The notes under the pieces: model-generated
The model's input: the letters and a program-made list of their open reading frames with translations, nothing else
What the model was told of the DNA's origin: nothing
The model's database searches: none
From: a virus
IMG/VR virus record: IMGVR_UViG_3300028196_000021
Span: 1 to 51,557 of that record
Length of the DNA: 51,557 nt
Reading direction: 5' to 3' (one strand)
Shown: positions 1 to 51,557 of the stretch, piece after piece
Position numbering within the stretch: the first letter of the stretch is position 1
Layout: each line of letters opens with the position of its first letter
Program-made: the position numbers and the translations under genes

Positions 1-1054
1 TTGCTGTGCCATGCAAAGAAGCAGCCGGAGCTGTACCATTAGCAAGCTGCATTACAAAAAGAACGCCTGCGTCTGCGTCAGTAAGAGTCTTTAATGGATC
101 AGGGGTAAATGAAACGCTTGTTGCCGCGCCACTCATAGTTCCTAATTGGTTAAGACGACGAACATTAAGAATGTTTTTGCCACCTTGAACTGCTGCTGGA
201 GGTGCTGTAAAGTTATTAGTTGTAGATACACCTGTAGAGTACAATGCAACTTCTTTTACGTGTGAAGGATCAAATCTTTGTCCAACTACTGAAGAAGAAA
301 GAATAGAAGCAGACGCAATTAAAAAGCAATATTCAGCTGAACCATCTTCAATTCTTTTAATAATTTGAGGATCGAACTGAAGAAGCTTAGCATCTGCACC
401 TGAAACACCACAAACTCCTGTAGAACTTACAACTTGAGCTGCAGTTACACCATAAGCTCCAATATAAGGAATGTCAGGTCCGCCGCCATCATCATGTGCA
501 GTAGATCTCAATGCTTTTGTTTTATGAACTTTAGAGAATGAAGTTCCTACAAGGTCATAGTTACCACCAGCTGCATCAGCACCTTTTCGGATATTTGAGC
601 CGCCTGGAGAACCGTATAATGATTGTCCTGAAGTATAAGTAGAAGCTCCAGAAGATGTTAAAGAACCGTTAGATTCTACAGTTTCACCACCTACGTCTGA
701 TCCATATGAATAATCAAGATAGAAAAGAAGTCCGGATGGAAGACTCATTGGTTGAATAGAAACTAATTCGTTTGCTACCAATCCACCGAATACTCGACGA
801 ACGATTGGAAATGCGATATTAGAAAATCCATCAATGTTGCTTGCTTGTCCGCTGCTTCCTAATGTGTTTGCTTCGCGAAGAAGTTGTGATGCTTGGTTTT
901 CAAGCATGCGCGCCATGTTTTCGCGCTTGGTTTCGTTAAGTCCTCGAAGAAGACCTGTGCGGGTCCATTTGCCCACTAGTCGAGAAGTATCAGCGCCTAA
1001 ATGGCGTTCTCTAATTCCTTCTGTCAGTTGATTTAAACTAAATGATCTAGACAT
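1..1054 (-). CDS. 23: Major capsid protein, T4 gp23-like (N-terminal part; runs off the window)
   Basis: About 351 codons are present, and the 3' end lies beyond the left edge. The protein would form the hexameric head lattice. After the start at 1054 (good AGGAG Shine-Dalgarno at about 1063-1068) comes an N-terminal arm containing KWTRTGLL and LLENQA-type residues (MLENQASQLLREA). The FPIVRRVFGGLVANELVSIQ segment and the following MSLPSG correspond to the conserved gp23 stretch around the 'RRAMPNL...GVQPM' of T4. L59-R60-E61 fits the (L/I)-x-E cleavage site of the prohead protease, close to the site in T4 gp23 (after residue 65). Gene order scaffold then capsid matches T4 genes 22-23. Codons are noticeably more GC- and C-ending (CGC, AAC, GGC) than in neighbouring genes, as expected for a very highly expressed gene. 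The identity is inferred from motif and context. Confidence 0.9.
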   Translation of the reverse strand, partial: MSRSFSLNQLTEGIRERHLGADTSRLVGKWTRTGLLRGLNETKRENMARMLENQASQLLREANTLGSSGQASNIDGFSNIAFPIVRRVFGGLVANELVSIQPMSLPSGLLFYLDYSYGSDVGGETVESNGSLTSSGASTYTSGQSLYGSPGGSNIRKGADAAGGNYDLVGTSFSKVHKTKALRSTAHDDGGGPDIPYIGAYGVTAAQVVSSTGVCGVSGADAKLLQFDPQIIKRIEDGSAEYCFLIASASILSSSVVGQRFDPSHVKEVALYSTGVSTTNNFTAPPAAVQGGKNILNVRRLNQLGTMSGAATSVSFTPDPLKTLTDADAGVLFVMQLANGTAPAASLHGTA

Positions 1055-1099
1055 TTGTTTTATCTCCTATAAAAATTGTATTAATTAAGTTTGAACAGT

Positions 1100-2608
1100 T
1101 TACTTAAGACCAGCCAACCTTGCCCAACGATCTGATTCACCGACCGTACGGTTTTTACTATCAGATCCGGAAGTTGTTGCTCTAGAAGAACTACCAAATC
1201 TTTTTGACTCGTTCAAAGATGTCTTTGGCGTTGCCAACGATTCGGTAAGTGAGTTGAACAATGCTTTTGTTTCTCCTAAGCTTTTTGCTTCATCTAATGC
1301 TTTAATAACAGACTTTTTCTGCGATTCATTTAGATTTTTATTTTGTAAAAGCTTATTTACGTAGAGTAATTTTGCATTGAATAAGTTGAGATCTTCCAAC
1401 TGTTCACGAAGTGTATGAACTGCACCTCTGTATTTATTCAGTTTCTCATTTTGAGCTCGATTCATGCGGCTCAATTTGCGAAGCTCTTGAATAGCTTCAT
1501 TTAATTTCTTTAAAGTTGAAGGAGGAGTTACAAATACATCTTGCCCTTCAGATCCACCGCCAAAAGCGCCTTTCGCACCGGCGTTTTTGTGTCCTTTTCC
1601 ACCATAAGCGCCGTCGACTCCAGCTTTCCCTTCGCCTTTTCCGCCAAAGTGATGATTTGTTTTTCCTTCGCCTAACATTGATCTGATATTTGCTAATTCT
1701 TCTCTAAGAATGTCTGGATCGATATCGAATGCTTGTTCTTCAAGAGATTCCATTTCAGATTCTTCTTCAGATTCTTCTTCAGATTCTTCATCCCCCATAT
1801 CTAATGTTTCTAATTCTGGCGCTGCAGGAGCTTCTTCACCACCACCACCTAATTCTGCGTCTAATATATCTTGTAATTCTTGAGCAAGGTCTAAAGGAAT
1901 TTCGACTCCTTCTTCGCCAGCTTCATCTAAATCAGATTCTTCTTCAGATTCTTCTTCAGATTCTTCTTCGTCTTGTTCAAAAAGAAAAGAATATTCTTGT
2001 AAGTCAGTTTCTTTTTCTTCTTCATAAACAGAATCTGACGCAATTTCTTCCTCTTCAGACATCATATCCAAGAAGTTGGATTCGTTAGCTTCTTCCTCTT
2101 CGTCTATTTCTTTTGATGCAATTTCATATGCTGCATCATCTACTGATTCTCTTAAAAGTGATAAATCGACTTCATAAAACTTTTCACGATTGCTCATTAG
2201 GTTGTTCTCCTGAATTGTGTTAACAGAATTAATTATGCTTCTTTGCTGTAAATTATTCTTTTGTTTATTAATTTTTTTAATCAAATTTTTCATTTTTGTC
2301 TTATCTGATTCATTTAAATTTTGAAAAGCTAAAGAATGAGAATTTGGTATTGCATTTTTATTTTGAATATTTTTTGCAATTTCATTTATTCCTAACATCT
2401 CCATTAAATCTTTAATTTCTTCTTTTTGAATATCGTCAACTTCTAAATTGTCATTAACAGATTCTTTATCTTGTTCTAAAATTTGACTTTCTATAAATTC
2501 TTTTATTTTAGGAGTAACAGATTCTAATATTGCTTGTTTAGCGTTTTCTTCTGCGACCTCTTTAAGCTTTTTTGCATCTGCCAGAGCTTCTTCAAATATT
2601 TTTGACAT
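1100..2608 (-). CDS. 22: Prohead core scaffold protein, T4 gp22-like
   Basis: A 502-residue, very acidic, coiled-coil-rich protein directly upstream of the capsid gene, which is the T4 gene 22 position. The N-terminal helices (1-45) hold several (L/I)-x-E motifs (LKE, ILE, IKE), as expected for a scaffold that the prohead protease digests. Residues about 213-225 and 272-284 are Glu/Ser tracts encoded by two perfect 12-bp tandem arrays. Residues about 311-361 are a Gly/Lys/His-rich low-complexity linker. Residues about 365-470 form a helical domain (LLYVNKLLQN, ALDEAKSLGE, SLTESL) that I recognise as typical of scaffold C-termini in T4-like marine phages. The extreme C-terminus (DSKNR...RWARLAGLK) resembles that of the protein at 4107-4559. 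Larger than T4 gp22 (269 residues) because of the acidic and Gly-rich insertions. Start preceded by AAGGAT. Confidence 0.82.
   Translation of the reverse strand: MSKIFEEALADAKKLKEVAEENAKQAILESVTPKIKEFIESQILEQDKESVNDNLEVDDIQKEEIKDLMEMLGINEIAKNIQNKNAIPNSHSLAFQNLNESDKTKMKNLIKKINKQKNNLQQRSIINSVNTIQENNLMSNREKFYEVDLSLLRESVDDAAYEIASKEIDEEEEANESNFLDMMSEEEEIASDSVYEEEKETDLQEYSFLFEQDEEESEEESEEESDLDEAGEEGVEIPLDLAQELQDILDAELGGGGEEAPAAPELETLDMGDEESEEESEEESEMESLEEQAFDIDPDILREELANIRSMLGEGKTNHHFGGKGEGKAGVDGAYGGKGHKNAGAKGAFGGGSEGQDVFVTPPSTLKKLNEAIQELRKLSRMNRAQNEKLNKYRGAVHTLREQLEDLNLFNAKLLYVNKLLQNKNLNESQKKSVIKALDEAKSLGETKALFNSLTESLATPKTSLNESKRFGSSSRATTSGSDSKNRTVGESDRWARLAGLK
1756..1791 (-). repeat. Three 12-bp tandem repeats in the scaffold gene
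   Basis: Three perfect consecutive copies of the plus-strand unit cagattcttctt (the last ends in cat). They are in frame and encode Glu-Glu-Ser-Glu type repeats of the scaffold. The same unit recurs at 1933-1968. Confidence 0.9.
1933..1968 (-). repeat. Second array of three 12-bp tandem repeats in the scaffold gene
   Basis: Three perfect copies of cagattcttctt, identical to the array at 1756-1791 and in the same reading frame. The 36-bp arrays lie 141 bp apart and encode acidic Glu/Ser tracts. They could expand or contract by slippage or recombination. Confidence 0.9.
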
Positions 2609-2682
2609 ATGTTATCCTTGTTGATTAAAATATCTAAACTTAAATATTCTTTTAAATTAGATAATTCTTTTTTAATTTATTT

Positions 2683-3267
2683 CTAAACACCGTTTAAAAC
2701 TTTTTTAATTCTATTTTTCTGTTTAACAAATTGCTTGTTATCAACTCTTGTATCCTTAATTAAAGACATTAAACTAAAATATCGCTTTTCATCACCTTGC
2801 TTTTTAAAATAATAAGGCTTAGACCAGCCTTTTCTTGAGCCTAAATCTATTTTGTTGCCTGTCGTTTTAAAAGCTTGACTACTACCACCCGTACCAATAG
2901 GAGGGCCGGAATGTTTTGGTTGTTTAAAAGGTGTCATACCTTTTCTAACAGGATTTTTATGATGACCTGCAAATTCCTGCAGAAATCCGCCGCCGGCGCC
3001 GCCTAAGTTTTTTAACTGTCCGCCACCTTTATCTGTAGATATCATTGCACCTGGATCTGTTGCGCCCAATGCTAAGCTGGTTACAATTTTACTATTTGCT
3101 TTGTTAGGTAATACATCCTCATCTTCAAGATCTTCCAATTCTTCTTCTTCATCTTGATATAAATATTTTAAGGATGTATTACCTACATGCTGTTTGCCAA
3201 TAGTTTGATTAGGCTCTTTTCCTGTCCTACCGTAATTACTAAAATTGTAACCACCACCAGAATACAT
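2683..3267 (-). CDS. Hypothetical protein of the head cassette
   Basis: A 194-residue protein with no family I recognise. It opens with a Gly/Tyr/Asn-rich segment (MYSGGGYNFSNYG), has an acidic patch at about residues 38-52 (DEEEELEDLEDED), a Gly-rich middle, and a basic C-terminal third ending in KQKNRIKKVLNG. The lack of predicted globular structure in the first half and the strong charge segregation suggest a disordered head-interior or core protein. Its start overlaps the stop of the upstream gene as TAATG at 3267, which indicates translational coupling. It sits between the small prohead proteins and the scaffold gene, so a role in head assembly is inferred from position only. No signal peptide or membrane segment is visible. 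Confidence 0.7.
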   Translation of the reverse strand: MYSGGGYNFSNYGRTGKEPNQTIGKQHVGNTSLKYLYQDEEEELEDLEDEDVLPNKANSKIVTSLALGATDPGAMISTDKGGGQLKNLGGAGGGFLQEFAGHHKNPVRKGMTPFKQPKHSGPPIGTGGSSQAFKTTGNKIDLGSRKGWSKPYYFKKQGDEKRYFSLMSLIKDTRVDNKQFVKQKNRIKKVLNGV

Positions 3268-3824
3268 TAATTTCCGCCTGATGTTCCAGGAAGATAGCTT
3301 CCTAATTTTAAATCACTTAACTTTTGCGAGGAAACTGCAGGATTATAAACGCTGTTATTACCTGATCCAAATTGACTATTAACTATATTTGGATCTTTTA
3401 CTTCTCCTTCATATGCAGGCTTGTCACTTGCATTTACGCTTCCTACTCCAGGAGATGTAGGGTTAGGCATGTAAGGTGAAGGTAATGTTTCTCCAAGCGC
3501 TGTGTCGTCTGTTATATCAATATTACTGATGTCGGGTGCACCATTAGCAATGTAATCTCTACTAATACCATTCGGAAAATAACCGTTAATGGTATTGGGG
3601 ATTGAAAAAGATCCGTCTTCATTTAAGTTAAGTGGTTCACCATCTAAAACTAATTGCTGAAATGTTTCTTTTCGTTCTTCAGCAGTTAATTCTCCTGAAT
3701 GGATAGGAGAACTTCCAAAAGCAGATTTTAAATTGCCTGTATAACTTTGCCCTTTACTTGCATAAGGTTGCGTTAAAGCAATATTTTTTCCGTCGATGTT
3801 ACCGTAATAATTATTTCCTGACAT
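3267..3824 (-). CDS. Hypothetical protein of the head cassette
   Basis: A 185-residue protein rich in Gly, Ser, Asn and Pro, without a recognisable domain. The N-terminus (MSGNNYYGNIDGKNIALTQP) and C-terminus (LGSYLPGTSGGN) are low complexity; the middle has a short helical segment (ELTAEERKETFQQLVLDGEP, about residues 45-64) that could be an interaction site. The start at 3824 lies inside the end of the preceding gene and has a clear AAGGAG ribosome site 8 nt upstream. Its stop overlaps the next start by TAATG. Composition and location between protease and scaffold suggest a minor head or core component, but this is context only. Confidence 0.7.
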   Translation of the reverse strand: MSGNNYYGNIDGKNIALTQPYASKGQSYTGNLKSAFGSSPIHSGELTAEERKETFQQLVLDGEPLNLNEDGSFSIPNTINGYFPNGISRDYIANGAPDISNIDITDDTALGETLPSPYMPNPTSPGVGSVNASDKPAYEGEVKDPNIVNSQFGSGNNSVYNPAVSSQKLSDLKLGSYLPGTSGGN

Positions 3825-4059
3825 GTTTAAGCTCCTTAATTAACTTATTCTTTAATCTTGCTTTTTTTTCATAAAGATTTTTAAAATCGTTTCCAGCTCT
3901 ATTTTGAGCTTTGTTAATCAACAGTAACTTTTTATATGTTTCAATAATAATTTTATTTCTATTTGCTTTTTGCTTTCTTTCTTTAATAATTTTTAATTTT
4001 TCTTCTCTAATCAATCTTTTGATAAGTTGTGGTGTAAGTTTAACTATGTTCTTTTTCAT
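3811..4059 (-). CDS. Small basic protein with capsid-targeting-like N-terminus
   Basis: An 82-residue, Lys/Arg-rich, almost wholly alpha-helical protein. The N-terminus (LTPQLIKRLIREEKLKII) has the pattern L-x(3)-I/L-(K/R)-x-L-I-x-E-E seen in other proteins of this window (4107-4559 and 15235-15822). It contains an I-R-E triplet that fits the (L/I)-x-E specificity of gp21-type prohead proteases. In T4, internal head proteins carry short cleavable N-terminal targeting peptides; by analogy this may be a small core protein, like T4 gp67/gp68, or a packaged DNA-binding protein. The start at 4059 has GAGAGG upstream and a possible promoter at 4090-4117. The last 14 bp overlap the next gene. Confidence 0.7.
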   Translation of the reverse strand: MKKNIVKLTPQLIKRLIREEKLKIIKERKQKANRNKIIIETYKKLLLINKAQNRAGNDFKNLYEKKARLKNKLIKELKHVRK

Positions 4060-4089
4060 TTAAAACCTCTCAAATTAAATTTATAAATA

Positions 4090-4117
4090 ATTATATAGCT
4101 AAATGATTATTGATCAA
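4090..4117 (-). promoter_or_regulatory. Candidate sigma70-type promoter upstream of the small basic head gene
   Basis: On the minus strand, TTGATC (4117-4112), a 16-bp spacer and a perfect TATAAT (4095-4090) precede the start at 4059. Immediately downstream, TATAAATT (4085-4078) matches 7 of 8 bases of the T4 late promoter TATAAATA. The region is very AT-rich, so chance matches are likely. Either element would give a short leader before the GAGAGG ribosome site. Confidence 0.35.
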
Positions 4118-4559
4118 AAAATGCTAATTTTGCCCACTTACCTGCAGCTTCCCCACCAAACAAATCTTCTGGTAAAGACTTGCTAACTTCTGCAGCTGCA
4201 GCATCAGCTGGTCTTGACATTCCTGCCATTCTGTTTTTTGAATCTGCTGCTACTTGTTCTTTTAATGTTGTTTGTGCTGTATCTGCCAGTAACTCGTTTA
4301 AAACAGGATCATTTGTTAGATTTGTTTTTTTTGAGTTTTGGTTTGTTTTACTACTGCCCATCTGCATGCTATCTAAATAGCTTTTTCTTCTTTTGCTAGA
4401 CAATGTATGTTTTTTAGGTGCACTTTTAAAAGATTCTTGATTAGATTCATTAACATATTCGTTTGTTGCAACGTTAGAATTACCAATTCCTTCTGCTAAT
4501 ATTTCTACCAAACATTCTTTAACAATGCTTTTAAGTTCGCTTCTTAAAAGTTTCGGCAT
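4107..4559 (-). CDS. Prohead-associated protein with capsid-targeting-like N-terminus and scaffold-like C-terminus
   Basis: 150 residues from the ATG at 4559, chosen because AGGAG lies just upstream; an in-frame ATG 33 nt earlier (4592) overlaps the protease gene and lacks such a site. The N-terminus (MPKLLRSELKSIVKECLVEI) matches the helical L-x-S-E-L-K-x-I-x-K-E pattern of other presumed head-targeted proteins here, with LVE and LAE triplets that could be cut by the prohead protease. The C-terminus contains DSKNRMAG and ends WAKLAFFDQ, resembling the scaffold tail DSKNRTVG...WARLAGLK. The middle is Ser/Lys/Asn-rich and probably disordered. It lies directly after the protease gene, the position of T4 core-protein genes. 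It is probably a prohead core protein or packaged protein; the exact role is unknown. Confidence 0.75.
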   Translation of the reverse strand: MPKLLRSELKSIVKECLVEILAEGIGNSNVATNEYVNESNQESFKSAPKKHTLSSKRRKSYLDSMQMGSSKTNQNSKKTNLTNDPVLNELLADTAQTTLKEQVAADSKNRMAGMSRPADAAAAEVSKSLPEDLFGGEAAGKWAKLAFFDQ

Positions 4560-4582
4560 GTTTTCTCCTTTTGAGTTTAATT

Positions 4583-5179
4583 TTATTCCCAATTAAGAAT
4601 ATCGTTAAATATTCTATTAACTCTATCTGTTTTATTAAACACTTTTTTAAGTTCTTCAGAAGATATTTCTTTTCCCTCTTTCATTACAAAAGCACCGGGG
4701 GTAGAAGGCTCTGAAACCATGTCAAAACATATTAATTGAAAATCATCTTGCACAATTTGTGTTGAACCTTGCTTTTGTGTCGACCCTACGCCTCGAGAAG
4801 ATATACCAAGTGTAACACCGCTTTCAATTAAAGATTGAATAATCTTTCCTGATGGTGTATCTAATATTTCTAATGAACCATATACTACGTCGCCTTGCAT
4901 GTAAGCTTCTTTAACAACATGTGAAACGTTTTTAAGCTCAACAACAGAAGAATCCGGATGATCACACTCACCCATTGCGCGATTCTCTTGAATTAACTTT
5001 TGATAATTCATGATTTCTCTTTCTAAAATAGTGCGAGGATATATTCTTCCATTTTGATTTAAAGTATTTGATTTTTGTATAGGACCTTTAAGGATTAACT
5101 TTCCGCCATGGCGTTCCCGAGATTCTTTAATCATTTCTTTTGTAATGTTAAAAGCACACCACTCTGTCAATAATTTCAT
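4583..5179 (-). CDS. 21: Prohead core protease, T4 gp21-like (peptidase family S77)
   Basis: 198 residues, close to T4 gp21 (212). It would mature the prohead by cutting scaffold, capsid and core proteins after (L/I)-x-E. Visible family features are NQNGRIYPR at 41-49, the GECDHPD segment with the likely catalytic His74, NVSHVV at 84-89, and GISSRGVG at 125-132 with the likely nucleophile Ser127. The order His then Ser and the NGRIYP signature are those of the gp21/S77 family. Its AAGGAG ribosome site is formed by the last codons of the upstream gene (stop at 5182), so translation is coupled. It sits between portal and scaffold, as in T4. Confidence 0.92.
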   Translation of the reverse strand: MKLLTEWCAFNITKEMIKESRERHGGKLILKGPIQKSNTLNQNGRIYPRTILEREIMNYQKLIQENRAMGECDHPDSSVVELKNVSHVVKEAYMQGDVVYGSLEILDTPSGKIIQSLIESGVTLGISSRGVGSTQKQGSTQIVQDDFQLICFDMVSEPSTPGAFVMKEGKEISSEELKKVFNKTDRVNRIFNDILNWE

Positions 5180-5181
5180 TT

Positions 5182-6015
5182 TTACTCCTTGAGTTCTTTA
5201 ATTAATCCGGATATCGTTAAATATTTGATGATATCTTGATCTGTGTTAGGTTCATTGCTAAGTGAATTAATTTTTTCTTTTACGTTTGATATTTTTTCTA
5301 AAATAATTTGATTATCACATTCTTGTTGAAATAAATTAATTTCTTTTAATGCTGTTACCTTTTTTTCTAATAAGAACTTTTGAAAATATTCTTTATTATC
5401 AACAGCATATAACGCATAATTTCTTATAATCTGCTTTTGATCTTCTGCCATGTTACTATATTTTTCATTAATTTTCTTTGTCATGATGTTTAAAACTAAA
5501 TTGTTGCTGTTTTTGTTACTTTCTTTTAACACTTTTTTATCTGCATTCTTTTTTTCAAGCAACCAGTTGATAGCTTTTTCTTCTTTAATCAAAACAGTCT
5601 TAAGATTATTATCTTTTTCTCGCCACTCATTAAACAAATTTTGTATATTAGCATATGCCCTATAGTTTTTAACTGTTCTATAGTAAAAATTTTTATCATT
5701 TAAATTGTAGTTAATGTCTTTAATTAATATAGACTTTTCATAATTAAGTTTCTTATTATCTATTTCAAGAATATCTTTTTTGGCATTTTCAATAATTAAC
5801 ACAGCTTTATTTTTGGAAGAAATTTCTGAATTTACCAAAGCATTGAAAAGCCTAAATTCTTTATAAAGTTCTGTTCCTTTTTTAAATCTACGCTCTAAAA
5901 TTTTTGTTGCTTTTTTAATCTTTTTTTTATTGTTCTCCAGAACTAATTCTGTTATATACCCTGAAAACAATTCGTAAATTATCCCAATGTTTCTTTTTTT
6001 ATTGTGTTTCGTCAT
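5182..6015 (-). CDS. Hypothetical helical protein between portal and protease
   Basis: A 277-residue protein, Lys/Asn/Glu-rich and predicted to be nearly all alpha-helical, with no motif I recognise. The start at 6015 overlaps the end of the portal gene by 17 bp. Its last codons provide the ribosome site for the protease gene, so the three are one translational unit. N-terminal residues 1-35 (NIGIIYELFSGYITELVLEN) look like a short amphipathic helical head; the rest has heptad-like spacing. T4 has small core genes 67 and 68 in this place; this protein is longer and not obviously related. A prohead-core or portal-associated role is inferred from position. Confidence 0.75.
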   Translation of the reverse strand: MTKHNKKRNIGIIYELFSGYITELVLENNKKKIKKATKILERRFKKGTELYKEFRLFNALVNSEISSKNKAVLIIENAKKDILEIDNKKLNYEKSILIKDINYNLNDKNFYYRTVKNYRAYANIQNLFNEWREKDNNLKTVLIKEEKAINWLLEKKNADKKVLKESNKNSNNLVLNIMTKKINEKYSNMAEDQKQIIRNYALYAVDNKEYFQKFLLEKKVTALKEINLFQQECDNQIILEKISNVKEKINSLSNEPNTDQDIIKYLTISGLIKELKE

Positions 6016-8017
6016 TTTTTCCTTCTTTAGTATTTTTAATATTAAACTTTTCGTTTAAACTATTGATTGTTGACTTAACTCGTAAATTATACTCAGCATT
6101 TTTAATTATGTTATTTTCTAAATATTCGTCAATATTTAAATCATTACTTTCAGGAACAAAATTTTCTGGTTTATATTTTGAAGCAGATTTCAATTCATGT
6201 TTGACATCGTAAAATACATCTTTTTCTCTTCGTCGATTTCTTTGATATTCACTAAAATGGTTATCTGGGAACAAATGCTTTTTTCTGGCATATTTGTTTT
6301 TCTTTTCACGTTTCTTTTTGTCTGATTCTGTTTTTTCTTTTTGAAATATTTCTAATTCTGTTACATTATCTTCTTTGTCTTCGACTTCTGTTAAAATTGC
6401 GTTTATTTTATTGCTTATTCGAATTGGCGCATATTCATCTTTAATACTTAATTTATTTTTTTCTGATATGCTTGGGGAACCTAAATCCAGCGATGACAAC
6501 GGTGGATCTTCTACGGGTGGAGGGGCAGGTGCGTCACCTCCGCCTAATCCAGACAAACCAGACATACCTAAATCAATATTAGGTGCAGTTGGATTTTCAG
6601 GACCTTCTGGTTGCTCAAGCTGTACTGATTCGACTTCTAAATCTAAAAGTTTATCTTTGATTCTTCCTTTTACAACACTTTTAATTTCATCGTCTGTTAA
6701 TCTCATAATGTTTTTTTGTACCCATTCTCGATCAACTAAGCCTGGTGTACCTAAAGCTGTGCTAGCTGCATCAAATCTGGATTTAAATAATTCTAACTTC
6801 TGCTGTTGTGCAATAGTAGATGGATTTGATAATTTAAGCGTAAAATCAACTAAATCTTCTTCTGTATAACCATTGCAATATAAATGCACAATGGCTATTT
6901 TGTTCATCTCAGACAATATTGTTCTTTGTATCCTTGCTATAGTCCTACTAAACCTTATATCTTCTTGAGATAGAGTTGCTTTGGCTCCTAATCCTTCATC
7001 ATATCCTAAATAAGCTTTAGGTATTTTAAGCGCTGCGAACAATTTCTTTTGTATGTATTCTACATCATTCACTTCACCAGATATTCCTTGACCGGCAACA
7101 CTATCCACTTTTGTTCCGCTATCTCCACCTCGAACAGGGATAAAATAATCTTCATCAATAGAAAGCGGATTATATCTTAAATCGACTTTTCCTGACGATT
7201 TATCAACGACAGCTGATCTTTTAAGGCTGCTTTGAGCTTGTTCCATATAGTTCGGTATATCTTCAGGTGGGACATTACCAACATCAATATAGAATACTCT
7301 GCGATCTGGCGCACGTACAATCCTCATAACCATCATTGCGTCTTCTAACAGAATTAATTGACGCCAAATCCTTCGAGCTGGTTCAAGCACAGAAGATCCG
7401 TACGGCAAGAATGCATCATTACCTAAAAGACGCATATGCGAAACTTGCCAATTTTCTAAAACTTGATTTCCTTGTGTAACCCATCTAAAGCGAACTGCTA
7501 GGGGATCATTAGGGTCAAAACCTTCTTCTCTTTCAATTTCAGATATAGGTAACGGATATGCATTAATTACACCTTGATCTGGGTGTACATCATTAAATAA
7601 AAAGAAGTCTCCATACTTGACTAAATTTCTTATCCAAGCTGACATGTTAAATTCAACGTTAAGTGTATCATAAAAGAGTTCTGTTAACAATTCTTTGATT
7701 TTAGAATTTTCTGAATAAATATGTAAAGTTTTACCGTTTTCATCAGAAGCAACTGATTCTTCCGAATAAATATCTAATGCTGACGCGATTTCAGGTGTAT
7801 ATTCCATTTCGCTAAAATCTGAATATCTTGCCATTCGATCGTACGTTCCATAAGCAGACATAGCTGCTGAATATACTTGTGATTGATTTTTTCTAAATTG
7901 TTCAAATGCTGAACTGGTTTTCGAAATGTTTTTGTTGACTATTTTTCTTTTAACAACTGGACCACTTCTAAAAAGCCTGGTCAGCCGACCAAAAAGATTA
8001 CCATTATCATCTGCCAT
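5999..8017 (-). CDS. 20: Portal vertex protein, T4 gp20-like
   Basis: 672 residues, against 524 in T4 gp20. The dodecameric portal is the head-tail gateway and terminase dock. The conserved core is seen in residues about 60-480: RMARYSDFSEMEYTPEIASA, DIYSEESV, WIRNLVKYGDFFLF, YPLPISEIEREEG, RIVRAPDRRVFYIDVGN, and the AKATLSQEDIRFSRTIARIQ segment typical of gp20. After a Pro-rich linker (APAPPPVEDPP, about residues 505-515) there is an additional C-terminal extension of about 150 charged residues (Lys/Arg then Asn/Glu-rich) that T4 lacks. It lies directly downstream of the large terminase gene and overlaps the next gene by 17 bp. Confidence 0.93.
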   Translation of the reverse strand: MADDNGNLFGRLTRLFRSGPVVKRKIVNKNISKTSSAFEQFRKNQSQVYSAAMSAYGTYDRMARYSDFSEMEYTPEIASALDIYSEESVASDENGKTLHIYSENSKIKELLTELFYDTLNVEFNMSAWIRNLVKYGDFFLFNDVHPDQGVINAYPLPISEIEREEGFDPNDPLAVRFRWVTQGNQVLENWQVSHMRLLGNDAFLPYGSSVLEPARRIWRQLILLEDAMMVMRIVRAPDRRVFYIDVGNVPPEDIPNYMEQAQSSLKRSAVVDKSSGKVDLRYNPLSIDEDYFIPVRGGDSGTKVDSVAGQGISGEVNDVEYIQKKLFAALKIPKAYLGYDEGLGAKATLSQEDIRFSRTIARIQRTILSEMNKIAIVHLYCNGYTEEDLVDFTLKLSNPSTIAQQQKLELFKSRFDAASTALGTPGLVDREWVQKNIMRLTDDEIKSVVKGRIKDKLLDLEVESVQLEQPEGPENPTAPNIDLGMSGLSGLGGGDAPAPPPVEDPPLSSLDLGSPSISEKNKLSIKDEYAPIRISNKINAILTEVEDKEDNVTELEIFQKEKTESDKKKREKKNKYARKKHLFPDNHFSEYQRNRRREKDVFYDVKHELKSASKYKPENFVPESNDLNIDEYLENNIIKNAEYNLRVKSTINSLNEKFNIKNTKEGKNDETQ

Positions 8018-8049
8018 TTTTATACCCTATACCTTTGTTTTATTACTAC

Positions 8050-9681
8050 CTATTTAAGTATCCATTCCATACCCTTAGGTATATTATTACGTTTTAATGC
8101 ACGTTTTAAATTAGTTTTAACATTCGTTTTATTTTCTCTATTTTTTGACAATGTACTAAAAACAGGTAATATGGATACGTCACTCAAAACTTGATCTGGC
8201 GTTTCTGTATACTCTTTTCTTGCAGAGCTAAAAGCATTTAACATTGCCTGGTTAACTTTCTTTGATGAACTGCTATAATCTGCAGATGCGTCATAAAGCC
8301 ATGTACCTATCCCTAATGACATTACCAGGTCATCATTAAAACCTTTTTTTGCTTGTACTCTGCCACTCTGCCATGTAAATGTTTTTACTTCTTCATAAAA
8401 TCTGCTTGAAGGCACATATAGTTGTTTATTTCTTAAAACTTCTTCTAACTTACCTAACATTGTATTTCTGGTCTTGCCGTTAGTGTTAAACCCAGCATTT
8501 TCAGCTGAAGAAGGAGGAACGTAGCCTCCAAGATATGCACCTTGAGATTTTTTTCTATAATACATTCTTGGGTAATTTAATTCTAATAGCTTGAGTATAG
8601 TTCCAAAACCATAACTATTATTCTCAGGGCACATTAAAGCTTTATTATATTTTAAGCCCCATTCATTTAAGAGTACAGCAAAGTTGTCAGGTCTTATTTT
8701 TCCTTTATATTCAGCAACGACTTCTCCTTCATCAACATCAATAATGTGAAAAGTAGAATAGTCTTTTGAATCACCTCTTGCAACATCTGCCGACATTATA
8801 TAATTGTGTTCTGTCAAGGGATATTTCCATACCCATACAGCATTACCTAATCCTTCCCTTGCAATGGGCGGTTTAACACACTGGCGCATCCATTCTAATG
8901 CGTTAGAGTCAAGGAAAGTCTCACCAGATGTTGTAAAGTCACAAAGGTACTCTTGCGCAATTTGTCTTTTTGACATATTACTTGTTGTTTTCTTAAACCA
9001 CGCTTCATCTCTTTCAGGGTGTGCGTCCCAAGGTATTTTTATTGCATTAAATTCATTTACTCCAGCTTCAGCATCAGCATACAATTTGTAATATTGTCCG
9101 CCGGAGCCATTTGGTGTGGAAAGAATAATAACTCGACCACCTGTAGAGATGGTTGGATAGATACCAGTCCAAATAGTATCAAAATTTCTTACAAAAGCTG
9201 CCTCATCTACAATAAGTAACGACAATGCTTCTGAACGACCTGCATCTTCTGATGTTGGTATTGCCTTTATTTGAGACCCATGATTAAACTGGATTACTTG
9301 TTTATTGTTAGCAACTATCTCAGGAATTAATAGCCACTTTGGTAATGATTTAATCATTGTTTTAACTTTAATAATAAAGTTTTGTGCAACTGCTAATTTT
9401 GTAGCAATAATAAGAATATTTTTTTCACGTTGAAATATGGCCATCCAAACAGAATAAGCAGCAACAAGCGTTGACAAACCTAACTGTCTAGACTTTAAAA
9501 CAATATTAAAACGATGTTCGTTAAACTTATCAACACATTCATCTTGAAAAGGAAAAGTATCAAACGGAATTAATCCACGAACTGGATGTTGAATTTTTAA
9601 GTAATGTTTAAAAAAGTAATTAGGATCTTTTCCACATTTGATAATTTCTTGAACTTGTGATAATTTAGTTTGCTTTGCCAA
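8050..9681 (-). CDS. 17: Terminase large subunit, T4 gp17-like
   Basis: 543 residues; the ATP-driven DNA packaging motor with headful nuclease. ATPase part: adenine motif region around residues 44-50 (PFQDECV), Walker A-like KSRQLGLST at 63-71, Walker B LLIVDE at 155-160 with the catalytic Glu160, coupling motif STP at 188-190. The Walker A has Leu where T4 has the P-loop Lys; a Lys at 63 may take its place, as in other terminases with deviant P-loops. RNase H-like nuclease part: Asp299 (SADVARGD), Glu353 (CPENNSYG) and Asp450/Asp451 (NDDLVMS). Gene order terminase-portal-protease-scaffold-capsid is that of T4. Confidence 0.95.
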   Translation of the reverse strand: MAKQTKLSQVQEIIKCGKDPNYFFKHYLKIQHPVRGLIPFDTFPFQDECVDKFNEHRFNIVLKSRQLGLSTLVAAYSVWMAIFQREKNILIIATKLAVAQNFIIKVKTMIKSLPKWLLIPEIVANNKQVIQFNHGSQIKAIPTSEDAGRSEALSLLIVDEAAFVRNFDTIWTGIYPTISTGGRVIILSTPNGSGGQYYKLYADAEAGVNEFNAIKIPWDAHPERDEAWFKKTTSNMSKRQIAQEYLCDFTTSGETFLDSNALEWMRQCVKPPIAREGLGNAVWVWKYPLTEHNYIMSADVARGDSKDYSTFHIIDVDEGEVVAEYKGKIRPDNFAVLLNEWGLKYNKALMCPENNSYGFGTILKLLELNYPRMYYRKKSQGAYLGGYVPPSSAENAGFNTNGKTRNTMLGKLEEVLRNKQLYVPSSRFYEEVKTFTWQSGRVQAKKGFNDDLVMSLGIGTWLYDASADYSSSSKKVNQAMLNAFSSARKEYTETPDQVLSDVSILPVFSTLSKNRENKTNVKTNLKRALKRNNIPKGMEWILK

Positions 9682-10113
9682 TTAACCCACCTCAAAATCA
9701 ATTGACCTTCTTACGATAGCTCTTCGATTTTCTGCGTATGGGCTTATTATTTCCACAGAATTTCTTTCTGAGTTTTTGATTTGTTTGCATTTTAAAGCTC
9801 TTCCTGCGTTCTCTTTCTTTTTAAATTCTTTTTTAGCTTCAGAAATGTACTTTTTGACATGCTGATTTAATTCATTTTCACATTTAACTATTTCTTGATG
9901 TTGTGTGTGAATATGTGAAAGATTAATAACAGATAACGAAGTAATTGTCAATATATCACCTTGAAGTGAAGACTTTGTAACAACAGAAGAATGATTACCT
10001 GCGCTAAAAGAAGTATATCTACTTCCTCCTTCGCCATAATTAGTTGATCCTACTCCAAAAGTATCGTTAATGATATTGCCTAAAATATTAATTTCTTCAA
10101 AATTTAATGCCAT
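9682..10113 (-). CDS. Conserved hypothetical protein next to the terminase
   Basis: A 143-residue protein immediately upstream of the large terminase gene (stop and start are adjacent). The first half looks beta-rich (SRYTSFSAGN, GDILTITSLSVINLSH), followed by a long basic helix (about residues 75-105, NELNQHVKKYISEAKKEFKK) and a C-terminal segment SVEIISPYAENRRAIVRR. The AGRAL...SPY...RR pattern recalls small conserved proteins in other T4-like aquatic phages, but I cannot give a function. The location invites comparison with the small terminase gp16 (164 residues in T4), but I see no helix-turn-helix and do not assign it. Confidence 0.75.
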   Translation of the reverse strand: MALNFEEINILGNIINDTFGVGSTNYGEGGSRYTSFSAGNHSSVVTKSSLQGDILTITSLSVINLSHIHTQHQEIVKCENELNQHVKKYISEAKKEFKKKENAGRALKCKQIKNSERNSVEIISPYAENRRAIVRRSIDFEVG

Positions 10114-10114
10114 G

Positions 10115-10387
10115 TTAATCTCCAGTAATGTTAACTATCTTTTCATGTAACAGTTTTCTTGTATTTAAATATTTAGAAAGTGTTGCTTTGTCTATTTTAA
10201 AACCCTTTTTCCATTCTTCTTTTCTTGACTGAACGAATGTCAAATAACACTCTTGACAACATTTGTACTTATCATTACTGCTAAAATCTTTTTGTGTGAT
10301 TAATGGATACAAACATATTTTACAAAAAAAGCTAGCTTCGTTTAATGCATCTTTGTCTAATAGTGTTATCTTAAGGTTGGTATACAT
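10115..10387 (-). CDS. Small zinc-ribbon protein
   Basis: A 90-residue protein with two cysteine knuckles: C22-x2-C25 and C44-x2-C47 (with an extra C43), spaced 18 residues apart, a pattern expected for a structural zinc site. The C-terminal half is helical and basic (RKEEWKKGFKIDKATLSKYL) and could bind nucleic acid or protein. Its first 17 bp overlap the end of the Mre11-Rad50 fusion gene, so it is translationally coupled to it; a role as an accessory to that recombination enzyme or to the terminase that follows is possible but unproven. No family assignment. Confidence 0.72.
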   Translation of the reverse strand: MYTNLKITLLDKDALNEASFFCKICLYPLITQKDFSSNDKYKCCQECYLTFVQSRKEEWKKGFKIDKATLSKYLNTRKLLHEKIVNITGD

Positions 10388-13300
10388 GAGAATCTACTCC
10401 ATTTTTTCTAATCTCGATTGTGTTGTCAACAATATCTTTAATAGCGTCAATATGAGAAATAATAAGAATGTTCTTAAACCATTTTTTAAGAGATTGCAAT
10501 AGTTTTCCGCATGCTTCGAGATTTGTTTCATCAAGAGCACCAAAACCTTCATCTATCATTAACATGTTAGTTTTAGGCAAAGTTGAACAATTTATTAATG
10601 CAACTCTAATTGCTAAAGATGCCATCATCTTCTCCATTCCAGAACCTAATTCCATTATACGGCGTGAATCTCCGTAGTTAATATATATATCCATTGCGTT
10701 TGAATCTAAATCTGCTTCAAGTTCAACCACAAAACCTACAACACCATTAAGTATTTTTGCAATCTCAGCATTGATTTTAGGAAGCAACGAGTGAATAATT
10801 TGAACTGGTATACCTCGTCTGGAAACAGCCTGTGCTATCATATCATACGTCTTTAATTGATTGTTAGCTTTGTCATACACATTTTTTTGTTTCTGATATA
10901 ACTTGTAATTTGCTTTATGATTTGCGAGATGTTGTATTATATTATTTAATTCTTTTTCTTTACTTGAAAGACTTTTTTCTTCTTTTTTAATGAGTTTACT
11001 GATTTCAGCTACTTCATCATCAACTTCTTGCAAATCAAACTTTTCTTTAAGGCTAACAAATTCTAAACTTTTATCTTCGTATAGATCATTTAATCTTTCT
11101 ATTTTTTGGGCATGCTGACTTATTTTAATACGAACATCAGATACATCAGTTATTAATTCTGATTTTCTTTGAATTAATTTATTGTATTTTTTAATTTTTG
11201 TTTCTAAGTTATCATTGCTATAGACTTTAAACATTTCAGCAATATCATCTAATTTTACATTTAATAAAGTTACTTTCTTTTCTTGCGTGCTTAATTTCTT
11301 TTTGTTTTTATGTGACTCTTTAATAAACTTACAGGAAGGAAATTGGTCACCACAAGGTACTTCAGATAGCTTAGAAACAGATTTTTTAATTATCTCTAAT
11401 TCTCTTTTCTCTAAATTATACAAACCTTGCAATTCTGCCAAGTCTCTTTCAATTTTGTTTTTAGCATCTCTTCTTGTTCTAATATCATCAATATCAACTG
11501 TCTTTAAAAAGTCTTTTATTTTATTTATTTTCTTTTCTTTTTCAGCAATACTATTGACTGACCGGTCTTTTGATAGCGTCAATTCTTTTATCGTGTTATC
11601 TATTTCTACAAGCTGATTTTGTAGATTGTGCACAGATTTTGCCTCAATGATATCATTAGTATCTTTTTTATGGTATTCTTTATTAAGATCTTTTAATCTT
11701 TTTTTGACTAGTGATAATTCAAGCTCTTTCAGCGCCTTTCGTTTAAGGTAATCATCAATTCTTTCTTGACTTTTACCTATTTTCTGTTGCCAATTTTCAC
11801 CAGACAACGCATTGGCACGAGATTTAATCTCATTCGAATCTTTCTTAACCATATCATATAGCTTATCAAATACGCCTAAATCAAGAAAGTTAGCTAAGTG
11901 AAGTTTTCTTGCCGCGGCCTTTTCCTTAACAAAAGTATTCATTTCACCTTGCGATGCTAACGAAGTCATTAAAAATTCCTCTGACGTGCCTATCTTTTTT
12001 CTAACTATCTTCTCTGTTTCACGACGTTGTTCATCAGTAAGGTCTTCTACTATTTCACCATAGTTATTCAACCTATAAAATTTAAGTGTCGTGGGTGCCC
12101 ATGTATTCTTCCTAGTAACCTTTTTAATAGTTTGTCTAACAATTCTATGCGGAATTCCGTTAACTGTGACGTCAATTTCAGCCTTACAACTATTATAACG
12201 TGTATTGATAAGATGGAGATTTTTTATTGAGCCTCGATCAGAAGTATTAAAAAGAGAATAGGCAACTGTTCCAATAATAGATGACTTTCCTCTTGCGTTT
12301 CTACCAAAGATACCTGTAATTCCCGGTAATGATTTAAAATTAATGTAGTTATCTTTTCCGTATGAAAATGCATTGTCAAACCTCAGTTTATCTATTGTCC
12401 ATTTTATATTCCTGCCGTCTTCAATTCCGCCTAACCGATCGACGTATTTTTCTACCAAATTATCTATTTTTTGCCACTCTTCTTTTTCTAAGTTTTGTGT
12501 AGAATAATAATTTCTTAAAAGTTCTTTATGTGTGTCAGCTGACCTTAAGTTAATTGCATTTTTATTTGTTTCATCAACAACATGTTCCGCATCAAACTTA
12601 GAATCTATTTTATAAACAACTTCTGCAGCATTTAAAGATTTTTTAAGTAGTTTTCTTAATCTTCGCGTGTCAGACTGAGAAATAAAATTATCTGCTCTAA
12701 TTCTAATTTTTGATTGTCTAGGTAAATTTTCACAGTAATCTAAAGTTTCTTCTACACTACCTAACCATTCTACTGTATAAAAGGGATGAACAGGTTGAAC
12801 CCTGTGAAACTCTACATCAAAGTCCCCTTTACCTCTAATGTCCCAACATAGAAAACCTTTGTCAATGGTTTCTCCGTAATTCTGTTGTATTGTAGAACCG
12901 CAATAGGCCACTGTTTTTTCTTCATTGAGAAATTGTCGTTTATGGATATCACCTAAAAGCGCAAAATCAAAACCTTTAAACATACCACTTGAAATTTCAC
13001 CTTCCAACTGCCAATCTGAGTCTGTTAGAGAACCGTATGCGGCACCATGGTAAAGCGCAATATTTACACCGTCAGCTGTCGGTGCAACAGAATTCCAGTT
13101 TTCTTCATCAAAGCAAGAGAATATATTCCAATAAAAACCTGGGTGTCCTGTTATTTCGTAGTTTCCGCTACTCTTATAAAGATGTATTTTAGGATTATTT
13201 AATGCTTTAATTATCGGCGTAATTGCATCTTGACGATCTTTGTTTAGTATTAACCCATCATGATTTCCTAAGATAACATGTGTTGGTGCAACCTTTGCCA

Positions 13301-13502
13301 TTTCATTGAACCACCAAACTAAACATTGTATTAACTCTGGCGATATGCCTTGAGTTTTAGAATGAACAATATCGCCTCCAATGTAGATAATATCCGGATT
13401 TAGTGCTTTTGCTTTTTTAAAAAAGTCTTTAAACGCCAAAATGTATTCTTCGTGGCGTGAAAGACCTCGCCAGTGTACATCAGCAATATGAATTACTCTC
13501 AT
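10371..13502 (-). CDS. Single-chain Mre11-Rad50 (SbcD-SbcC; T4 gp47-gp46) fusion recombination nuclease
   Basis: 1043 residues in one frame. Residues 1-about 340 are a calcineurin-like SbcD/Mre11 nuclease with all metal-binding motifs: D8-V-H10, GGDIVH with D44, GNHD at 79-82, H152 (YHG), GDIH with H187. Residues about 365-1043 are an SbcC/Rad50 ABC ATPase: Walker A GRNARGKSS at 400-408, long coiled coils, a possible zinc-hook turn with C717 and C724, an ABC signature (ELGSGMEKMMAS, about 949-960), Walker B with D-loop (MLMIDEGFGALDE, about 974-986) and the switch His (IISHID). In T4 these are two genes, 47 (339 residues) and 46 (560). The complex resects DNA ends for recombination-dependent replication and degrades host DNA. 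ATG at 13502 follows TTAAGGAGAAA. No internal stop or frameshift is seen. Confidence 0.93.
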   Translation of the reverse strand: MRVIHIADVHWRGLSRHEEYILAFKDFFKKAKALNPDIIYIGGDIVHSKTQGISPELIQCLVWWFNEMAKVAPTHVILGNHDGLILNKDRQDAITPIIKALNNPKIHLYKSSGNYEITGHPGFYWNIFSCFDEENWNSVAPTADGVNIALYHGAAYGSLTDSDWQLEGEISSGMFKGFDFALLGDIHKRQFLNEEKTVAYCGSTIQQNYGETIDKGFLCWDIRGKGDFDVEFHRVQPVHPFYTVEWLGSVEETLDYCENLPRQSKIRIRADNFISQSDTRRLRKLLKKSLNAAEVVYKIDSKFDAEHVVDETNKNAINLRSADTHKELLRNYYSTQNLEKEEWQKIDNLVEKYVDRLGGIEDGRNIKWTIDKLRFDNAFSYGKDNYINFKSLPGITGIFGRNARGKSSIIGTVAYSLFNTSDRGSIKNLHLINTRYNSCKAEIDVTVNGIPHRIVRQTIKKVTRKNTWAPTTLKFYRLNNYGEIVEDLTDEQRRETEKIVRKKIGTSEEFLMTSLASQGEMNTFVKEKAAARKLHLANFLDLGVFDKLYDMVKKDSNEIKSRANALSGENWQQKIGKSQERIDDYLKRKALKELELSLVKKRLKDLNKEYHKKDTNDIIEAKSVHNLQNQLVEIDNTIKELTLSKDRSVNSIAEKEKKINKIKDFLKTVDIDDIRTRRDAKNKIERDLAELQGLYNLEKRELEIIKKSVSKLSEVPCGDQFPSCKFIKESHKNKKKLSTQEKKVTLLNVKLDDIAEMFKVYSNDNLETKIKKYNKLIQRKSELITDVSDVRIKISQHAQKIERLNDLYEDKSLEFVSLKEKFDLQEVDDEVAEISKLIKKEEKSLSSKEKELNNIIQHLANHKANYKLYQKQKNVYDKANNQLKTYDMIAQAVSRRGIPVQIIHSLLPKINAEIAKILNGVVGFVVELEADLDSNAMDIYINYGDSRRIMELGSGMEKMMASLAIRVALINCSTLPKTNMLMIDEGFGALDETNLEACGKLLQSLKKWFKNILIISHIDAIKDIVDNTIEIRKNGVDSHVYQP

Positions 13503-13510
13503 TTTTCTCC

Positions 13511-13912
13511 TTAACTAATTACTATCATTTTATTTGCCGGAAAGAAAAGATAACCAGCTGATGACATTACTCTTACATTGTTTTGATACGACTTTAAGCT
13601 TTTTTTCCAACCTGTGCTTGGTCCACGTTGAATTACATCTTTAATTCCCCATGTTACTAAACCAAACAGTTCTTTCCCGGTAGGTGAAGCGCTCGACTTA
13701 ATCTTAACTAAATCACCCGGGTGAACGTTCCAAGTTACTTTTACCTTATGATCATTAAGCGACTCTTTTCTAATTTGTCTTTTTTGGGAATGTGATAATT
13801 TTGTTTGATAACTATTTTGACTTTGTTGTTTATTTTCTTTTGCTTCTTGATTTTTAATTTTTCGAGCAGCATTTTTAATATCTTTCAATAAGCTTTTTTT
13901 AATTTTAGCCAT
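13511..13912 (-). CDS. Small basic protein with SH3-like C-terminal part
   Basis: 133 residues. Residues 1-50 are a basic, Gln/Lys-rich helical tail. Residues about 58-133 look like a small beta-barrel (VTWNVHPGDLVKIKSS, FGLVTWGIKDV, VRVMSSAGYLFFPANKMIVI); the PGDLVKIK and final strand pattern resemble SH3-like folds found in other phage hypothetical proteins. A nucleic-acid or protein adaptor role is possible. It is the first gene after a candidate extended -10 promoter (13937-13945) and lies 8 bp ahead of the Mre11-Rad50 fusion, so the two may be co-expressed. No recognised family. Confidence 0.7.
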   Translation of the reverse strand: MAKIKKSLLKDIKNAARKIKNQEAKENKQQSQNSYQTKLSHSQKRQIRKESLNDHKVKVTWNVHPGDLVKIKSSASPTGKELFGLVTWGIKDVIQRGPSTGWKKSLKSYQNNVRVMSSAGYLFFPANKMIVIS

Positions 13913-13936
13913 AAATTACATCCTGGTTACCTTTAT

Positions 13937-13945
13937 ATTATAACA
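13937..13945 (-). promoter_or_regulatory. Candidate extended -10 promoter
   Basis: In the 53-bp gap upstream of the start at 13912, the minus strand reads TGT-TATAAT, a perfect extended -10 box, with no convincing -35. A transcript would start near 13930, about 18 nt before the start codon, leaving an AGGA ribosome site. It shares the 11-mer TTTTTGTTATA with the gap upstream of gp25 (44596-44606), at a similar distance from the start. Confidence 0.45.
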
Positions 13946-13965
13946 AAAATTAAAAAAACTTACAT

Positions 13966-15234
13966 TTAAAGTATGCTTTTAATATCTTTAAAATGATTAA
14001 TGTAATTGACAATGTGCTTAATATAATCATCGCCACAAAAATTTAAAACATTATTAAAATCAAAATCTGTATCAGCTAAAAGCATTATCCTACCAGATCG
14101 TCCATTCCCGTCATCAAAAGGGTGAATCCACTCATATAAAATATGTTTAACATAACAATTTTCTTGTATATGAATTTTTGATAAATTAGGAATAATGTAT
14201 TCAGGATCAGCGTATTTATTGCCTGAGTTTTTTGAATATCCGCTATTGATTCTTAAAGTACCGGGTTTTCCGGAATCTAAACAACTATGCTTAAAAGACT
14301 TGTGAATTTGAATCATTTTGTACGGATTATCAATTGGTAATAATTTATAAGCTGTTACTAACCCGTTTAAATGAGAAAATATATTTTTATCGTTAGTACA
14401 TTTATCAATTGGGTAACCTGACAGGAAATTTTCACAAGCATTTAAACACTCTTGATAATTTAAGCTAATATTTTCAATTTGGTTTGACCTCAAAATGAAT
14501 TCAGCAATATTATGTTTTAGCTGTTTAGGATCTTTATTTTTCTTTATTAAGTAATTTTTACAATCTTTAATGTCTTTTTTTGTCAAATTAAAATCGATTA
14601 AATCATTTAACAAACCTTCTTGTTTGCATAAACCAGCTAACGTTTCACCAATAAACCTACCATACAATACATCGCTAGGAAAATGTACACCATTTTCAAT
14701 TCTAGAATGTCCAATTAACCTGGCTAATTTTTTTAAGTCATGGCGATGTGACTCGTATAAACTTGATAGTGTTTCTGCTATAAAGTATGCAGAAGCTGTG
14801 TGGCCACTAGGAAATGAAGAATTAAACATATCTTCTATTTCATCATATTCTTCCCCTAAGAACTTTTTAGGTCTAGGCCTGTCGTGTTTATGTTTAAGAT
14901 GAGCCACAATTGTGCTTACATCTTTTCCGTAGTCCTTAATTGTTTTCCAGTCAGGATATAAATTATTAGTTTTGCAATAATCTTTAAATATTTTCTTAAC
15001 AGACTTATGAGACTTAGTAAGAAAATGCTTAGGAAGTGATGGGTTGTGATAGTGATTTAAAAGTTCTTCAACGTCTTTTTTGTGTAAATCACTAGTAGGT
15101 TTAGGACATGCTAATTCCGGAAGCAGGTTGTAATTTTTAATATATTTACATGACCTGGACATCTTTTTTTTGTCTTTATTTTTTATTCCGTGATTTTTTG
15201 TTTCTTCAAAAAGATCTTGGAGTAAATAAGGCAT
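13966..15234 (-). CDS. PAP2/class A acid phosphatase-Fic domain fusion protein
   Basis: 422 residues. The N-terminal half carries the full three-part PAP2 phosphatase signature: K114-x6-R121-P122, PSGH at 142-145 (His145), and S177-R178-x5-H184-x3-D188 (nucleophile His184). The second half is a Fic domain: HPFDDGNGRSGR at 371-382 is a perfect HPFx(D/E)GNGRxxR catalytic motif for AMP transfer, preceded by a flap-like PGTLR at 324-328. Residues 250-255 read S-N-Q-I-E-N, matching the autoinhibitory (S/T)xxxE(G/N) helix of class II Fic proteins. I see no signal peptide or membrane helices, so it is probably cytosolic, unlike most PAP2 enzymes. Its ATG directly follows the TAG of the upstream zinc/Cys-Gly gene. 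Likely targets are host proteins (Fic) and a small phosphate ester or nucleotide (PAP2); both are inferred. Confidence 0.9.
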   Translation of the reverse strand: MPYLLQDLFEETKNHGIKNKDKKKMSRSCKYIKNYNLLPELACPKPTSDLHKKDVEELLNHYHNPSLPKHFLTKSHKSVKKIFKDYCKTNNLYPDWKTIKDYGKDVSTIVAHLKHKHDRPRPKKFLGEEYDEIEDMFNSSFPSGHTASAYFIAETLSSLYESHRHDLKKLARLIGHSRIENGVHFPSDVLYGRFIGETLAGLCKQEGLLNDLIDFNLTKKDIKDCKNYLIKKNKDPKQLKHNIAEFILRSNQIENISLNYQECLNACENFLSGYPIDKCTNDKNIFSHLNGLVTAYKLLPIDNPYKMIQIHKSFKHSCLDSGKPGTLRINSGYSKNSGNKYADPEYIIPNLSKIHIQENCYVKHILYEWIHPFDDGNGRSGRIMLLADTDFDFNNVLNFCGDDYIKHIVNYINHFKDIKSIL

Positions 15235-15822
15235 CTACACATCACCTTCAAATTTATCATGATCTAATGCGTGGTAAACTTCACCAATGTCATCAGCTAT
15301 TTGAGCCAGCTTAGTCCGCATCCAATCTTCAAGGTTGTGACCGTCAGGTATCATGTGGTAAAGTTTTTCTGCGTATTTATTCACTTTGTATAGATGACTT
15401 TTAGCCATATAAGAACCTTTGTATGTTTTGTGATTACCAACTTTATGTGCATCTACATCATAACCCGCATGTGTCAAGACGTCTACCATACCCATTGTAT
15501 CTGTTGAATAATCTGGTGCATCGTCGACACCGCCACAAGGACCACATGATCCGCACCCACCACAATCACCTTCATTTAGTGAATTGTACTCTTTGCGTGT
15601 TTCTTCTTCTGCTAATGAATAACCGCACTGTTCACAAACTTTATCACCTTCATACATTTTTGAACCACATTCTGAGCACGACTTGTACATTATTTGCCTT
15701 CCAGGATCATCATGTCTAGACAATACCCCCGGGTTTATTTTTGCGACAATTGCGTCTTCTTCCATTTTTTTTATTTCTTTAATGATTAAATTTCTTAACT
15801 GTTTTCTATTTAGCTTTCCCAT
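15235..15822 (-). CDS. Zinc-ribbon and Cys/Gly-rich protein with capsid-targeting-like N-terminus
   Basis: 195 residues. The N-terminus (LNRKQLRNLIIKEIKKMEED) matches the helical targeting-like pattern of the small head proteins at 3811-4059 and 4107-4559 and includes an I-K-E triplet that fits the prohead protease. Next is a zinc ribbon, C49-x2-C52 and C63-x2-C66 (CSECG, CEQCG), then a Cys/Gly stretch (CGGCGSCGPCGG, about residues 87-98). The C-terminal part (AKSHLYKVNKYAEKL, LEDWMRTKLAQIADDIGEV) is a helical domain I have seen in other large aquatic phage proteins. Best guess is a metal-binding protein packaged in the head. It is translationally coupled to the PAP2-Fic gene that follows. 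Confidence 0.78.
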   Translation of the reverse strand: MGKLNRKQLRNLIIKEIKKMEEDAIVAKINPGVLSRHDDPGRQIMYKSCSECGSKMYEGDKVCEQCGYSLAEEETRKEYNSLNEGDCGGCGSCGPCGGVDDAPDYSTDTMGMVDVLTHAGYDVDAHKVGNHKTYKGSYMAKSHLYKVNKYAEKLYHMIPDGHNLEDWMRTKLAQIADDIGEVYHALDHDKFEGDV

Positions 15823-15834
15823 AATTCCTCTTAA

Positions 15835-16791
15835 TTAAAACATAGATCCTGAGCTTATTTCTTTAATTAAATATGATATTCGAGAAACATTATTAAAAGG
15901 TTTTGCTGATTTTATCCAATAATCAACTTCTTTTTTGCTCATTTCACCAAAATCTTTGTTGCCGTGATAAGATATTTTTACTGGTACACAAAGTTCATAT
16001 AACGACTTTGCAATTTTTTGTGTTTTATTTAATGCATCATAATCAAAACATAGTGTAACAGGTGTTTTGTGTTTAATTATTTTTTGAAATATTTTATACT
16101 TATGATTAATCCAACTACCTAAAATGCAAGTTGAATTCCATGGGGTATGTAAAAGATCAAAAACACCTTCAACAAGTATCATTTCTTGAGAAAAGTCAAT
16201 ATCAAATTCTCTGAATATCACATCTTTTCTGGACACACTACAATTTTGATATCTTCTTTTATTGTTTTTATCGTAAGTTCTTGCAGTGTAATAATTTAAC
16301 TTTTGATTTTCGTCAAAAGAAGGAAATATTATTCTGTTTTTATATCCATATTTGTTACTAATTCCAACTCTGAATCTGGCGATATCTTCTTCTTTAAAGC
16401 CTCTATTTTCAAGGTAAGCTCTTGCAATCTTTGCTGTATGTCCTCTAGCTGTTGCAATAAGTCTAAAGTCTTCAGGTAAAACAACAGACTTTTCTTTCTC
16501 AATTTGTAACTGTTCATCTTCTTTATCCGTTTTAAAATAACTATAAAGTTCTACAGCTGCTTTCTTTTGAATTGAGTATTTTAAAGCTAACCTACCTATA
16601 TTTTTTCCTTTAGACTCACAAACCCAACAATGATACATACCTTTTTCAATACCTATTGCCATTTTAAATTTATCTTTGCCTTGAGATTTGCAAACAGGAC
16701 AAAAAACAACAATATTTTTATTGTCATTAGATAATTTGGATTTTCCAAAGCAGGATTCAACTAATCTTATTTTTTCTTTAACAGTAATCAT
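15835..16791 (-). CDS. DnaG-type DNA primase
   Basis: 318 residues. It makes RNA primers for lagging-strand synthesis, like T4 gp61 (342 residues). The N-terminal zinc-binding domain has C31-P-V-C34 and H54-C55-W-V-C58. The TOPRIM fold is shown by E208-G (ILVEGVFDLL) and the D250-Y-D252 pair (CFDYDAL), with K279-D280 further on. No helicase domain is fused; a separate helicase would lie outside the window. The only plausible start, ATG 16791, has no Shine-Dalgarno sequence, an upstream in-frame stop nearby, and lies within a perfect inverted repeat (16780-16797); it starts 12 nt after the RuvC-like gene stop, so translation probably depends on coupling. Confidence 0.9.
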   Translation of the reverse strand: MITVKEKIRLVESCFGKSKLSNDNKNIVVFCPVCKSQGKDKFKMAIGIEKGMYHCWVCESKGKNIGRLALKYSIQKKAAVELYSYFKTDKEDEQLQIEKEKSVVLPEDFRLIATARGHTAKIARAYLENRGFKEEDIARFRVGISNKYGYKNRIIFPSFDENQKLNYYTARTYDKNNKRRYQNCSVSRKDVIFREFDIDFSQEMILVEGVFDLLHTPWNSTCILGSWINHKYKIFQKIIKHKTPVTLCFDYDALNKTQKIAKSLYELCVPVKISYHGNKDFGEMSKKEVDYWIKSAKPFNNVSRISYLIKEISSGSMF

Positions 16792-16797
16792 ACTGTT
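16780..16797 (-). promoter_or_regulatory. Hairpin over the primase start codon (possible translational operator)
   Basis: Perfect 7-bp inverted repeat AACAGTA-N4-TACTGTT. In the mRNA the A of the AUG closes the stem and UG falls in the loop. No ribosome site precedes this start. The hairpin could hold down translation or bind a repressor; its small AU-rich stem makes this tentative. Confidence 0.45.
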
Positions 16798-16803
16798 ATT
16801 TTA

Positions 16804-17352
16804 CTACGTTTTATTTTTATTTTCAAGTAAATGTGCTTTACCAATTACCCATGCATCAGCTCTATCATAGCAGCAATCGTCGTAAATTTCCAAACCTTTT
16901 CTTGGGCCACTCTTAAGAATTCTTTTTGGCCACAGTAAAGTTGAATTAAACTTCTGTACCTGTTCTAAAACTTGTTCTTTTGTATTTTTTGTTTTATCTT
17001 TTTTGTTTATTTTAATACCAACAAGTTTTCTTGCGTTATTCACGTTAATCACTGTGGCATCTACGTTTAAAGAGAATACAATATATTGGATGATTCCGTT
17101 AAACTTCGCCAAGGTAAACAGAGTCTTAGCAGAGGATAAACCTCGTCCGAATGATTGAAATGCTTCTTCTATGGCCACAGCTTTAAAATCATACTGCTTG
17201 TGTAGTTCTTCTATTTTTGCTTTTACTAAATCAATTTTTTTAAAAAAGTCTTTTTCTTTTCTTAAATCGACATGTCCGGATTGAACACAATTCCATTCAT
17301 TGAATACACAAAAACCAGTTATTGAAGTAGATATATCAAGTGATAATAACAA
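16804..17352 (-). CDS. RuvC-like Holliday junction resolvase
   Basis: 182 residues with the RNase H/RuvC fold pattern. Catalytic acids are D6 (LSLDISTSITGF), E62 and/or E63 (VAIEEAFQSFGRG) and D163/D166 near the C-terminus (YDRADAWVIGKAH), the usual D-E-D-D arrangement. It would cut branched recombination or packaging intermediates before terminase action, a role played by the unrelated endonuclease VII (gp49) in T4. It is followed 12 nt later by the primase gene and preceded by a tail gene with only a 1-bp gap. The family also includes RuvC-like proteins of poxviruses and many large phages. Confidence 0.88.
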   Translation of the reverse strand: MLLSLDISTSITGFCVFNEWNCVQSGHVDLRKEKDFFKKIDLVKAKIEELHKQYDFKAVAIEEAFQSFGRGLSSAKTLFTLAKFNGIIQYIVFSLNVDATVINVNNARKLVGIKINKKDKTKNTKEQVLEQVQKFNSTLLWPKRILKSGPRKGLEIYDDCCYDRADAWVIGKAHLLENKNKT

Positions 17353-17353
17353 A

Positions 17354-19693
17354 TTAAAAATCCTGTTTAAGTCTTATTACAAATTCATCTTCCTCAGTTT
17401 TTAAAATAGGCTGAGCAAAATGTGCTTTCATTATAATATTAAAATTATCATCATGAATGTTAATAGCAGTTATGTAAAAAGATTCAACATTGTTGTCATT
17501 TACGTTATTTGAAGGCTGTATTGTTTTAAAAGTTGCGTTAGAGGAGGAATTAAATAAGTTTTTAAATATTGGAACGTTCATAATCATTGTATGAATATTC
17601 TGTTCGCCTTTAAAAGACATGTCGATTGAATCTTTACAAAAATAAAAAAGATGAGGTGATTTAATTATAACCATCCCCTCTTCATAAAGAATATCTCCTA
17701 CATTATTCCACGTAGCTTGTTGTGTTAGACAATCAGACCGATATATGCTTCCTTTTTTATTATCTGACAAACTAATCGATACTTTTCCGGCTGATCCTGT
17801 TAAATTGCTATCTGTTATTGAAAAGCTACCAGGGTGAATTTTGTTTCCGTAGTAAAGATTCGATATATCAAAAAGAGTTATTTCGTTACTTGAAACATCT
17901 CTTGTTCTTTGAGCAATGGTTAATACAGACCCAGGTGCTACGCCTGGATTTTCAGGAGTAGATCCAACAATTGTTTCAAATATAGATCCAGTTTGAAATA
18001 TCAATCCAGGAAATAAAGAGCTGGTTGGGATTAAGTTTTCTAAACTAATTTTTGAGTAATCTACAAAGTTGTTAGTCTTTTTATAAGAGTTGCTACTAGA
18101 AGCTAAAGATATAGATAACGGGTAATAGTCAGGTTTGAATAAACCGTTATCATTAGGTAAAATAAAATTATTTCGTCTAATCAGCGAACCCGTATTATAA
18201 ATATATTGATCTGCCGTTATGTTTTCGATTGTCCCTGTGAGTAATGAACCGGTTAATGATTGAAGCCGCGGAAATTCTTCTTGTATAAATTCTTTTGTAA
18301 AATTTTCTAAGTTAAGATGTTTCCCGCCCACACCAAAAGAAAATTGAACGTTAAATGGGTCATTGGTAGTTGACCCTGTTATTGACTGGAAAGGTGTTAC
18401 TAATACTTCTCTTTCTCTAGTTAACGGATAAAAGAAAATAGGAACATAAAAAAGAAGATTATTATAAATGTCAGCAGAATCGCTATTGTTGAGTCTTTGC
18501 TTTCTTATACCTTTAGACTTAACTGCGTTAACTTCTGTGTCATTTAAATACTTGTTAAATAGTTTTATATCATGCAATTCTGCATTTAATCCACATTCAT
18601 ATATGTCACTTTGATTGGTAGGTTCATTAGGTGTTCCGGCATTAAGTATTGTAAGACCTTGTGTTCCGACTGTGTTATTGAAAAATTTGGCTGCATTTGT
18701 TGAACTAGTATTTAAATAATTTCCTAATGTTATTATTTCATTTGATTGACATAAAGAGCTGGACGGAATATTAAACTCTGTTTCATTATCATCAATAAAT
18801 ATTGCGCCATCATAATTGTTATATTCACTACTGCCCCATCGGATTGTCACATTATGCCAATGATTCTTTTTTAATGTATGTGATGATGTAAATATTAAAT
18901 CATTTGGGTGTGTAAGATTACTATAATCAATGGTTTTAGGTAAAGTGTCAGCACTGTGACTTAGCTGAAGGAGAATTTTAAAATCTGACGCTAAATTATT
19001 TTTGTCAGTTGATGAGCCGCTAATTAAAGATACACATATCGATGAAGACATGTGAAAGATTGTTCCAGCATCATAATCTATATTTTTGTTATCTTGACTA
19101 TATCTCGGGTTAACCCAAAAATTTAAACAAAAAGATTTTGAAGGCGTGTATACACTATTTTTATTAGGATATATTAAACATGCGTCATGCGGAGAATTAG
19201 ATCCAGTGTAAAAATTTAAAGTATTATAATTGGTATAGTGAAACCCGGCATCAGGATATCGATGTTGGTGGAAAGGAATTAAATTTTTTCTTAAATTATT
19301 TTTAATATTAAAGTTTTGATTATAAGCAACTGGTACATCAAATCTAAAGACATTTATTAATTTTGAAAATCGATTATCATTAGGCGCATCGCCAACAGAT
19401 TGCATATACTTGTTTAAGTAATCGTTTATGTTTGTATTTCCCTGTCGCGTATAACGACTGGCATCTTCAATTATAGACAATATTTTAAAATCATCTTCGT
19501 CATAACTTCTGTCTGTGACTTGATTCAAACTTTGTTTTTCTGGAGCAATAATTTCTTTTATGCATTTTGAAAAATTAGCAGCAACTTTTTCAGAACCGGT
19601 AATACCTGCTGACGAAGACACAAAATTAACTTGTGGACGCAACAACAGTGTAGACTGTTCAAAAAAGTTATTACCAATTTTAATAAAAGACAT
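17354..19693 (-). CDS. Virion structural protein with LamG-like domain (tail or fibre)
   Basis: 779 residues. The N-terminus (NNFFEQSTLLLRPQVNFVSSSAGITGS) resembles the 'F-E-x-F-S-L...SSS-G-I-T-G' opening common in structural proteins of T4-like aquatic phages. Residues about 160-385 form a LamG/concanavalin-A-like sandwich (SFCLNFWVNP, GTIFHMSS, HWHNVTIRWGSS, GAIFIDD, ECGLNAELHDIKLF). The C-terminus (YITAINIHDD...MKAHFAQPILK...RLKQDF) parallels that of the neighbouring 409-residue protein, suggesting a shared attachment element. LamG domains suggest glycan binding. The start overlaps the upstream stop as TAATG. Tail fibre or peripheral baseplate location is inferred. Confidence 0.78.
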   Translation of the reverse strand: MSFIKIGNNFFEQSTLLLRPQVNFVSSSAGITGSEKVAANFSKCIKEIIAPEKQSLNQVTDRSYDEDDFKILSIIEDASRYTRQGNTNINDYLNKYMQSVGDAPNDNRFSKLINVFRFDVPVAYNQNFNIKNNLRKNLIPFHQHRYPDAGFHYTNYNTLNFYTGSNSPHDACLIYPNKNSVYTPSKSFCLNFWVNPRYSQDNKNIDYDAGTIFHMSSSICVSLISGSSTDKNNLASDFKILLQLSHSADTLPKTIDYSNLTHPNDLIFTSSHTLKKNHWHNVTIRWGSSEYNNYDGAIFIDDNETEFNIPSSSLCQSNEIITLGNYLNTSSTNAAKFFNNTVGTQGLTILNAGTPNEPTNQSDIYECGLNAELHDIKLFNKYLNDTEVNAVKSKGIRKQRLNNSDSADIYNNLLFYVPIFFYPLTREREVLVTPFQSITGSTTNDPFNVQFSFGVGGKHLNLENFTKEFIQEEFPRLQSLTGSLLTGTIENITADQYIYNTGSLIRRNNFILPNDNGLFKPDYYPLSISLASSSNSYKKTNNFVDYSKISLENLIPTSSLFPGLIFQTGSIFETIVGSTPENPGVAPGSVLTIAQRTRDVSSNEITLFDISNLYYGNKIHPGSFSITDSNLTGSAGKVSISLSDNKKGSIYRSDCLTQQATWNNVGDILYEEGMVIIKSPHLFYFCKDSIDMSFKGEQNIHTMIMNVPIFKNLFNSSSNATFKTIQPSNNVNDNNVESFYITAINIHDDNFNIIMKAHFAQPILKTEEDEFVIRLKQDF

Positions 19694-20922
19694 TAGAAAT
19701 CTAAACGTACTCTGAAGGTTAAATCCTTTTCATCATTTTTTTCAACAGGTCGACTTAATTTCGAAACGGCCAATAATTGTTCGTTTGCATCATATAGACC
19801 AACTGTTGTTACAAAAGAAAATGATTTTTGTATTCCTTGTTGTGATTCATCAATAACTTTAATTCTTCCGTCAGAATCTGTGTATGTAGGATTTGAAGAA
19901 TAATTAAATTCGTCTGCTGTAGCTCTACAAAATATTAAAGTTGAATTAATTTGTGTATTATTTTGGAATGTTAAAAATGTTTGAGATCCGCTACCGAATC
20001 TAACTGATGCAACGTGTTTAACGATATCGTCAATAGAACCAGAAACTAGAAAGTCAGGTATAAACGTTGCATCAACATTACCTTGAGTCGTTCTTCCCAT
20101 TACAATGTTATTACCTGTATTGCCGACTGCCGCAATAGAACCGGACATTTTTTGAGTCCCAGAAAGAATTTTTGCCATGTCTAAAACTGCAATACCTTGC
20201 TGATAAAATAAAAGACCCATCTTTTCTGATGTATTAGCAGAATTTACAATGTTGCCTACATCTCCACCTGTATTTGATCTTTCTATATTTGCAGCTGCGC
20301 CTACGTCAGTTAAGATTATTGATCCTGATGTGGTACCTCTAAATATATTAGTTTGACCAACTGCTGAAATTGCTGCGTCTTCAGCTTGATCAGCAGCAGA
20401 TGCTGATTGGAAAAACCTCATTGCAAATGTTTCTTTTTTAATACCATCCCTTACAAACAATCTTTTAAAATTAATAAAGAGCGCTTCATCTATGTTATTA
20501 ACTGAATCTGAACTGCCAAAAGGTGCTACAAAGCGTGACTGTGCATCCCCTAATAACAACTGTGCATGTTGCCTATAAATATTTACTTTTTCTCTCATCA
20601 TTAAAGATTCTGACGGAAAAAGAAGCTTACCATTTGCATCTGTACCTGTAGATGAACCGGTCACAGTTCCACCGTTATAAAATAAGCCCATTGTCATATC
20701 AAACAATTCATTAGCAGTCTGTAGCTGATGGTTTTGATCAAAAACCGTTTGATATAATGAAGAAGTTACACCAGTATCAGCTGTTGTGCCTGTTACAAAA
20801 ACTTGGTATGTTTTCCTTGTATTTGAACCAGATATGTCTTCTTCAACAAAATCGATTAATTGATTAAGGTTAGATCGTGTTGTTTTAATATCAGCACTAG
20901 ATATTGTTTTAAAAGTTGCCAT
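19693..20922 (-). CDS. Virion structural protein (tail/baseplate associated)
   Basis: 409 residues, Ser/Thr/Gly-rich and beta-strand-rich. N-terminal helices (SSADIKTTRSNLNQLIDFVEED) are followed by residues typical of phage adhesion or baseplate proteins. The C-terminal 45 residues (SFVTTVGLYDANEQLL...LSRPVEK...LTFRVRLDF) share a pattern with the end of the 779-residue protein: Thr, Asp-x-Asn, Pro-x-x-K and a terminal R-L-x(1-2)-D-F. I recognise the type as recurrent in large T4-like aquatic phages but know no defined function. It is translationally coupled to the 779-residue gene. Confidence 0.75.
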   Translation of the reverse strand: MATFKTISSADIKTTRSNLNQLIDFVEEDISGSNTRKTYQVFVTGTTADTGVTSSLYQTVFDQNHQLQTANELFDMTMGLFYNGGTVTGSSTGTDANGKLLFPSESLMMREKVNIYRQHAQLLLGDAQSRFVAPFGSSDSVNNIDEALFINFKRLFVRDGIKKETFAMRFFQSASAADQAEDAAISAVGQTNIFRGTTSGSIILTDVGAAANIERSNTGGDVGNIVNSANTSEKMGLLFYQQGIAVLDMAKILSGTQKMSGSIAAVGNTGNNIVMGRTTQGNVDATFIPDFLVSGSIDDIVKHVASVRFGSGSQTFLTFQNNTQINSTLIFCRATADEFNYSSNPTYTDSDGRIKVIDESQQGIQKSFSFVTTVGLYDANEQLLAVSKLSRPVEKNDEKDLTFRVRLDF

Positions 20923-20931
20923 TTTTCACCT

Positions 20932-21618
20932 TTATGAGATTTGAACTTCAAAAGTTTTGCTCAAGCCCGAGTTTAAACCTGTCACTTTGACGTAAGTACG
21001 TATATAACTAGTACCAGCAACTGAGTAAGTATTAAATGTAGTTTGAGAAAAGCTTTTAAGGGTAAGTGGTATTTGAGTTGTAATTGTATCACCAGACGTT
21101 TCTTGCGCAGTCGGATATCGATAAACTGCGATATTGTCTGTATAAATGATGTCAGGTGCTTCTCCTGACACTGTTAGGAATATATTGTTCATTTCGATCA
21201 TCAACTCGCCGTCTAATAAGTCAAATTCAATATCTACCCCGGTTGTCGTAGCGATATCAATCGTTACGTTTTTAAGAGAAATATTACTGTTTCTACTAAA
21301 TGTAACAGGAGTTTCTGAAGTTGTAATTGTCATACTAGGTAAATGCGTCATAAATTCATTTGACACACTAATTAGCGGGTATTTTAAAGCCAAACTACCT
21401 TGTGTTAATGCCTCTAATACAGGTGTATTTTTCTCTATTTTCTCTTTTCCGACTGTTCTTCCGTATTGCTTAATAATATCATAATCAACTTCATCATCTG
21501 ACAGAGCAAATTGATATATACTAAAAGACCCATCGTTTCTTGCTAAAGATTGACGGCCTATATCTGTTAAAACAGCGTCAACAATAATGTTGTTTGTACT
21601 GTGGTCTAAAAATCCCAT
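20932..21618 (-). CDS. Virion structural protein, 'LD-x-T-x(2)-I-I-D-x-V-L-T' family
   Basis: 228 residues. The N-terminus (GFLDHSTNNIIVDAVLTDIG followed by RQSLARNDGSFSIYQFAL and DDEVDY) is a signature seen repeatedly in structural proteins of large aquatic T4-like phages; the N-terminus of the 347-residue protein at 30761-31804 (GILDKKTRFIDLIVTQEGKR) looks paralogous. The remainder is beta-rich (PSMTITTSETPVTFS, SYIRTYVKVTG). It is probably a small baseplate or fibre-attachment component; exact role unknown. ATG at 21618 has GGAG upstream, and a candidate promoter sits in the 61-bp gap before it. Confidence 0.78.
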   Translation of the reverse strand: MGFLDHSTNNIIVDAVLTDIGRQSLARNDGSFSIYQFALSDDEVDYDIIKQYGRTVGKEKIEKNTPVLEALTQGSLALKYPLISVSNEFMTHLPSMTITTSETPVTFSRNSNISLKNVTIDIATTTGVDIEFDLLDGELMIEMNNIFLTVSGEAPDIIYTDNIAVYRYPTAQETSGDTITTQIPLTLKSFSQTTFNTYSVAGTSYIRTYVKVTGLNSGLSKTFEVQIS

Positions 21619-21642
21619 GTTTATTTCTCCTAACTAATACTA

Positions 21643-21670
21643 AATATAAAATATATATTTTTTATGTAAA
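21643..21670 (-). promoter_or_regulatory. Weak candidate sigma70-type promoter
   Basis: The minus strand shows TTTACA (21670-21665), a 16-bp spacer and TATATT (21648-21643) in the gap before the 228-residue structural gene. The gap is almost pure A/T, so a chance match is likely. Confidence 0.25.
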
Positions 21671-21679
21671 AATTTTTAA

Positions 21680-23725
21680 TTATAATCCTGTTATAGTTTT
21701 TGATGAAACGCGTTGAGGCGTTCCTGATTTGTCTTTTATTTTAATATTGATAATTGCATCTTTTTGATTATCAATATTAAGAATTTGAATTGAATACGTT
21801 GAATTGTCTGGATCTGATGCAATTAATTTAAGATCTTTTTCTAACTTTATGTTTTTGCGTGAATTAGAGTTATCATTTTTTAAAACCCTATAATATTCTG
21901 GGTCAAAGAATACGTGCATACGTTGATAATCACTTAACATCATTACATCTTTGAAAGTATCTTGCTCAAGGTAAATATTTGGATACTGTTTTGGAGCTCC
22001 TTCTCTACTTACCAATTTTGAAGTCATTTTATTTTTTGACCTATCAAATCTTATTTGAATTTGTGTGCTTAAATTTGATGTCATTCCGTGAGCATCAACT
22101 GAAGCAATTGCATAAATAGGCGTTGAAGCAATACTGAAGTTTTCATCAATGTACGTTGTTTTTGGAAACTGCATGGTTAATAAGTTTTCATCTGTTGCTA
22201 TTTCATTAACAGATGTCCGACTAATAGAATCATCAAAATCATATTCAGCGACCAATGTAAAAGGAAAATTAACATTTTGCCTTTTAAATATTTGAAATCT
22301 TTTAATGTCACGCTGGGGATTTACGGGAAACTGCCAATTGATAACCGGTTGTTTTTTCCTGTAATTGAACCTTGGTCTAATTGCTGTGGGAGGCGGTGGA
22401 GGAACTTTTTCTTGACACAAAATTGAATTTGTTACACCCTCAGAAGCCATTACAAATTTTGCTAAAACAACTTCATCTAAAATAGGATTATCAGGGTCAA
22501 CCTTCAATACAGGTGTTATAACTTGACAAACTGTTCGAACAGTATATACATAATTTCCGCCATAACGAACTTTATCATCTTTGACAAAAAGCTTTTGCGG
22601 GTCATTAACAATAAAAGGTTCATGTACTATGACACTTTCATCAGGTAACACTTCAGTTTTTTCAATAAGATAACCTAACAATGTTACTTCATAATCCTTT
22701 TCAATGATCGCTTTCTTTACAGCTTTTGATTTTTTTTCTACATTTGATTTAATTATTTCAAATGCTGATACGTGATTAACAAACTCATCTTCGTATAATT
22801 TTGTTGGGTCATTACCAATCTTTGAAAGAGTGTTTGACTGGTATTCTTTTGTTATTTTTGATAGTTCGTATAATTCATCTTGAAAAACACTTGTAGGTAA
22901 CCTATTTCCTTTTTTAACGATATCGTCAATAAATAGATTATTAAACTTAACAGAAAATGTTTGACGCCCAACTGGGTTGTCAGAAAAGTTTGCAACTTCA
23001 GGACTGACGTCACTAGGTGCACATGTTAATTGATCATCTTTCAACTGGTTTAATGATTCTAATATATATTTTTTACCTAATCCTGTTATTCCGGAAGGAT
23101 CACTGTTGATATTCGATATTTTTTTTGCTATAGCTTGCGAAGAATCAAGTGGCGTTGCAATTTGCGTTATAAATCCTGCATTTTTAAGATTTGCGTATAT
23201 TGTTTTTTCTTCACCAGAATCTTTAAGTTCTACGCCAGTAAAGAATTTATCTGATCCTGCGCCTTCTTTTGCAATTTTTTCTAAATTATCAATTAACGTT
23301 TTATCATTTGCAGTTGCTATTTTAGCAAAAGGGTCACGTGGAGGCTTAAAACTAAACTTTACATATCTTGGCAATTGTTCATTTCTAACATTATATAAAA
23401 AGTCTGACGTTGTTTCAACTTGTATATTAATAATTTTTTCTGATTTGCTTGATGACGTTGGACTTCTTTCGTCTTTTGTAAAATAATTGTATACAAAATT
23501 AATTTCTAAATTTTCAATTTCTGGTATATCATAAGTAAATGATGTTTTTGACATAATTGACTTGGCAGATATATCAAATGAATTATTTCCTGAATCTGAA
23601 AACATTGCTTTTTCTAAACTTGACGCTAAATTTTTAAGTAGGCCTGGGCTTAAATTTTTACTTGCTTCAATATTTTTTGAGGCAATATTATTTTTTACTT
23701 CTTTAAGCTTTTTAAAAATATTCAT
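21680..23725 (-). CDS. Virion structural protein with Fn3-like domain
   Basis: 681 residues, no assigned family. N-terminal 80 residues are helical and Ser/Lys/Asn-rich. Residues about 440-545 look like a fibronectin type III-like module (RPRFNYRKKQPVINWQFPVN, DIKRFQIFKRQ, TLVAEYDF, IYAIASVDAHGMTS), preceded by a Pro run (PPPPPTA). The C-terminus (TYSIQILNIDNQKDAIINIK, SSKTITGL) is beta-rich. It follows the 1457-residue protein by only 7 bp. Likely part of the tail or baseplate periphery; Fn3-like domains are common spacers on phage surface proteins. Confidence 0.75.
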   Translation of the reverse strand: MNIFKKLKEVKNNIASKNIEASKNLSPGLLKNLASSLEKAMFSDSGNNSFDISAKSIMSKTSFTYDIPEIENLEINFVYNYFTKDERSPTSSSKSEKIINIQVETTSDFLYNVRNEQLPRYVKFSFKPPRDPFAKIATANDKTLIDNLEKIAKEGAGSDKFFTGVELKDSGEEKTIYANLKNAGFITQIATPLDSSQAIAKKISNINSDPSGITGLGKKYILESLNQLKDDQLTCAPSDVSPEVANFSDNPVGRQTFSVKFNNLFIDDIVKKGNRLPTSVFQDELYELSKITKEYQSNTLSKIGNDPTKLYEDEFVNHVSAFEIIKSNVEKKSKAVKKAIIEKDYEVTLLGYLIEKTEVLPDESVIVHEPFIVNDPQKLFVKDDKVRYGGNYVYTVRTVCQVITPVLKVDPDNPILDEVVLAKFVMASEGVTNSILCQEKVPPPPPTAIRPRFNYRKKQPVINWQFPVNPQRDIKRFQIFKRQNVNFPFTLVAEYDFDDSISRTSVNEIATDENLLTMQFPKTTYIDENFSIASTPIYAIASVDAHGMTSNLSTQIQIRFDRSKNKMTSKLVSREGAPKQYPNIYLEQDTFKDVMMLSDYQRMHVFFDPEYYRVLKNDNSNSRKNIKLEKDLKLIASDPDNSTYSIQILNIDNQKDAIINIKIKDKSGTPQRVSSKTITGL

Positions 23726-23732
23726 AAGTATT

Positions 23733-26700
23733 TTACCATTTTTTAAGAATTCCTATTTCAACAGAAAATCCTGACATTGATGTACTTTTTTCTTGATTTT
23801 CTTTAATGTAAGATTTAATTTTTTTACTATTTTTATCAAGCTGCAAATTTGCTTTAAATTTAGGGCGTGCTAACTTTCCTGTAAGGTTTAATATAGGTAC
23901 GTTTTCGTATAGTTGACTGGTGCCGTCTTCTTCTGTGTCGACTATAAAATCTTTATCATTTACCAAAATTGAAAATATTCTTTCAAAGCAGTTCATAGAC
24001 ATCATTTCTTTTAATCTATTATTAGAACTAAAAATAACTGAACTTGCGATTAAATTAATCGACCGGGAAAATATTTCTCTTTGAGTAGCATCATTAGCAA
24101 CTCCTGGGTAGTCTCTTAAGTATCGATTATATATTTGATTTTTAATTTCATTGCCAGTTTGATTATCAATTTGTCCAGAAAATATATTTTCACTATTTAA
24201 CAAAAAAGTCGATTCATTTACATCAAAACCAGCTGTTAGTTTTGTATACATTTTTAAATAATAATCAAATATATGATTAAGCAATGCTTGCCTTTTAATC
24301 TTACTTCCGTAATTATTTTCTGTCTTACTTGTCCTGTTGCCTACGATACCTTCGTAACCAGAGCCGTTTGATTTGAACCCAAAATTTGAATCATCATTAA
24401 AAATAAATATTTCCATATCTTTAATTATCTTTTCTAAGTTTTTATCATCAGTTGAATTTTTAATATGATTTGACGAAGTAATACTTCCGTTCTTATTGTA
24501 TGTGCAAGGGAAAATGTGTTTTGACATGTCAAAAATAAATTGTTTTGGTACATAATCAATTTCTGGATTTAATTGGTTGTTTTTGTAAAGTGTAATACAG
24601 ATCAAAGTTGAGTCTAAATAGTCCTCGTCGCCTGTTTCTTTAAATCCTTCTCTACGCAAGTAATCTATCATGCCAATTGGAATCCCTACGTGATAAACAT
24701 TCTTTCTACCAAATTTCTCTTTTTCTAAAAAACCATAATTTTCAGCTGTCAAAACACGATACATTATTTTTAAATCATTTAAGTCATCTTTATCATACTT
24801 AGCAAATAAAGATGATCTAGCGTCAGACCTTACATAATTTTGAAAATAAGATTTTGCTAAATAATCCTTATAAGAAGGCGTTAATAAACCAGAAGTTTTT
24901 TCAAAAAATTGGTTTTCTTCTAATTTTTTCCTAATTATTGCAAAATTATCATTAGTTGTGCTTGTCAAAAAGTTTTTGAGTTTTTTGTGAGTATTTTCAA
25001 GGCTGGATATTTTATCATCAATAACTGACAAACAACCTAATATATGTTCTTTTCTTCTTATTATTTTGTTTTTAATTTCTGATATCAATTCTTTCGCATT
25101 TTGATATGCTTGCTTTTCACTTTGAACTGCACTTGAACTAATTTCTTCGTTTCTCAAAGCTGCTATTAATCCTCGCATTCTGCTTATTTTAAAAGAAATT
25201 TTTATATCAGGACCGTCTGGCCATGAGCCTTCAGTCGTGTAAATTTTAATTCTTTGTGTTTGTGATAATAAGTTAACCGCAAAGTAATGAAACAAAAAAG
25301 ATCGATGAACTGCGCTAAAGTTTCTTAGACCACCAAAATTACCTGGATGATCATTTTCAATAAATTTAAATTTACCATTACCTTGCGCATTTCTAAAAAA
25401 ATAAAGATTTGATCCGGATACTGTTTCTTCTGTTATGTTAGGCATGTGTAAATTTTCTTTATCATTTACGCTGGCAATCAATCCAGAATTGACAATTGTG
25501 TGAAATGTATATAGACCTGATGATGTAATTTGAATTCCAACAGGGTCAGATTTACTGACGGCTTCTGCAGTCACTGCAGATGTTATACCTGCACCTATCA
25601 TAGTTGCTGCTGCAGTTCCTGCAATTGCAGCACCTATAACTGTTGCTGATGTTGTTATACCGGCTGCGGTTGCTGCTATACCTACGCCAATTCCTAAGGT
25701 TCCTATAACAAGTACTGCAACAGCAATTGCAATTACCGGGCCTAACCAATCTGTTGTTACTTTTAAATTCATCATTTCCGTTAAATCTACGTCTGCAGCG
25801 CCTGAGTGTCCGTAGTTATATCTTTTAAAATTATCGTCTGGTTCACCTTTGACATGATCATCAGAACTTACACCGACAAAATGCCCTACCCCCGGCTTGA
25901 AAGTTCCTAATGTACCGTCAAACAGTCCGGTTGCTGTTAACGTAATACTATAGTCACCGCCGTCAGGAAAGCTTCTTTTACCTTTCGGGTAATTTGTAAC
26001 ATTAATATTGTCTAAAAGGCGACGAAAGCTTTTTTCAACTTGTTTTTCTGTTTCTGAGTATAATGTGTTAATTACACCTTCACCTTTTCCTTCGATCCAA
26101 TTTTCGCTATTTTGATTTGACAACAATGCGGGTGCACCTATTCCTTCATTTATTAAGGCACCTAATAGAGTCGACTTAAAGCTAGAAACTGTCCAACCCA
26201 TACTATCTGCATTGTTAAGCAATAAAGAAAGTCCTACTAAACTTTTTTTCCTACGTGTACCCGAGTCTATGTAATTAGCTTCTAAATCGTCTGCTAATAA
26301 ATTCAAATAATAATTTAAATAACTAATTGGGTTAAGTTGGTCAACTGTGTTTAAGGAATCTTGTGTTTTTTTGCCTTCATCGTCAAAATCCAATCCTAAA
26401 GATTTAATTATATTTTCAGAAAATTGTTCCCAACTGCTTTTAATTTCTGTTATAAAATTTTCCAATTCTTGAAAATTGTTATCTTTGTTTTTAAGCGCTG
26501 ACGTAAAGTATATTTCTTCGGCAGGGAAATATTCATTGTTATTGTATATTTCAGAAGCTATTGTATTGTTTGTTTCAAAAGGTATAAATGTTTTTGCATC
26601 GTAAGGTGATTGTCTTTTTTTAAACATTTTTTTTACAATATTACCAACTTTGTCATTATCTTTTTCAAGATTATTAAAATAGTTTTTATATTTAGAAACT

Positions 26701-28106
26701 AATAATTGCTGTGCTATTTCTTTTTCAAATAATTCTGCGAGTGTTATAAACGATTTGCCGTTTGATAAATCGTTGTCTATTTTATTGAATGATCTTTGAA
26801 ATTCAGTAGCACCAGAGACTTGATCATAACACATTGCCGCCATCAGTTCAGAAAATGCTTCATAATTTGTATCAGCACCAATATCGTTAAATACATCATT
26901 GATATTATCACCTAACATTTCTTCATTAGGCCGCATTCTTGTTTTTCTTTGGTCAGAACCAAAGCAACCTGCAAAAGTGATGCTTTTGAAATTGTTAATT
27001 GCTATTCCTAAATTTCCTTTTTTACTACCTAATACATCTTTAGAATTATTGTCATGGCTTTCATTTTCTATGTCTGTTATTGTATCATTTAAAAACACTA
27101 AAGATCTTAAATAATTTGTAATATCTAAAAAATTTTCAAAATTTGATTCTTTTGACGGGTTAATCTTTTTTTCTTCTGCGTTACTGGCGAAGTTATTTAA
27201 AATATTTTTTGAATTGGAAAATACACTACTTAGCGTTTGTGCCCTATTTTTTGGTATTAATAAATTTTTAGGTGATAAAACTTTTTTAAGCGGAGATGTA
27301 TTTTTAATTAATTTGCTTTTAGAGTTTTGACTAGTAATCGTAGGTGAAACCTTAGAAGCCCTATTTAATTCTATAGAAGATTCAATAGATTCTTTAAAAT
27401 CGAATATTTTTGCAATATATGACATAATTTTTTGTGCAATATAATCGTTCATAACATAATCAGAAACCAGTACTAAGGTTTCTTGTGTCAATTGGTTAAT
27501 TTGATTTTTAATTGAAACATTATTAACTTTTTCAAAAGTTTTATTTAGCAAATTTGTTCTCATTTTTTCTAAATTAATATCATATATTTCGTTAATGTGG
27601 CTTTTTAAAGTTGATGACATATTGTTAATGATTAAATCTACTCTTGAAGGAATTGAAGTGTATCTTTTAATTAATATCTCTGCTGTATTTATTGCATTTT
27701 CTTTTAACATTTGATGCAATTCTAAAAGTCTGGCTGTGTTTGTTACTTCAACAAAAGTATTGTTTCCATACTGCACGCTTATTGAATTTTGTTTTTCTTG
27801 AACAGATCTGCCTGTTACTATAGGAGAATATTCATTAATCATTACAATTTCAGGTCTTAGTGTATTAATGCCTCTTTTGAATACTTCAGCGTAGAATGAA
27901 GATGTATCTCTATTTTTTGTTGCGTCAATTGATGAACTTTCTTCATCAGACATATTTGCTATTTCTTTTGACCGGTATGAAATATTTTGTGCAGTTAAAG
28001 ATAACGCTGTTGCTGCTATCGAAACAGGTAATTTCACTGATTGATTTTGCGTAGCTTTTGGCTTGTTATAAACTTTAAATTTTGATTTGTTTGGTTTAAA
28101 ACTCAT
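23733..28106 (-). CDS. Very large structural protein with central hydrophobic Gly/Ala segment
   Basis: 1457 residues. Most of it is Asn/Lys/Ser-rich and helical with repeated heptad-like stretches. Residues about 787-853 form one long hydrophobic, Gly/Ala/Ile/Val-rich segment (AIAVAVLVIGTLGIGVGIAA and onward) able to span a membrane two or more times. Such a segment in a virion protein suggests a tape-measure or DNA-ejection role, where the protein would enter the host envelope. No lysozyme or peptidase motif is obvious. It is placed between beta-rich fibre-type proteins, not beside tube or sheath genes, so the tape-measure idea is tentative. Its ATG overlaps the preceding stop (ATGA). Confidence 0.72.
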   Translation of the reverse strand: MSFKPNKSKFKVYNKPKATQNQSVKLPVSIAATALSLTAQNISYRSKEIANMSDEESSSIDATKNRDTSSFYAEVFKRGINTLRPEIVMINEYSPIVTGRSVQEKQNSISVQYGNNTFVEVTNTARLLELHQMLKENAINTAEILIKRYTSIPSRVDLIINNMSSTLKSHINEIYDINLEKMRTNLLNKTFEKVNNVSIKNQINQLTQETLVLVSDYVMNDYIAQKIMSYIAKIFDFKESIESSIELNRASKVSPTITSQNSKSKLIKNTSPLKKVLSPKNLLIPKNRAQTLSSVFSNSKNILNNFASNAEEKKINPSKESNFENFLDITNYLRSLVFLNDTITDIENESHDNNSKDVLGSKKGNLGIAINNFKSITFAGCFGSDQRKTRMRPNEEMLGDNINDVFNDIGADTNYEAFSELMAAMCYDQVSGATEFQRSFNKIDNDLSNGKSFITLAELFEKEIAQQLLVSKYKNYFNNLEKDNDKVGNIVKKMFKKRQSPYDAKTFIPFETNNTIASEIYNNNEYFPAEEIYFTSALKNKDNNFQELENFITEIKSSWEQFSENIIKSLGLDFDDEGKKTQDSLNTVDQLNPISYLNYYLNLLADDLEANYIDSGTRRKKSLVGLSLLLNNADSMGWTVSSFKSTLLGALINEGIGAPALLSNQNSENWIEGKGEGVINTLYSETEKQVEKSFRRLLDNINVTNYPKGKRSFPDGGDYSITLTATGLFDGTLGTFKPGVGHFVGVSSDDHVKGEPDDNFKRYNYGHSGAADVDLTEMMNLKVTTDWLGPVIAIAVAVLVIGTLGIGVGIAATAAGITTSATVIGAAIAGTAAATMIGAGITSAVTAEAVSKSDPVGIQITSSGLYTFHTIVNSGLIASVNDKENLHMPNITEETVSGSNLYFFRNAQGNGKFKFIENDHPGNFGGLRNFSAVHRSFLFHYFAVNLLSQTQRIKIYTTEGSWPDGPDIKISFKISRMRGLIAALRNEEISSSAVQSEKQAYQNAKELISEIKNKIIRRKEHILGCLSVIDDKISSLENTHKKLKNFLTSTTNDNFAIIRKKLEENQFFEKTSGLLTPSYKDYLAKSYFQNYVRSDARSSLFAKYDKDDLNDLKIMYRVLTAENYGFLEKEKFGRKNVYHVGIPIGMIDYLRREGFKETGDEDYLDSTLICITLYKNNQLNPEIDYVPKQFIFDMSKHIFPCTYNKNGSITSSNHIKNSTDDKNLEKIIKDMEIFIFNDDSNFGFKSNGSGYEGIVGNRTSKTENNYGSKIKRQALLNHIFDYYLKMYTKLTAGFDVNESTFLLNSENIFSGQIDNQTGNEIKNQIYNRYLRDYPGVANDATQREIFSRSINLIASSVIFSSNNRLKEMMSMNCFERIFSILVNDKDFIVDTEEDGTSQLYENVPILNLTGKLARPKFKANLQLDKNSKKIKSYIKENQEKSTSMSGFSVEIGILKKW

Positions 28107-30751
28107 TTAATTCCTTCATCGTCTTTGTACAACGTTTTAATTAGAATAGGTTTTTGCATTTTCCCATTTTTTAATATAGGCTGTGCATAAAAATTAATCT
28201 TACCATATAACACAGGTGTTTTAAAAAGGTAATTAACTGACATAGTGTTGTTAAAGGGTAGGTTGTATGCAAAACCATCGATTACGGTACTTCCGTTTTC
28301 TTCGTAAAGCATTATAAAATAATCAATTAATTTTAATTTATCTTCTGTCGCAAAACTTGATAAATAATATTCTTTTTTTCTATTTATGTTTTTTTGATTA
28401 TCCTTTGTGTTTTTTTCGCTATCTAATTCTAAATATTTGACATTCTTGTTTTTTAAACTCACGGATATCAATTCATAGTTTTTATTTAAAATATTATCTT
28501 CTAAAATATATCTAACATCTCCTGTATTTCCATCGTAATATGCGTCAAAGCTTGTTTTGTTTAATTGCGTTTTTTGATCTAATATTTTTCCTTTAACTCG
28601 TGAACTTCTTTGTGAGTGTTTGTCTCCCATACTAGAAACAATTTGGTTCGCAGAAAGTTGAATTGATCTTTTAATTGCAGCTGTATTGAACGCACTAACA
28701 GGGGAAAATCTATTTTTTGCTGCCAGATTGGGAAGGTTGTTATTTACTTTTGATAATATTTCAGCAGGTGGCATTAATCGTGGTGTAATTTTAATAGCAA
28801 AATTATTATTATTTTGTATTGTTATTCGTGTATTAAAGTTACCACCGCTATCCACAGAAACTTCAGACAATCTTGTAATGTCAGAATTATCTCTATTAAT
28901 AAGTTCTATTAGTAAATTTATTGTTATTGCATTCAAGTCTTTGATTTTTTTTAAATCTTCTTCAAAGAGGTCATAATACCTACCAAACAAGTCCTGGAAT
29001 ATTTTGTCTGCATCGTTAATTTTTCTTGTTACTTTACCTGACAGCGTTAGAAATTTTTGATTACCCCTAATTGACGTAACTGTTTTTTCAACAGACATGT
29101 CAATAACTCCATGAGCTTTTGTATAATTTTCTATTGCACTTGTAGAAGATAATTGTTTATTGCCGTTGTCATCATATAACAGGGCTTTGTATTCGTATGT
29201 ATGATCGTATTCGACATCATCATCATAAAAAGTAAAAATGTTATTAAAGGAAGATTTTTTAATAATTTTCCCTCTATTGTTTTCTAAAAGCCTACCAGGT
29301 TTATCGCTATAGGATTTTGTAATTTTAAAATTTCTTTCTTTTTTTGATAAATCTCTTCTATGTAATTCAACTTTTTTTACATTTGAATCAATATTTCTTA
29401 CTTGAATTGCAATTCTTTCATTTTGAATAATCGCGGACAAACCTGCATAGTTTATCGATCCTAATTTACGTCCTGATTCGATTGACGCGAACCGAGCGTT
29501 AGAATATTCCTTTTGATCATATGTAACATTAACTCTAAAAAAGACCGGTCTGTTTGATTTGAAATGATATCCTTTTCTAAACAACATGATACTACCTTTT
29601 CCAGGTACATTAACATTACCTACTTTAAGTTCATAGTCAATCTTGTCTTGTGGTAAATATTCATTAAGCTGACGGGAATAAACATTGAAATGTCTAGCGA
29701 CGTTTTCGTTATTAGTTATTTTTAATATAACTTGCCCGGAAGATGTTTTGTTAGCTTCTATTTCAAAGTCAATTTTTGGCTGTTTGAATACTTTTTTTTC
29801 TTTACTATGTTGTATCTTAATTGGAATTGTTTCAATTGCGACGCCTGTTTTATCTCTTACAACTGCCATTAAGTTAATTTCGCTATTGGCTCCTTGCAAA
29901 AGCTGACTTTCTAAAAATTTTACTCTCTGTGTAACTGTTCCAATTCTTGCGTTTTTTTCTACAACTCTAAGGCTATAATTATCTTTTACGCTTTTAGTGA
30001 CATTATTATCTTTAATTACATTGTTTAAGTAGCTATATATTCCTGTTTCTTTTTTTGACCTGGTCAACCTAGTAAATCTTCCTTTTCTTTTGTTTTCTAA
30101 ACCTTGATTGCTGTTATCTTTGACAATTTTTGACAATCTAACAGCAGGATCAATACCTGCACTGACTAATTTATTGTATTTTGTTTGAAATTTTTCTGTG
30201 TTGTCAATTTTATCTTTTCTTTTTTGAGGTTTTGACATTAAGTTTTTTCTGTCTGTTTGGCTTTGTTCACCCTGGAACAGCGCTAATCTTTTAACTGTTC
30301 CAAATACTTCAGATTCTGATTTATTTCCTAACATTTTTGACTTAAGCTTTGAAATGTTTTTGCTATCAAATATATTGTCAGTAGATATTGAGCCAACTTT
30401 TTGAATATTTAAATTTGTTTTTTTATTGATTGATTGATGTAATTTAATCTTAAGGGCATTATTCGCAACCAGATTAATTGCTTTTGTGTTGGATGTGTCT
30501 ATATTATCAAATATCTTTTCCCTAAAATTAATTTTTTCAAATGTTGATTCTAATTTTTCTATTTCAATTGTTTGCAAATCTTTTTCAATTGCATTTCGCT
30601 TATCAATATCTACGAATATGTCATAGTGATATATATTTTCAAAATTACCAGATTCGTCCTTGATTTTTTCAATTTTAACAAGCTTTGGCTTTTTTAATGA
30701 AGATTTATTTGCTAATATTTTTTTGTTGTTTTGTTTTTTAATAATGATCAT
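28103..30751 (-). CDS. Large virion structural protein with Fn3-like region
   Basis: 882 residues; not a family I can name. The first 300 residues are Lys/Asn-rich and mainly helical. From about residue 300 it becomes beta-rich: GANSEINLMAVVRDKTGVAI, GQVILKITNNENVARHFNVY, a Fn3-like stretch (VKKVELHRRDLS...YDHTYEYKALLYDDNGN, about 445-540), and a C-terminal beta domain (LYGKINFYAQPILKNGKMQK). It lies between the 347-residue structural gene and the 1457-residue gene, overlapping the latter by 4 bp. Likely forms part of a tail or baseplate surface complex together with its neighbours. Confidence 0.73.
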   Translation of the reverse strand: MIIIKKQNNKKILANKSSLKKPKLVKIEKIKDESGNFENIYHYDIFVDIDKRNAIEKDLQTIEIEKLESTFEKINFREKIFDNIDTSNTKAINLVANNALKIKLHQSINKKTNLNIQKVGSISTDNIFDSKNISKLKSKMLGNKSESEVFGTVKRLALFQGEQSQTDRKNLMSKPQKRKDKIDNTEKFQTKYNKLVSAGIDPAVRLSKIVKDNSNQGLENKRKGRFTRLTRSKKETGIYSYLNNVIKDNNVTKSVKDNYSLRVVEKNARIGTVTQRVKFLESQLLQGANSEINLMAVVRDKTGVAIETIPIKIQHSKEKKVFKQPKIDFEIEANKTSSGQVILKITNNENVARHFNVYSRQLNEYLPQDKIDYELKVGNVNVPGKGSIMLFRKGYHFKSNRPVFFRVNVTYDQKEYSNARFASIESGRKLGSINYAGLSAIIQNERIAIQVRNIDSNVKKVELHRRDLSKKERNFKITKSYSDKPGRLLENNRGKIIKKSSFNNIFTFYDDDVEYDHTYEYKALLYDDNGNKQLSSTSAIENYTKAHGVIDMSVEKTVTSIRGNQKFLTLSGKVTRKINDADKIFQDLFGRYYDLFEEDLKKIKDLNAITINLLIELINRDNSDITRLSEVSVDSGGNFNTRITIQNNNNFAIKITPRLMPPAEILSKVNNNLPNLAAKNRFSPVSAFNTAAIKRSIQLSANQIVSSMGDKHSQRSSRVKGKILDQKTQLNKTSFDAYYDGNTGDVRYILEDNILNKNYELISVSLKNKNVKYLELDSEKNTKDNQKNINRKKEYYLSSFATEDKLKLIDYFIMLYEENGSTVIDGFAYNLPFNNTMSVNYLFKTPVLYGKINFYAQPILKNGKMQKPILIKTLYKDDEGIK

Positions 30752-30760
30752 TTGTCACCC

Positions 30761-31804
30761 TCAATCAAATATCAATGTAAATAAATTAATAAAAGTCGGT
30801 GTATTATAATCGTCTAAATAAATTTTACCTACATAGAAAACTTGTTTTTCAAAATATTCGTTAGGATCATTGTCATCAACAAAAAAACCGCCATCGATAA
30901 TGTCTAATTTTTGAAGCAAATTTTTATTTTTTTGAAACATTTGAATCATTAAGTTGTTTTCTTTTGATGTTTTTTCAAAATTAATTGTTTTAAATTCTTT
31001 TATAACTCTTAAAGATTGATTGTCAAATAGTTTAGAAAAAGATATATCACCTTTTGTATTGTTTTTAGTGTCAACTTCATCTTTGACATCAATGTTTAAT
31101 TCAGAAAAAGCTTTTGAGCCTATTCTACTAATTATATCTTTCCAACCTTCTTGATTAGTATTTCGAATGTCTGTATAGCTGCCGTATTCAGAACCGTCTG
31201 TGTTCACCGGCGGTAAAAATTGAAAATTAGGAAGATGCGCTAATTTTGAATCTAACATAAAAGGCTCAGCATTATTAACATTAACAACTTCAGGGTTTGG
31301 TCCATTTTCAAACGGAATTGTGTTTGTTATTGTAAACGTTAAATCGTTATTACTTAAAGTAAAGTCTCGATCGCCTATATCATCATTTGAAGCAATAAAA
31401 TGATTTTTTTGAAAATGTCTTAAAAAAGTTTTTTCTATCCCTTCACTTAAAGAAGCAAACTGAGATCCTGTTGCAATTTTGAGTTTATGCAAATCAGATT
31501 CAATTATTGCTTCTTTTTCAAATATCGCGTCGCCTACTATGCTACCCGTAGGTGAATGATCAAACATGAATAGCTTTCCACTATCATCTTTTTCCATTAC
31601 AAGCGAATGTTCTGGTCTTTCCATAGGTTGAAAATATATTCGGTCTGTTACTTCTGAGTATGTATACCCAGGGTTGTAGAATGAATGCATATCTGTCAGA
31701 GATGCATATTCCGCTCTTAGTTTGCCGGACGCTATTTGGCGCTTGCCTTCTTGAGTTACAATAAGGTCAATAAATCTTGTTTTTTTATCTAATATTCCTG
31801 CCAT
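30761..31804 (-). CDS. Virion structural protein, paralogue of the 228-residue family
   Basis: 347 residues. The N-terminal about 80 residues (GILDKKTRFIDLIVTQEGKR, SGKLRAEYASLTD, YSEVTDRIYF) parallel the opening of the protein at 20932-21618: L-D-x(2)-T, I-D, V-T-x(2)-G-x-x-x-(I/L)-A-x-G, and a following short acidic-aromatic strand. The C-terminus (FYVGKIYLDDYNTPTFINLF) looks like a peripheral beta motif. In large aquatic phages such proteins come in several copies in the tail region, which is consistent with an attachment module for fibres. The function is not established; coupling to a fibre-type neighbour is inferred. Confidence 0.76.
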   Translation of the reverse strand: MAGILDKKTRFIDLIVTQEGKRQIASGKLRAEYASLTDMHSFYNPGYTYSEVTDRIYFQPMERPEHSLVMEKDDSGKLFMFDHSPTGSIVGDAIFEKEAIIESDLHKLKIATGSQFASLSEGIEKTFLRHFQKNHFIASNDDIGDRDFTLSNNDLTFTITNTIPFENGPNPEVVNVNNAEPFMLDSKLAHLPNFQFLPPVNTDGSEYGSYTDIRNTNQEGWKDIISRIGSKAFSELNIDVKDEVDTKNNTKGDISFSKLFDNQSLRVIKEFKTINFEKTSKENNLMIQMFQKNKNLLQKLDIIDGGFFVDDNDPNEYFEKQVFYVGKIYLDDYNTPTFINLFTLIFD

Positions 31805-31835
31805 ACTACTACTTATCTTTGTCTAAAATTATTCA

Positions 31836-34800
31836 TTAAAATATTGGTACTGCTATAAATTCTTGTTCTAAATAACTGCGATTATGTGTTTGATTGTCAT
31901 CAATAAAAGGCATTGAACTGGTTGCTGCGGTGCTTAAATTTGAGCTTTGAAAATGAAATTCATCAAGATATGTTTCAACATTCTTTTTTGCATATGATTT
32001 AATACTTGGATCATCTTGAAATGAACCGCTAACAAACTGTATTTTGACTGGACTTGATGAATTAACAGATATGTCAAAACCGGTTGTAAACCCTTGACGT
32101 GGGGTCACTTTAAATTTACTGTCTTTGCCTTGCTGAAACATATCAGCGTAGTAGCCAAAGTGCGCAGTATTGAAATTGTACCCTGAGAATCTTGTACTAA
32201 ACATGCTGTCAAGCTCAGATCGACTCCTATCGCTGTACAGGCCTCCATCGGGAGGTGTATCGTCTGCGCGGCCATACGTGCCATAATAAGAGTCATCATA
32301 AAAATCAGATTGTGTTTTTGTTGAATCTACATATATTCTGTCTCGATCTTGAATAGCTAAAGACGTAATTCCGTTTTCTGACGCCCAATATTTAAAATGA
32401 TTTTTAAAAAATTCAGCAAAATTTCTTGAGGTCGAAGCCGAAAAGCTCTTTATGTAAAGATTGTACGCAAGATTAAATGCGTCTTCACTTGGATTTACAG
32501 ATCTTCTTGTTGAAAATAAACCAATTTTTTGAATCGGGTTTATTTTTGATATGTCGTTAACTTTGTATTTAGGATCTTGAAACGCTATATTATTTTTATG
32601 TTGGAAATAGTGATTTCCAACTGCGACAATTGCTTGTGTTGATTGAGTTGAACTATCTACAAAACCAACAGCAGACCATTTGTAAGGGATAAATAAACTA
32701 TAACTTCCTGTTAATTCACCTCGATATGCCACTTGCCATTGATCAACAACTTTTTCATCCCCAATAATATGTTCATAAACTGCACAAGATGTTAAGTTTT
32801 GATTAACTGTTTCGTGATATTCTTTATTTTCGACTACCTCTGAACCATAAAGATGAAGTTTGGAACTACCAAAAAGCGTCATTGAGTAAAGACCTTTTGT
32901 AGAGTCGCTAGCAGGAGATTCATCTTTTGGGTTTTCCATGGGTGGATACTGCCAACCTAAAATTAATTCATCTTCTGGTAAAATTACATACGGAGATATT
33001 TTTTCGCTAGCAACAGCGTTTGGAACTGTTGTTGTTGTAGGTGCCACTCCTACACTTAAAGGGTCAGGTATAATTAATTCATTGATCCCACTAAAACTGT
33101 CAATATTATTAACAATTGATCTGCTTGATTTTAAATCAGTGTGTGTTTTTGAAAATTCATTTTTAAATGTAATTTCATCTGAAAAAGATGAAACTGTTCC
33201 TAAATTTTCATAGAAAAAACCATGATTCATTGAAGTAGTGCCGTTACTAGGAGTTTTTGCTGAATATTTTGTATTGAAATTTATTGCAAAGCTGCCTGTT
33301 AAGCGCCTAGGGTTTTCATTGGGTAAAGTTTTAATTACATTTTCGTCAAAAGAAAGGCCAGCCTCAACAAAGTTTAACGATGTTATTTCATTGCCATCTG
33401 AATCGTTAACTGATTGATTCGCGTATCCATCAGCAAACATGGAATTTACACTCGATGTTAAAAAATAACCAATTTGACCATACGTTATTAATTCTCTGTT
33501 TGTATCTACATAAATTCTACTTGTTCCGTTTTGACCGGTTTTAAAGCTACCAGGAATTTCGATACTTGAACTATAAATTGTGGCGTTGCTAATATTGTTT
33601 CCTGAAAACCTGTTATTAAAAATAAAATTATCTTTAAATTGCCTTAACATAAAAAATGTAGGTGTGATTAATTGTATTCCTAGGAAATCAACATCAGATC
33701 GAGATAAATCGTCGCCTTGGTAAAGTCTTATTCGGTATGCTCTTTGTTGCGGAGTGTGTTGAGCACCAGCACTATACATTTCCAACTTTGATTTAAATTC
33801 TATTGAACATTTTTCTAATAAAAAAGGTTTTGTAATGCCTAAATCTTTTGCTTTGACTGTTTGACTTCCTGTTGCATTGTATTGTGGCCCGAAAGGAAAA
33901 TTAAAAGTTGTTGTTTTTTTATTAGAGGTTTTTAAAGCGGCCTCATTAAAAAATTCTGTAAACACTGGTGTTCCAGATCCATCAGACTTTCCATATGCTC
34001 TTAAATTAGAACTAAAACCTAAACAGGATTCTGTTAATAAACCAATTGACCCGGTGTTATTAGTATCTGATCCGGCACCAGGCAATGGTAGATTGTTAAA
34101 ATGTAAAGGTTGTCCTATTTTTTCCCATTTTTTTAAATTATTGTTCCAGTAAATCATTAGTTTTTGGCCAACAGCGGAGGTATCTGTCGATACATTTGAA
34201 TATGTATTTGATACTTTGTCTACGTAACCAAAAGTCGTTTCTTCGTCAGGACTTAAGTCAATTGTAAATTTTGTTTTGCTTCGAGTCGGTGATGAAAAAC
34301 CTGGGTATATGTCAGAATTTAACCCTTGATTAAAAAATTCATTATCAGCTTTTTCAATTACTAATGTTTCATTAAAAGCAGAAATTGTTTCAGAAAAATC
34401 CTGGAATGGATTACCTAAGTCAGAAATGCCTTTCACTGACCTTCCTGTTCCTGTCAGTGACCCGCTAATATTTGCATTACCTAATATTGCGTTGGCCATT
34501 TTATTGCCTGCGTTGTCAGAGTGATTTAACAACAAAGGATATCTAATATTTTGATTAGCATATTCAACTTCAATATTTGCAATTGCCCAAACATTTTTAT
34601 TACTACTAAACGTTTCTTGCACAAATCTAAAATAGTATTCTTGACCTAAATCAGGGAAGTCTGACAGTGAAAGAGAAATAATTCTTCTTGGTTTTCTATT
34701 CGGACCTACCAGACTATATTCTTTTGTTGGGTTTGGCGTAGGCACATAAGTCGCGATTGTGATTGGTGAAGTAAATGCTGTATCTGTTGCTATTTGAAGT

Positions 34801-36158
34801 TTGAGCGTTTCACTAACATCTCCTGCACGTAAATTAAGTAATATTGCTGATGTTTGATATGGACCTTGAAGTAACTCAAAATAAAAGCGATAAGGATTTC
34901 TTATTTTCTGTCTTGATCTTAAAAATCTTTTTCCAGAAATTCCTGCACCAGAAAAAGTCGCGCATCTGTCAATAGTTGCAGAACCTGCATTGCTTTGAAT
35001 CGATTCTCTCCTAATAGTCATTCCTAGTGATACTGCCCATTTTTTAGAATCAAATCCTGTTCCTGTTGTTATCAAGTCTGTATTTGGGACATTTGTAAAA
35101 TCATCTTTTATTTCATTACCGAATTGTATTGGAAGATCTTCATAAAATATACTTGCTTTTCCACTCCTGTCCTTGTCGCCCATTCGATGTTTTGTTGGGT
35201 AACAACCAGGTCGATTGTCATTACCTCTAAGCCTTATTCTGGGAGGTAGGTTAGTATAACCAGATTTAACGACAGAATCTTCTCGAGTCCAATTATATAT
35301 TGCTTTAATCTCTTCGAGCGAAAGTTCTTTAGCCCATATTGCAAACTCAGCCATGTTTCCATCTGCTTCAAGGTGACCGCCGCCGCCATCGTAAACACCT
35401 GCAATATATAATAATTCTGACACACCATCAGTATAAGTGTAAGTTCCAGCAGGACTTTTTGCTGGAGATTGTCTTGTAGAATCAATATAAATAGTCATGC
35501 CATCTGCAGGAACATTTCCTGATGATGTTCCTCTTCCGTCATATGTAAATGTTAAATAATGCCATTGATTGTCGCTTAATTCTGATGCATTGACATATAT
35601 TCTTTGTCTATCAGATGTGGTTCCTGCGAAAAGGTCAAAATACAAATTGTCATCGCTAGGATCATACCAGGCAGCATATTCAGCATATGCGTCTGCCTTT
35701 CCTTTGAAAAACAAATAATCAGGTGCATCGCTTCCGTCTGATTCTGGTAATTTCCTAAACCAAAAACCTACGCTAAAAGGTAAATCATTAGCAGCACCAT
35801 CGCCAAATGTTATAATATTATTATTTCCTGAACCGCCCGGGAACGTCAATAAAGCAAATTGATTTGTGACGTTGTCAAATTTTGCAGATTGCATTCTGCT
35901 ATTATAGACTGGCAATACCTGTATTTCTTCTGTGCCTTGATAAGTTATGGCCGGTGTATTATTAACATCATATTTAACAAGATCTTCCGGGTTTCCTGAT
36001 TTAAACCTTAACCACAATCTAATACTATTATTGTTGTTGTAATTATAAAAGTCAGCACTACCCAAATCTGTTCCGGAAGCAGATGATATATCGTTAGAAG
36101 AAAAGTCTCCTAAAAGATTGGGCGGGTTATAATCTCTTATTTTAACTATTTTGGGCAT
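31836..36158 (-). CDS. Large fibre/tail protein with N-terminal LamG domain
   Basis: 1440 residues. Residues about 45-290 are a LamG/concanavalin-like lectin fold (SIRLWLRFKSG, FSVGFWFRKLPE, LYFDLFAGTTSD, QWHYLTFTYDG, MTIYIDSTRQ, MAEFAIWAKELSLEEIKAIY); the FxxWxKxLSxxEIxxIY ending is classic for this fold. The long remainder is Ser/Thr/Asn/Gly-rich and beta-rich, typical of phage host-recognition or fibre proteins. It is the second-largest gene in the window and is preceded by a small structural gene (36161-37225) with a 2-bp gap. A role in host surface glycan recognition is inferred from the domain. Confidence 0.8.
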   Translation of the reverse strand: MPKIVKIRDYNPPNLLGDFSSNDISSASGTDLGSADFYNYNNNNSIRLWLRFKSGNPEDLVKYDVNNTPAITYQGTEEIQVLPVYNSRMQSAKFDNVTNQFALLTFPGGSGNNNIITFGDGAANDLPFSVGFWFRKLPESDGSDAPDYLFFKGKADAYAEYAAWYDPSDDNLYFDLFAGTTSDRQRIYVNASELSDNQWHYLTFTYDGRGTSSGNVPADGMTIYIDSTRQSPAKSPAGTYTYTDGVSELLYIAGVYDGGGGHLEADGNMAEFAIWAKELSLEEIKAIYNWTREDSVVKSGYTNLPPRIRLRGNDNRPGCYPTKHRMGDKDRSGKASIFYEDLPIQFGNEIKDDFTNVPNTDLITTGTGFDSKKWAVSLGMTIRRESIQSNAGSATIDRCATFSGAGISGKRFLRSRQKIRNPYRFYFELLQGPYQTSAILLNLRAGDVSETLKLQIATDTAFTSPITIATYVPTPNPTKEYSLVGPNRKPRRIISLSLSDFPDLGQEYYFRFVQETFSSNKNVWAIANIEVEYANQNIRYPLLLNHSDNAGNKMANAILGNANISGSLTGTGRSVKGISDLGNPFQDFSETISAFNETLVIEKADNEFFNQGLNSDIYPGFSSPTRSKTKFTIDLSPDEETTFGYVDKVSNTYSNVSTDTSAVGQKLMIYWNNNLKKWEKIGQPLHFNNLPLPGAGSDTNNTGSIGLLTESCLGFSSNLRAYGKSDGSGTPVFTEFFNEAALKTSNKKTTTFNFPFGPQYNATGSQTVKAKDLGITKPFLLEKCSIEFKSKLEMYSAGAQHTPQQRAYRIRLYQGDDLSRSDVDFLGIQLITPTFFMLRQFKDNFIFNNRFSGNNISNATIYSSSIEIPGSFKTGQNGTSRIYVDTNRELITYGQIGYFLTSSVNSMFADGYANQSVNDSDGNEITSLNFVEAGLSFDENVIKTLPNENPRRLTGSFAINFNTKYSAKTPSNGTTSMNHGFFYENLGTVSSFSDEITFKNEFSKTHTDLKSSRSIVNNIDSFSGINELIIPDPLSVGVAPTTTTVPNAVASEKISPYVILPEDELILGWQYPPMENPKDESPASDSTKGLYSMTLFGSSKLHLYGSEVVENKEYHETVNQNLTSCAVYEHIIGDEKVVDQWQVAYRGELTGSYSLFIPYKWSAVGFVDSSTQSTQAIVAVGNHYFQHKNNIAFQDPKYKVNDISKINPIQKIGLFSTRRSVNPSEDAFNLAYNLYIKSFSASTSRNFAEFFKNHFKYWASENGITSLAIQDRDRIYVDSTKTQSDFYDDSYYGTYGRADDTPPDGGLYSDRSRSELDSMFSTRFSGYNFNTAHFGYYADMFQQGKDSKFKVTPRQGFTTGFDISVNSSSPVKIQFVSGSFQDDPSIKSYAKKNVETYLDEFHFQSSNLSTAATSSMPFIDDNQTHNRSYLEQEFIAVPIF

Positions 36159-36160
36159 AT

Positions 36161-37225
36161 TTATCCTTTAAGCAGTCCACGAAAAGCAATTGAATCTGTT
36201 CCAAAACATCTTTGCTCTGTCAACTTATAAAACGGTGTTATTATAATACCGTTATCTCTACTTTTAAAACGTGTTCCTAATTCTGAATCGTCTCTACTAG
36301 AAATGGCCAGCAAGTCTGTTTTTTGAGTGGGTGACAAATGTTCATATTCTGAATTTAAATAATCTATTTTTTCAACAAACGGTGAAGATTTATAAAGGCC
36401 ATCCGAAATGTATCCTTCTATTGATAAGTTTAGTATTGATTCTGCAGCATCTTCAAAAAAGTCGTATGAAGATTGTTTAATTTCAAATCTTTCAGAAACA
36501 AGAGGCGATCCTTTTTTACCGGCTGTTGTATGTTGAGTCAATTCCCAATTGCCTACTCCGAAAAGACCTCGGGCGCCTTTGATTTGCAGGTCTAAGAAAC
36601 CTGTATTAATAGGAGAACTTCTCACGTTAAAAACTTCAATTGCACCATCTAACGAAGCTTCATCAGGATCTCTAAATTTGTCATAATTTCGACGGGTATC
36701 ATAAACATATGGATACCCTGTTTTTTCTGCATCTGTCTTACCAATAAATGATTTTGCTTCTGGTTTCCCCTCTATATCATCAAAAGGTATTAATCTTTCA
36801 TTTTCATAATCGTAAGTTTTAAAAAAACTATTTTGACCATAAAAACAGAGTTCTAATCCGTGATCGAGATGATTATCAGAAGTAATATCGTTTTCTCTGC
36901 CTAATGTAATATTAGGCGTCAACTTATCGTTAAGCAGATTTTTAACAGACTTAACATCTTTACCATATCTAAAAAAACTGATATTATTTGTTAAATCATT
37001 ACCAAGAATTGTGACCGGGCCTTCTTTGGTTCCTCCAATTGTGTCATCTGTAATTACTTCTGTTGAGGTTGCGCTTTCCCTAAGTGTTGTTAATCCTATT
37101 CTTTCTGATGCAATTGAACCTGACGTGAATGTACCAGGTTTCTCGTAAAATACACGTGAATTCAGGCGAAGCTTTTCTTTTTCATTTTTAGCTTTAAAGC
37201 TATGTGTTATAACTGATGACGCCAT
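36161..37225 (-). CDS. Virion structural protein (baseplate region)
   Basis: 354 residues, no recognised family. It opens with SSVITHSFKAKNEKEKLRLN and has a mixed composition with several acidic-aromatic loops (YVYDTRRNYDKFRDPDEASL) and a short beta segment (NTGFLDLQIKGARGLFGVGN). The C-terminal part (SRDDSELGTRFKSRDNGIII) precedes FRGLLKG. It sits between two large LamG-containing structural proteins, with gaps of 2 bp on each side, so it is very probably part of the same assembly. A connector or baseplate-peripheral role is inferred from position only. Confidence 0.74.
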   Translation of the reverse strand: MASSVITHSFKAKNEKEKLRLNSRVFYEKPGTFTSGSIASERIGLTTLRESATSTEVITDDTIGGTKEGPVTILGNDLTNNISFFRYGKDVKSVKNLLNDKLTPNITLGRENDITSDNHLDHGLELCFYGQNSFFKTYDYENERLIPFDDIEGKPEAKSFIGKTDAEKTGYPYVYDTRRNYDKFRDPDEASLDGAIEVFNVRSSPINTGFLDLQIKGARGLFGVGNWELTQHTTAGKKGSPLVSERFEIKQSSYDFFEDAAESILNLSIEGYISDGLYKSSPFVEKIDYLNSEYEHLSPTQKTDLLAISSRDDSELGTRFKSRDNGIIITPFYKLTEQRCFGTDSIAFRGLLKG

Positions 37226-37227
37226 GT

Positions 37228-40200
37228 TTATCCTTTTTTAATTTTTGCAACAAATTGACTTAAAAATATGTTACCTCTATCAGCACTTCTTGGTAAAGAT
37301 TTAAGATAAATTTCATCGTGCAAATATTTTAATTTATTTCTTTCGAGCATATGTGATTCATAAACAAAGTTAACTCCTAAAAATTTAGTATTTCTCGGCA
37401 AAGAATTAAAAACAATATCAGTAAATGCATTATCCAACCATTTAAAAAGTTCTCGGTACTTATTTAGATTTAATTTTTCAATTAAGTTTTCAAAATAAAT
37501 TTTTCTTAAATTATAAAGATCGTGATAATTTTCACTAAACATTAGATTAGGTTTTCCTAATGCTAACTCTAACTCATCAAAATCTGAAAATGCGTTTACA
37601 ATATTTTCATTCAAACCTTTCATGACAGACATGTCCATTGAAAATCTTGTATCGTCAAAAACTTCTTCTGCAGGATCTACTTCATATACTGGTGCTATAG
37701 TTGCAAAAGGATTAGCTGATAGTAAGTTTGTATCTTGAATACTTCTTACTCTTATTTTATTTTCACTGGAATTTAAATCAAAATTAGGAGAAATAAATTC
37801 CCTAATAAAGTTTTTATTTTTAAATAAAGTAACGTTTGATTCAAAACTGTTACCAATAAGATGATTATTTTCTTGGCTAAAATCAAATATTCTTATTTCA
37901 CCTTGACTATTAGAGGCAGTAGTAGCTTGTCTTCCTGATGTATGTATTCTTACCTTTTGATGACTTCCGGATTGTTGCGTCATAAAATTATAATTATTTT
38001 TTACATTTTTTGAACTATAGTTTAAAGGATTTTTAGCATATGATATAAATTCACTATCAGTATAATCTTTTGACCAAAAGTTAATAAAAGATACATCTCC
38101 TGAAAAATGTGTTGTATTTTGAATGTTTGTACCTGCGTTTATAAAACGTGAAGTATCTTCAAAACTTTGCGAACCTATAATTAAAAAGCTACCAGACGTA
38201 TTATATGTATTGATTTTTGAAAGTGTTCCTGCTGCTGCTTCTGACCGTAATGATGCTGTTTGATATACAGTAGGCTGAAGTCCAGGTTCAAATGTTCCTG
38301 CTCTTAAATAATATTGGCTATTAGAATCTGATTGCAGAAATTCTGAATTAATTCTTCCAAAGTTGACAGCCCAAATATTACCATCTGCGATGTTAAGACC
38401 CGTTAAAAATAATTCTGTTATATCACTACTTGTAGGATCATCGTTGACAAATAAGCTTAATTTTGTAGGTTGACTTACTAAATTTATAACACAACTTTCT
38501 GATGTTGATGGAGCAGCTGTGCCTGTTGTATGCAATCTTACCAAACTTTGACTAGAATTATGCAACAAATTAGTTGGAAAAAAGTAAGTTGCATGATAAT
38601 CAAAGGATGCTGAGGTAAATAAACCATCATTTACGTTGTTAGACATACCGTTTATAAAAGTACCTTGAATGTTTGGTTTTCCGGGTGATACTCTTGATGC
38701 CGACAGATATCCGGATTGAACATATGGGGATGTGTTAGATTTTCCTTGCGAGTTAACAGCTTCGTTTTCATGTCCTATCGATCCTGAGAACTTTAATAAA
38801 CCAATATTATCATTAATTGTCTGAGTAGAGTTTTGAAGCGACTTAGTTTTTGCGCCTCCATATTCTCTAATGTGAAAAATACCTTCTGGGTCAATCCCGG
38901 ATGACATAAAAATACTTTTTACATTATCTAACGTTCCTTTTGTTGAAGCAAAATTTTGATAATCTGATAGTATTCTTCTCCAGATTGTATATTGTATTTT
39001 TTGAAGCGATAATTTTGATTTACTATCTTCTCCTTGATAACCTAAACCTTTAAAAAAGCTATCATCATTACCCGCATTTAATAAGTAAGGAAGTTCTACC
39101 CCTAATTTTTTTGATAATTTCGCTAAAAAGCTATCAGGCACAGTTTCTAAATCTTCAAAATTCACATGATTATATAAAGAAAAACTGTCTATTAATATTT
39201 TTAATTCGTCAAAATGTTTTGCCCATATTAATAAAAACTTTACCATCATTTGCGCTGATCTCGGTGTATTAACGCTTTCTCTTACATTGTTTAGGGTGCT
39301 AATTTCAGTTGCAATCTTACCTAATCTTTCTTGATATCCTTCAAAGTTTTCCCCTAAGTCTAAATAATGTTGCGGTATTAGCTTGGTTATTAAATTTGGA
39401 TTAACTTGATCATATAATGAAGCACTTGTTAAAAGTTGACTATTTAAATTAATCACATTTGGATATTTAGGCATCAAAACCGGAGATCTATCAATATCTT
39501 CTGCAGCAACAGGAACGTCGGAACCGGTTAGCCGATTATCAATTATAAAGTTTTTAATTGATTCATTTCTGCTGTTAACAGAGTTATCTAAAACGATGTT
39601 GTTACCTGTGTAATCGCCATAAGGCTCATTAAATTTATAGTAAAGTACTAAATTGGAATCTCCGTTAACTGATCGGTACAGATTATCTTTAATTTCTTTA
39701 TCTGTTATTTTTCGATGATAATATCTTATTTCATCTATTGAGCCGCTAAATGTTTCTTGTTGGTCAAATATAATATCGTTATATCGAAAGGAAGCACCTG
39801 ATCCTATATTAAGGTTTTCACCAAAATATTTTAGTTGGTTTACATTTAAACTGTTACTGGAAGAAACTACATTTTTTACTTTATCTTTATTGAATGTAAT
39901 TAACTTTATTTTTTGATCAAAGTCATTATCAAAAATAGCTGTTACGTGTGTAAAGTCGCCTTTGTCAATTGAAGAAGAGACAATAGCATTTCTTGAACCT
40001 GACGTAATCCCAAAATGTAATTCACACTGATTTACATTAGAAGAATTTGACAAAAATAATGTAAAATTATTTGCTAGACTTGATTTTTTTTGAAATAAAA
40101 TTTGATTATCATTGGCGATTGTTTCAGGCCTAATAAAAAACTGAATGGAAAAGCTTGAAGTAACTGGGTCTAAAGTTACATTTGTTTTATTTTTATTACT

Positions 40201-40689
40201 TGAAATGGATGGTATTCTTGCGCCACTCTTATCTAAAACATTGATTTGTGTTCCGTTTGAGGAAGCTTCTCCTTTTTGCGTACCTGAAAATATTAGGTAA
40301 CCTATATTTTTTGGGTATAGATCTAAAACGTATTTCTCGTAACCTGTTAGAGAATCTTCAAACTCCTCTATTTCTTTTTTTGTGCCATTAAAAGGATAAT
40401 AGTTTAGTATGTTTAAAAAAGATTCATTAACTTTTGAAACTGCAGAATGAAAAAATATGTGATTTTCAAACTGAGTGTAATCAATGTTTAGTTGCTGTGT
40501 TGATTTGAGCGGCATGTCTTGTTCATACCTAAAAGAAGATTTACTTTCAATATTTGTATTTTTAATATCGCTAGCTTTAAATGTTTTTTTTGATCCTTCT
40601 TGAACGTAACTGCTTAAATCTTTTTTACTTCTTTGGTATTTTGATTTAAAAAACTTACCCCTATAACTTTCTAATAATCTTCTAGACAT
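37228..40689 (-). CDS. Large baseplate protein with LamG domain and tail-protein-I-like segment
   Basis: 1153 residues. Residues about 165-350 form a LamG-like domain (SFSIQFFIRPET, FTHVTAIFDND, GSIDEIRYYHRKITDKEIKD, LVLYYKFNEPYGD). Residues about 480-615 (NFEDLETVPDSFLAKLSKKL, RRILSDYQNFASTKGTLDNV, DPEGIFHIREYGG) recall the P2 gpI-like and T4 wedge-associated domain where a short helical bundle precedes a 'K-G-T' turn. The C-terminal 200 residues are helical with Tyr/Asn-rich strands (YHDLYNLRKIYFENLIEKLN). Position after gp6 and the DNRLRE-like gene suggests a wedge or fibre-docking component comparable in size to T4 gp7 (1032 residues), but direct homology is unproven. Confidence 0.78.
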   Translation of the reverse strand: MSRRLLESYRGKFFKSKYQRSKKDLSSYVQEGSKKTFKASDIKNTNIESKSSFRYEQDMPLKSTQQLNIDYTQFENHIFFHSAVSKVNESFLNILNYYPFNGTKKEIEEFEDSLTGYEKYVLDLYPKNIGYLIFSGTQKGEASSNGTQINVLDKSGARIPSISSNKNKTNVTLDPVTSSFSIQFFIRPETIANDNQILFQKKSSLANNFTLFLSNSSNVNQCELHFGITSGSRNAIVSSSIDKGDFTHVTAIFDNDFDQKIKLITFNKDKVKNVVSSSNSLNVNQLKYFGENLNIGSGASFRYNDIIFDQQETFSGSIDEIRYYHRKITDKEIKDNLYRSVNGDSNLVLYYKFNEPYGDYTGNNIVLDNSVNSRNESIKNFIIDNRLTGSDVPVAAEDIDRSPVLMPKYPNVINLNSQLLTSASLYDQVNPNLITKLIPQHYLDLGENFEGYQERLGKIATEISTLNNVRESVNTPRSAQMMVKFLLIWAKHFDELKILIDSFSLYNHVNFEDLETVPDSFLAKLSKKLGVELPYLLNAGNDDSFFKGLGYQGEDSKSKLSLQKIQYTIWRRILSDYQNFASTKGTLDNVKSIFMSSGIDPEGIFHIREYGGAKTKSLQNSTQTINDNIGLLKFSGSIGHENEAVNSQGKSNTSPYVQSGYLSASRVSPGKPNIQGTFINGMSNNVNDGLFTSASFDYHATYFFPTNLLHNSSQSLVRLHTTGTAAPSTSESCVINLVSQPTKLSLFVNDDPTSSDITELFLTGLNIADGNIWAVNFGRINSEFLQSDSNSQYYLRAGTFEPGLQPTVYQTASLRSEAAAGTLSKINTYNTSGSFLIIGSQSFEDTSRFINAGTNIQNTTHFSGDVSFINFWSKDYTDSEFISYAKNPLNYSSKNVKNNYNFMTQQSGSHQKVRIHTSGRQATTASNSQGEIRIFDFSQENNHLIGNSFESNVTLFKNKNFIREFISPNFDLNSSENKIRVRSIQDTNLLSANPFATIAPVYEVDPAEEVFDDTRFSMDMSVMKGLNENIVNAFSDFDELELALGKPNLMFSENYHDLYNLRKIYFENLIEKLNLNKYRELFKWLDNAFTDIVFNSLPRNTKFLGVNFVYESHMLERNKLKYLHDEIYLKSLPRSADRGNIFLSQFVAKIKKG

Positions 40690-40698
40690 AAAATTCTC

Positions 40699-42213
40699 TT
40701 ATTGCTCAATTATAAAATTTGACGCGGCATCTTTAATTACCACATCAAAATTATTAATTTTAATTAAAAAGTCAAAAACATAAGTTCTTCCTTTTGGGAC
40801 TGAATTCATATAGAAATCAAAATACAACGCTTTTGTATCATTAGACAGTCTTGTTGCTAACGTATCAAAAGGTATTAATATTTCATCTGACTCTGCATCT
40901 CTTACTCTATAATACATTTTATCATATATTTCGCTTGGTGTTTCATAAGGGGTTTTTCTTAAAACAAGCTCTCTATCTGCATTTTCTACAAAAACTCGAA
41001 GTCTTACTTTTTCATTCGGTTTGTAACGATGTCTTAAGTTTAATATTCTTGCTATTATTCTTTGCTCACCTAAATTAATTTTATTTCTTTTCGTCTGTTT
41101 GACTTTCATTGAAGAAGAAAGATATGTGACAGTTTCACTTGCATTTGTCCATACTTCATTAAAAGTAATACTTCCTGACGTGATTACATGATCGTACAAA
41201 TCGCTGTCGAAACTATTTATAGCAAAAGAAGAAGAATATATCCCGGTCAATCTTCCTGTGCCTCGAGGAACTTGGGATCCAGTAAATATTTTTTTAAAAC
41301 TTCCAGTTTGTATTTTTAAAAATAAACAATCAGCGCCGGCGATTTGTGAACCAGCGGATCCGGATATTAAATTTGTCAAAACATTTCTTGAAAAATTATT
41401 CAGATAAACGCTACCTGACGTATCAAATTCAAAATTCTCATGATTATCATGAATTGTATCGTCATACTTAATGATTAATTGAGGCCTTAAATTTGCATTT
41501 AAAGTATTTCTTGAAGCAAATCTTTTGACAAAATAAGATTTACTATCTTGTTCATAAGCACCTGACAATGCTATTAAAAACCCGTGGTTCGCAATTAGAT
41601 TTTTAGCAGATGCAGAAACAAAATTAGTAACGTCTAATAATAAGTTTTCCTCACCTGTCGTAAAAAACATTTCCGAAGACAAGTTTATTGAGGATGCTTG
41701 GCCTTCAACAGTTCCACTTACAATTACGTCAATATTTTCGTCGCCTAAAGATCCAGAGCTTCTTGCTCCTGTTGTATTCCATTTATTTGTATACGCGTTT
41801 AAATAAGATGCTGTTATCCAATTAGTTATACCAACGTCAGTATAACTTACGACGTCGTAACCCGGTCCTTCGTCAAAACTTTTTGATAGCGGAAATGCAA
41901 TAACTTTAAAATTGTTAGGTGTAGTTTGACCACCGTATATATCACATAATTTTAGTTGAGCAGAAAAATCACTTGAACCAATGTCAATAATGTTTTCATT
42001 ATGCATATTAGTAACTTCGCTTAAATCAAATTTAATCAACAATCTAGACAACTCAATTGGCTTAGGTGAACCCGCTAGTGTTGATTCATTATAGAGTTTA
42101 AATAAATCTAAAGTACCTGCCTGCCCTAAATTTGCATCAGTTGCTCTAAATTTGTTGTTAACGATTTTATTTGTTATGTAAGTGTCTTTGCTGGCAGTTA
42201 GTATTCTATACAT
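40699..42213 (-). CDS. DNRLRE-like baseplate/fibre protein
   Basis: 504 residues. The N-terminus (MYRILTASKDTYITNKI, followed by a Gly-rich stretch and SRLLIKFDLSEV) fits the DNRLRE-like pattern 'D-T-Y-I...N-x-G...S-R-x-L-(I/L)-K-F-D-L-S' found in surface proteins. The rest is a chain of beta domains (ENLLLDVTNFVSASAKN, NLRPQLIIKYDD, EKVRLRVFVENADREL, GRTYVFDFLIKINNFDVVIK). Its start codon overlaps the gp6 stop as TAATG at 42213, implying stoichiometric co-expression with the baseplate wedge. Likely a wedge or fibre-attachment protein; T4 has no obvious equivalent. Confidence 0.78.
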   Translation of the reverse strand: MYRILTASKDTYITNKIVNNKFRATDANLGQAGTLDLFKLYNESTLAGSPKPIELSRLLIKFDLSEVTNMHNENIIDIGSSDFSAQLKLCDIYGGQTTPNNFKVIAFPLSKSFDEGPGYDVVSYTDVGITNWITASYLNAYTNKWNTTGARSSGSLGDENIDVIVSGTVEGQASSINLSSEMFFTTGEENLLLDVTNFVSASAKNLIANHGFLIALSGAYEQDSKSYFVKRFASRNTLNANLRPQLIIKYDDTIHDNHENFEFDTSGSVYLNNFSRNVLTNLISGSAGSQIAGADCLFLKIQTGSFKKIFTGSQVPRGTGRLTGIYSSSFAINSFDSDLYDHVITSGSITFNEVWTNASETVTYLSSSMKVKQTKRNKINLGEQRIIARILNLRHRYKPNEKVRLRVFVENADRELVLRKTPYETPSEIYDKMYYRVRDAESDEILIPFDTLATRLSNDTKALYFDFYMNSVPKGRTYVFDFLIKINNFDVVIKDAASNFIIEQ

Positions 42214-44057
42214 TATAATACGCTCCCGACGATATCATCATTTGGAAATCTTATTTCAAATATCCCGCCGGTAGGCGGAAATAACAATCCTCTGTCTATA
42301 TTTCTATTGGGAGAATATCTAAGGTTTGAGTATACTCTTTCTTCACTTACACCTGCTATATTTACGAATTTTAAACTCAATAAAGATATTACGCCAATAC
42401 AGTTTAAAATTATATTTTCAACCTCTCCTAATAAAATAGGTTGATCGATTTGAAAATTTTTAATATTAAAGTAAGATTTAAGTTTGCTATTTATAGATTG
42501 GAGTACGCCTAATTTACTATATCCTCGTTCTAAGGATACAGAATATTTAATGCCTAAATTTACAATGGATGCATCTACAATGTCAACAGCATCTGATATT
42601 AGCCTGAATTTACTCAAGTAAATTGACATGTTTTCCTTTAGTGTGTCAGGAGAAAGTACTAAATTACCTTGTTTGTTTCTAGAAATTACAAAAAGTTGGG
42701 TTGCTAATTGATTATTTGGATTATCTCTAATGGCTGCTCTAAATACTCTGCCGAAATTGGTAGGCATATTGTAAATTCTTGCTAAAAGATCTTCTCGTGT
42801 AACTACTCTTTTTTGCAGTGTATGAGATAACAGTCCGATATTTCTAATTTGTTCAGTTGAAGGTGCATTTTCACCACCAAAACCAGGGAATTCATTTGTA
42901 ACAGATGCTGTGCGCCTTATTGAAGCAACTATATTGCCTTGAACACTACTTTTAAATTGTGTTCTTAATTCATCTATCAATTTTAATTCACCAGGATCAA
43001 TATTATGGTTGATTCCGCCGCCATGCGAATATTTTATTGAAAGTGTAGTATTTCTTGGAGATATCCCTAAAGTGTTTGTAGTTAAAAAGCTATTTGGATC
43101 TATAGATACCCTGGAAAAAGTTTTTCTGTCACCAAACAGGGTAACTGCATGGTCACTTGGGTCTGGTATTGCGTCTTCATCAAAAGTGTCTTCATTGCCA
43201 GACCCAAACCTGATTGTTGCTAAACCAGATATTGATGATTTAATTTTAATAAACCTTTTTGGTGCAGGTAACATTTTCAACCTAAAAGGCACAAGATCTA
43301 AATCGTTTCTGGAATTAATTTCTTTTAAAAATACAGTGTCCTGAGTTAAAGAATCTACTTCGTAATATTCATCACCAGCTGAATCTCGAATATAATCAAT
43401 AGAATGAACGTTAACATTACCTAATGTAATTGTCCTGAAGGGTATACGGTCATTCCCGACAGGAAACTTTTCAACTACAAATTGAGCACTTGTACAATAA
43501 CCTTCAGCCTCAACGATAAAATCGTCAACAACACCATCAGTCAAGCTATTAGGTGTAATGCTTATTAGTAAGTTGCCTAACGCGTCAACCTGTGCGAAAT
43601 CAATTGTCTCTACAAGGTAAAAATTGACGCCAGAATCTGTTGAAAATTTTGTACCTGCTAAAATCTTAGGTAAAAAGCTTTCATTGACAACTCTAAGACC
43701 GTCAACAGACGATGCAGGTACAGTTAATCTAATTTTTGCAAAAACAAAGGCCGGGGATGCGCCTTCTATTTCTACACCTGACTGCCTGGCAAGGTTTTCA
43801 ATGTTTTTAGGTTCAATTGCTGTAGTTAGACTCAGTTCATTAAATTGATGGTCTAAGTAATAAGACAAAGAGTCCCCTACGTAAGAAGCTACGTCAATAA
43901 ACATACCTGCAACAGATGTTTCTGAAAAATCTATAATTTTGTTCCCGTAGTGATTTTTCGAATAGTTGATAAGTTCAGCTCTGAAGCCTTCAAAATCTTT
44001 AGCAAGATACGATATATCTTTATTTTTTTTAATTTCTTTTTTTATATTTTTTGCCAT
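42213..44057 (-). CDS. 6: Baseplate wedge protein, T4 gp6 / baseplate J-like
   Basis: 614 residues (T4 gp6 is 660). It forms the baseplate wedge ring that responds to receptor contact. The N-terminal region (ISYLAKDFEGFRAELINYSK, FSETSVAGMFIDVASYVGDS, LDHQFNELSLTTA) is the conserved gp6/gpJ start. The AMxxRL-type ring segment is replaced here by IEPKNIENLARQSGVEIEG. C-terminal segments (ARIYNMPTNFGRVFRA, VNLGIKYSVSLERGYSKLGV) fit J-like proteins. It lies between gp25 and the DNRLRE-like gene, as in contractile-tail baseplate clusters. Confidence 0.88.
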   Translation of the reverse strand: MAKNIKKEIKKNKDISYLAKDFEGFRAELINYSKNHYGNKIIDFSETSVAGMFIDVASYVGDSLSYYLDHQFNELSLTTAIEPKNIENLARQSGVEIEGASPAFVFAKIRLTVPASSVDGLRVVNESFLPKILAGTKFSTDSGVNFYLVETIDFAQVDALGNLLISITPNSLTDGVVDDFIVEAEGYCTSAQFVVEKFPVGNDRIPFRTITLGNVNVHSIDYIRDSAGDEYYEVDSLTQDTVFLKEINSRNDLDLVPFRLKMLPAPKRFIKIKSSISGLATIRFGSGNEDTFDEDAIPDPSDHAVTLFGDRKTFSRVSIDPNSFLTTNTLGISPRNTTLSIKYSHGGGINHNIDPGELKLIDELRTQFKSSVQGNIVASIRRTASVTNEFPGFGGENAPSTEQIRNIGLLSHTLQKRVVTREDLLARIYNMPTNFGRVFRAAIRDNPNNQLATQLFVISRNKQGNLVLSPDTLKENMSIYLSKFRLISDAVDIVDASIVNLGIKYSVSLERGYSKLGVLQSINSKLKSYFNIKNFQIDQPILLGEVENIILNCIGVISLLSLKFVNIAGVSEERVYSNLRYSPNRNIDRGLLFPPTGGIFEIRFPNDDIVGSVL

Positions 44058-44059
44058 GT

Positions 44060-44566
44060 TTATCCACCAGAAAATATTACAACTTCTATTTTTTGATTTG
44101 TAATTTTAATTCTTTGTATATCAAAAGTTATTCTTAATAGAATAGCTGCCATTCCGTTCCTAAATTTTAATTCTTCTTCATTGGTAGGTTTAAAATAATC
44201 TAATATTTCAATATTACTAACTAATAAAAAAGGCATATATTCTTCAATTTGATTGTTTATTTCATTAATAATAACAGATTCATAGTCTGGAATAGACGTC
44301 AAATCAAATAAATAAGACTTAATACTACAACCATAGTTAGGCATGCCCAATCTTTCTCCTTTTTCAGTAAGTATTAAATTTTTTAAATTATCTTTAATTT
44401 GAACAGATGGATTATTGTTTAAATGAAAAAGCTGCTGCGAAGAATTTCTATTAAATTCTATAGGTGTTTTAATTCCAATACTCCTAACTTCAGGAAGTAC
44501 ATCAGGTTTACTAATCAACCTATCTGTTGTTTTTAGACCCGCACTTTTAAAATTAAATCCAGCCAT
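44060..44566 (-). CDS. 25: Baseplate wedge subunit, T4 gp25-like
   Basis: 168 residues (T4 gp25 has 132). The family core is visible: SVQIKDNLKNLILTEKGERL, GMPNYGCSIKSYLFD and VIINEINNQIEEYMPFL. The GERxGxPxYGC-type segment is the lysozyme-like-fold gp25 signature, found in T4-like phages and type VI secretion (TssE). gp25 binds the inner baseplate and starts sheath assembly. Start at 44566 has GAGG upstream. It is followed by gp6 with a 2-bp gap, the same pairing as in other contractile systems. A motif shared with the gap before 13912 occurs upstream (44596-44606). Confidence 0.92.
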   Translation of the reverse strand: MAGFNFKSAGLKTTDRLISKPDVLPEVRSIGIKTPIEFNRNSSQQLFHLNNNPSVQIKDNLKNLILTEKGERLGMPNYGCSIKSYLFDLTSIPDYESVIINEINNQIEEYMPFLLVSNIEILDYFKPTNEEELKFRNGMAAILLRITFDIQRIKITNQKIEVVIFSGG

Positions 44567-44595
44567 ATAAATTCCTCATTACATATTTAATTATC

Positions 44596-44606
44596 TATAA
44601 CAAAAA
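44596..44606 (-). promoter_or_regulatory. Shared upstream motif TTTTTGTTATA
   Basis: The same 11-mer occurs at 13939-13949, in both cases about 27-30 bp ahead of a start codon (44566 here). At 13939-13949 it forms an extended -10 promoter; here the following bases (GAT) give only a weak -10. Two copies in an AT-rich genome may be coincidence. Confidence 0.3.
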
Positions 44607-44609
44607 ATA

Positions 44610-45065
44610 TTAAAGAATTGAAGTTGAACTTGACACACTGGAAGCTGCATCTTTTTTGTTTGCAGCACCTTCTTCAAACTCTCTTATAATCCTATAAACT
44701 TCTTTAATTACCGGTATATTGGGTGGGGGAATTAAGCCAAGTGAACTTATCGACACGGCAGTCATTGCCAGCAACATTAAATTTTCAATTAGAGGATCCA
44801 TAATTGCTTTAACTTCAGGACTTTCAATTCCCTTCTCTTTTATAATATCTGCAAATTGTTTTCCTAAAAATAATATCGCAATATTTTTTAATGCATCTGT
44901 TAGTGAAGGTTTTTCCTCTCCTAAAAACTCATAAACAAGAGGTACTAAAATATTAAAGTCTGGGAGAGCGCCCGTATCTCCTTGTGCTCTTTTTTCGTTT
45001 GCTTTGTCAATTTCTGTTTGTATATTTTCTTCAGCAGTTTTTGTATTATCTGTTGTATCTCCCAT
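44610..45065 (-). CDS. Hypothetical small protein between baseplate hub and gp25
   Basis: 151 residues. Residues 1-35 are polar and helical (TAEENIQTEIDKANEKRAQG). Residues about 40-130 are helical with a hydrophobic segment (IENLMLLAMTAVSISSLGLI) long enough for a membrane helix but followed by a Pro-rich turn (PPPNIP) and an amphipathic helix (VIKEVYRIIREFEEGA). The C-terminus is Ser-rich. Its position immediately after the gp5-like hub gene and ahead of gp25 makes a small baseplate or tail-tip protein likely, but no family is recognised and a membrane role cannot be excluded. Confidence 0.72.
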   Translation of the reverse strand: MGDTTDNTKTAEENIQTEIDKANEKRAQGDTGALPDFNILVPLVYEFLGEEKPSLTDALKNIAILFLGKQFADIIKEKGIESPEVKAIMDPLIENLMLLAMTAVSISSLGLIPPPNIPVIKEVYRIIREFEEGAANKKDAASSVSSSTSIL

Positions 45066-46646
45066 TTATTCTCCTTTGATTAATTTTGATTTAAATTTCT
45101 TTAAATCATTTTTAACTTTATTAAATTCAACTTTATGACCGGTAAGTGCAGGAGGTAATTTTGTAGACAATGTCAGATTGGTAACTCCAAAGCCAGGTGA
45201 TATATTTGTCAACATGGTCTCATTAATGCTATCTATCATTTTACCAATTTCATCAATTAACCTATTTAATAAAAGCTCTAATTCACCTCCTTTTACAAAA
45301 GGTTGCATACCAGATACACCACCTTCTGAGGCTGCATTGCCTTCTTTTGATCCGATTCTTACCATGCCGTCATTATCAATTTCTAAAAATGTTTCACCTG
45401 CAGTGTGCTTTTTAACAACCCTGAACGAGCTTGATTCTCCTTCTGCTATAAATCTAATATGCTCAGAATAACCTGCTAAGGTTGCGCCGCCATATTGTTG
45501 GAAAATCTCTTGAGACTTTTCAGTATCTGATAATTTAAAAATTGAATCGATGTCACAGTTGTTACTCATATATAATCTTGACCCACAATTGGCAGGATCC
45601 TTATCTTTGTTAGAATAATAATCTTCTTCAAATTTATTGATTTCGTAATTTTCTACAGATTTGTTGCCTTCCCTGTTGTTTTCAACAATTGAAAGTGTGT
45701 TTTTTTCTTCAATTTGATAATTTAATTTCTCTTCTTTTGAATTGACTTTTTTTAATAATTCAACCAGATGCTTTTTCTTTCTTAAAACACATATATCAAT
45801 TGCAGGTGACATAGGTGTCCTATCAGCATCTTCATTTATTTCCCCTACTAAAAAAGCATTTTTATCATAACGCTTATTGCAATCTTCTGGATTCATAAAT
45901 TTTTCTGTTGTTAAATGTATTGTTGCATTATTAGACCCTTGCAGGACTAAGTCTCCACACTTTTTTACAACTTCAGGTACAGGCTCGTTAGTTAACTCTT
46001 TTTTTCTTGAATAGGAAATATCAAAATTATTATTACTTTCAGTATTTGGGAAAGAATGCATGTCTGTTATATCTGCTTGTGTAAAAGCATTGATGCCTTC
46101 AGATAATCCAGCCTTTGAATATATACTTATTTCTCTTTCGTGGCTTGTAATGTTAATATTATCATTATAGTATGAACCATGTTTTCTAGACATCCAGTAA
46201 TACCTTGGAAAATCATCAAATACTTCCTGAAGTATCCAAACGTGTTCTCCTGTTTTTATTGGAAGCGCTACATGAGGAGAAAAAAACGGAAAGCAAACAA
46301 TGCTTTTGTTAACATAACTTTGTTTAGAATTGTCGATTAGTTTGCAAATAATTGAATTTTTAGGAACTTTATGTACTAAGTTTTGTTCTCCAGCATTATT
46401 AGCATCAGATTTTTTTTGATCTGGTTCTAAATCATCATAGAAATTATTTACAGCTTGCGTGTCTGAGAAAAAAGATTTAGGATCTGATATTACCTCCTCT
46501 ACGATTCCGGACACGTACTTGTAGCCGTTTTCTTTTGGAATGATTGAATTTCGCCCAGAAAAACTTAAAAATTTTCTGCCCTGATTACGTGTTAATCCTT
46601 TATTGTTGAGATTAATTCCATAATTTGTAGTTCCGCCTTCACCCAT
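45066..46646 (-). CDS. Baseplate hub protein, T4 gp5-like (OB-fold)
   Basis: 526 residues. Residues about 92-160 look like the gp5 N-terminal OB-fold domain (HKVPKNSIICKLIDNSKQSY, VCFPFFSPHVALPIKTGEHV, VWILQE...YWMSRKHG), the part that sits at the tail-tube tip. I see no lysozyme domain like the middle domain of T4 gp5. The C-terminal region (SEHIRFIAEGESSSFRVVKK, TFLEIDNDGMVRIGSKEGNA) has the short 'x-I-x-V-G' strand pattern of a spike stem, then a helix (LELLLNRLIDEIGKMIDSIN). It is the first gene of the baseplate group, ahead of gp25 and gp6. Confident as a hub/spike-type protein; no peptidoglycan-hydrolase motif is visible. Confidence 0.78.
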   Translation of the reverse strand: MGEGGTTNYGINLNNKGLTRNQGRKFLSFSGRNSIIPKENGYKYVSGIVEEVISDPKSFFSDTQAVNNFYDDLEPDQKKSDANNAGEQNLVHKVPKNSIICKLIDNSKQSYVNKSIVCFPFFSPHVALPIKTGEHVWILQEVFDDFPRYYWMSRKHGSYYNDNINITSHEREISIYSKAGLSEGINAFTQADITDMHSFPNTESNNNFDISYSRKKELTNEPVPEVVKKCGDLVLQGSNNATIHLTTEKFMNPEDCNKRYDKNAFLVGEINEDADRTPMSPAIDICVLRKKKHLVELLKKVNSKEEKLNYQIEEKNTLSIVENNREGNKSVENYEINKFEEDYYSNKDKDPANCGSRLYMSNNCDIDSIFKLSDTEKSQEIFQQYGGATLAGYSEHIRFIAEGESSSFRVVKKHTAGETFLEIDNDGMVRIGSKEGNAASEGGVSGMQPFVKGGELELLLNRLIDEIGKMIDSINETMLTNISPGFGVTNLTLSTKLPPALTGHKVEFNKVKNDLKKFKSKLIKGE

Positions 46647-46653
46647 TTTACCT

Positions 46654-47007
46654 CTATTGCATGATGCTGTCGTATATTGAATCAGATGACACTGTTTCTA
46701 CATCTTCTTGTTCTTTTGCAATCAACTCAGCTAACTTAAGAATTTGATCGTTTGATTTTGACATTCTTTCTAAATACTTAGCCATTAAAGCACCAAACTG
46801 TATGTGGTTTGTAGAATTATTCATTGATACTTTCATTAAGTCTGTCAATAATATGTGTGCATTTTCACGGTCATCGATTGCATTCTGGTATGATTCTTTC
46901 CATAAAAGCTTTTTTTTGTCTTCAGTTTTTGATAAAGAATCTAAAAGATCAGAAAAGCTTTTAATTTTTTCTTGTTGTTTTTTAACTTTATTTTCTTTTT
47001 TAGCCAT
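46654..47007 (-). CDS. Small helical protein next to the late sigma factor
   Basis: 117 residues. The N-terminal 25 residues are strongly basic (KKENKVKKQQEKIK); the rest is helical (ENAHILLTDLMKVSMNNSTN, LMAKYLERMSKSNDQILKLA). No known domain. It sits 5 bp after the gp55-like sigma gene and 7 bp before the baseplate hub gene, so it may be a transcription accessory protein (compare T4 gp33, which bridges RNA polymerase and the clamp) or a small structural protein. This is inferred from context only; I do not see a gp33-like sequence signature. Confidence 0.72.
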   Translation of the reverse strand: MAKKENKVKKQQEKIKSFSDLLDSLSKTEDKKKLLWKESYQNAIDDRENAHILLTDLMKVSMNNSTNHIQFGALMAKYLERMSKSNDQILKLAELIAKEQEDVETVSSDSIYDSIMQ

Positions 47008-47012
47008 GTGAT

Positions 47013-47768
47013 TTACTCTGAGAAAAACATAAACAAATCATTATTTGTTATGTCTCTATAATATTTTCTTAAATTAGACATTGCAACAGATAACTGTTTT
47101 GCATTGAGACCAGACAGCTCTCTTAAGTACACAAAGACTGCTCTTTTATTTAAATAATCCAAGTCTTCAATTTTGTTAAATAATGTTGAAATTGCATTAA
47201 TACATTTTTTTTCATTAACATTATTTGTTTTATTTTCAATTAAAGTTAACATTTCTTTAATTAGTACTTTGTCTTCCTTATGAATCATTTGTATTTCTTG
47301 ACATTTTTCTATGCTAAAATTTTCGATTTGACTTTTATCTTCTGACGTCAATCCTTCATCATAAAGGCTTATGTGTCTACTATTTCTTTTAATTTTCTTT
47401 TTTTGCTGAATTATTAAGAAATGTTTTGCGCAAACGTTAAAATAGGAAAAAGCTTTTGAACCTTTACTACTATCAAATTTTTGAAGCGTTTCAAACAAAA
47501 AAGAAACACAATCAGATTTTAAAATATGAAAAGTTGTATTACAACTTGCAAACCCATGAATGAAAATTAAATTTTCAGTTAATTTTTCAAAAGAAGGTTT
47601 AATTTTTTCAATGTATATTTTATTTTTTTCACAATTTTCTTTTTCGTTTTGATACTCAACAATTGCGTTATGAGCTTCTTTCCCAAAATAATATTTTTTC
47701 TTTTTTTTTGGTTTTTTCGTTCCAGTAACTCTAACTTTAACTTTTTTCTTTTTTAGCTTGGTTGTCAT
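47013..47768 (-). CDS. 55: Late transcription sigma factor, T4 gp55-like
   Basis: 251 residues (T4 gp55 has 185). It would redirect host RNA polymerase to late promoters. The conserved core, about residues 27-140, includes YYFGKEAHNAIVEYQ, LIFIHGFASCNTTFHIL, CVSFLFETLQKFDSSKGSKA and FSYFNVCAKHFLIIQQKKK, which follow the sigma region 2 pattern of gp55 family proteins. The first 25 residues are an extra Lys-rich tail. The C-terminus has a helical stretch (LRELSGLNAKQLSVAMSNLR) and ends in a hydrophobic acidic tail (DLFMFFSE) that resembles sliding-clamp-binding peptides of gp55/gp43. The start at 47768 has AGGAG upstream and overlaps the preceding gene by 32 bp. Confidence 0.82.
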   Translation of the reverse strand: MTTKLKKKKVKVRVTGTKKPKKKKKYYFGKEAHNAIVEYQNEKENCEKNKIYIEKIKPSFEKLTENLIFIHGFASCNTTFHILKSDCVSFLFETLQKFDSSKGSKAFSYFNVCAKHFLIIQQKKKIKRNSRHISLYDEGLTSEDKSQIENFSIEKCQEIQMIHKEDKVLIKEMLTLIENKTNNVNEKKCINAISTLFNKIEDLDYLNKRAVFVYLRELSGLNAKQLSVAMSNLRKYYRDITNNDLFMFFSE

Positions 47769-48036
47769 TTACTTTTTTATCTCCTATCATTTTAGTCGCA
47801 ACATCATACACCGCTTCATAACTTAGTTTAATATCACTGATTACATTTCTTACTTCAATAGAATCAAAAAAAACTTCTTTTTCTAATATCCTTGACATGC
47901 TTTCGTATCTTTCATTTAATATGTCTAAACAATCTTCAATCGCTTCTTCAGTTTTTAAAATTATTAAAGAATACTTGTATAGTTTATAAGTTAACGAAGC
48001 GCATAAAAATAAAAGAACTATCACTAAAATTAACAT
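47737..48036 (-). CDS. Small protein with N-terminal membrane anchor
   Basis: 99 residues. Residues 1-18 (LILVIVLLFLCASLTYKL) form a single hydrophobic helix; the remainder is a charged helix (EEAIEDCLDILNERYESMSR, FFDSIEVRNVISDIKLSYEA) predicted to face the cytoplasm. Similar short membrane-anchored helical proteins occur beside gp55 genes in T4-like aquatic phages, but no function is assigned. The stop lies 32 bp inside the sigma gene, suggesting translational coupling. Confidence 0.75.
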   Translation of the reverse strand: MLILVIVLLFLCASLTYKLYKYSLIILKTEEAIEDCLDILNERYESMSRILEKEVFFDSIEVRNVISDIKLSYEAVYDVATKMIGDKKVNDNQAKKEKS

Positions 48037-48039
48037 ATA

Positions 48040-49200
48040 CTACCCCGAAACCTTAGTAATCAAATCTTTATATATGTCTGATATTTTTAATTTTGAAAAA
48101 TTGTTTCTAATGTATTGAGCATTTTGAATTGCTTTTTGTTTGTAAAAATCGTAATTCTTTGTCACAGTTACAAGAGATTCTTTAAAACTTAATTCATCAG
48201 GTTCTGCCCACTTGAATCCTTTAAGAAAGATTCTGTTATCTATTCTTGAGTCTGAAATTTCTTTAAATTTGTAACTTACAGGTAAAAATTCACCTTGCTT
48301 TAAAAATTCTAAGTGTCCGGAAAAGTTGGTTGCAATAATTGGCATGCCGGCTGCAGCAGCTTCGATTATTGGAAGTCCGTAGCCTTCGCCTCTGGTCGCT
48401 GTCACTAAACATTTGATATCTTTATGAAAATACAAACTTGCCACTTCTTGATCTGTCATCGCACCGTGTAAAAGATATATTTTTACTTTTGTTTTGCAAA
48501 TATGTTGTTTCATTTGTGCAATCATGTTAATAGTAATTTTTTTATCAATTGTTGTATTTCTACCCATGTTTGTTTTGATAAAAATACCTACATCTTCTGA
48601 GTCTTTAAATTCTTCACATATCCACCTGATTGTATTAAAAATGTTTTTTCTATCATCTTCGGCTTTTGGTGAACCCATTTGACCTAATATTAGAAAATTA
48701 TTTTTTGTTTTTACATTGATTTCTTTTTCAATATTCATTTTATCTTCATTTAAAATGTATTGATTAAACCACTCCGGAATTACGTCTATTTCTGTTGTTA
48801 AAATACCAGAATTTTCTAAAACAGACTTTGTAAATTTTGATGGTACTACTACATGATCCATTTTGTTGCATGCTTCAATCCACTTAGGGTTACACCTGTC
48901 AGTTTCAACAACGGCAGATATGCCTATATTTTTATGTCCTAAAGTAGTATCCCATTCGTCAGGTAATTGAACTTGGATTGACAAATCATATGGCGGTGAA
49001 ATATTTTTGGAACATTTCATAATTCGATCGATCAAACCATTATTTATATCACCATTTAATAACCAAGGGGTGTTACCCCAGTTTAAGCATTCAACATCTA
49101 ATTCTACATTAGGAATCGATTCAATCGCTTCAAATATTTGCCTAGAATGAACTCCATATCCACTTGTTGTTAATAAAGGTGCTCTTAAAAGTACTCTCAA
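48040..49200 (-). CDS. Glycosyltransferase, GT4 family (GT-B fold)
   Basis: 386 residues. Transfers a sugar from a nucleotide-sugar to an acceptor. Signs of the fold: N-terminal Rossmann-like start (RVLLRAPLLTTSGYGVHSRQ) with a Gly-rich loop, and the donor-binding EX7E motif at E272-G-Y-G-L-P-I-I-E280 followed by AGMPIIATNFSGHLEFL. FLILGQMGSPKAEDDRKN (169-186) is the start of the second Rossmann domain. It sits 10 bp after a second GT4 gene. The acceptor cannot be told: host surface glycan, virion protein, or modified phage DNA are all possible. Confidence 0.9.
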   Translation of the reverse strand: MRVLLRAPLLTTSGYGVHSRQIFEAIESIPNVELDVECLNWGNTPWLLNGDINNGLIDRIMKCSKNISPPYDLSIQVQLPDEWDTTLGHKNIGISAVVETDRCNPKWIEACNKMDHVVVPSKFTKSVLENSGILTTEIDVIPEWFNQYILNEDKMNIEKEINVKTKNNFLILGQMGSPKAEDDRKNIFNTIRWICEEFKDSEDVGIFIKTNMGRNTTIDKKITINMIAQMKQHICKTKVKIYLLHGAMTDQEVASLYFHKDIKCLVTATRGEGYGLPIIEAAAAGMPIIATNFSGHLEFLKQGEFLPVSYKFKEISDSRIDNRIFLKGFKWAEPDELSFKESLVTVTKNYDFYKQKAIQNAQYIRNNFSKLKISDIYKDLITKVSG

Positions 49201-49210
49201 AATATACTCC

Positions 49211-50458
49211 TTAAAATTCTGTGATATTCCATTTTTTATTATTTTCTTTAAAATTGTTATACGTGCTAATCATTGTCTCACTCCACCGGTCGACAGTTTT
49301 TTGATGCCCGAAAGTTTCTTTTGCGTATCTTAAAACTTGTCTAGAAAGTCTTTCTTTTTCTTTGTTAGAAAGTTTGTAAAGTTTCATTATTCCTTTTGCA
49401 ACATTATGATTAGTAACATAGTCTTCATATATATAAGGAACTGATTGACTGCCTACTAGAGTTTTTAAGTCAACGTTTAAAGCAATTCCGTTTGCTTTTT
49501 TTGTCTTGGAATTCCAAACTTGTTTAGTTAAACCACCTGTTTTTGCTGCTATAATAGGCGTGCCTGTCATCATAGATTCTAACGTTGACAACCCAAAGCC
49601 TTCAGCATATGATATGTTTAAACAAAAGTCTGATATATTGTACAATACATTCATTTTTTCAAATTCTAACCTGTCTCGAGAAAAGAAAACATTTTGTTGT
49701 ATACCTAACATTCCTGCCGTTTTAAAAAGATTAGGGCCTTCATTGTCTGTGGGCTCTGTATGCATTATCAGTGTTGCTCTTTGATGACCTTTCTTTCGCT
49801 TCAACTCTTTCAGAAATAATGACCAAGACTCTAAAACATCATTCGGTCTTTTTCTTTTTGCATTTCTATTGACCCATATACCAATAAAATGATCTTCTCT
49901 TTCTTTTCCTAGCAATTGTGTTTTATAATTTTTAATTTCTTCTTTTTCAAGTGGGAAAAATAAATTTTCAGGCAACGAATGAGGTATCCAGTTAGTTTTT
50001 TCAGGGTACTTTTCTTTTACCATTTCATACGTCATGTGAGAATGACAGTTTAGAAGATCGGTTGCACTATAAAAAGCATCATTAAATTCTGGGTATGGGT
50101 AATTATCCCATACATGCCACCAAACTATCGGACAAATTTGGTGAATCTCGTCTTCTATTTCAAAAAGCCATGTAAAAAAACGAGGATCTGTGAAAATAAA
50201 TAACAAATCGGGTTTTTCTGTCGCCAATGCGACTCTTAGCATTTCAGGATTACCAAACCCGTCAATTGGTTTGATAATAAAATCGTCGTTAACAACAACT
50301 GTTCGATAGTCTGAATGTTTCATTGCTGCACCAAATTGACGGAATGTCCAACAACCTTTTTCAATTAGTCCGGTCAAAAGATGTCGAGTTTGAGTACCTA
50401 CACCGCTAGTTGACAAAGCATGATCTGACAGAACTAAAACTTTTAATTTTTTCTGCAT
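49211..50458 (-). CDS. Glycosyltransferase, GT4 family (GT-B fold)
   Basis: 415 residues. N-terminal Rossmann strand and Gly loop KVLVLSDHALSTSGVGTQTR (6-25); second domain begins near FIGIWVNRNAKRKRPNDVLE; the EX7E donor motif is E286-G-F-G-L-S-T-L-E294, followed by TGTPIIAAKTGG. The 'GVGTQTRHL' loop and overall length are typical for GT4 enzymes. It lies directly upstream of the other GT4 and may act in sequence with it. A candidate promoter (50480-50509) lies before its start. No signal peptide or membrane helix, so it acts in the cytoplasm. Confidence 0.9.
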   Translation of the reverse strand: MQKKLKVLVLSDHALSTSGVGTQTRHLLTGLIEKGCWTFRQFGAAMKHSDYRTVVVNDDFIIKPIDGFGNPEMLRVALATEKPDLLFIFTDPRFFTWLFEIEDEIHQICPIVWWHVWDNYPYPEFNDAFYSATDLLNCHSHMTYEMVKEKYPEKTNWIPHSLPENLFFPLEKEEIKNYKTQLLGKEREDHFIGIWVNRNAKRKRPNDVLESWSLFLKELKRKKGHQRATLIMHTEPTDNEGPNLFKTAGMLGIQQNVFFSRDRLEFEKMNVLYNISDFCLNISYAEGFGLSTLESMMTGTPIIAAKTGGLTKQVWNSKTKKANGIALNVDLKTLVGSQSVPYIYEDYVTNHNVAKGIMKLYKLSNKEKERLSRQVLRYAKETFGHQKTVDRWSETMISTYNNFKENNKKWNITEF

Positions 50459-50479
50459 GTGTCTCCATTTTTATTATTA

Positions 50480-50509
50480 ATAATACACTACAGATAAACC
50501 AAATGTAAA
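50480..50509 (-). promoter_or_regulatory. Candidate sigma70-type promoter for the glycosyltransferase genes
   Basis: In the 58-bp gap after the ferredoxin gene the minus strand reads TTTACA (50509-50504), 18-bp spacer, TATTAT (50485-50480), each 5/6 to the consensus. It would start transcription about 15-20 nt before the start at 50458, with GGAG close to the ATG. Confidence 0.35.
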
Positions 50510-50516
50510 CTTTTTA

Positions 50517-50750
50517 TTATTCTCCGTCGTCACCTATAGCATAAACAGGACACTGGTCCATTGCGTCTAAGCATTCTTCTTCTTCATCTTCATTTTCAGG
50601 CTGCTTATAAACAACATCATGAGTTCCATCATTACTTATTTTAAAATTTTTAGGTGCAGCATATACACATACATTGCAAAAAATACATTCTCGATCAACG
50701 TAGTATTTTCCAGGTGCGTTATCTGGATATTTATCGTTTTTATCTGCCAA
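50517..50750 (-). CDS. Small [4Fe-4S] ferredoxin
   Basis: 77 residues, the usual size for a single-cluster ferredoxin. Cluster ligands are C22-x2-C25-x2-C28 (ECIFCNVCVYAAP) and C67-P near the C-terminus (DQCPVYAIGDD); C60 is an additional cysteine. The VCVYAAP...F pattern and acidic surface match soluble 4Fe-4S ferredoxins that feed electrons to iron-sulphur enzymes. It lies directly after the QueF-family gene (start and stop adjacent) and after an Fe-S-type nuclease, so it may supply a radical-SAM or reductase partner outside the window; this is inferred. Confidence 0.92.
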   Translation of the reverse strand: MADKNDKYPDNAPGKYYVDRECIFCNVCVYAAPKNFKISNDGTHDVVYKQPENEDEEEECLDAMDQCPVYAIGDDGE

Positions 50751-51170
50751 TTACCACTCCTCTTTTTGTCCTACCCAATCCTTAAATTGATCTTTACCAC
50801 CCCTAATACCCCAATCAGAATCGACTGTTAATTTTGAAGAGATTCCTCCGCGAGGATTGCAAATCATAACCAACCTCAATCTTGTAGGACTGTATGCAGA
50901 CATCATGTCATCATATATAACATTAATTATACGTTCGTATGAATAAATTTGACTTCGAAACGCAAAAAAATACTCTTTAAGCGATTTCAACTCAATAACT
51001 TTATTACCAGGATAAAAGGTAATATAGAGGTGTGCAAAATCAGGCTGGCCTCGACAACCTTCAAAAGTTAACTCAGGAATTTTCATTTTAATTTCATAAG
51101 ATTCTTTTGCAGGATTTTTAATTGATTTTAGAATATCTCTATTTTTAGCCCAATTTCTCTTTTTTTTCAT
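50751..51170 (-). CDS. QueF-family 7-deazaguanine enzyme with unusual active-site loop
   Basis: 139 residues, unimodular QueF (tunnelling fold; about 165 in Bacillus). QueF reduces preQ0 to preQ1 with NADPH. Family landmarks: IPELTFEGCRGQPDFAHLYI (31-50), the NADPH-binding type motif ELKSLKEYF (60-68), INVIYDDM (82-89), and PRGGIS (106-111). Deviations: the canonical catalytic Cys lies seven residues before the QPD aspartate, but here the only Cys (C39) lies five before D44 and the canonical position is Glu37; the canonical His-Glu pair is Tyr78-Glu79. So it may be an inactive, altered or re-specialised QueF. Its start overlaps the nuclease stop by 4 bp. A role in phage DNA 7-deazaguanine modification or host tRNA queuosine metabolism is inferred. 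Confidence 0.87.
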   Translation of the reverse strand: MKKKRNWAKNRDILKSIKNPAKESYEIKMKIPELTFEGCRGQPDFAHLYITFYPGNKVIELKSLKEYFFAFRSQIYSYERIINVIYDDMMSAYSPTRLRLVMICNPRGGISSKLTVDSDWGIRGGKDQFKDWVGQKEEW

Positions 51171-51557
51171 TTGCAGTGCTCCGTATCTTTATAAGGGCAA
51201 AACTTACAGCTATGCCTATTTTTAAGAAACATGCCTCGATTAACTGTCTTTACCATACTCCTCATCAGCTTCATACCTTTCTCATAAGTTTTTGGTCCGA
51301 CTGAGACTTTTACAATATCACAAATTTTACCGGGTTTTGCGCCTCTTTTTAGTAAGACAAAAGCACATTTTATATCTTTTAAGGGTACATTGTGCTTTTT
51401 TGACCAAAAATGTTTATAAAGGATTAACTGTGCTGTCATTCCCAGGTCTTGTTTTTTATCTCTTCTCCAACCCCAAGCACCTGCTGTTTTCCAGTCAACA
51501 ATCCAGTATTCATGGCCTTTACCACGTTTTTTAGGAACTTTAAAGACCCCGTCTATA
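51167..51557 (-). CDS. PD-(D/E)XK nuclease, RecB/Cas4-like (C-terminal part; start beyond the window)
   Basis: About 130 codons present; the frame stays open to the right edge (first whole codon at 51556), so the start lies outside. Motif II is IDGVF near the edge, motif III is V-D-W-K-T (IVDWKT), and motif IV is the Q of GMTAQLILYKHF, together the PD-(D/E)XK exonuclease core. The C-terminus has C-x2-C-x7-C (CKFCPYKDTEHC), the cysteine group that with one N-terminal Cys binds a 4Fe-4S cluster in Cas4 and AddB nucleases. An in-frame ATG at 51439 would cut off motifs II and III and so is not the real start. There are no CRISPR genes here, so Cas4-like is a family description only. It overlaps the QueF gene by 4 bp. 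Confidence 0.88.
   Translation of the reverse strand, partial: IDGVFKVPKKRGKGHEYWIVDWKTAGAWGWRRDKKQDLGMTAQLILYKHFWSKKHNVPLKDIKCAFVLLKRGAKPGKICDIVKVSVGPKTYEKGMKLMRSMVKTVNRGMFLKNRHSCKFCPYKDTEHCK

What the first reader, a model, noticed from the sequence alone, without database searches (positions are those of the whole stretch)
13966..15234. PAP2 phosphatase fused to a Fic AMPylase domain in a phage protein
One 422-residue frame carries two complete, opposite-type enzymes: a PAP2/class A phosphatase with all three motifs (K114-x6-RP, PSGH 142-145, SR-x5-H184-x3-D188) and a Fic domain with a perfect HPFDDGNGRSGR motif (371-382) plus a class II inhibitory S250-x3-E254-N255 helix. I know of no described phage protein of this make-up. 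One half could add AMP to a host target while the other removes phosphate from a nucleotide, a lipid or the modified target itself. No signal peptide or membrane helix is seen. It lies between replication and recombination genes and is coupled to a zinc/Cys-Gly protein with a head-targeting-like N-terminus, so delivery or early action on the host is conceivable.
Basis: partly seen in the sequence, partly recalled or inferred. Interest (0 to 1): 0.87.

Follow-up and report, generated by a model that had tools for sequence, protein, structure and literature searches.

The report
Phage phosphatase–AMPylase fusion, probably injected
A family of uncultured phages carries, at one fixed place in the genome, a protein that joins an acid-phosphatase domain to a protein-AMPylating Fic domain and starts with a T4-like 'pack me into the head' signal, so it is probably injected into the host with the phage DNA as a two-enzyme weapon.

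Summary
The 422-aa frame (minus strand, 13966–15234) holds a complete soluble PAP2/class-A-type phosphatase domain and a Fic domain with all catalytic residues; Pfam, AlphaFold2 and Foldseek confirm both folds. It is not a chimaera. I found 20 more viral contigs (18 further distinct sequences, 23–72% identical in pairwise comparison) with the same fusion in the same operon slot (RuvC–primase–Zn protein–PAP2-Fic–small protein–[MoxR–VWA]–SbcCD). I found no such fusion in sampled cellular genomes, phage records or plasmids.

(1) The fusion itself begins with a conserved disordered peptide, [LI]xxLF-x-E-T, in register with the T4 capsid-targeting sequence (MKTYQEFIAE|A) and the T4 Alt N-terminus (MELITELFDED). 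The phage encodes a T4 gp21-type head protease. Virion packaging and injection, like T4 Alt, is therefore the best reading. (2) In one clade (5 of 19) the Fic active site and its inhibitory Glu are both lost while the fold and all PAP2 residues remain. The phosphatase is thus the constant activity and AMPylation is separable. Stand-alone Fic, Fic–Nudix and stand-alone PAP2 phage proteins, most with similar N-termini, also occur.

Substrates are unknown and nothing is experimentally shown. New variant of known kinds; interest about 0.7.

The parts
13966..15234 (-). PAP2-Fic gene, 422 aa, one open frame
   Evidence: 18 further distinct orthologous sequences
15202..15234 (-). residues 1-11 MPYLLQDLFEE: capsid-targeting-like N-terminal peptide; predicted gp21-type cleavage after E10/E11
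   Evidence: [LI]xxLF in 19/19 and x-E next in 14/19 orthologs; 0.50 mean pairwise identity against 0.27 for residues 13-36; pLDDT <50; T4 IPII/IPIII and Alt N-termini read from AF158101
14626..14910 (-). PAP2 phosphatase domain core (residues 109-203)
   Evidence: Pfam PF01569 3.6e-16; Foldseek to soluble class A acid phosphatases, prob 1.00
14869..14895 (-). PAP2 motif 1, K114-x6-R121P122
   Evidence: K, R, P invariant in 19/19
14800..14811 (-). PAP2 motif 2, P142-SGH145
   Evidence: invariant in 19/19
14671..14706 (-). PAP2 motif 3, S177-R178-x5-H184-x3-D188
   Evidence: R, H, D invariant in 19/19
13969..14586 (-). Fic half (about residues 217-422)
   Evidence: Pfam PF02661; Foldseek to FICD, CbFic2, EfFIC, prob 1.00
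14470..14487 (-). class II inhibitory motif S250-NQI-E254-N255
   Evidence: Ile-Glu invariant in 14/14 Fic-intact members, absent in the 5 Fic-degenerate ones
14089..14124 (-). Fic catalytic motif H371-PFDDGNGRSG-R382
   Evidence: HPFxDGNGRxGR in 14/19 distinct sequences; degenerate in 5/19
15235..15822 (-). upstream Zn-ribbon/Cys-rich protein (195 aa), abutting the PAP2-Fic start (TAG directly before ATG), with its own LRxxIxxE N-terminus
13511..13912 (-). downstream small conserved protein (133 aa), unknown function, same slot in most relatives
4583..5179 (-). T4 gp21-type head maturation protease (198 aa), the enzyme expected to cleave the N-terminal peptide
   Evidence: phrog_207 E=7.8e-53; 45-49% identical to annotated prohead proteases

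Best explanation
A virion-packaged, co-injected two-enzyme effector of a clade of T4-protease-bearing large myoviruses. Step 1 (inferred): the N-terminal 10-11 residues direct the protein into the prohead core and are cut off by the phage's gp21-type protease. Step 2 (inferred): the mature protein enters the host with the DNA, as T4 Alt does. Step 3 (residues and folds shown, activity inferred): the C-terminal Fic domain transfers AMP from ATP to a hydroxyl of a host protein and is held in check, or made reversible, by Glu254. The N-terminal domain, a soluble acid-phosphatase-type PAP2 fold, removes phosphate from a soluble phosphomonoester or pyrophosphate-containing compound in the cytoplasm. 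Step 4 (inferred): the two act mainly on separate targets. The fusion is a shared delivery vehicle, with the phosphatase the constant activity and AMPylation the optional one.
For: Domains: Pfam and PDB sequence matches, AF2 model pLDDT 85.3, Foldseek to PhoN/PhoC/PaAP for one half and to FICD/CbFic2/EfFIC for the other, prob 1.00. Catalytic residues: PAP2 invariant in 19/19; HPFxDGNGRxGR and the inhibitory Ile-Glu in 14/14 Fic-intact members. Packaging: conserved disordered N-terminal peptide in register with T4 IPII/IPIII MKTYQEFIAE|A and T4 Alt MELITELFDED; T4 residues 4, 7, 8 and 10 are the ones that matter for targeting and processing, and gp21 cuts after L/I-x-E (PMC9026906); gp21-type protease in the same genome; similar N-termini on 35 of 197 proteins of the 236-kb relative against 6-7 expected, and on most stand-alone phage Fic and PAP2 relatives. 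Separability: Fic-dead clade with intact fold and PAP2; separate halves in other phages. Constraint: dN/dS about 0.07-0.10 in both halves where it could be estimated; conserved synteny in 18 loci plus the window.
Against: No virion proteomics, no activity, no substrate. The residue before x-E is F rather than the L/I of T4's L/I-x-E rule, so cleavage is less certain than targeting. The gene sits next to primase and SbcCD, not in a block of known head genes. In four of the five Fic-dead members the cleavage Glu is Asp. In AF2 with 14 sequences pTM was only 0.60, so the domain arrangement is not reliable. dS is near saturation in most pairs.
Confidence: 0.52

Rival explanations
1. It is not packaged: it is made early in the infected cell and acts there on host proteins and metabolites; the N-terminal peptide has another role (solubility, dimerisation, translation).
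For: Gene lies in an operon with RuvC, primase and SbcCD, not with known head genes; no virion data exist.
Against: N-terminal 12 residues are as conserved as the PAP2 core although predicted disordered, and match the T4 CTS register; the same kind of N-terminus recurs on unrelated proteins of the same phage.
Confidence: 0.22
2. The two domains form one coupled machine on one target or one reaction: for example PAP2 removes PPi made by Fic or acts on the phosphorylated or AMPylated target, so the activities depend on each other.
For: Fusion is kept in 19 distinct sequences spanning 23-72% pairwise identity; another phage Fic is fused to a Nudix pyrophosphohydrolase (L118), so Fic plus phosphohydrolase recurs.
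Against: PAP2 stays intact where Fic is catalytically dead, and Fic occurs alone (L114, L117, L119) as does PAP2 (L120, L121).
Confidence: 0.13
3. Fic is a cis-acting lock: it AMPylates the PAP2 half (or itself) to keep the phosphatase silent during virion assembly; the Fic-dead clade keeps the fold as a non-catalytic cover.
For: Fic fold retained and under constraint after loss of catalysis; PAP2 constant.
Against: No direct evidence; stand-alone phage Fic proteins have nothing to lock in cis.
Confidence: 0.08
4. Ordinary reading: a chance assembly or annotation chimaera of a phage PAP2 gene and a phage Fic gene.
For: The halves do exist separately in other phages.
Against: Same fusion, same slot, in 20 further contigs from different IMG/VR datasets.
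Confidence: 0.01

Closest known systems
Fic AMPylators with an inhibitory Glu (class II: CdFic, BtFIC, SoFic, FICD)
   Same: Motif HPFxDGNGRxGR, S/TxxxE-type inhibitory helix N-terminal to the core, fold.
   Different: Fused behind a phosphatase; in a phage; G/N after the inhibitory Glu not conserved in the family; one clade catalytically dead.
Class A acid phosphatases / PAP2 superfamily (PhoN, PhoC, P. aeruginosa acid phosphatase; LpxE by sequence)
   Same: All three motifs, soluble all-helical fold.
   Different: No signal peptide, no membrane helices, presumed cytoplasmic action, fused to Fic.
T4 Alt ADP-ribosyltransferase and internal proteins IPI-IPIII
   Same: CTS-like N-terminus (MELITELFDED / MKTYQEFIAEA against MRSIQELFDET) and a gp21-type protease in the genome; proposed delivery and host-protein modification are alike.
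   Different: Different chemistry (Fic/PAP2, no ADP-ribosyltransferase domain found); presence in virion untested.
Phage polyvalent proteins (PMC5512222)
   Same: Several effector domains in one polypeptide thought to be packaged and injected.
   Different: That survey does not mention Fic or PAP2; its characteristic core domains were not searched for one by one.
Stand-alone phage Fic, Fic-Nudix, LRV-Fic and PAP2 proteins
   Same: 31-37% identical Fic half (E down to about 1e-35) or PAP2 half; many with CTS-like N-termini.
   Different: Only one of the two halves, other genomic places.

Membership tests
Fic (class II, AMPylating) | HxFx(D/E)GNGRxxR catalytic motif | tested here: met
   H371-R382 in window; 14/19 distinct family members; 5 members degenerate
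Fic (class II, AMPylating) | (S/T)xxxE(G/N) inhibitory motif N-terminal to the core | tested here: met
   S250NQIEN255; in the family only the Ile-Glu is invariant
Fic (class II, AMPylating) | Fic fold | tested here: met
   Foldseek to FICD, CbFic2, EfFIC prob 1.00
Fic (class II, AMPylating) | AMP transfer to a protein | not testable with these tools
   needs assay
PAP2 superfamily | Kx6RP, PSGH, SRx5Hx3D | tested here: met
   catalytic K, R, P, PSGH, R, H, D invariant in 19/19
PAP2 superfamily | PAP2 fold | tested here: met
   Foldseek to PhoN/PhoC/PaAP prob 1.00, TMt about 0.66
Class A non-specific acid phosphatase | secreted/periplasmic with signal peptide | tested here: not met
   no hydrophobic N-terminal segment; so fold-type match only, not a member
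T4-type packaged internal protein | capsid-targeting N-terminus with cleavage motif | tested here: inconclusive
   register and hydrophobic pattern match T4 IPII/IPIII/Alt, but P3 is F, not L/I
T4-type packaged internal protein | gp21-type protease in same genome | tested here: met
T4-type packaged internal protein | found in virion | not testable with these tools
   no virion proteome
Polyvalent proteins | two or more effector domains in one phage polypeptide | tested here: met
Polyvalent proteins | specific core domains (e.g. ArdC-N) named in PMC5512222 | tested here: not met
   Pfam finds only PAP2 and Fic

The most novel reading that the evidence does not exclude
A virion-delivered AMPylator: a phage injects, pre-made with its DNA, an enzyme that combines protein AMPylation (possibly reversible through Glu254) with a cytoplasmic acid-type phosphatase, a two-enzyme takeover or counter-defence weapon maintained as a core gene of a large-phage clade, with a natural AMPylation-dead lineage as built-in control.
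Probability: 0.45. Interest if true: 0.85.

Novelty: new variant of a known kind. Interest (0 to 1): 0.7.

Why it matters
Phages are known to inject ADP-ribosyltransferases (T4 Alt), but I found no described injected AMPylator and no described PAP2-Fic fusion. If confirmed it would add AMPylation to the chemistry used at the first moment of infection. The family also offers a natural experiment: orthologs with an intact Fic, a dead Fic, Fic alone and PAP2 alone, most with candidate head-targeting peptides that can be tested directly by virion proteomics or by fusing the 11-residue peptide to a reporter.

Tried and rejected
Chimaera or missed stop: rejected (18 further distinct sequences, same slot). 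Membrane PAP2: rejected (no hydrophobic segment). Fusion in bacteria, as a prophage or cellular gene: not found. The genome-collection scan gave PAP2-half matches only (best 80 kept); full-length profile searches of 395 and 398 genomes of two phyla gave only PAP2-half matches; plasmids gave PAP2 half only. Isolated phages: no match to the window protein and only single-half matches to relatives. BFVD structures: no fitting match across both halves. Literature: no paper holds Fic domain + PAP2 + phage; the polyvalent-protein and jumbo-phage surveys lack Fic and PAP2 domains. One Fic-tree row (L115) was mistranslated and redone. Pfam on ten other proteins of the 236-kb relative with (mostly) such N-termini found almost no known domains, so it did not show what else may be injected.

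Full report
OBSERVATION. All the motif residues sit at the numbers given. Pfam gives PAP2 (3.6e-16, residues 109–203) and Fic (2.1e-7, residues 340–385), both above the gathering cut-offs. An AlphaFold2 model built on 14 orthologs has mean pLDDT 85.3 and pTM 0.60. Foldseek matches its N-terminal half to soluble acid phosphatases (P. aeruginosa acid phosphatase 7f17/7f18, PhoN, PhoC; prob 1.00, TMt about 0.66) and its C-terminal half to FICD, C. burnetii Fic2 and E. faecalis FIC. There is no hydrophobic segment.

FAMILY. Scans of IMG/VR found 20 further contigs (18 distinct sequences besides the window) that encode the full two-domain protein, at 72% down to 23% pairwise identity. In all 18 relatives' loci examined it sits in the same order: 397-aa and 782-aa proteins, RuvC, primase, (Zn protein), PAP2-Fic, (small protein), [MoxR-AAA, VWA], SbcCD. 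A scan by the neighbouring primase found PAP2-Fic in every contig with a primase at least 46% identical to the window's (6 of 6) and in none of the 74 more distant ones. It is thus a core gene of one phage clade, with contigs up to 236 kb. I found no such fusion in cellular genomes: the collection scan kept only PAP2-half matches, and full-length profile searches of 793 sampled genomes gave only PAP2-half matches. Plasmids gave only PAP2-half matches. Isolated phages gave no match to the window protein and only single-half matches to relatives.

THE TWO HALVES EVOLVE DIFFERENTLY. All PAP2 catalytic residues (Lys, Arg, Pro, PSGH, Arg, His, Asp) are invariant in 19 of 19 sequences. The Fic motif HPFxDGNGRxGR and the inhibitory Ile-Glu are intact in 14 of 14 Fic-intact members. 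In five members (L003–L006, L113) both are lost together (APFxxGNxKITN or KPFSNGNKRFSK, no Ile-Glu). These five form one clade in trees of either half (98/95 and 100/99). Their Fic half is still predicted to fold as a Fic domain (L004 model pLDDT 87.6; FICD and CbFic2 among the Foldseek matches). This model used an alignment that included Fic-intact members. The Fic half still shows dN/dS about 0.07–0.10 there (dS is high in most pairs, so the values are rough). Because the Fic-only phage relatives are also intact, loss in this clade is the simplest reading. The joint loss of catalytic residues and Glu supports that the Glu works on that active site.

PARTS IN OTHER PHAGES. The Fic half alone occurs as short proteins (L114, L117, L119), as a Fic–Nudix fusion (L118, Nudix 1.7e-16) and behind leucine-rich-variant repeats (L115). 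PAP2 alone occurs in L120, L121, L123 and L129, and inside larger proteins in L122 and L124. The activities are therefore modular.

PACKAGING SIGNAL. Residues 1–12 of the family are as conserved as the PAP2 core (mean pairwise identity 0.50 and 0.53), while residues 13–36 have 0.27. Yet this peptide is predicted disordered. [LI]xxLF is present in 19/19 and x-E next in 14/19. T4 record AF158101 gives IPII MKTYQEFIAEA, IPIII MKTYQEFIAEA and Alt MELITELFDED; ours are MRSIQELFDET, MKSILCLFKET and, in the window, MPYLLQDLFEET (one residue longer). In T4 the first 10 residues of IPIII suffice for head targeting, with residues 4 and 7 important for targeting, residues 8 and 10 for processing, and Asp at 10 blocking processing but not targeting; gp21 cuts after L/I-x-E (PMC9026906). 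Alt loses six residues after ITE-6 and is ejected into the host (PMC5694885; PMC9026906). Hydrophobic residues at 4, 7 and 8 and Glu at 10 are in register in our family. The deviation is F for L/I before x-E. Four Fic-dead members have Asp at 10. The phage encodes a gp21-type protease (phrog_207, 7.8e-53; 45–49% identical to annotated prohead proteases of Flavobacterium phage immuto and Microcystis phage Mel-JY01). In the 236-kb relative 35 of 197 proteins have a [LIVMFYW]xx[LFIM][IFLVM]xE N-terminus against 6–7 expected, and the upstream Zn protein has one of the same type.

MECHANISM. Best supported: a packaged, co-injected effector in which Fic AMPylates a host protein under control of Glu254, which in other Fic enzymes both restrains AMPylation and permits deAMPylation (PMC6408439). 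PAP2 hydrolyses a soluble phosphate compound. The halves probably act on separate targets and share the delivery signal. Shown: domains, residues, folds, synteny, conservation, the motif and the protease gene. Inferred: packaging, cleavage, injection, both activities, targets. Rivals and their tests are listed separately.

KNOWN OR NEW. Each half belongs to a known superfamily and the proposed delivery is that of T4 Alt. The combination, its place as a core gene, its probable packaging and its Fic-dead lineage are not in the papers searched. New variant of known kinds.

Noticed in passing
L118:4935-5924: Phage protein with a CTS-like N-terminus (MKLILESWRKFVKEE), a Fic domain with canonical SNKIEG inhibitory motif, and a C-terminal Nudix hydrolase domain: a second Fic + phosphohydrolase fusion.
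   Followed up: partly
L115:3075-6155: 1026-aa phage protein with leucine-rich-variant/HEAT-like repeats followed by a Fic domain.
   Followed up: partly
L219-L230 (236-kb contig IMGVR_UViG_3300028384_001500): Dozens of otherwise unrelated proteins begin MK[IL][TS]RxxLRxLIxE-like peptides (35 of 197 by a loose motif against 6-7 expected), most of those tested without a Pfam domain: possibly a large set of packaged or injected proteins.
   Followed up: partly
window 3811-4059 and 4107-4559: Small proteins next to the head protease carry the same kind of N-terminus (LIKRLIREE, ELKSIVKECLVEILAE); candidate prohead core proteins.
   Followed up: no
L012, L013, L001 etc. versus window, L009, L106: A MoxR-type AAA ATPase + VWA protein pair lies between the PAP2-Fic operon and SbcCD in most relatives but is absent in the window and its two nearest relatives.
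   Followed up: no
L120:4758-5396, L121:4902-5579, L123:4737-5399, L129:4884-5570: Stand-alone soluble PAP2 proteins in other phages, two of them with clear CTS-like N-termini (MKLIMENWNNFLSE, MKHYIKRILLESL).
   Followed up: partly
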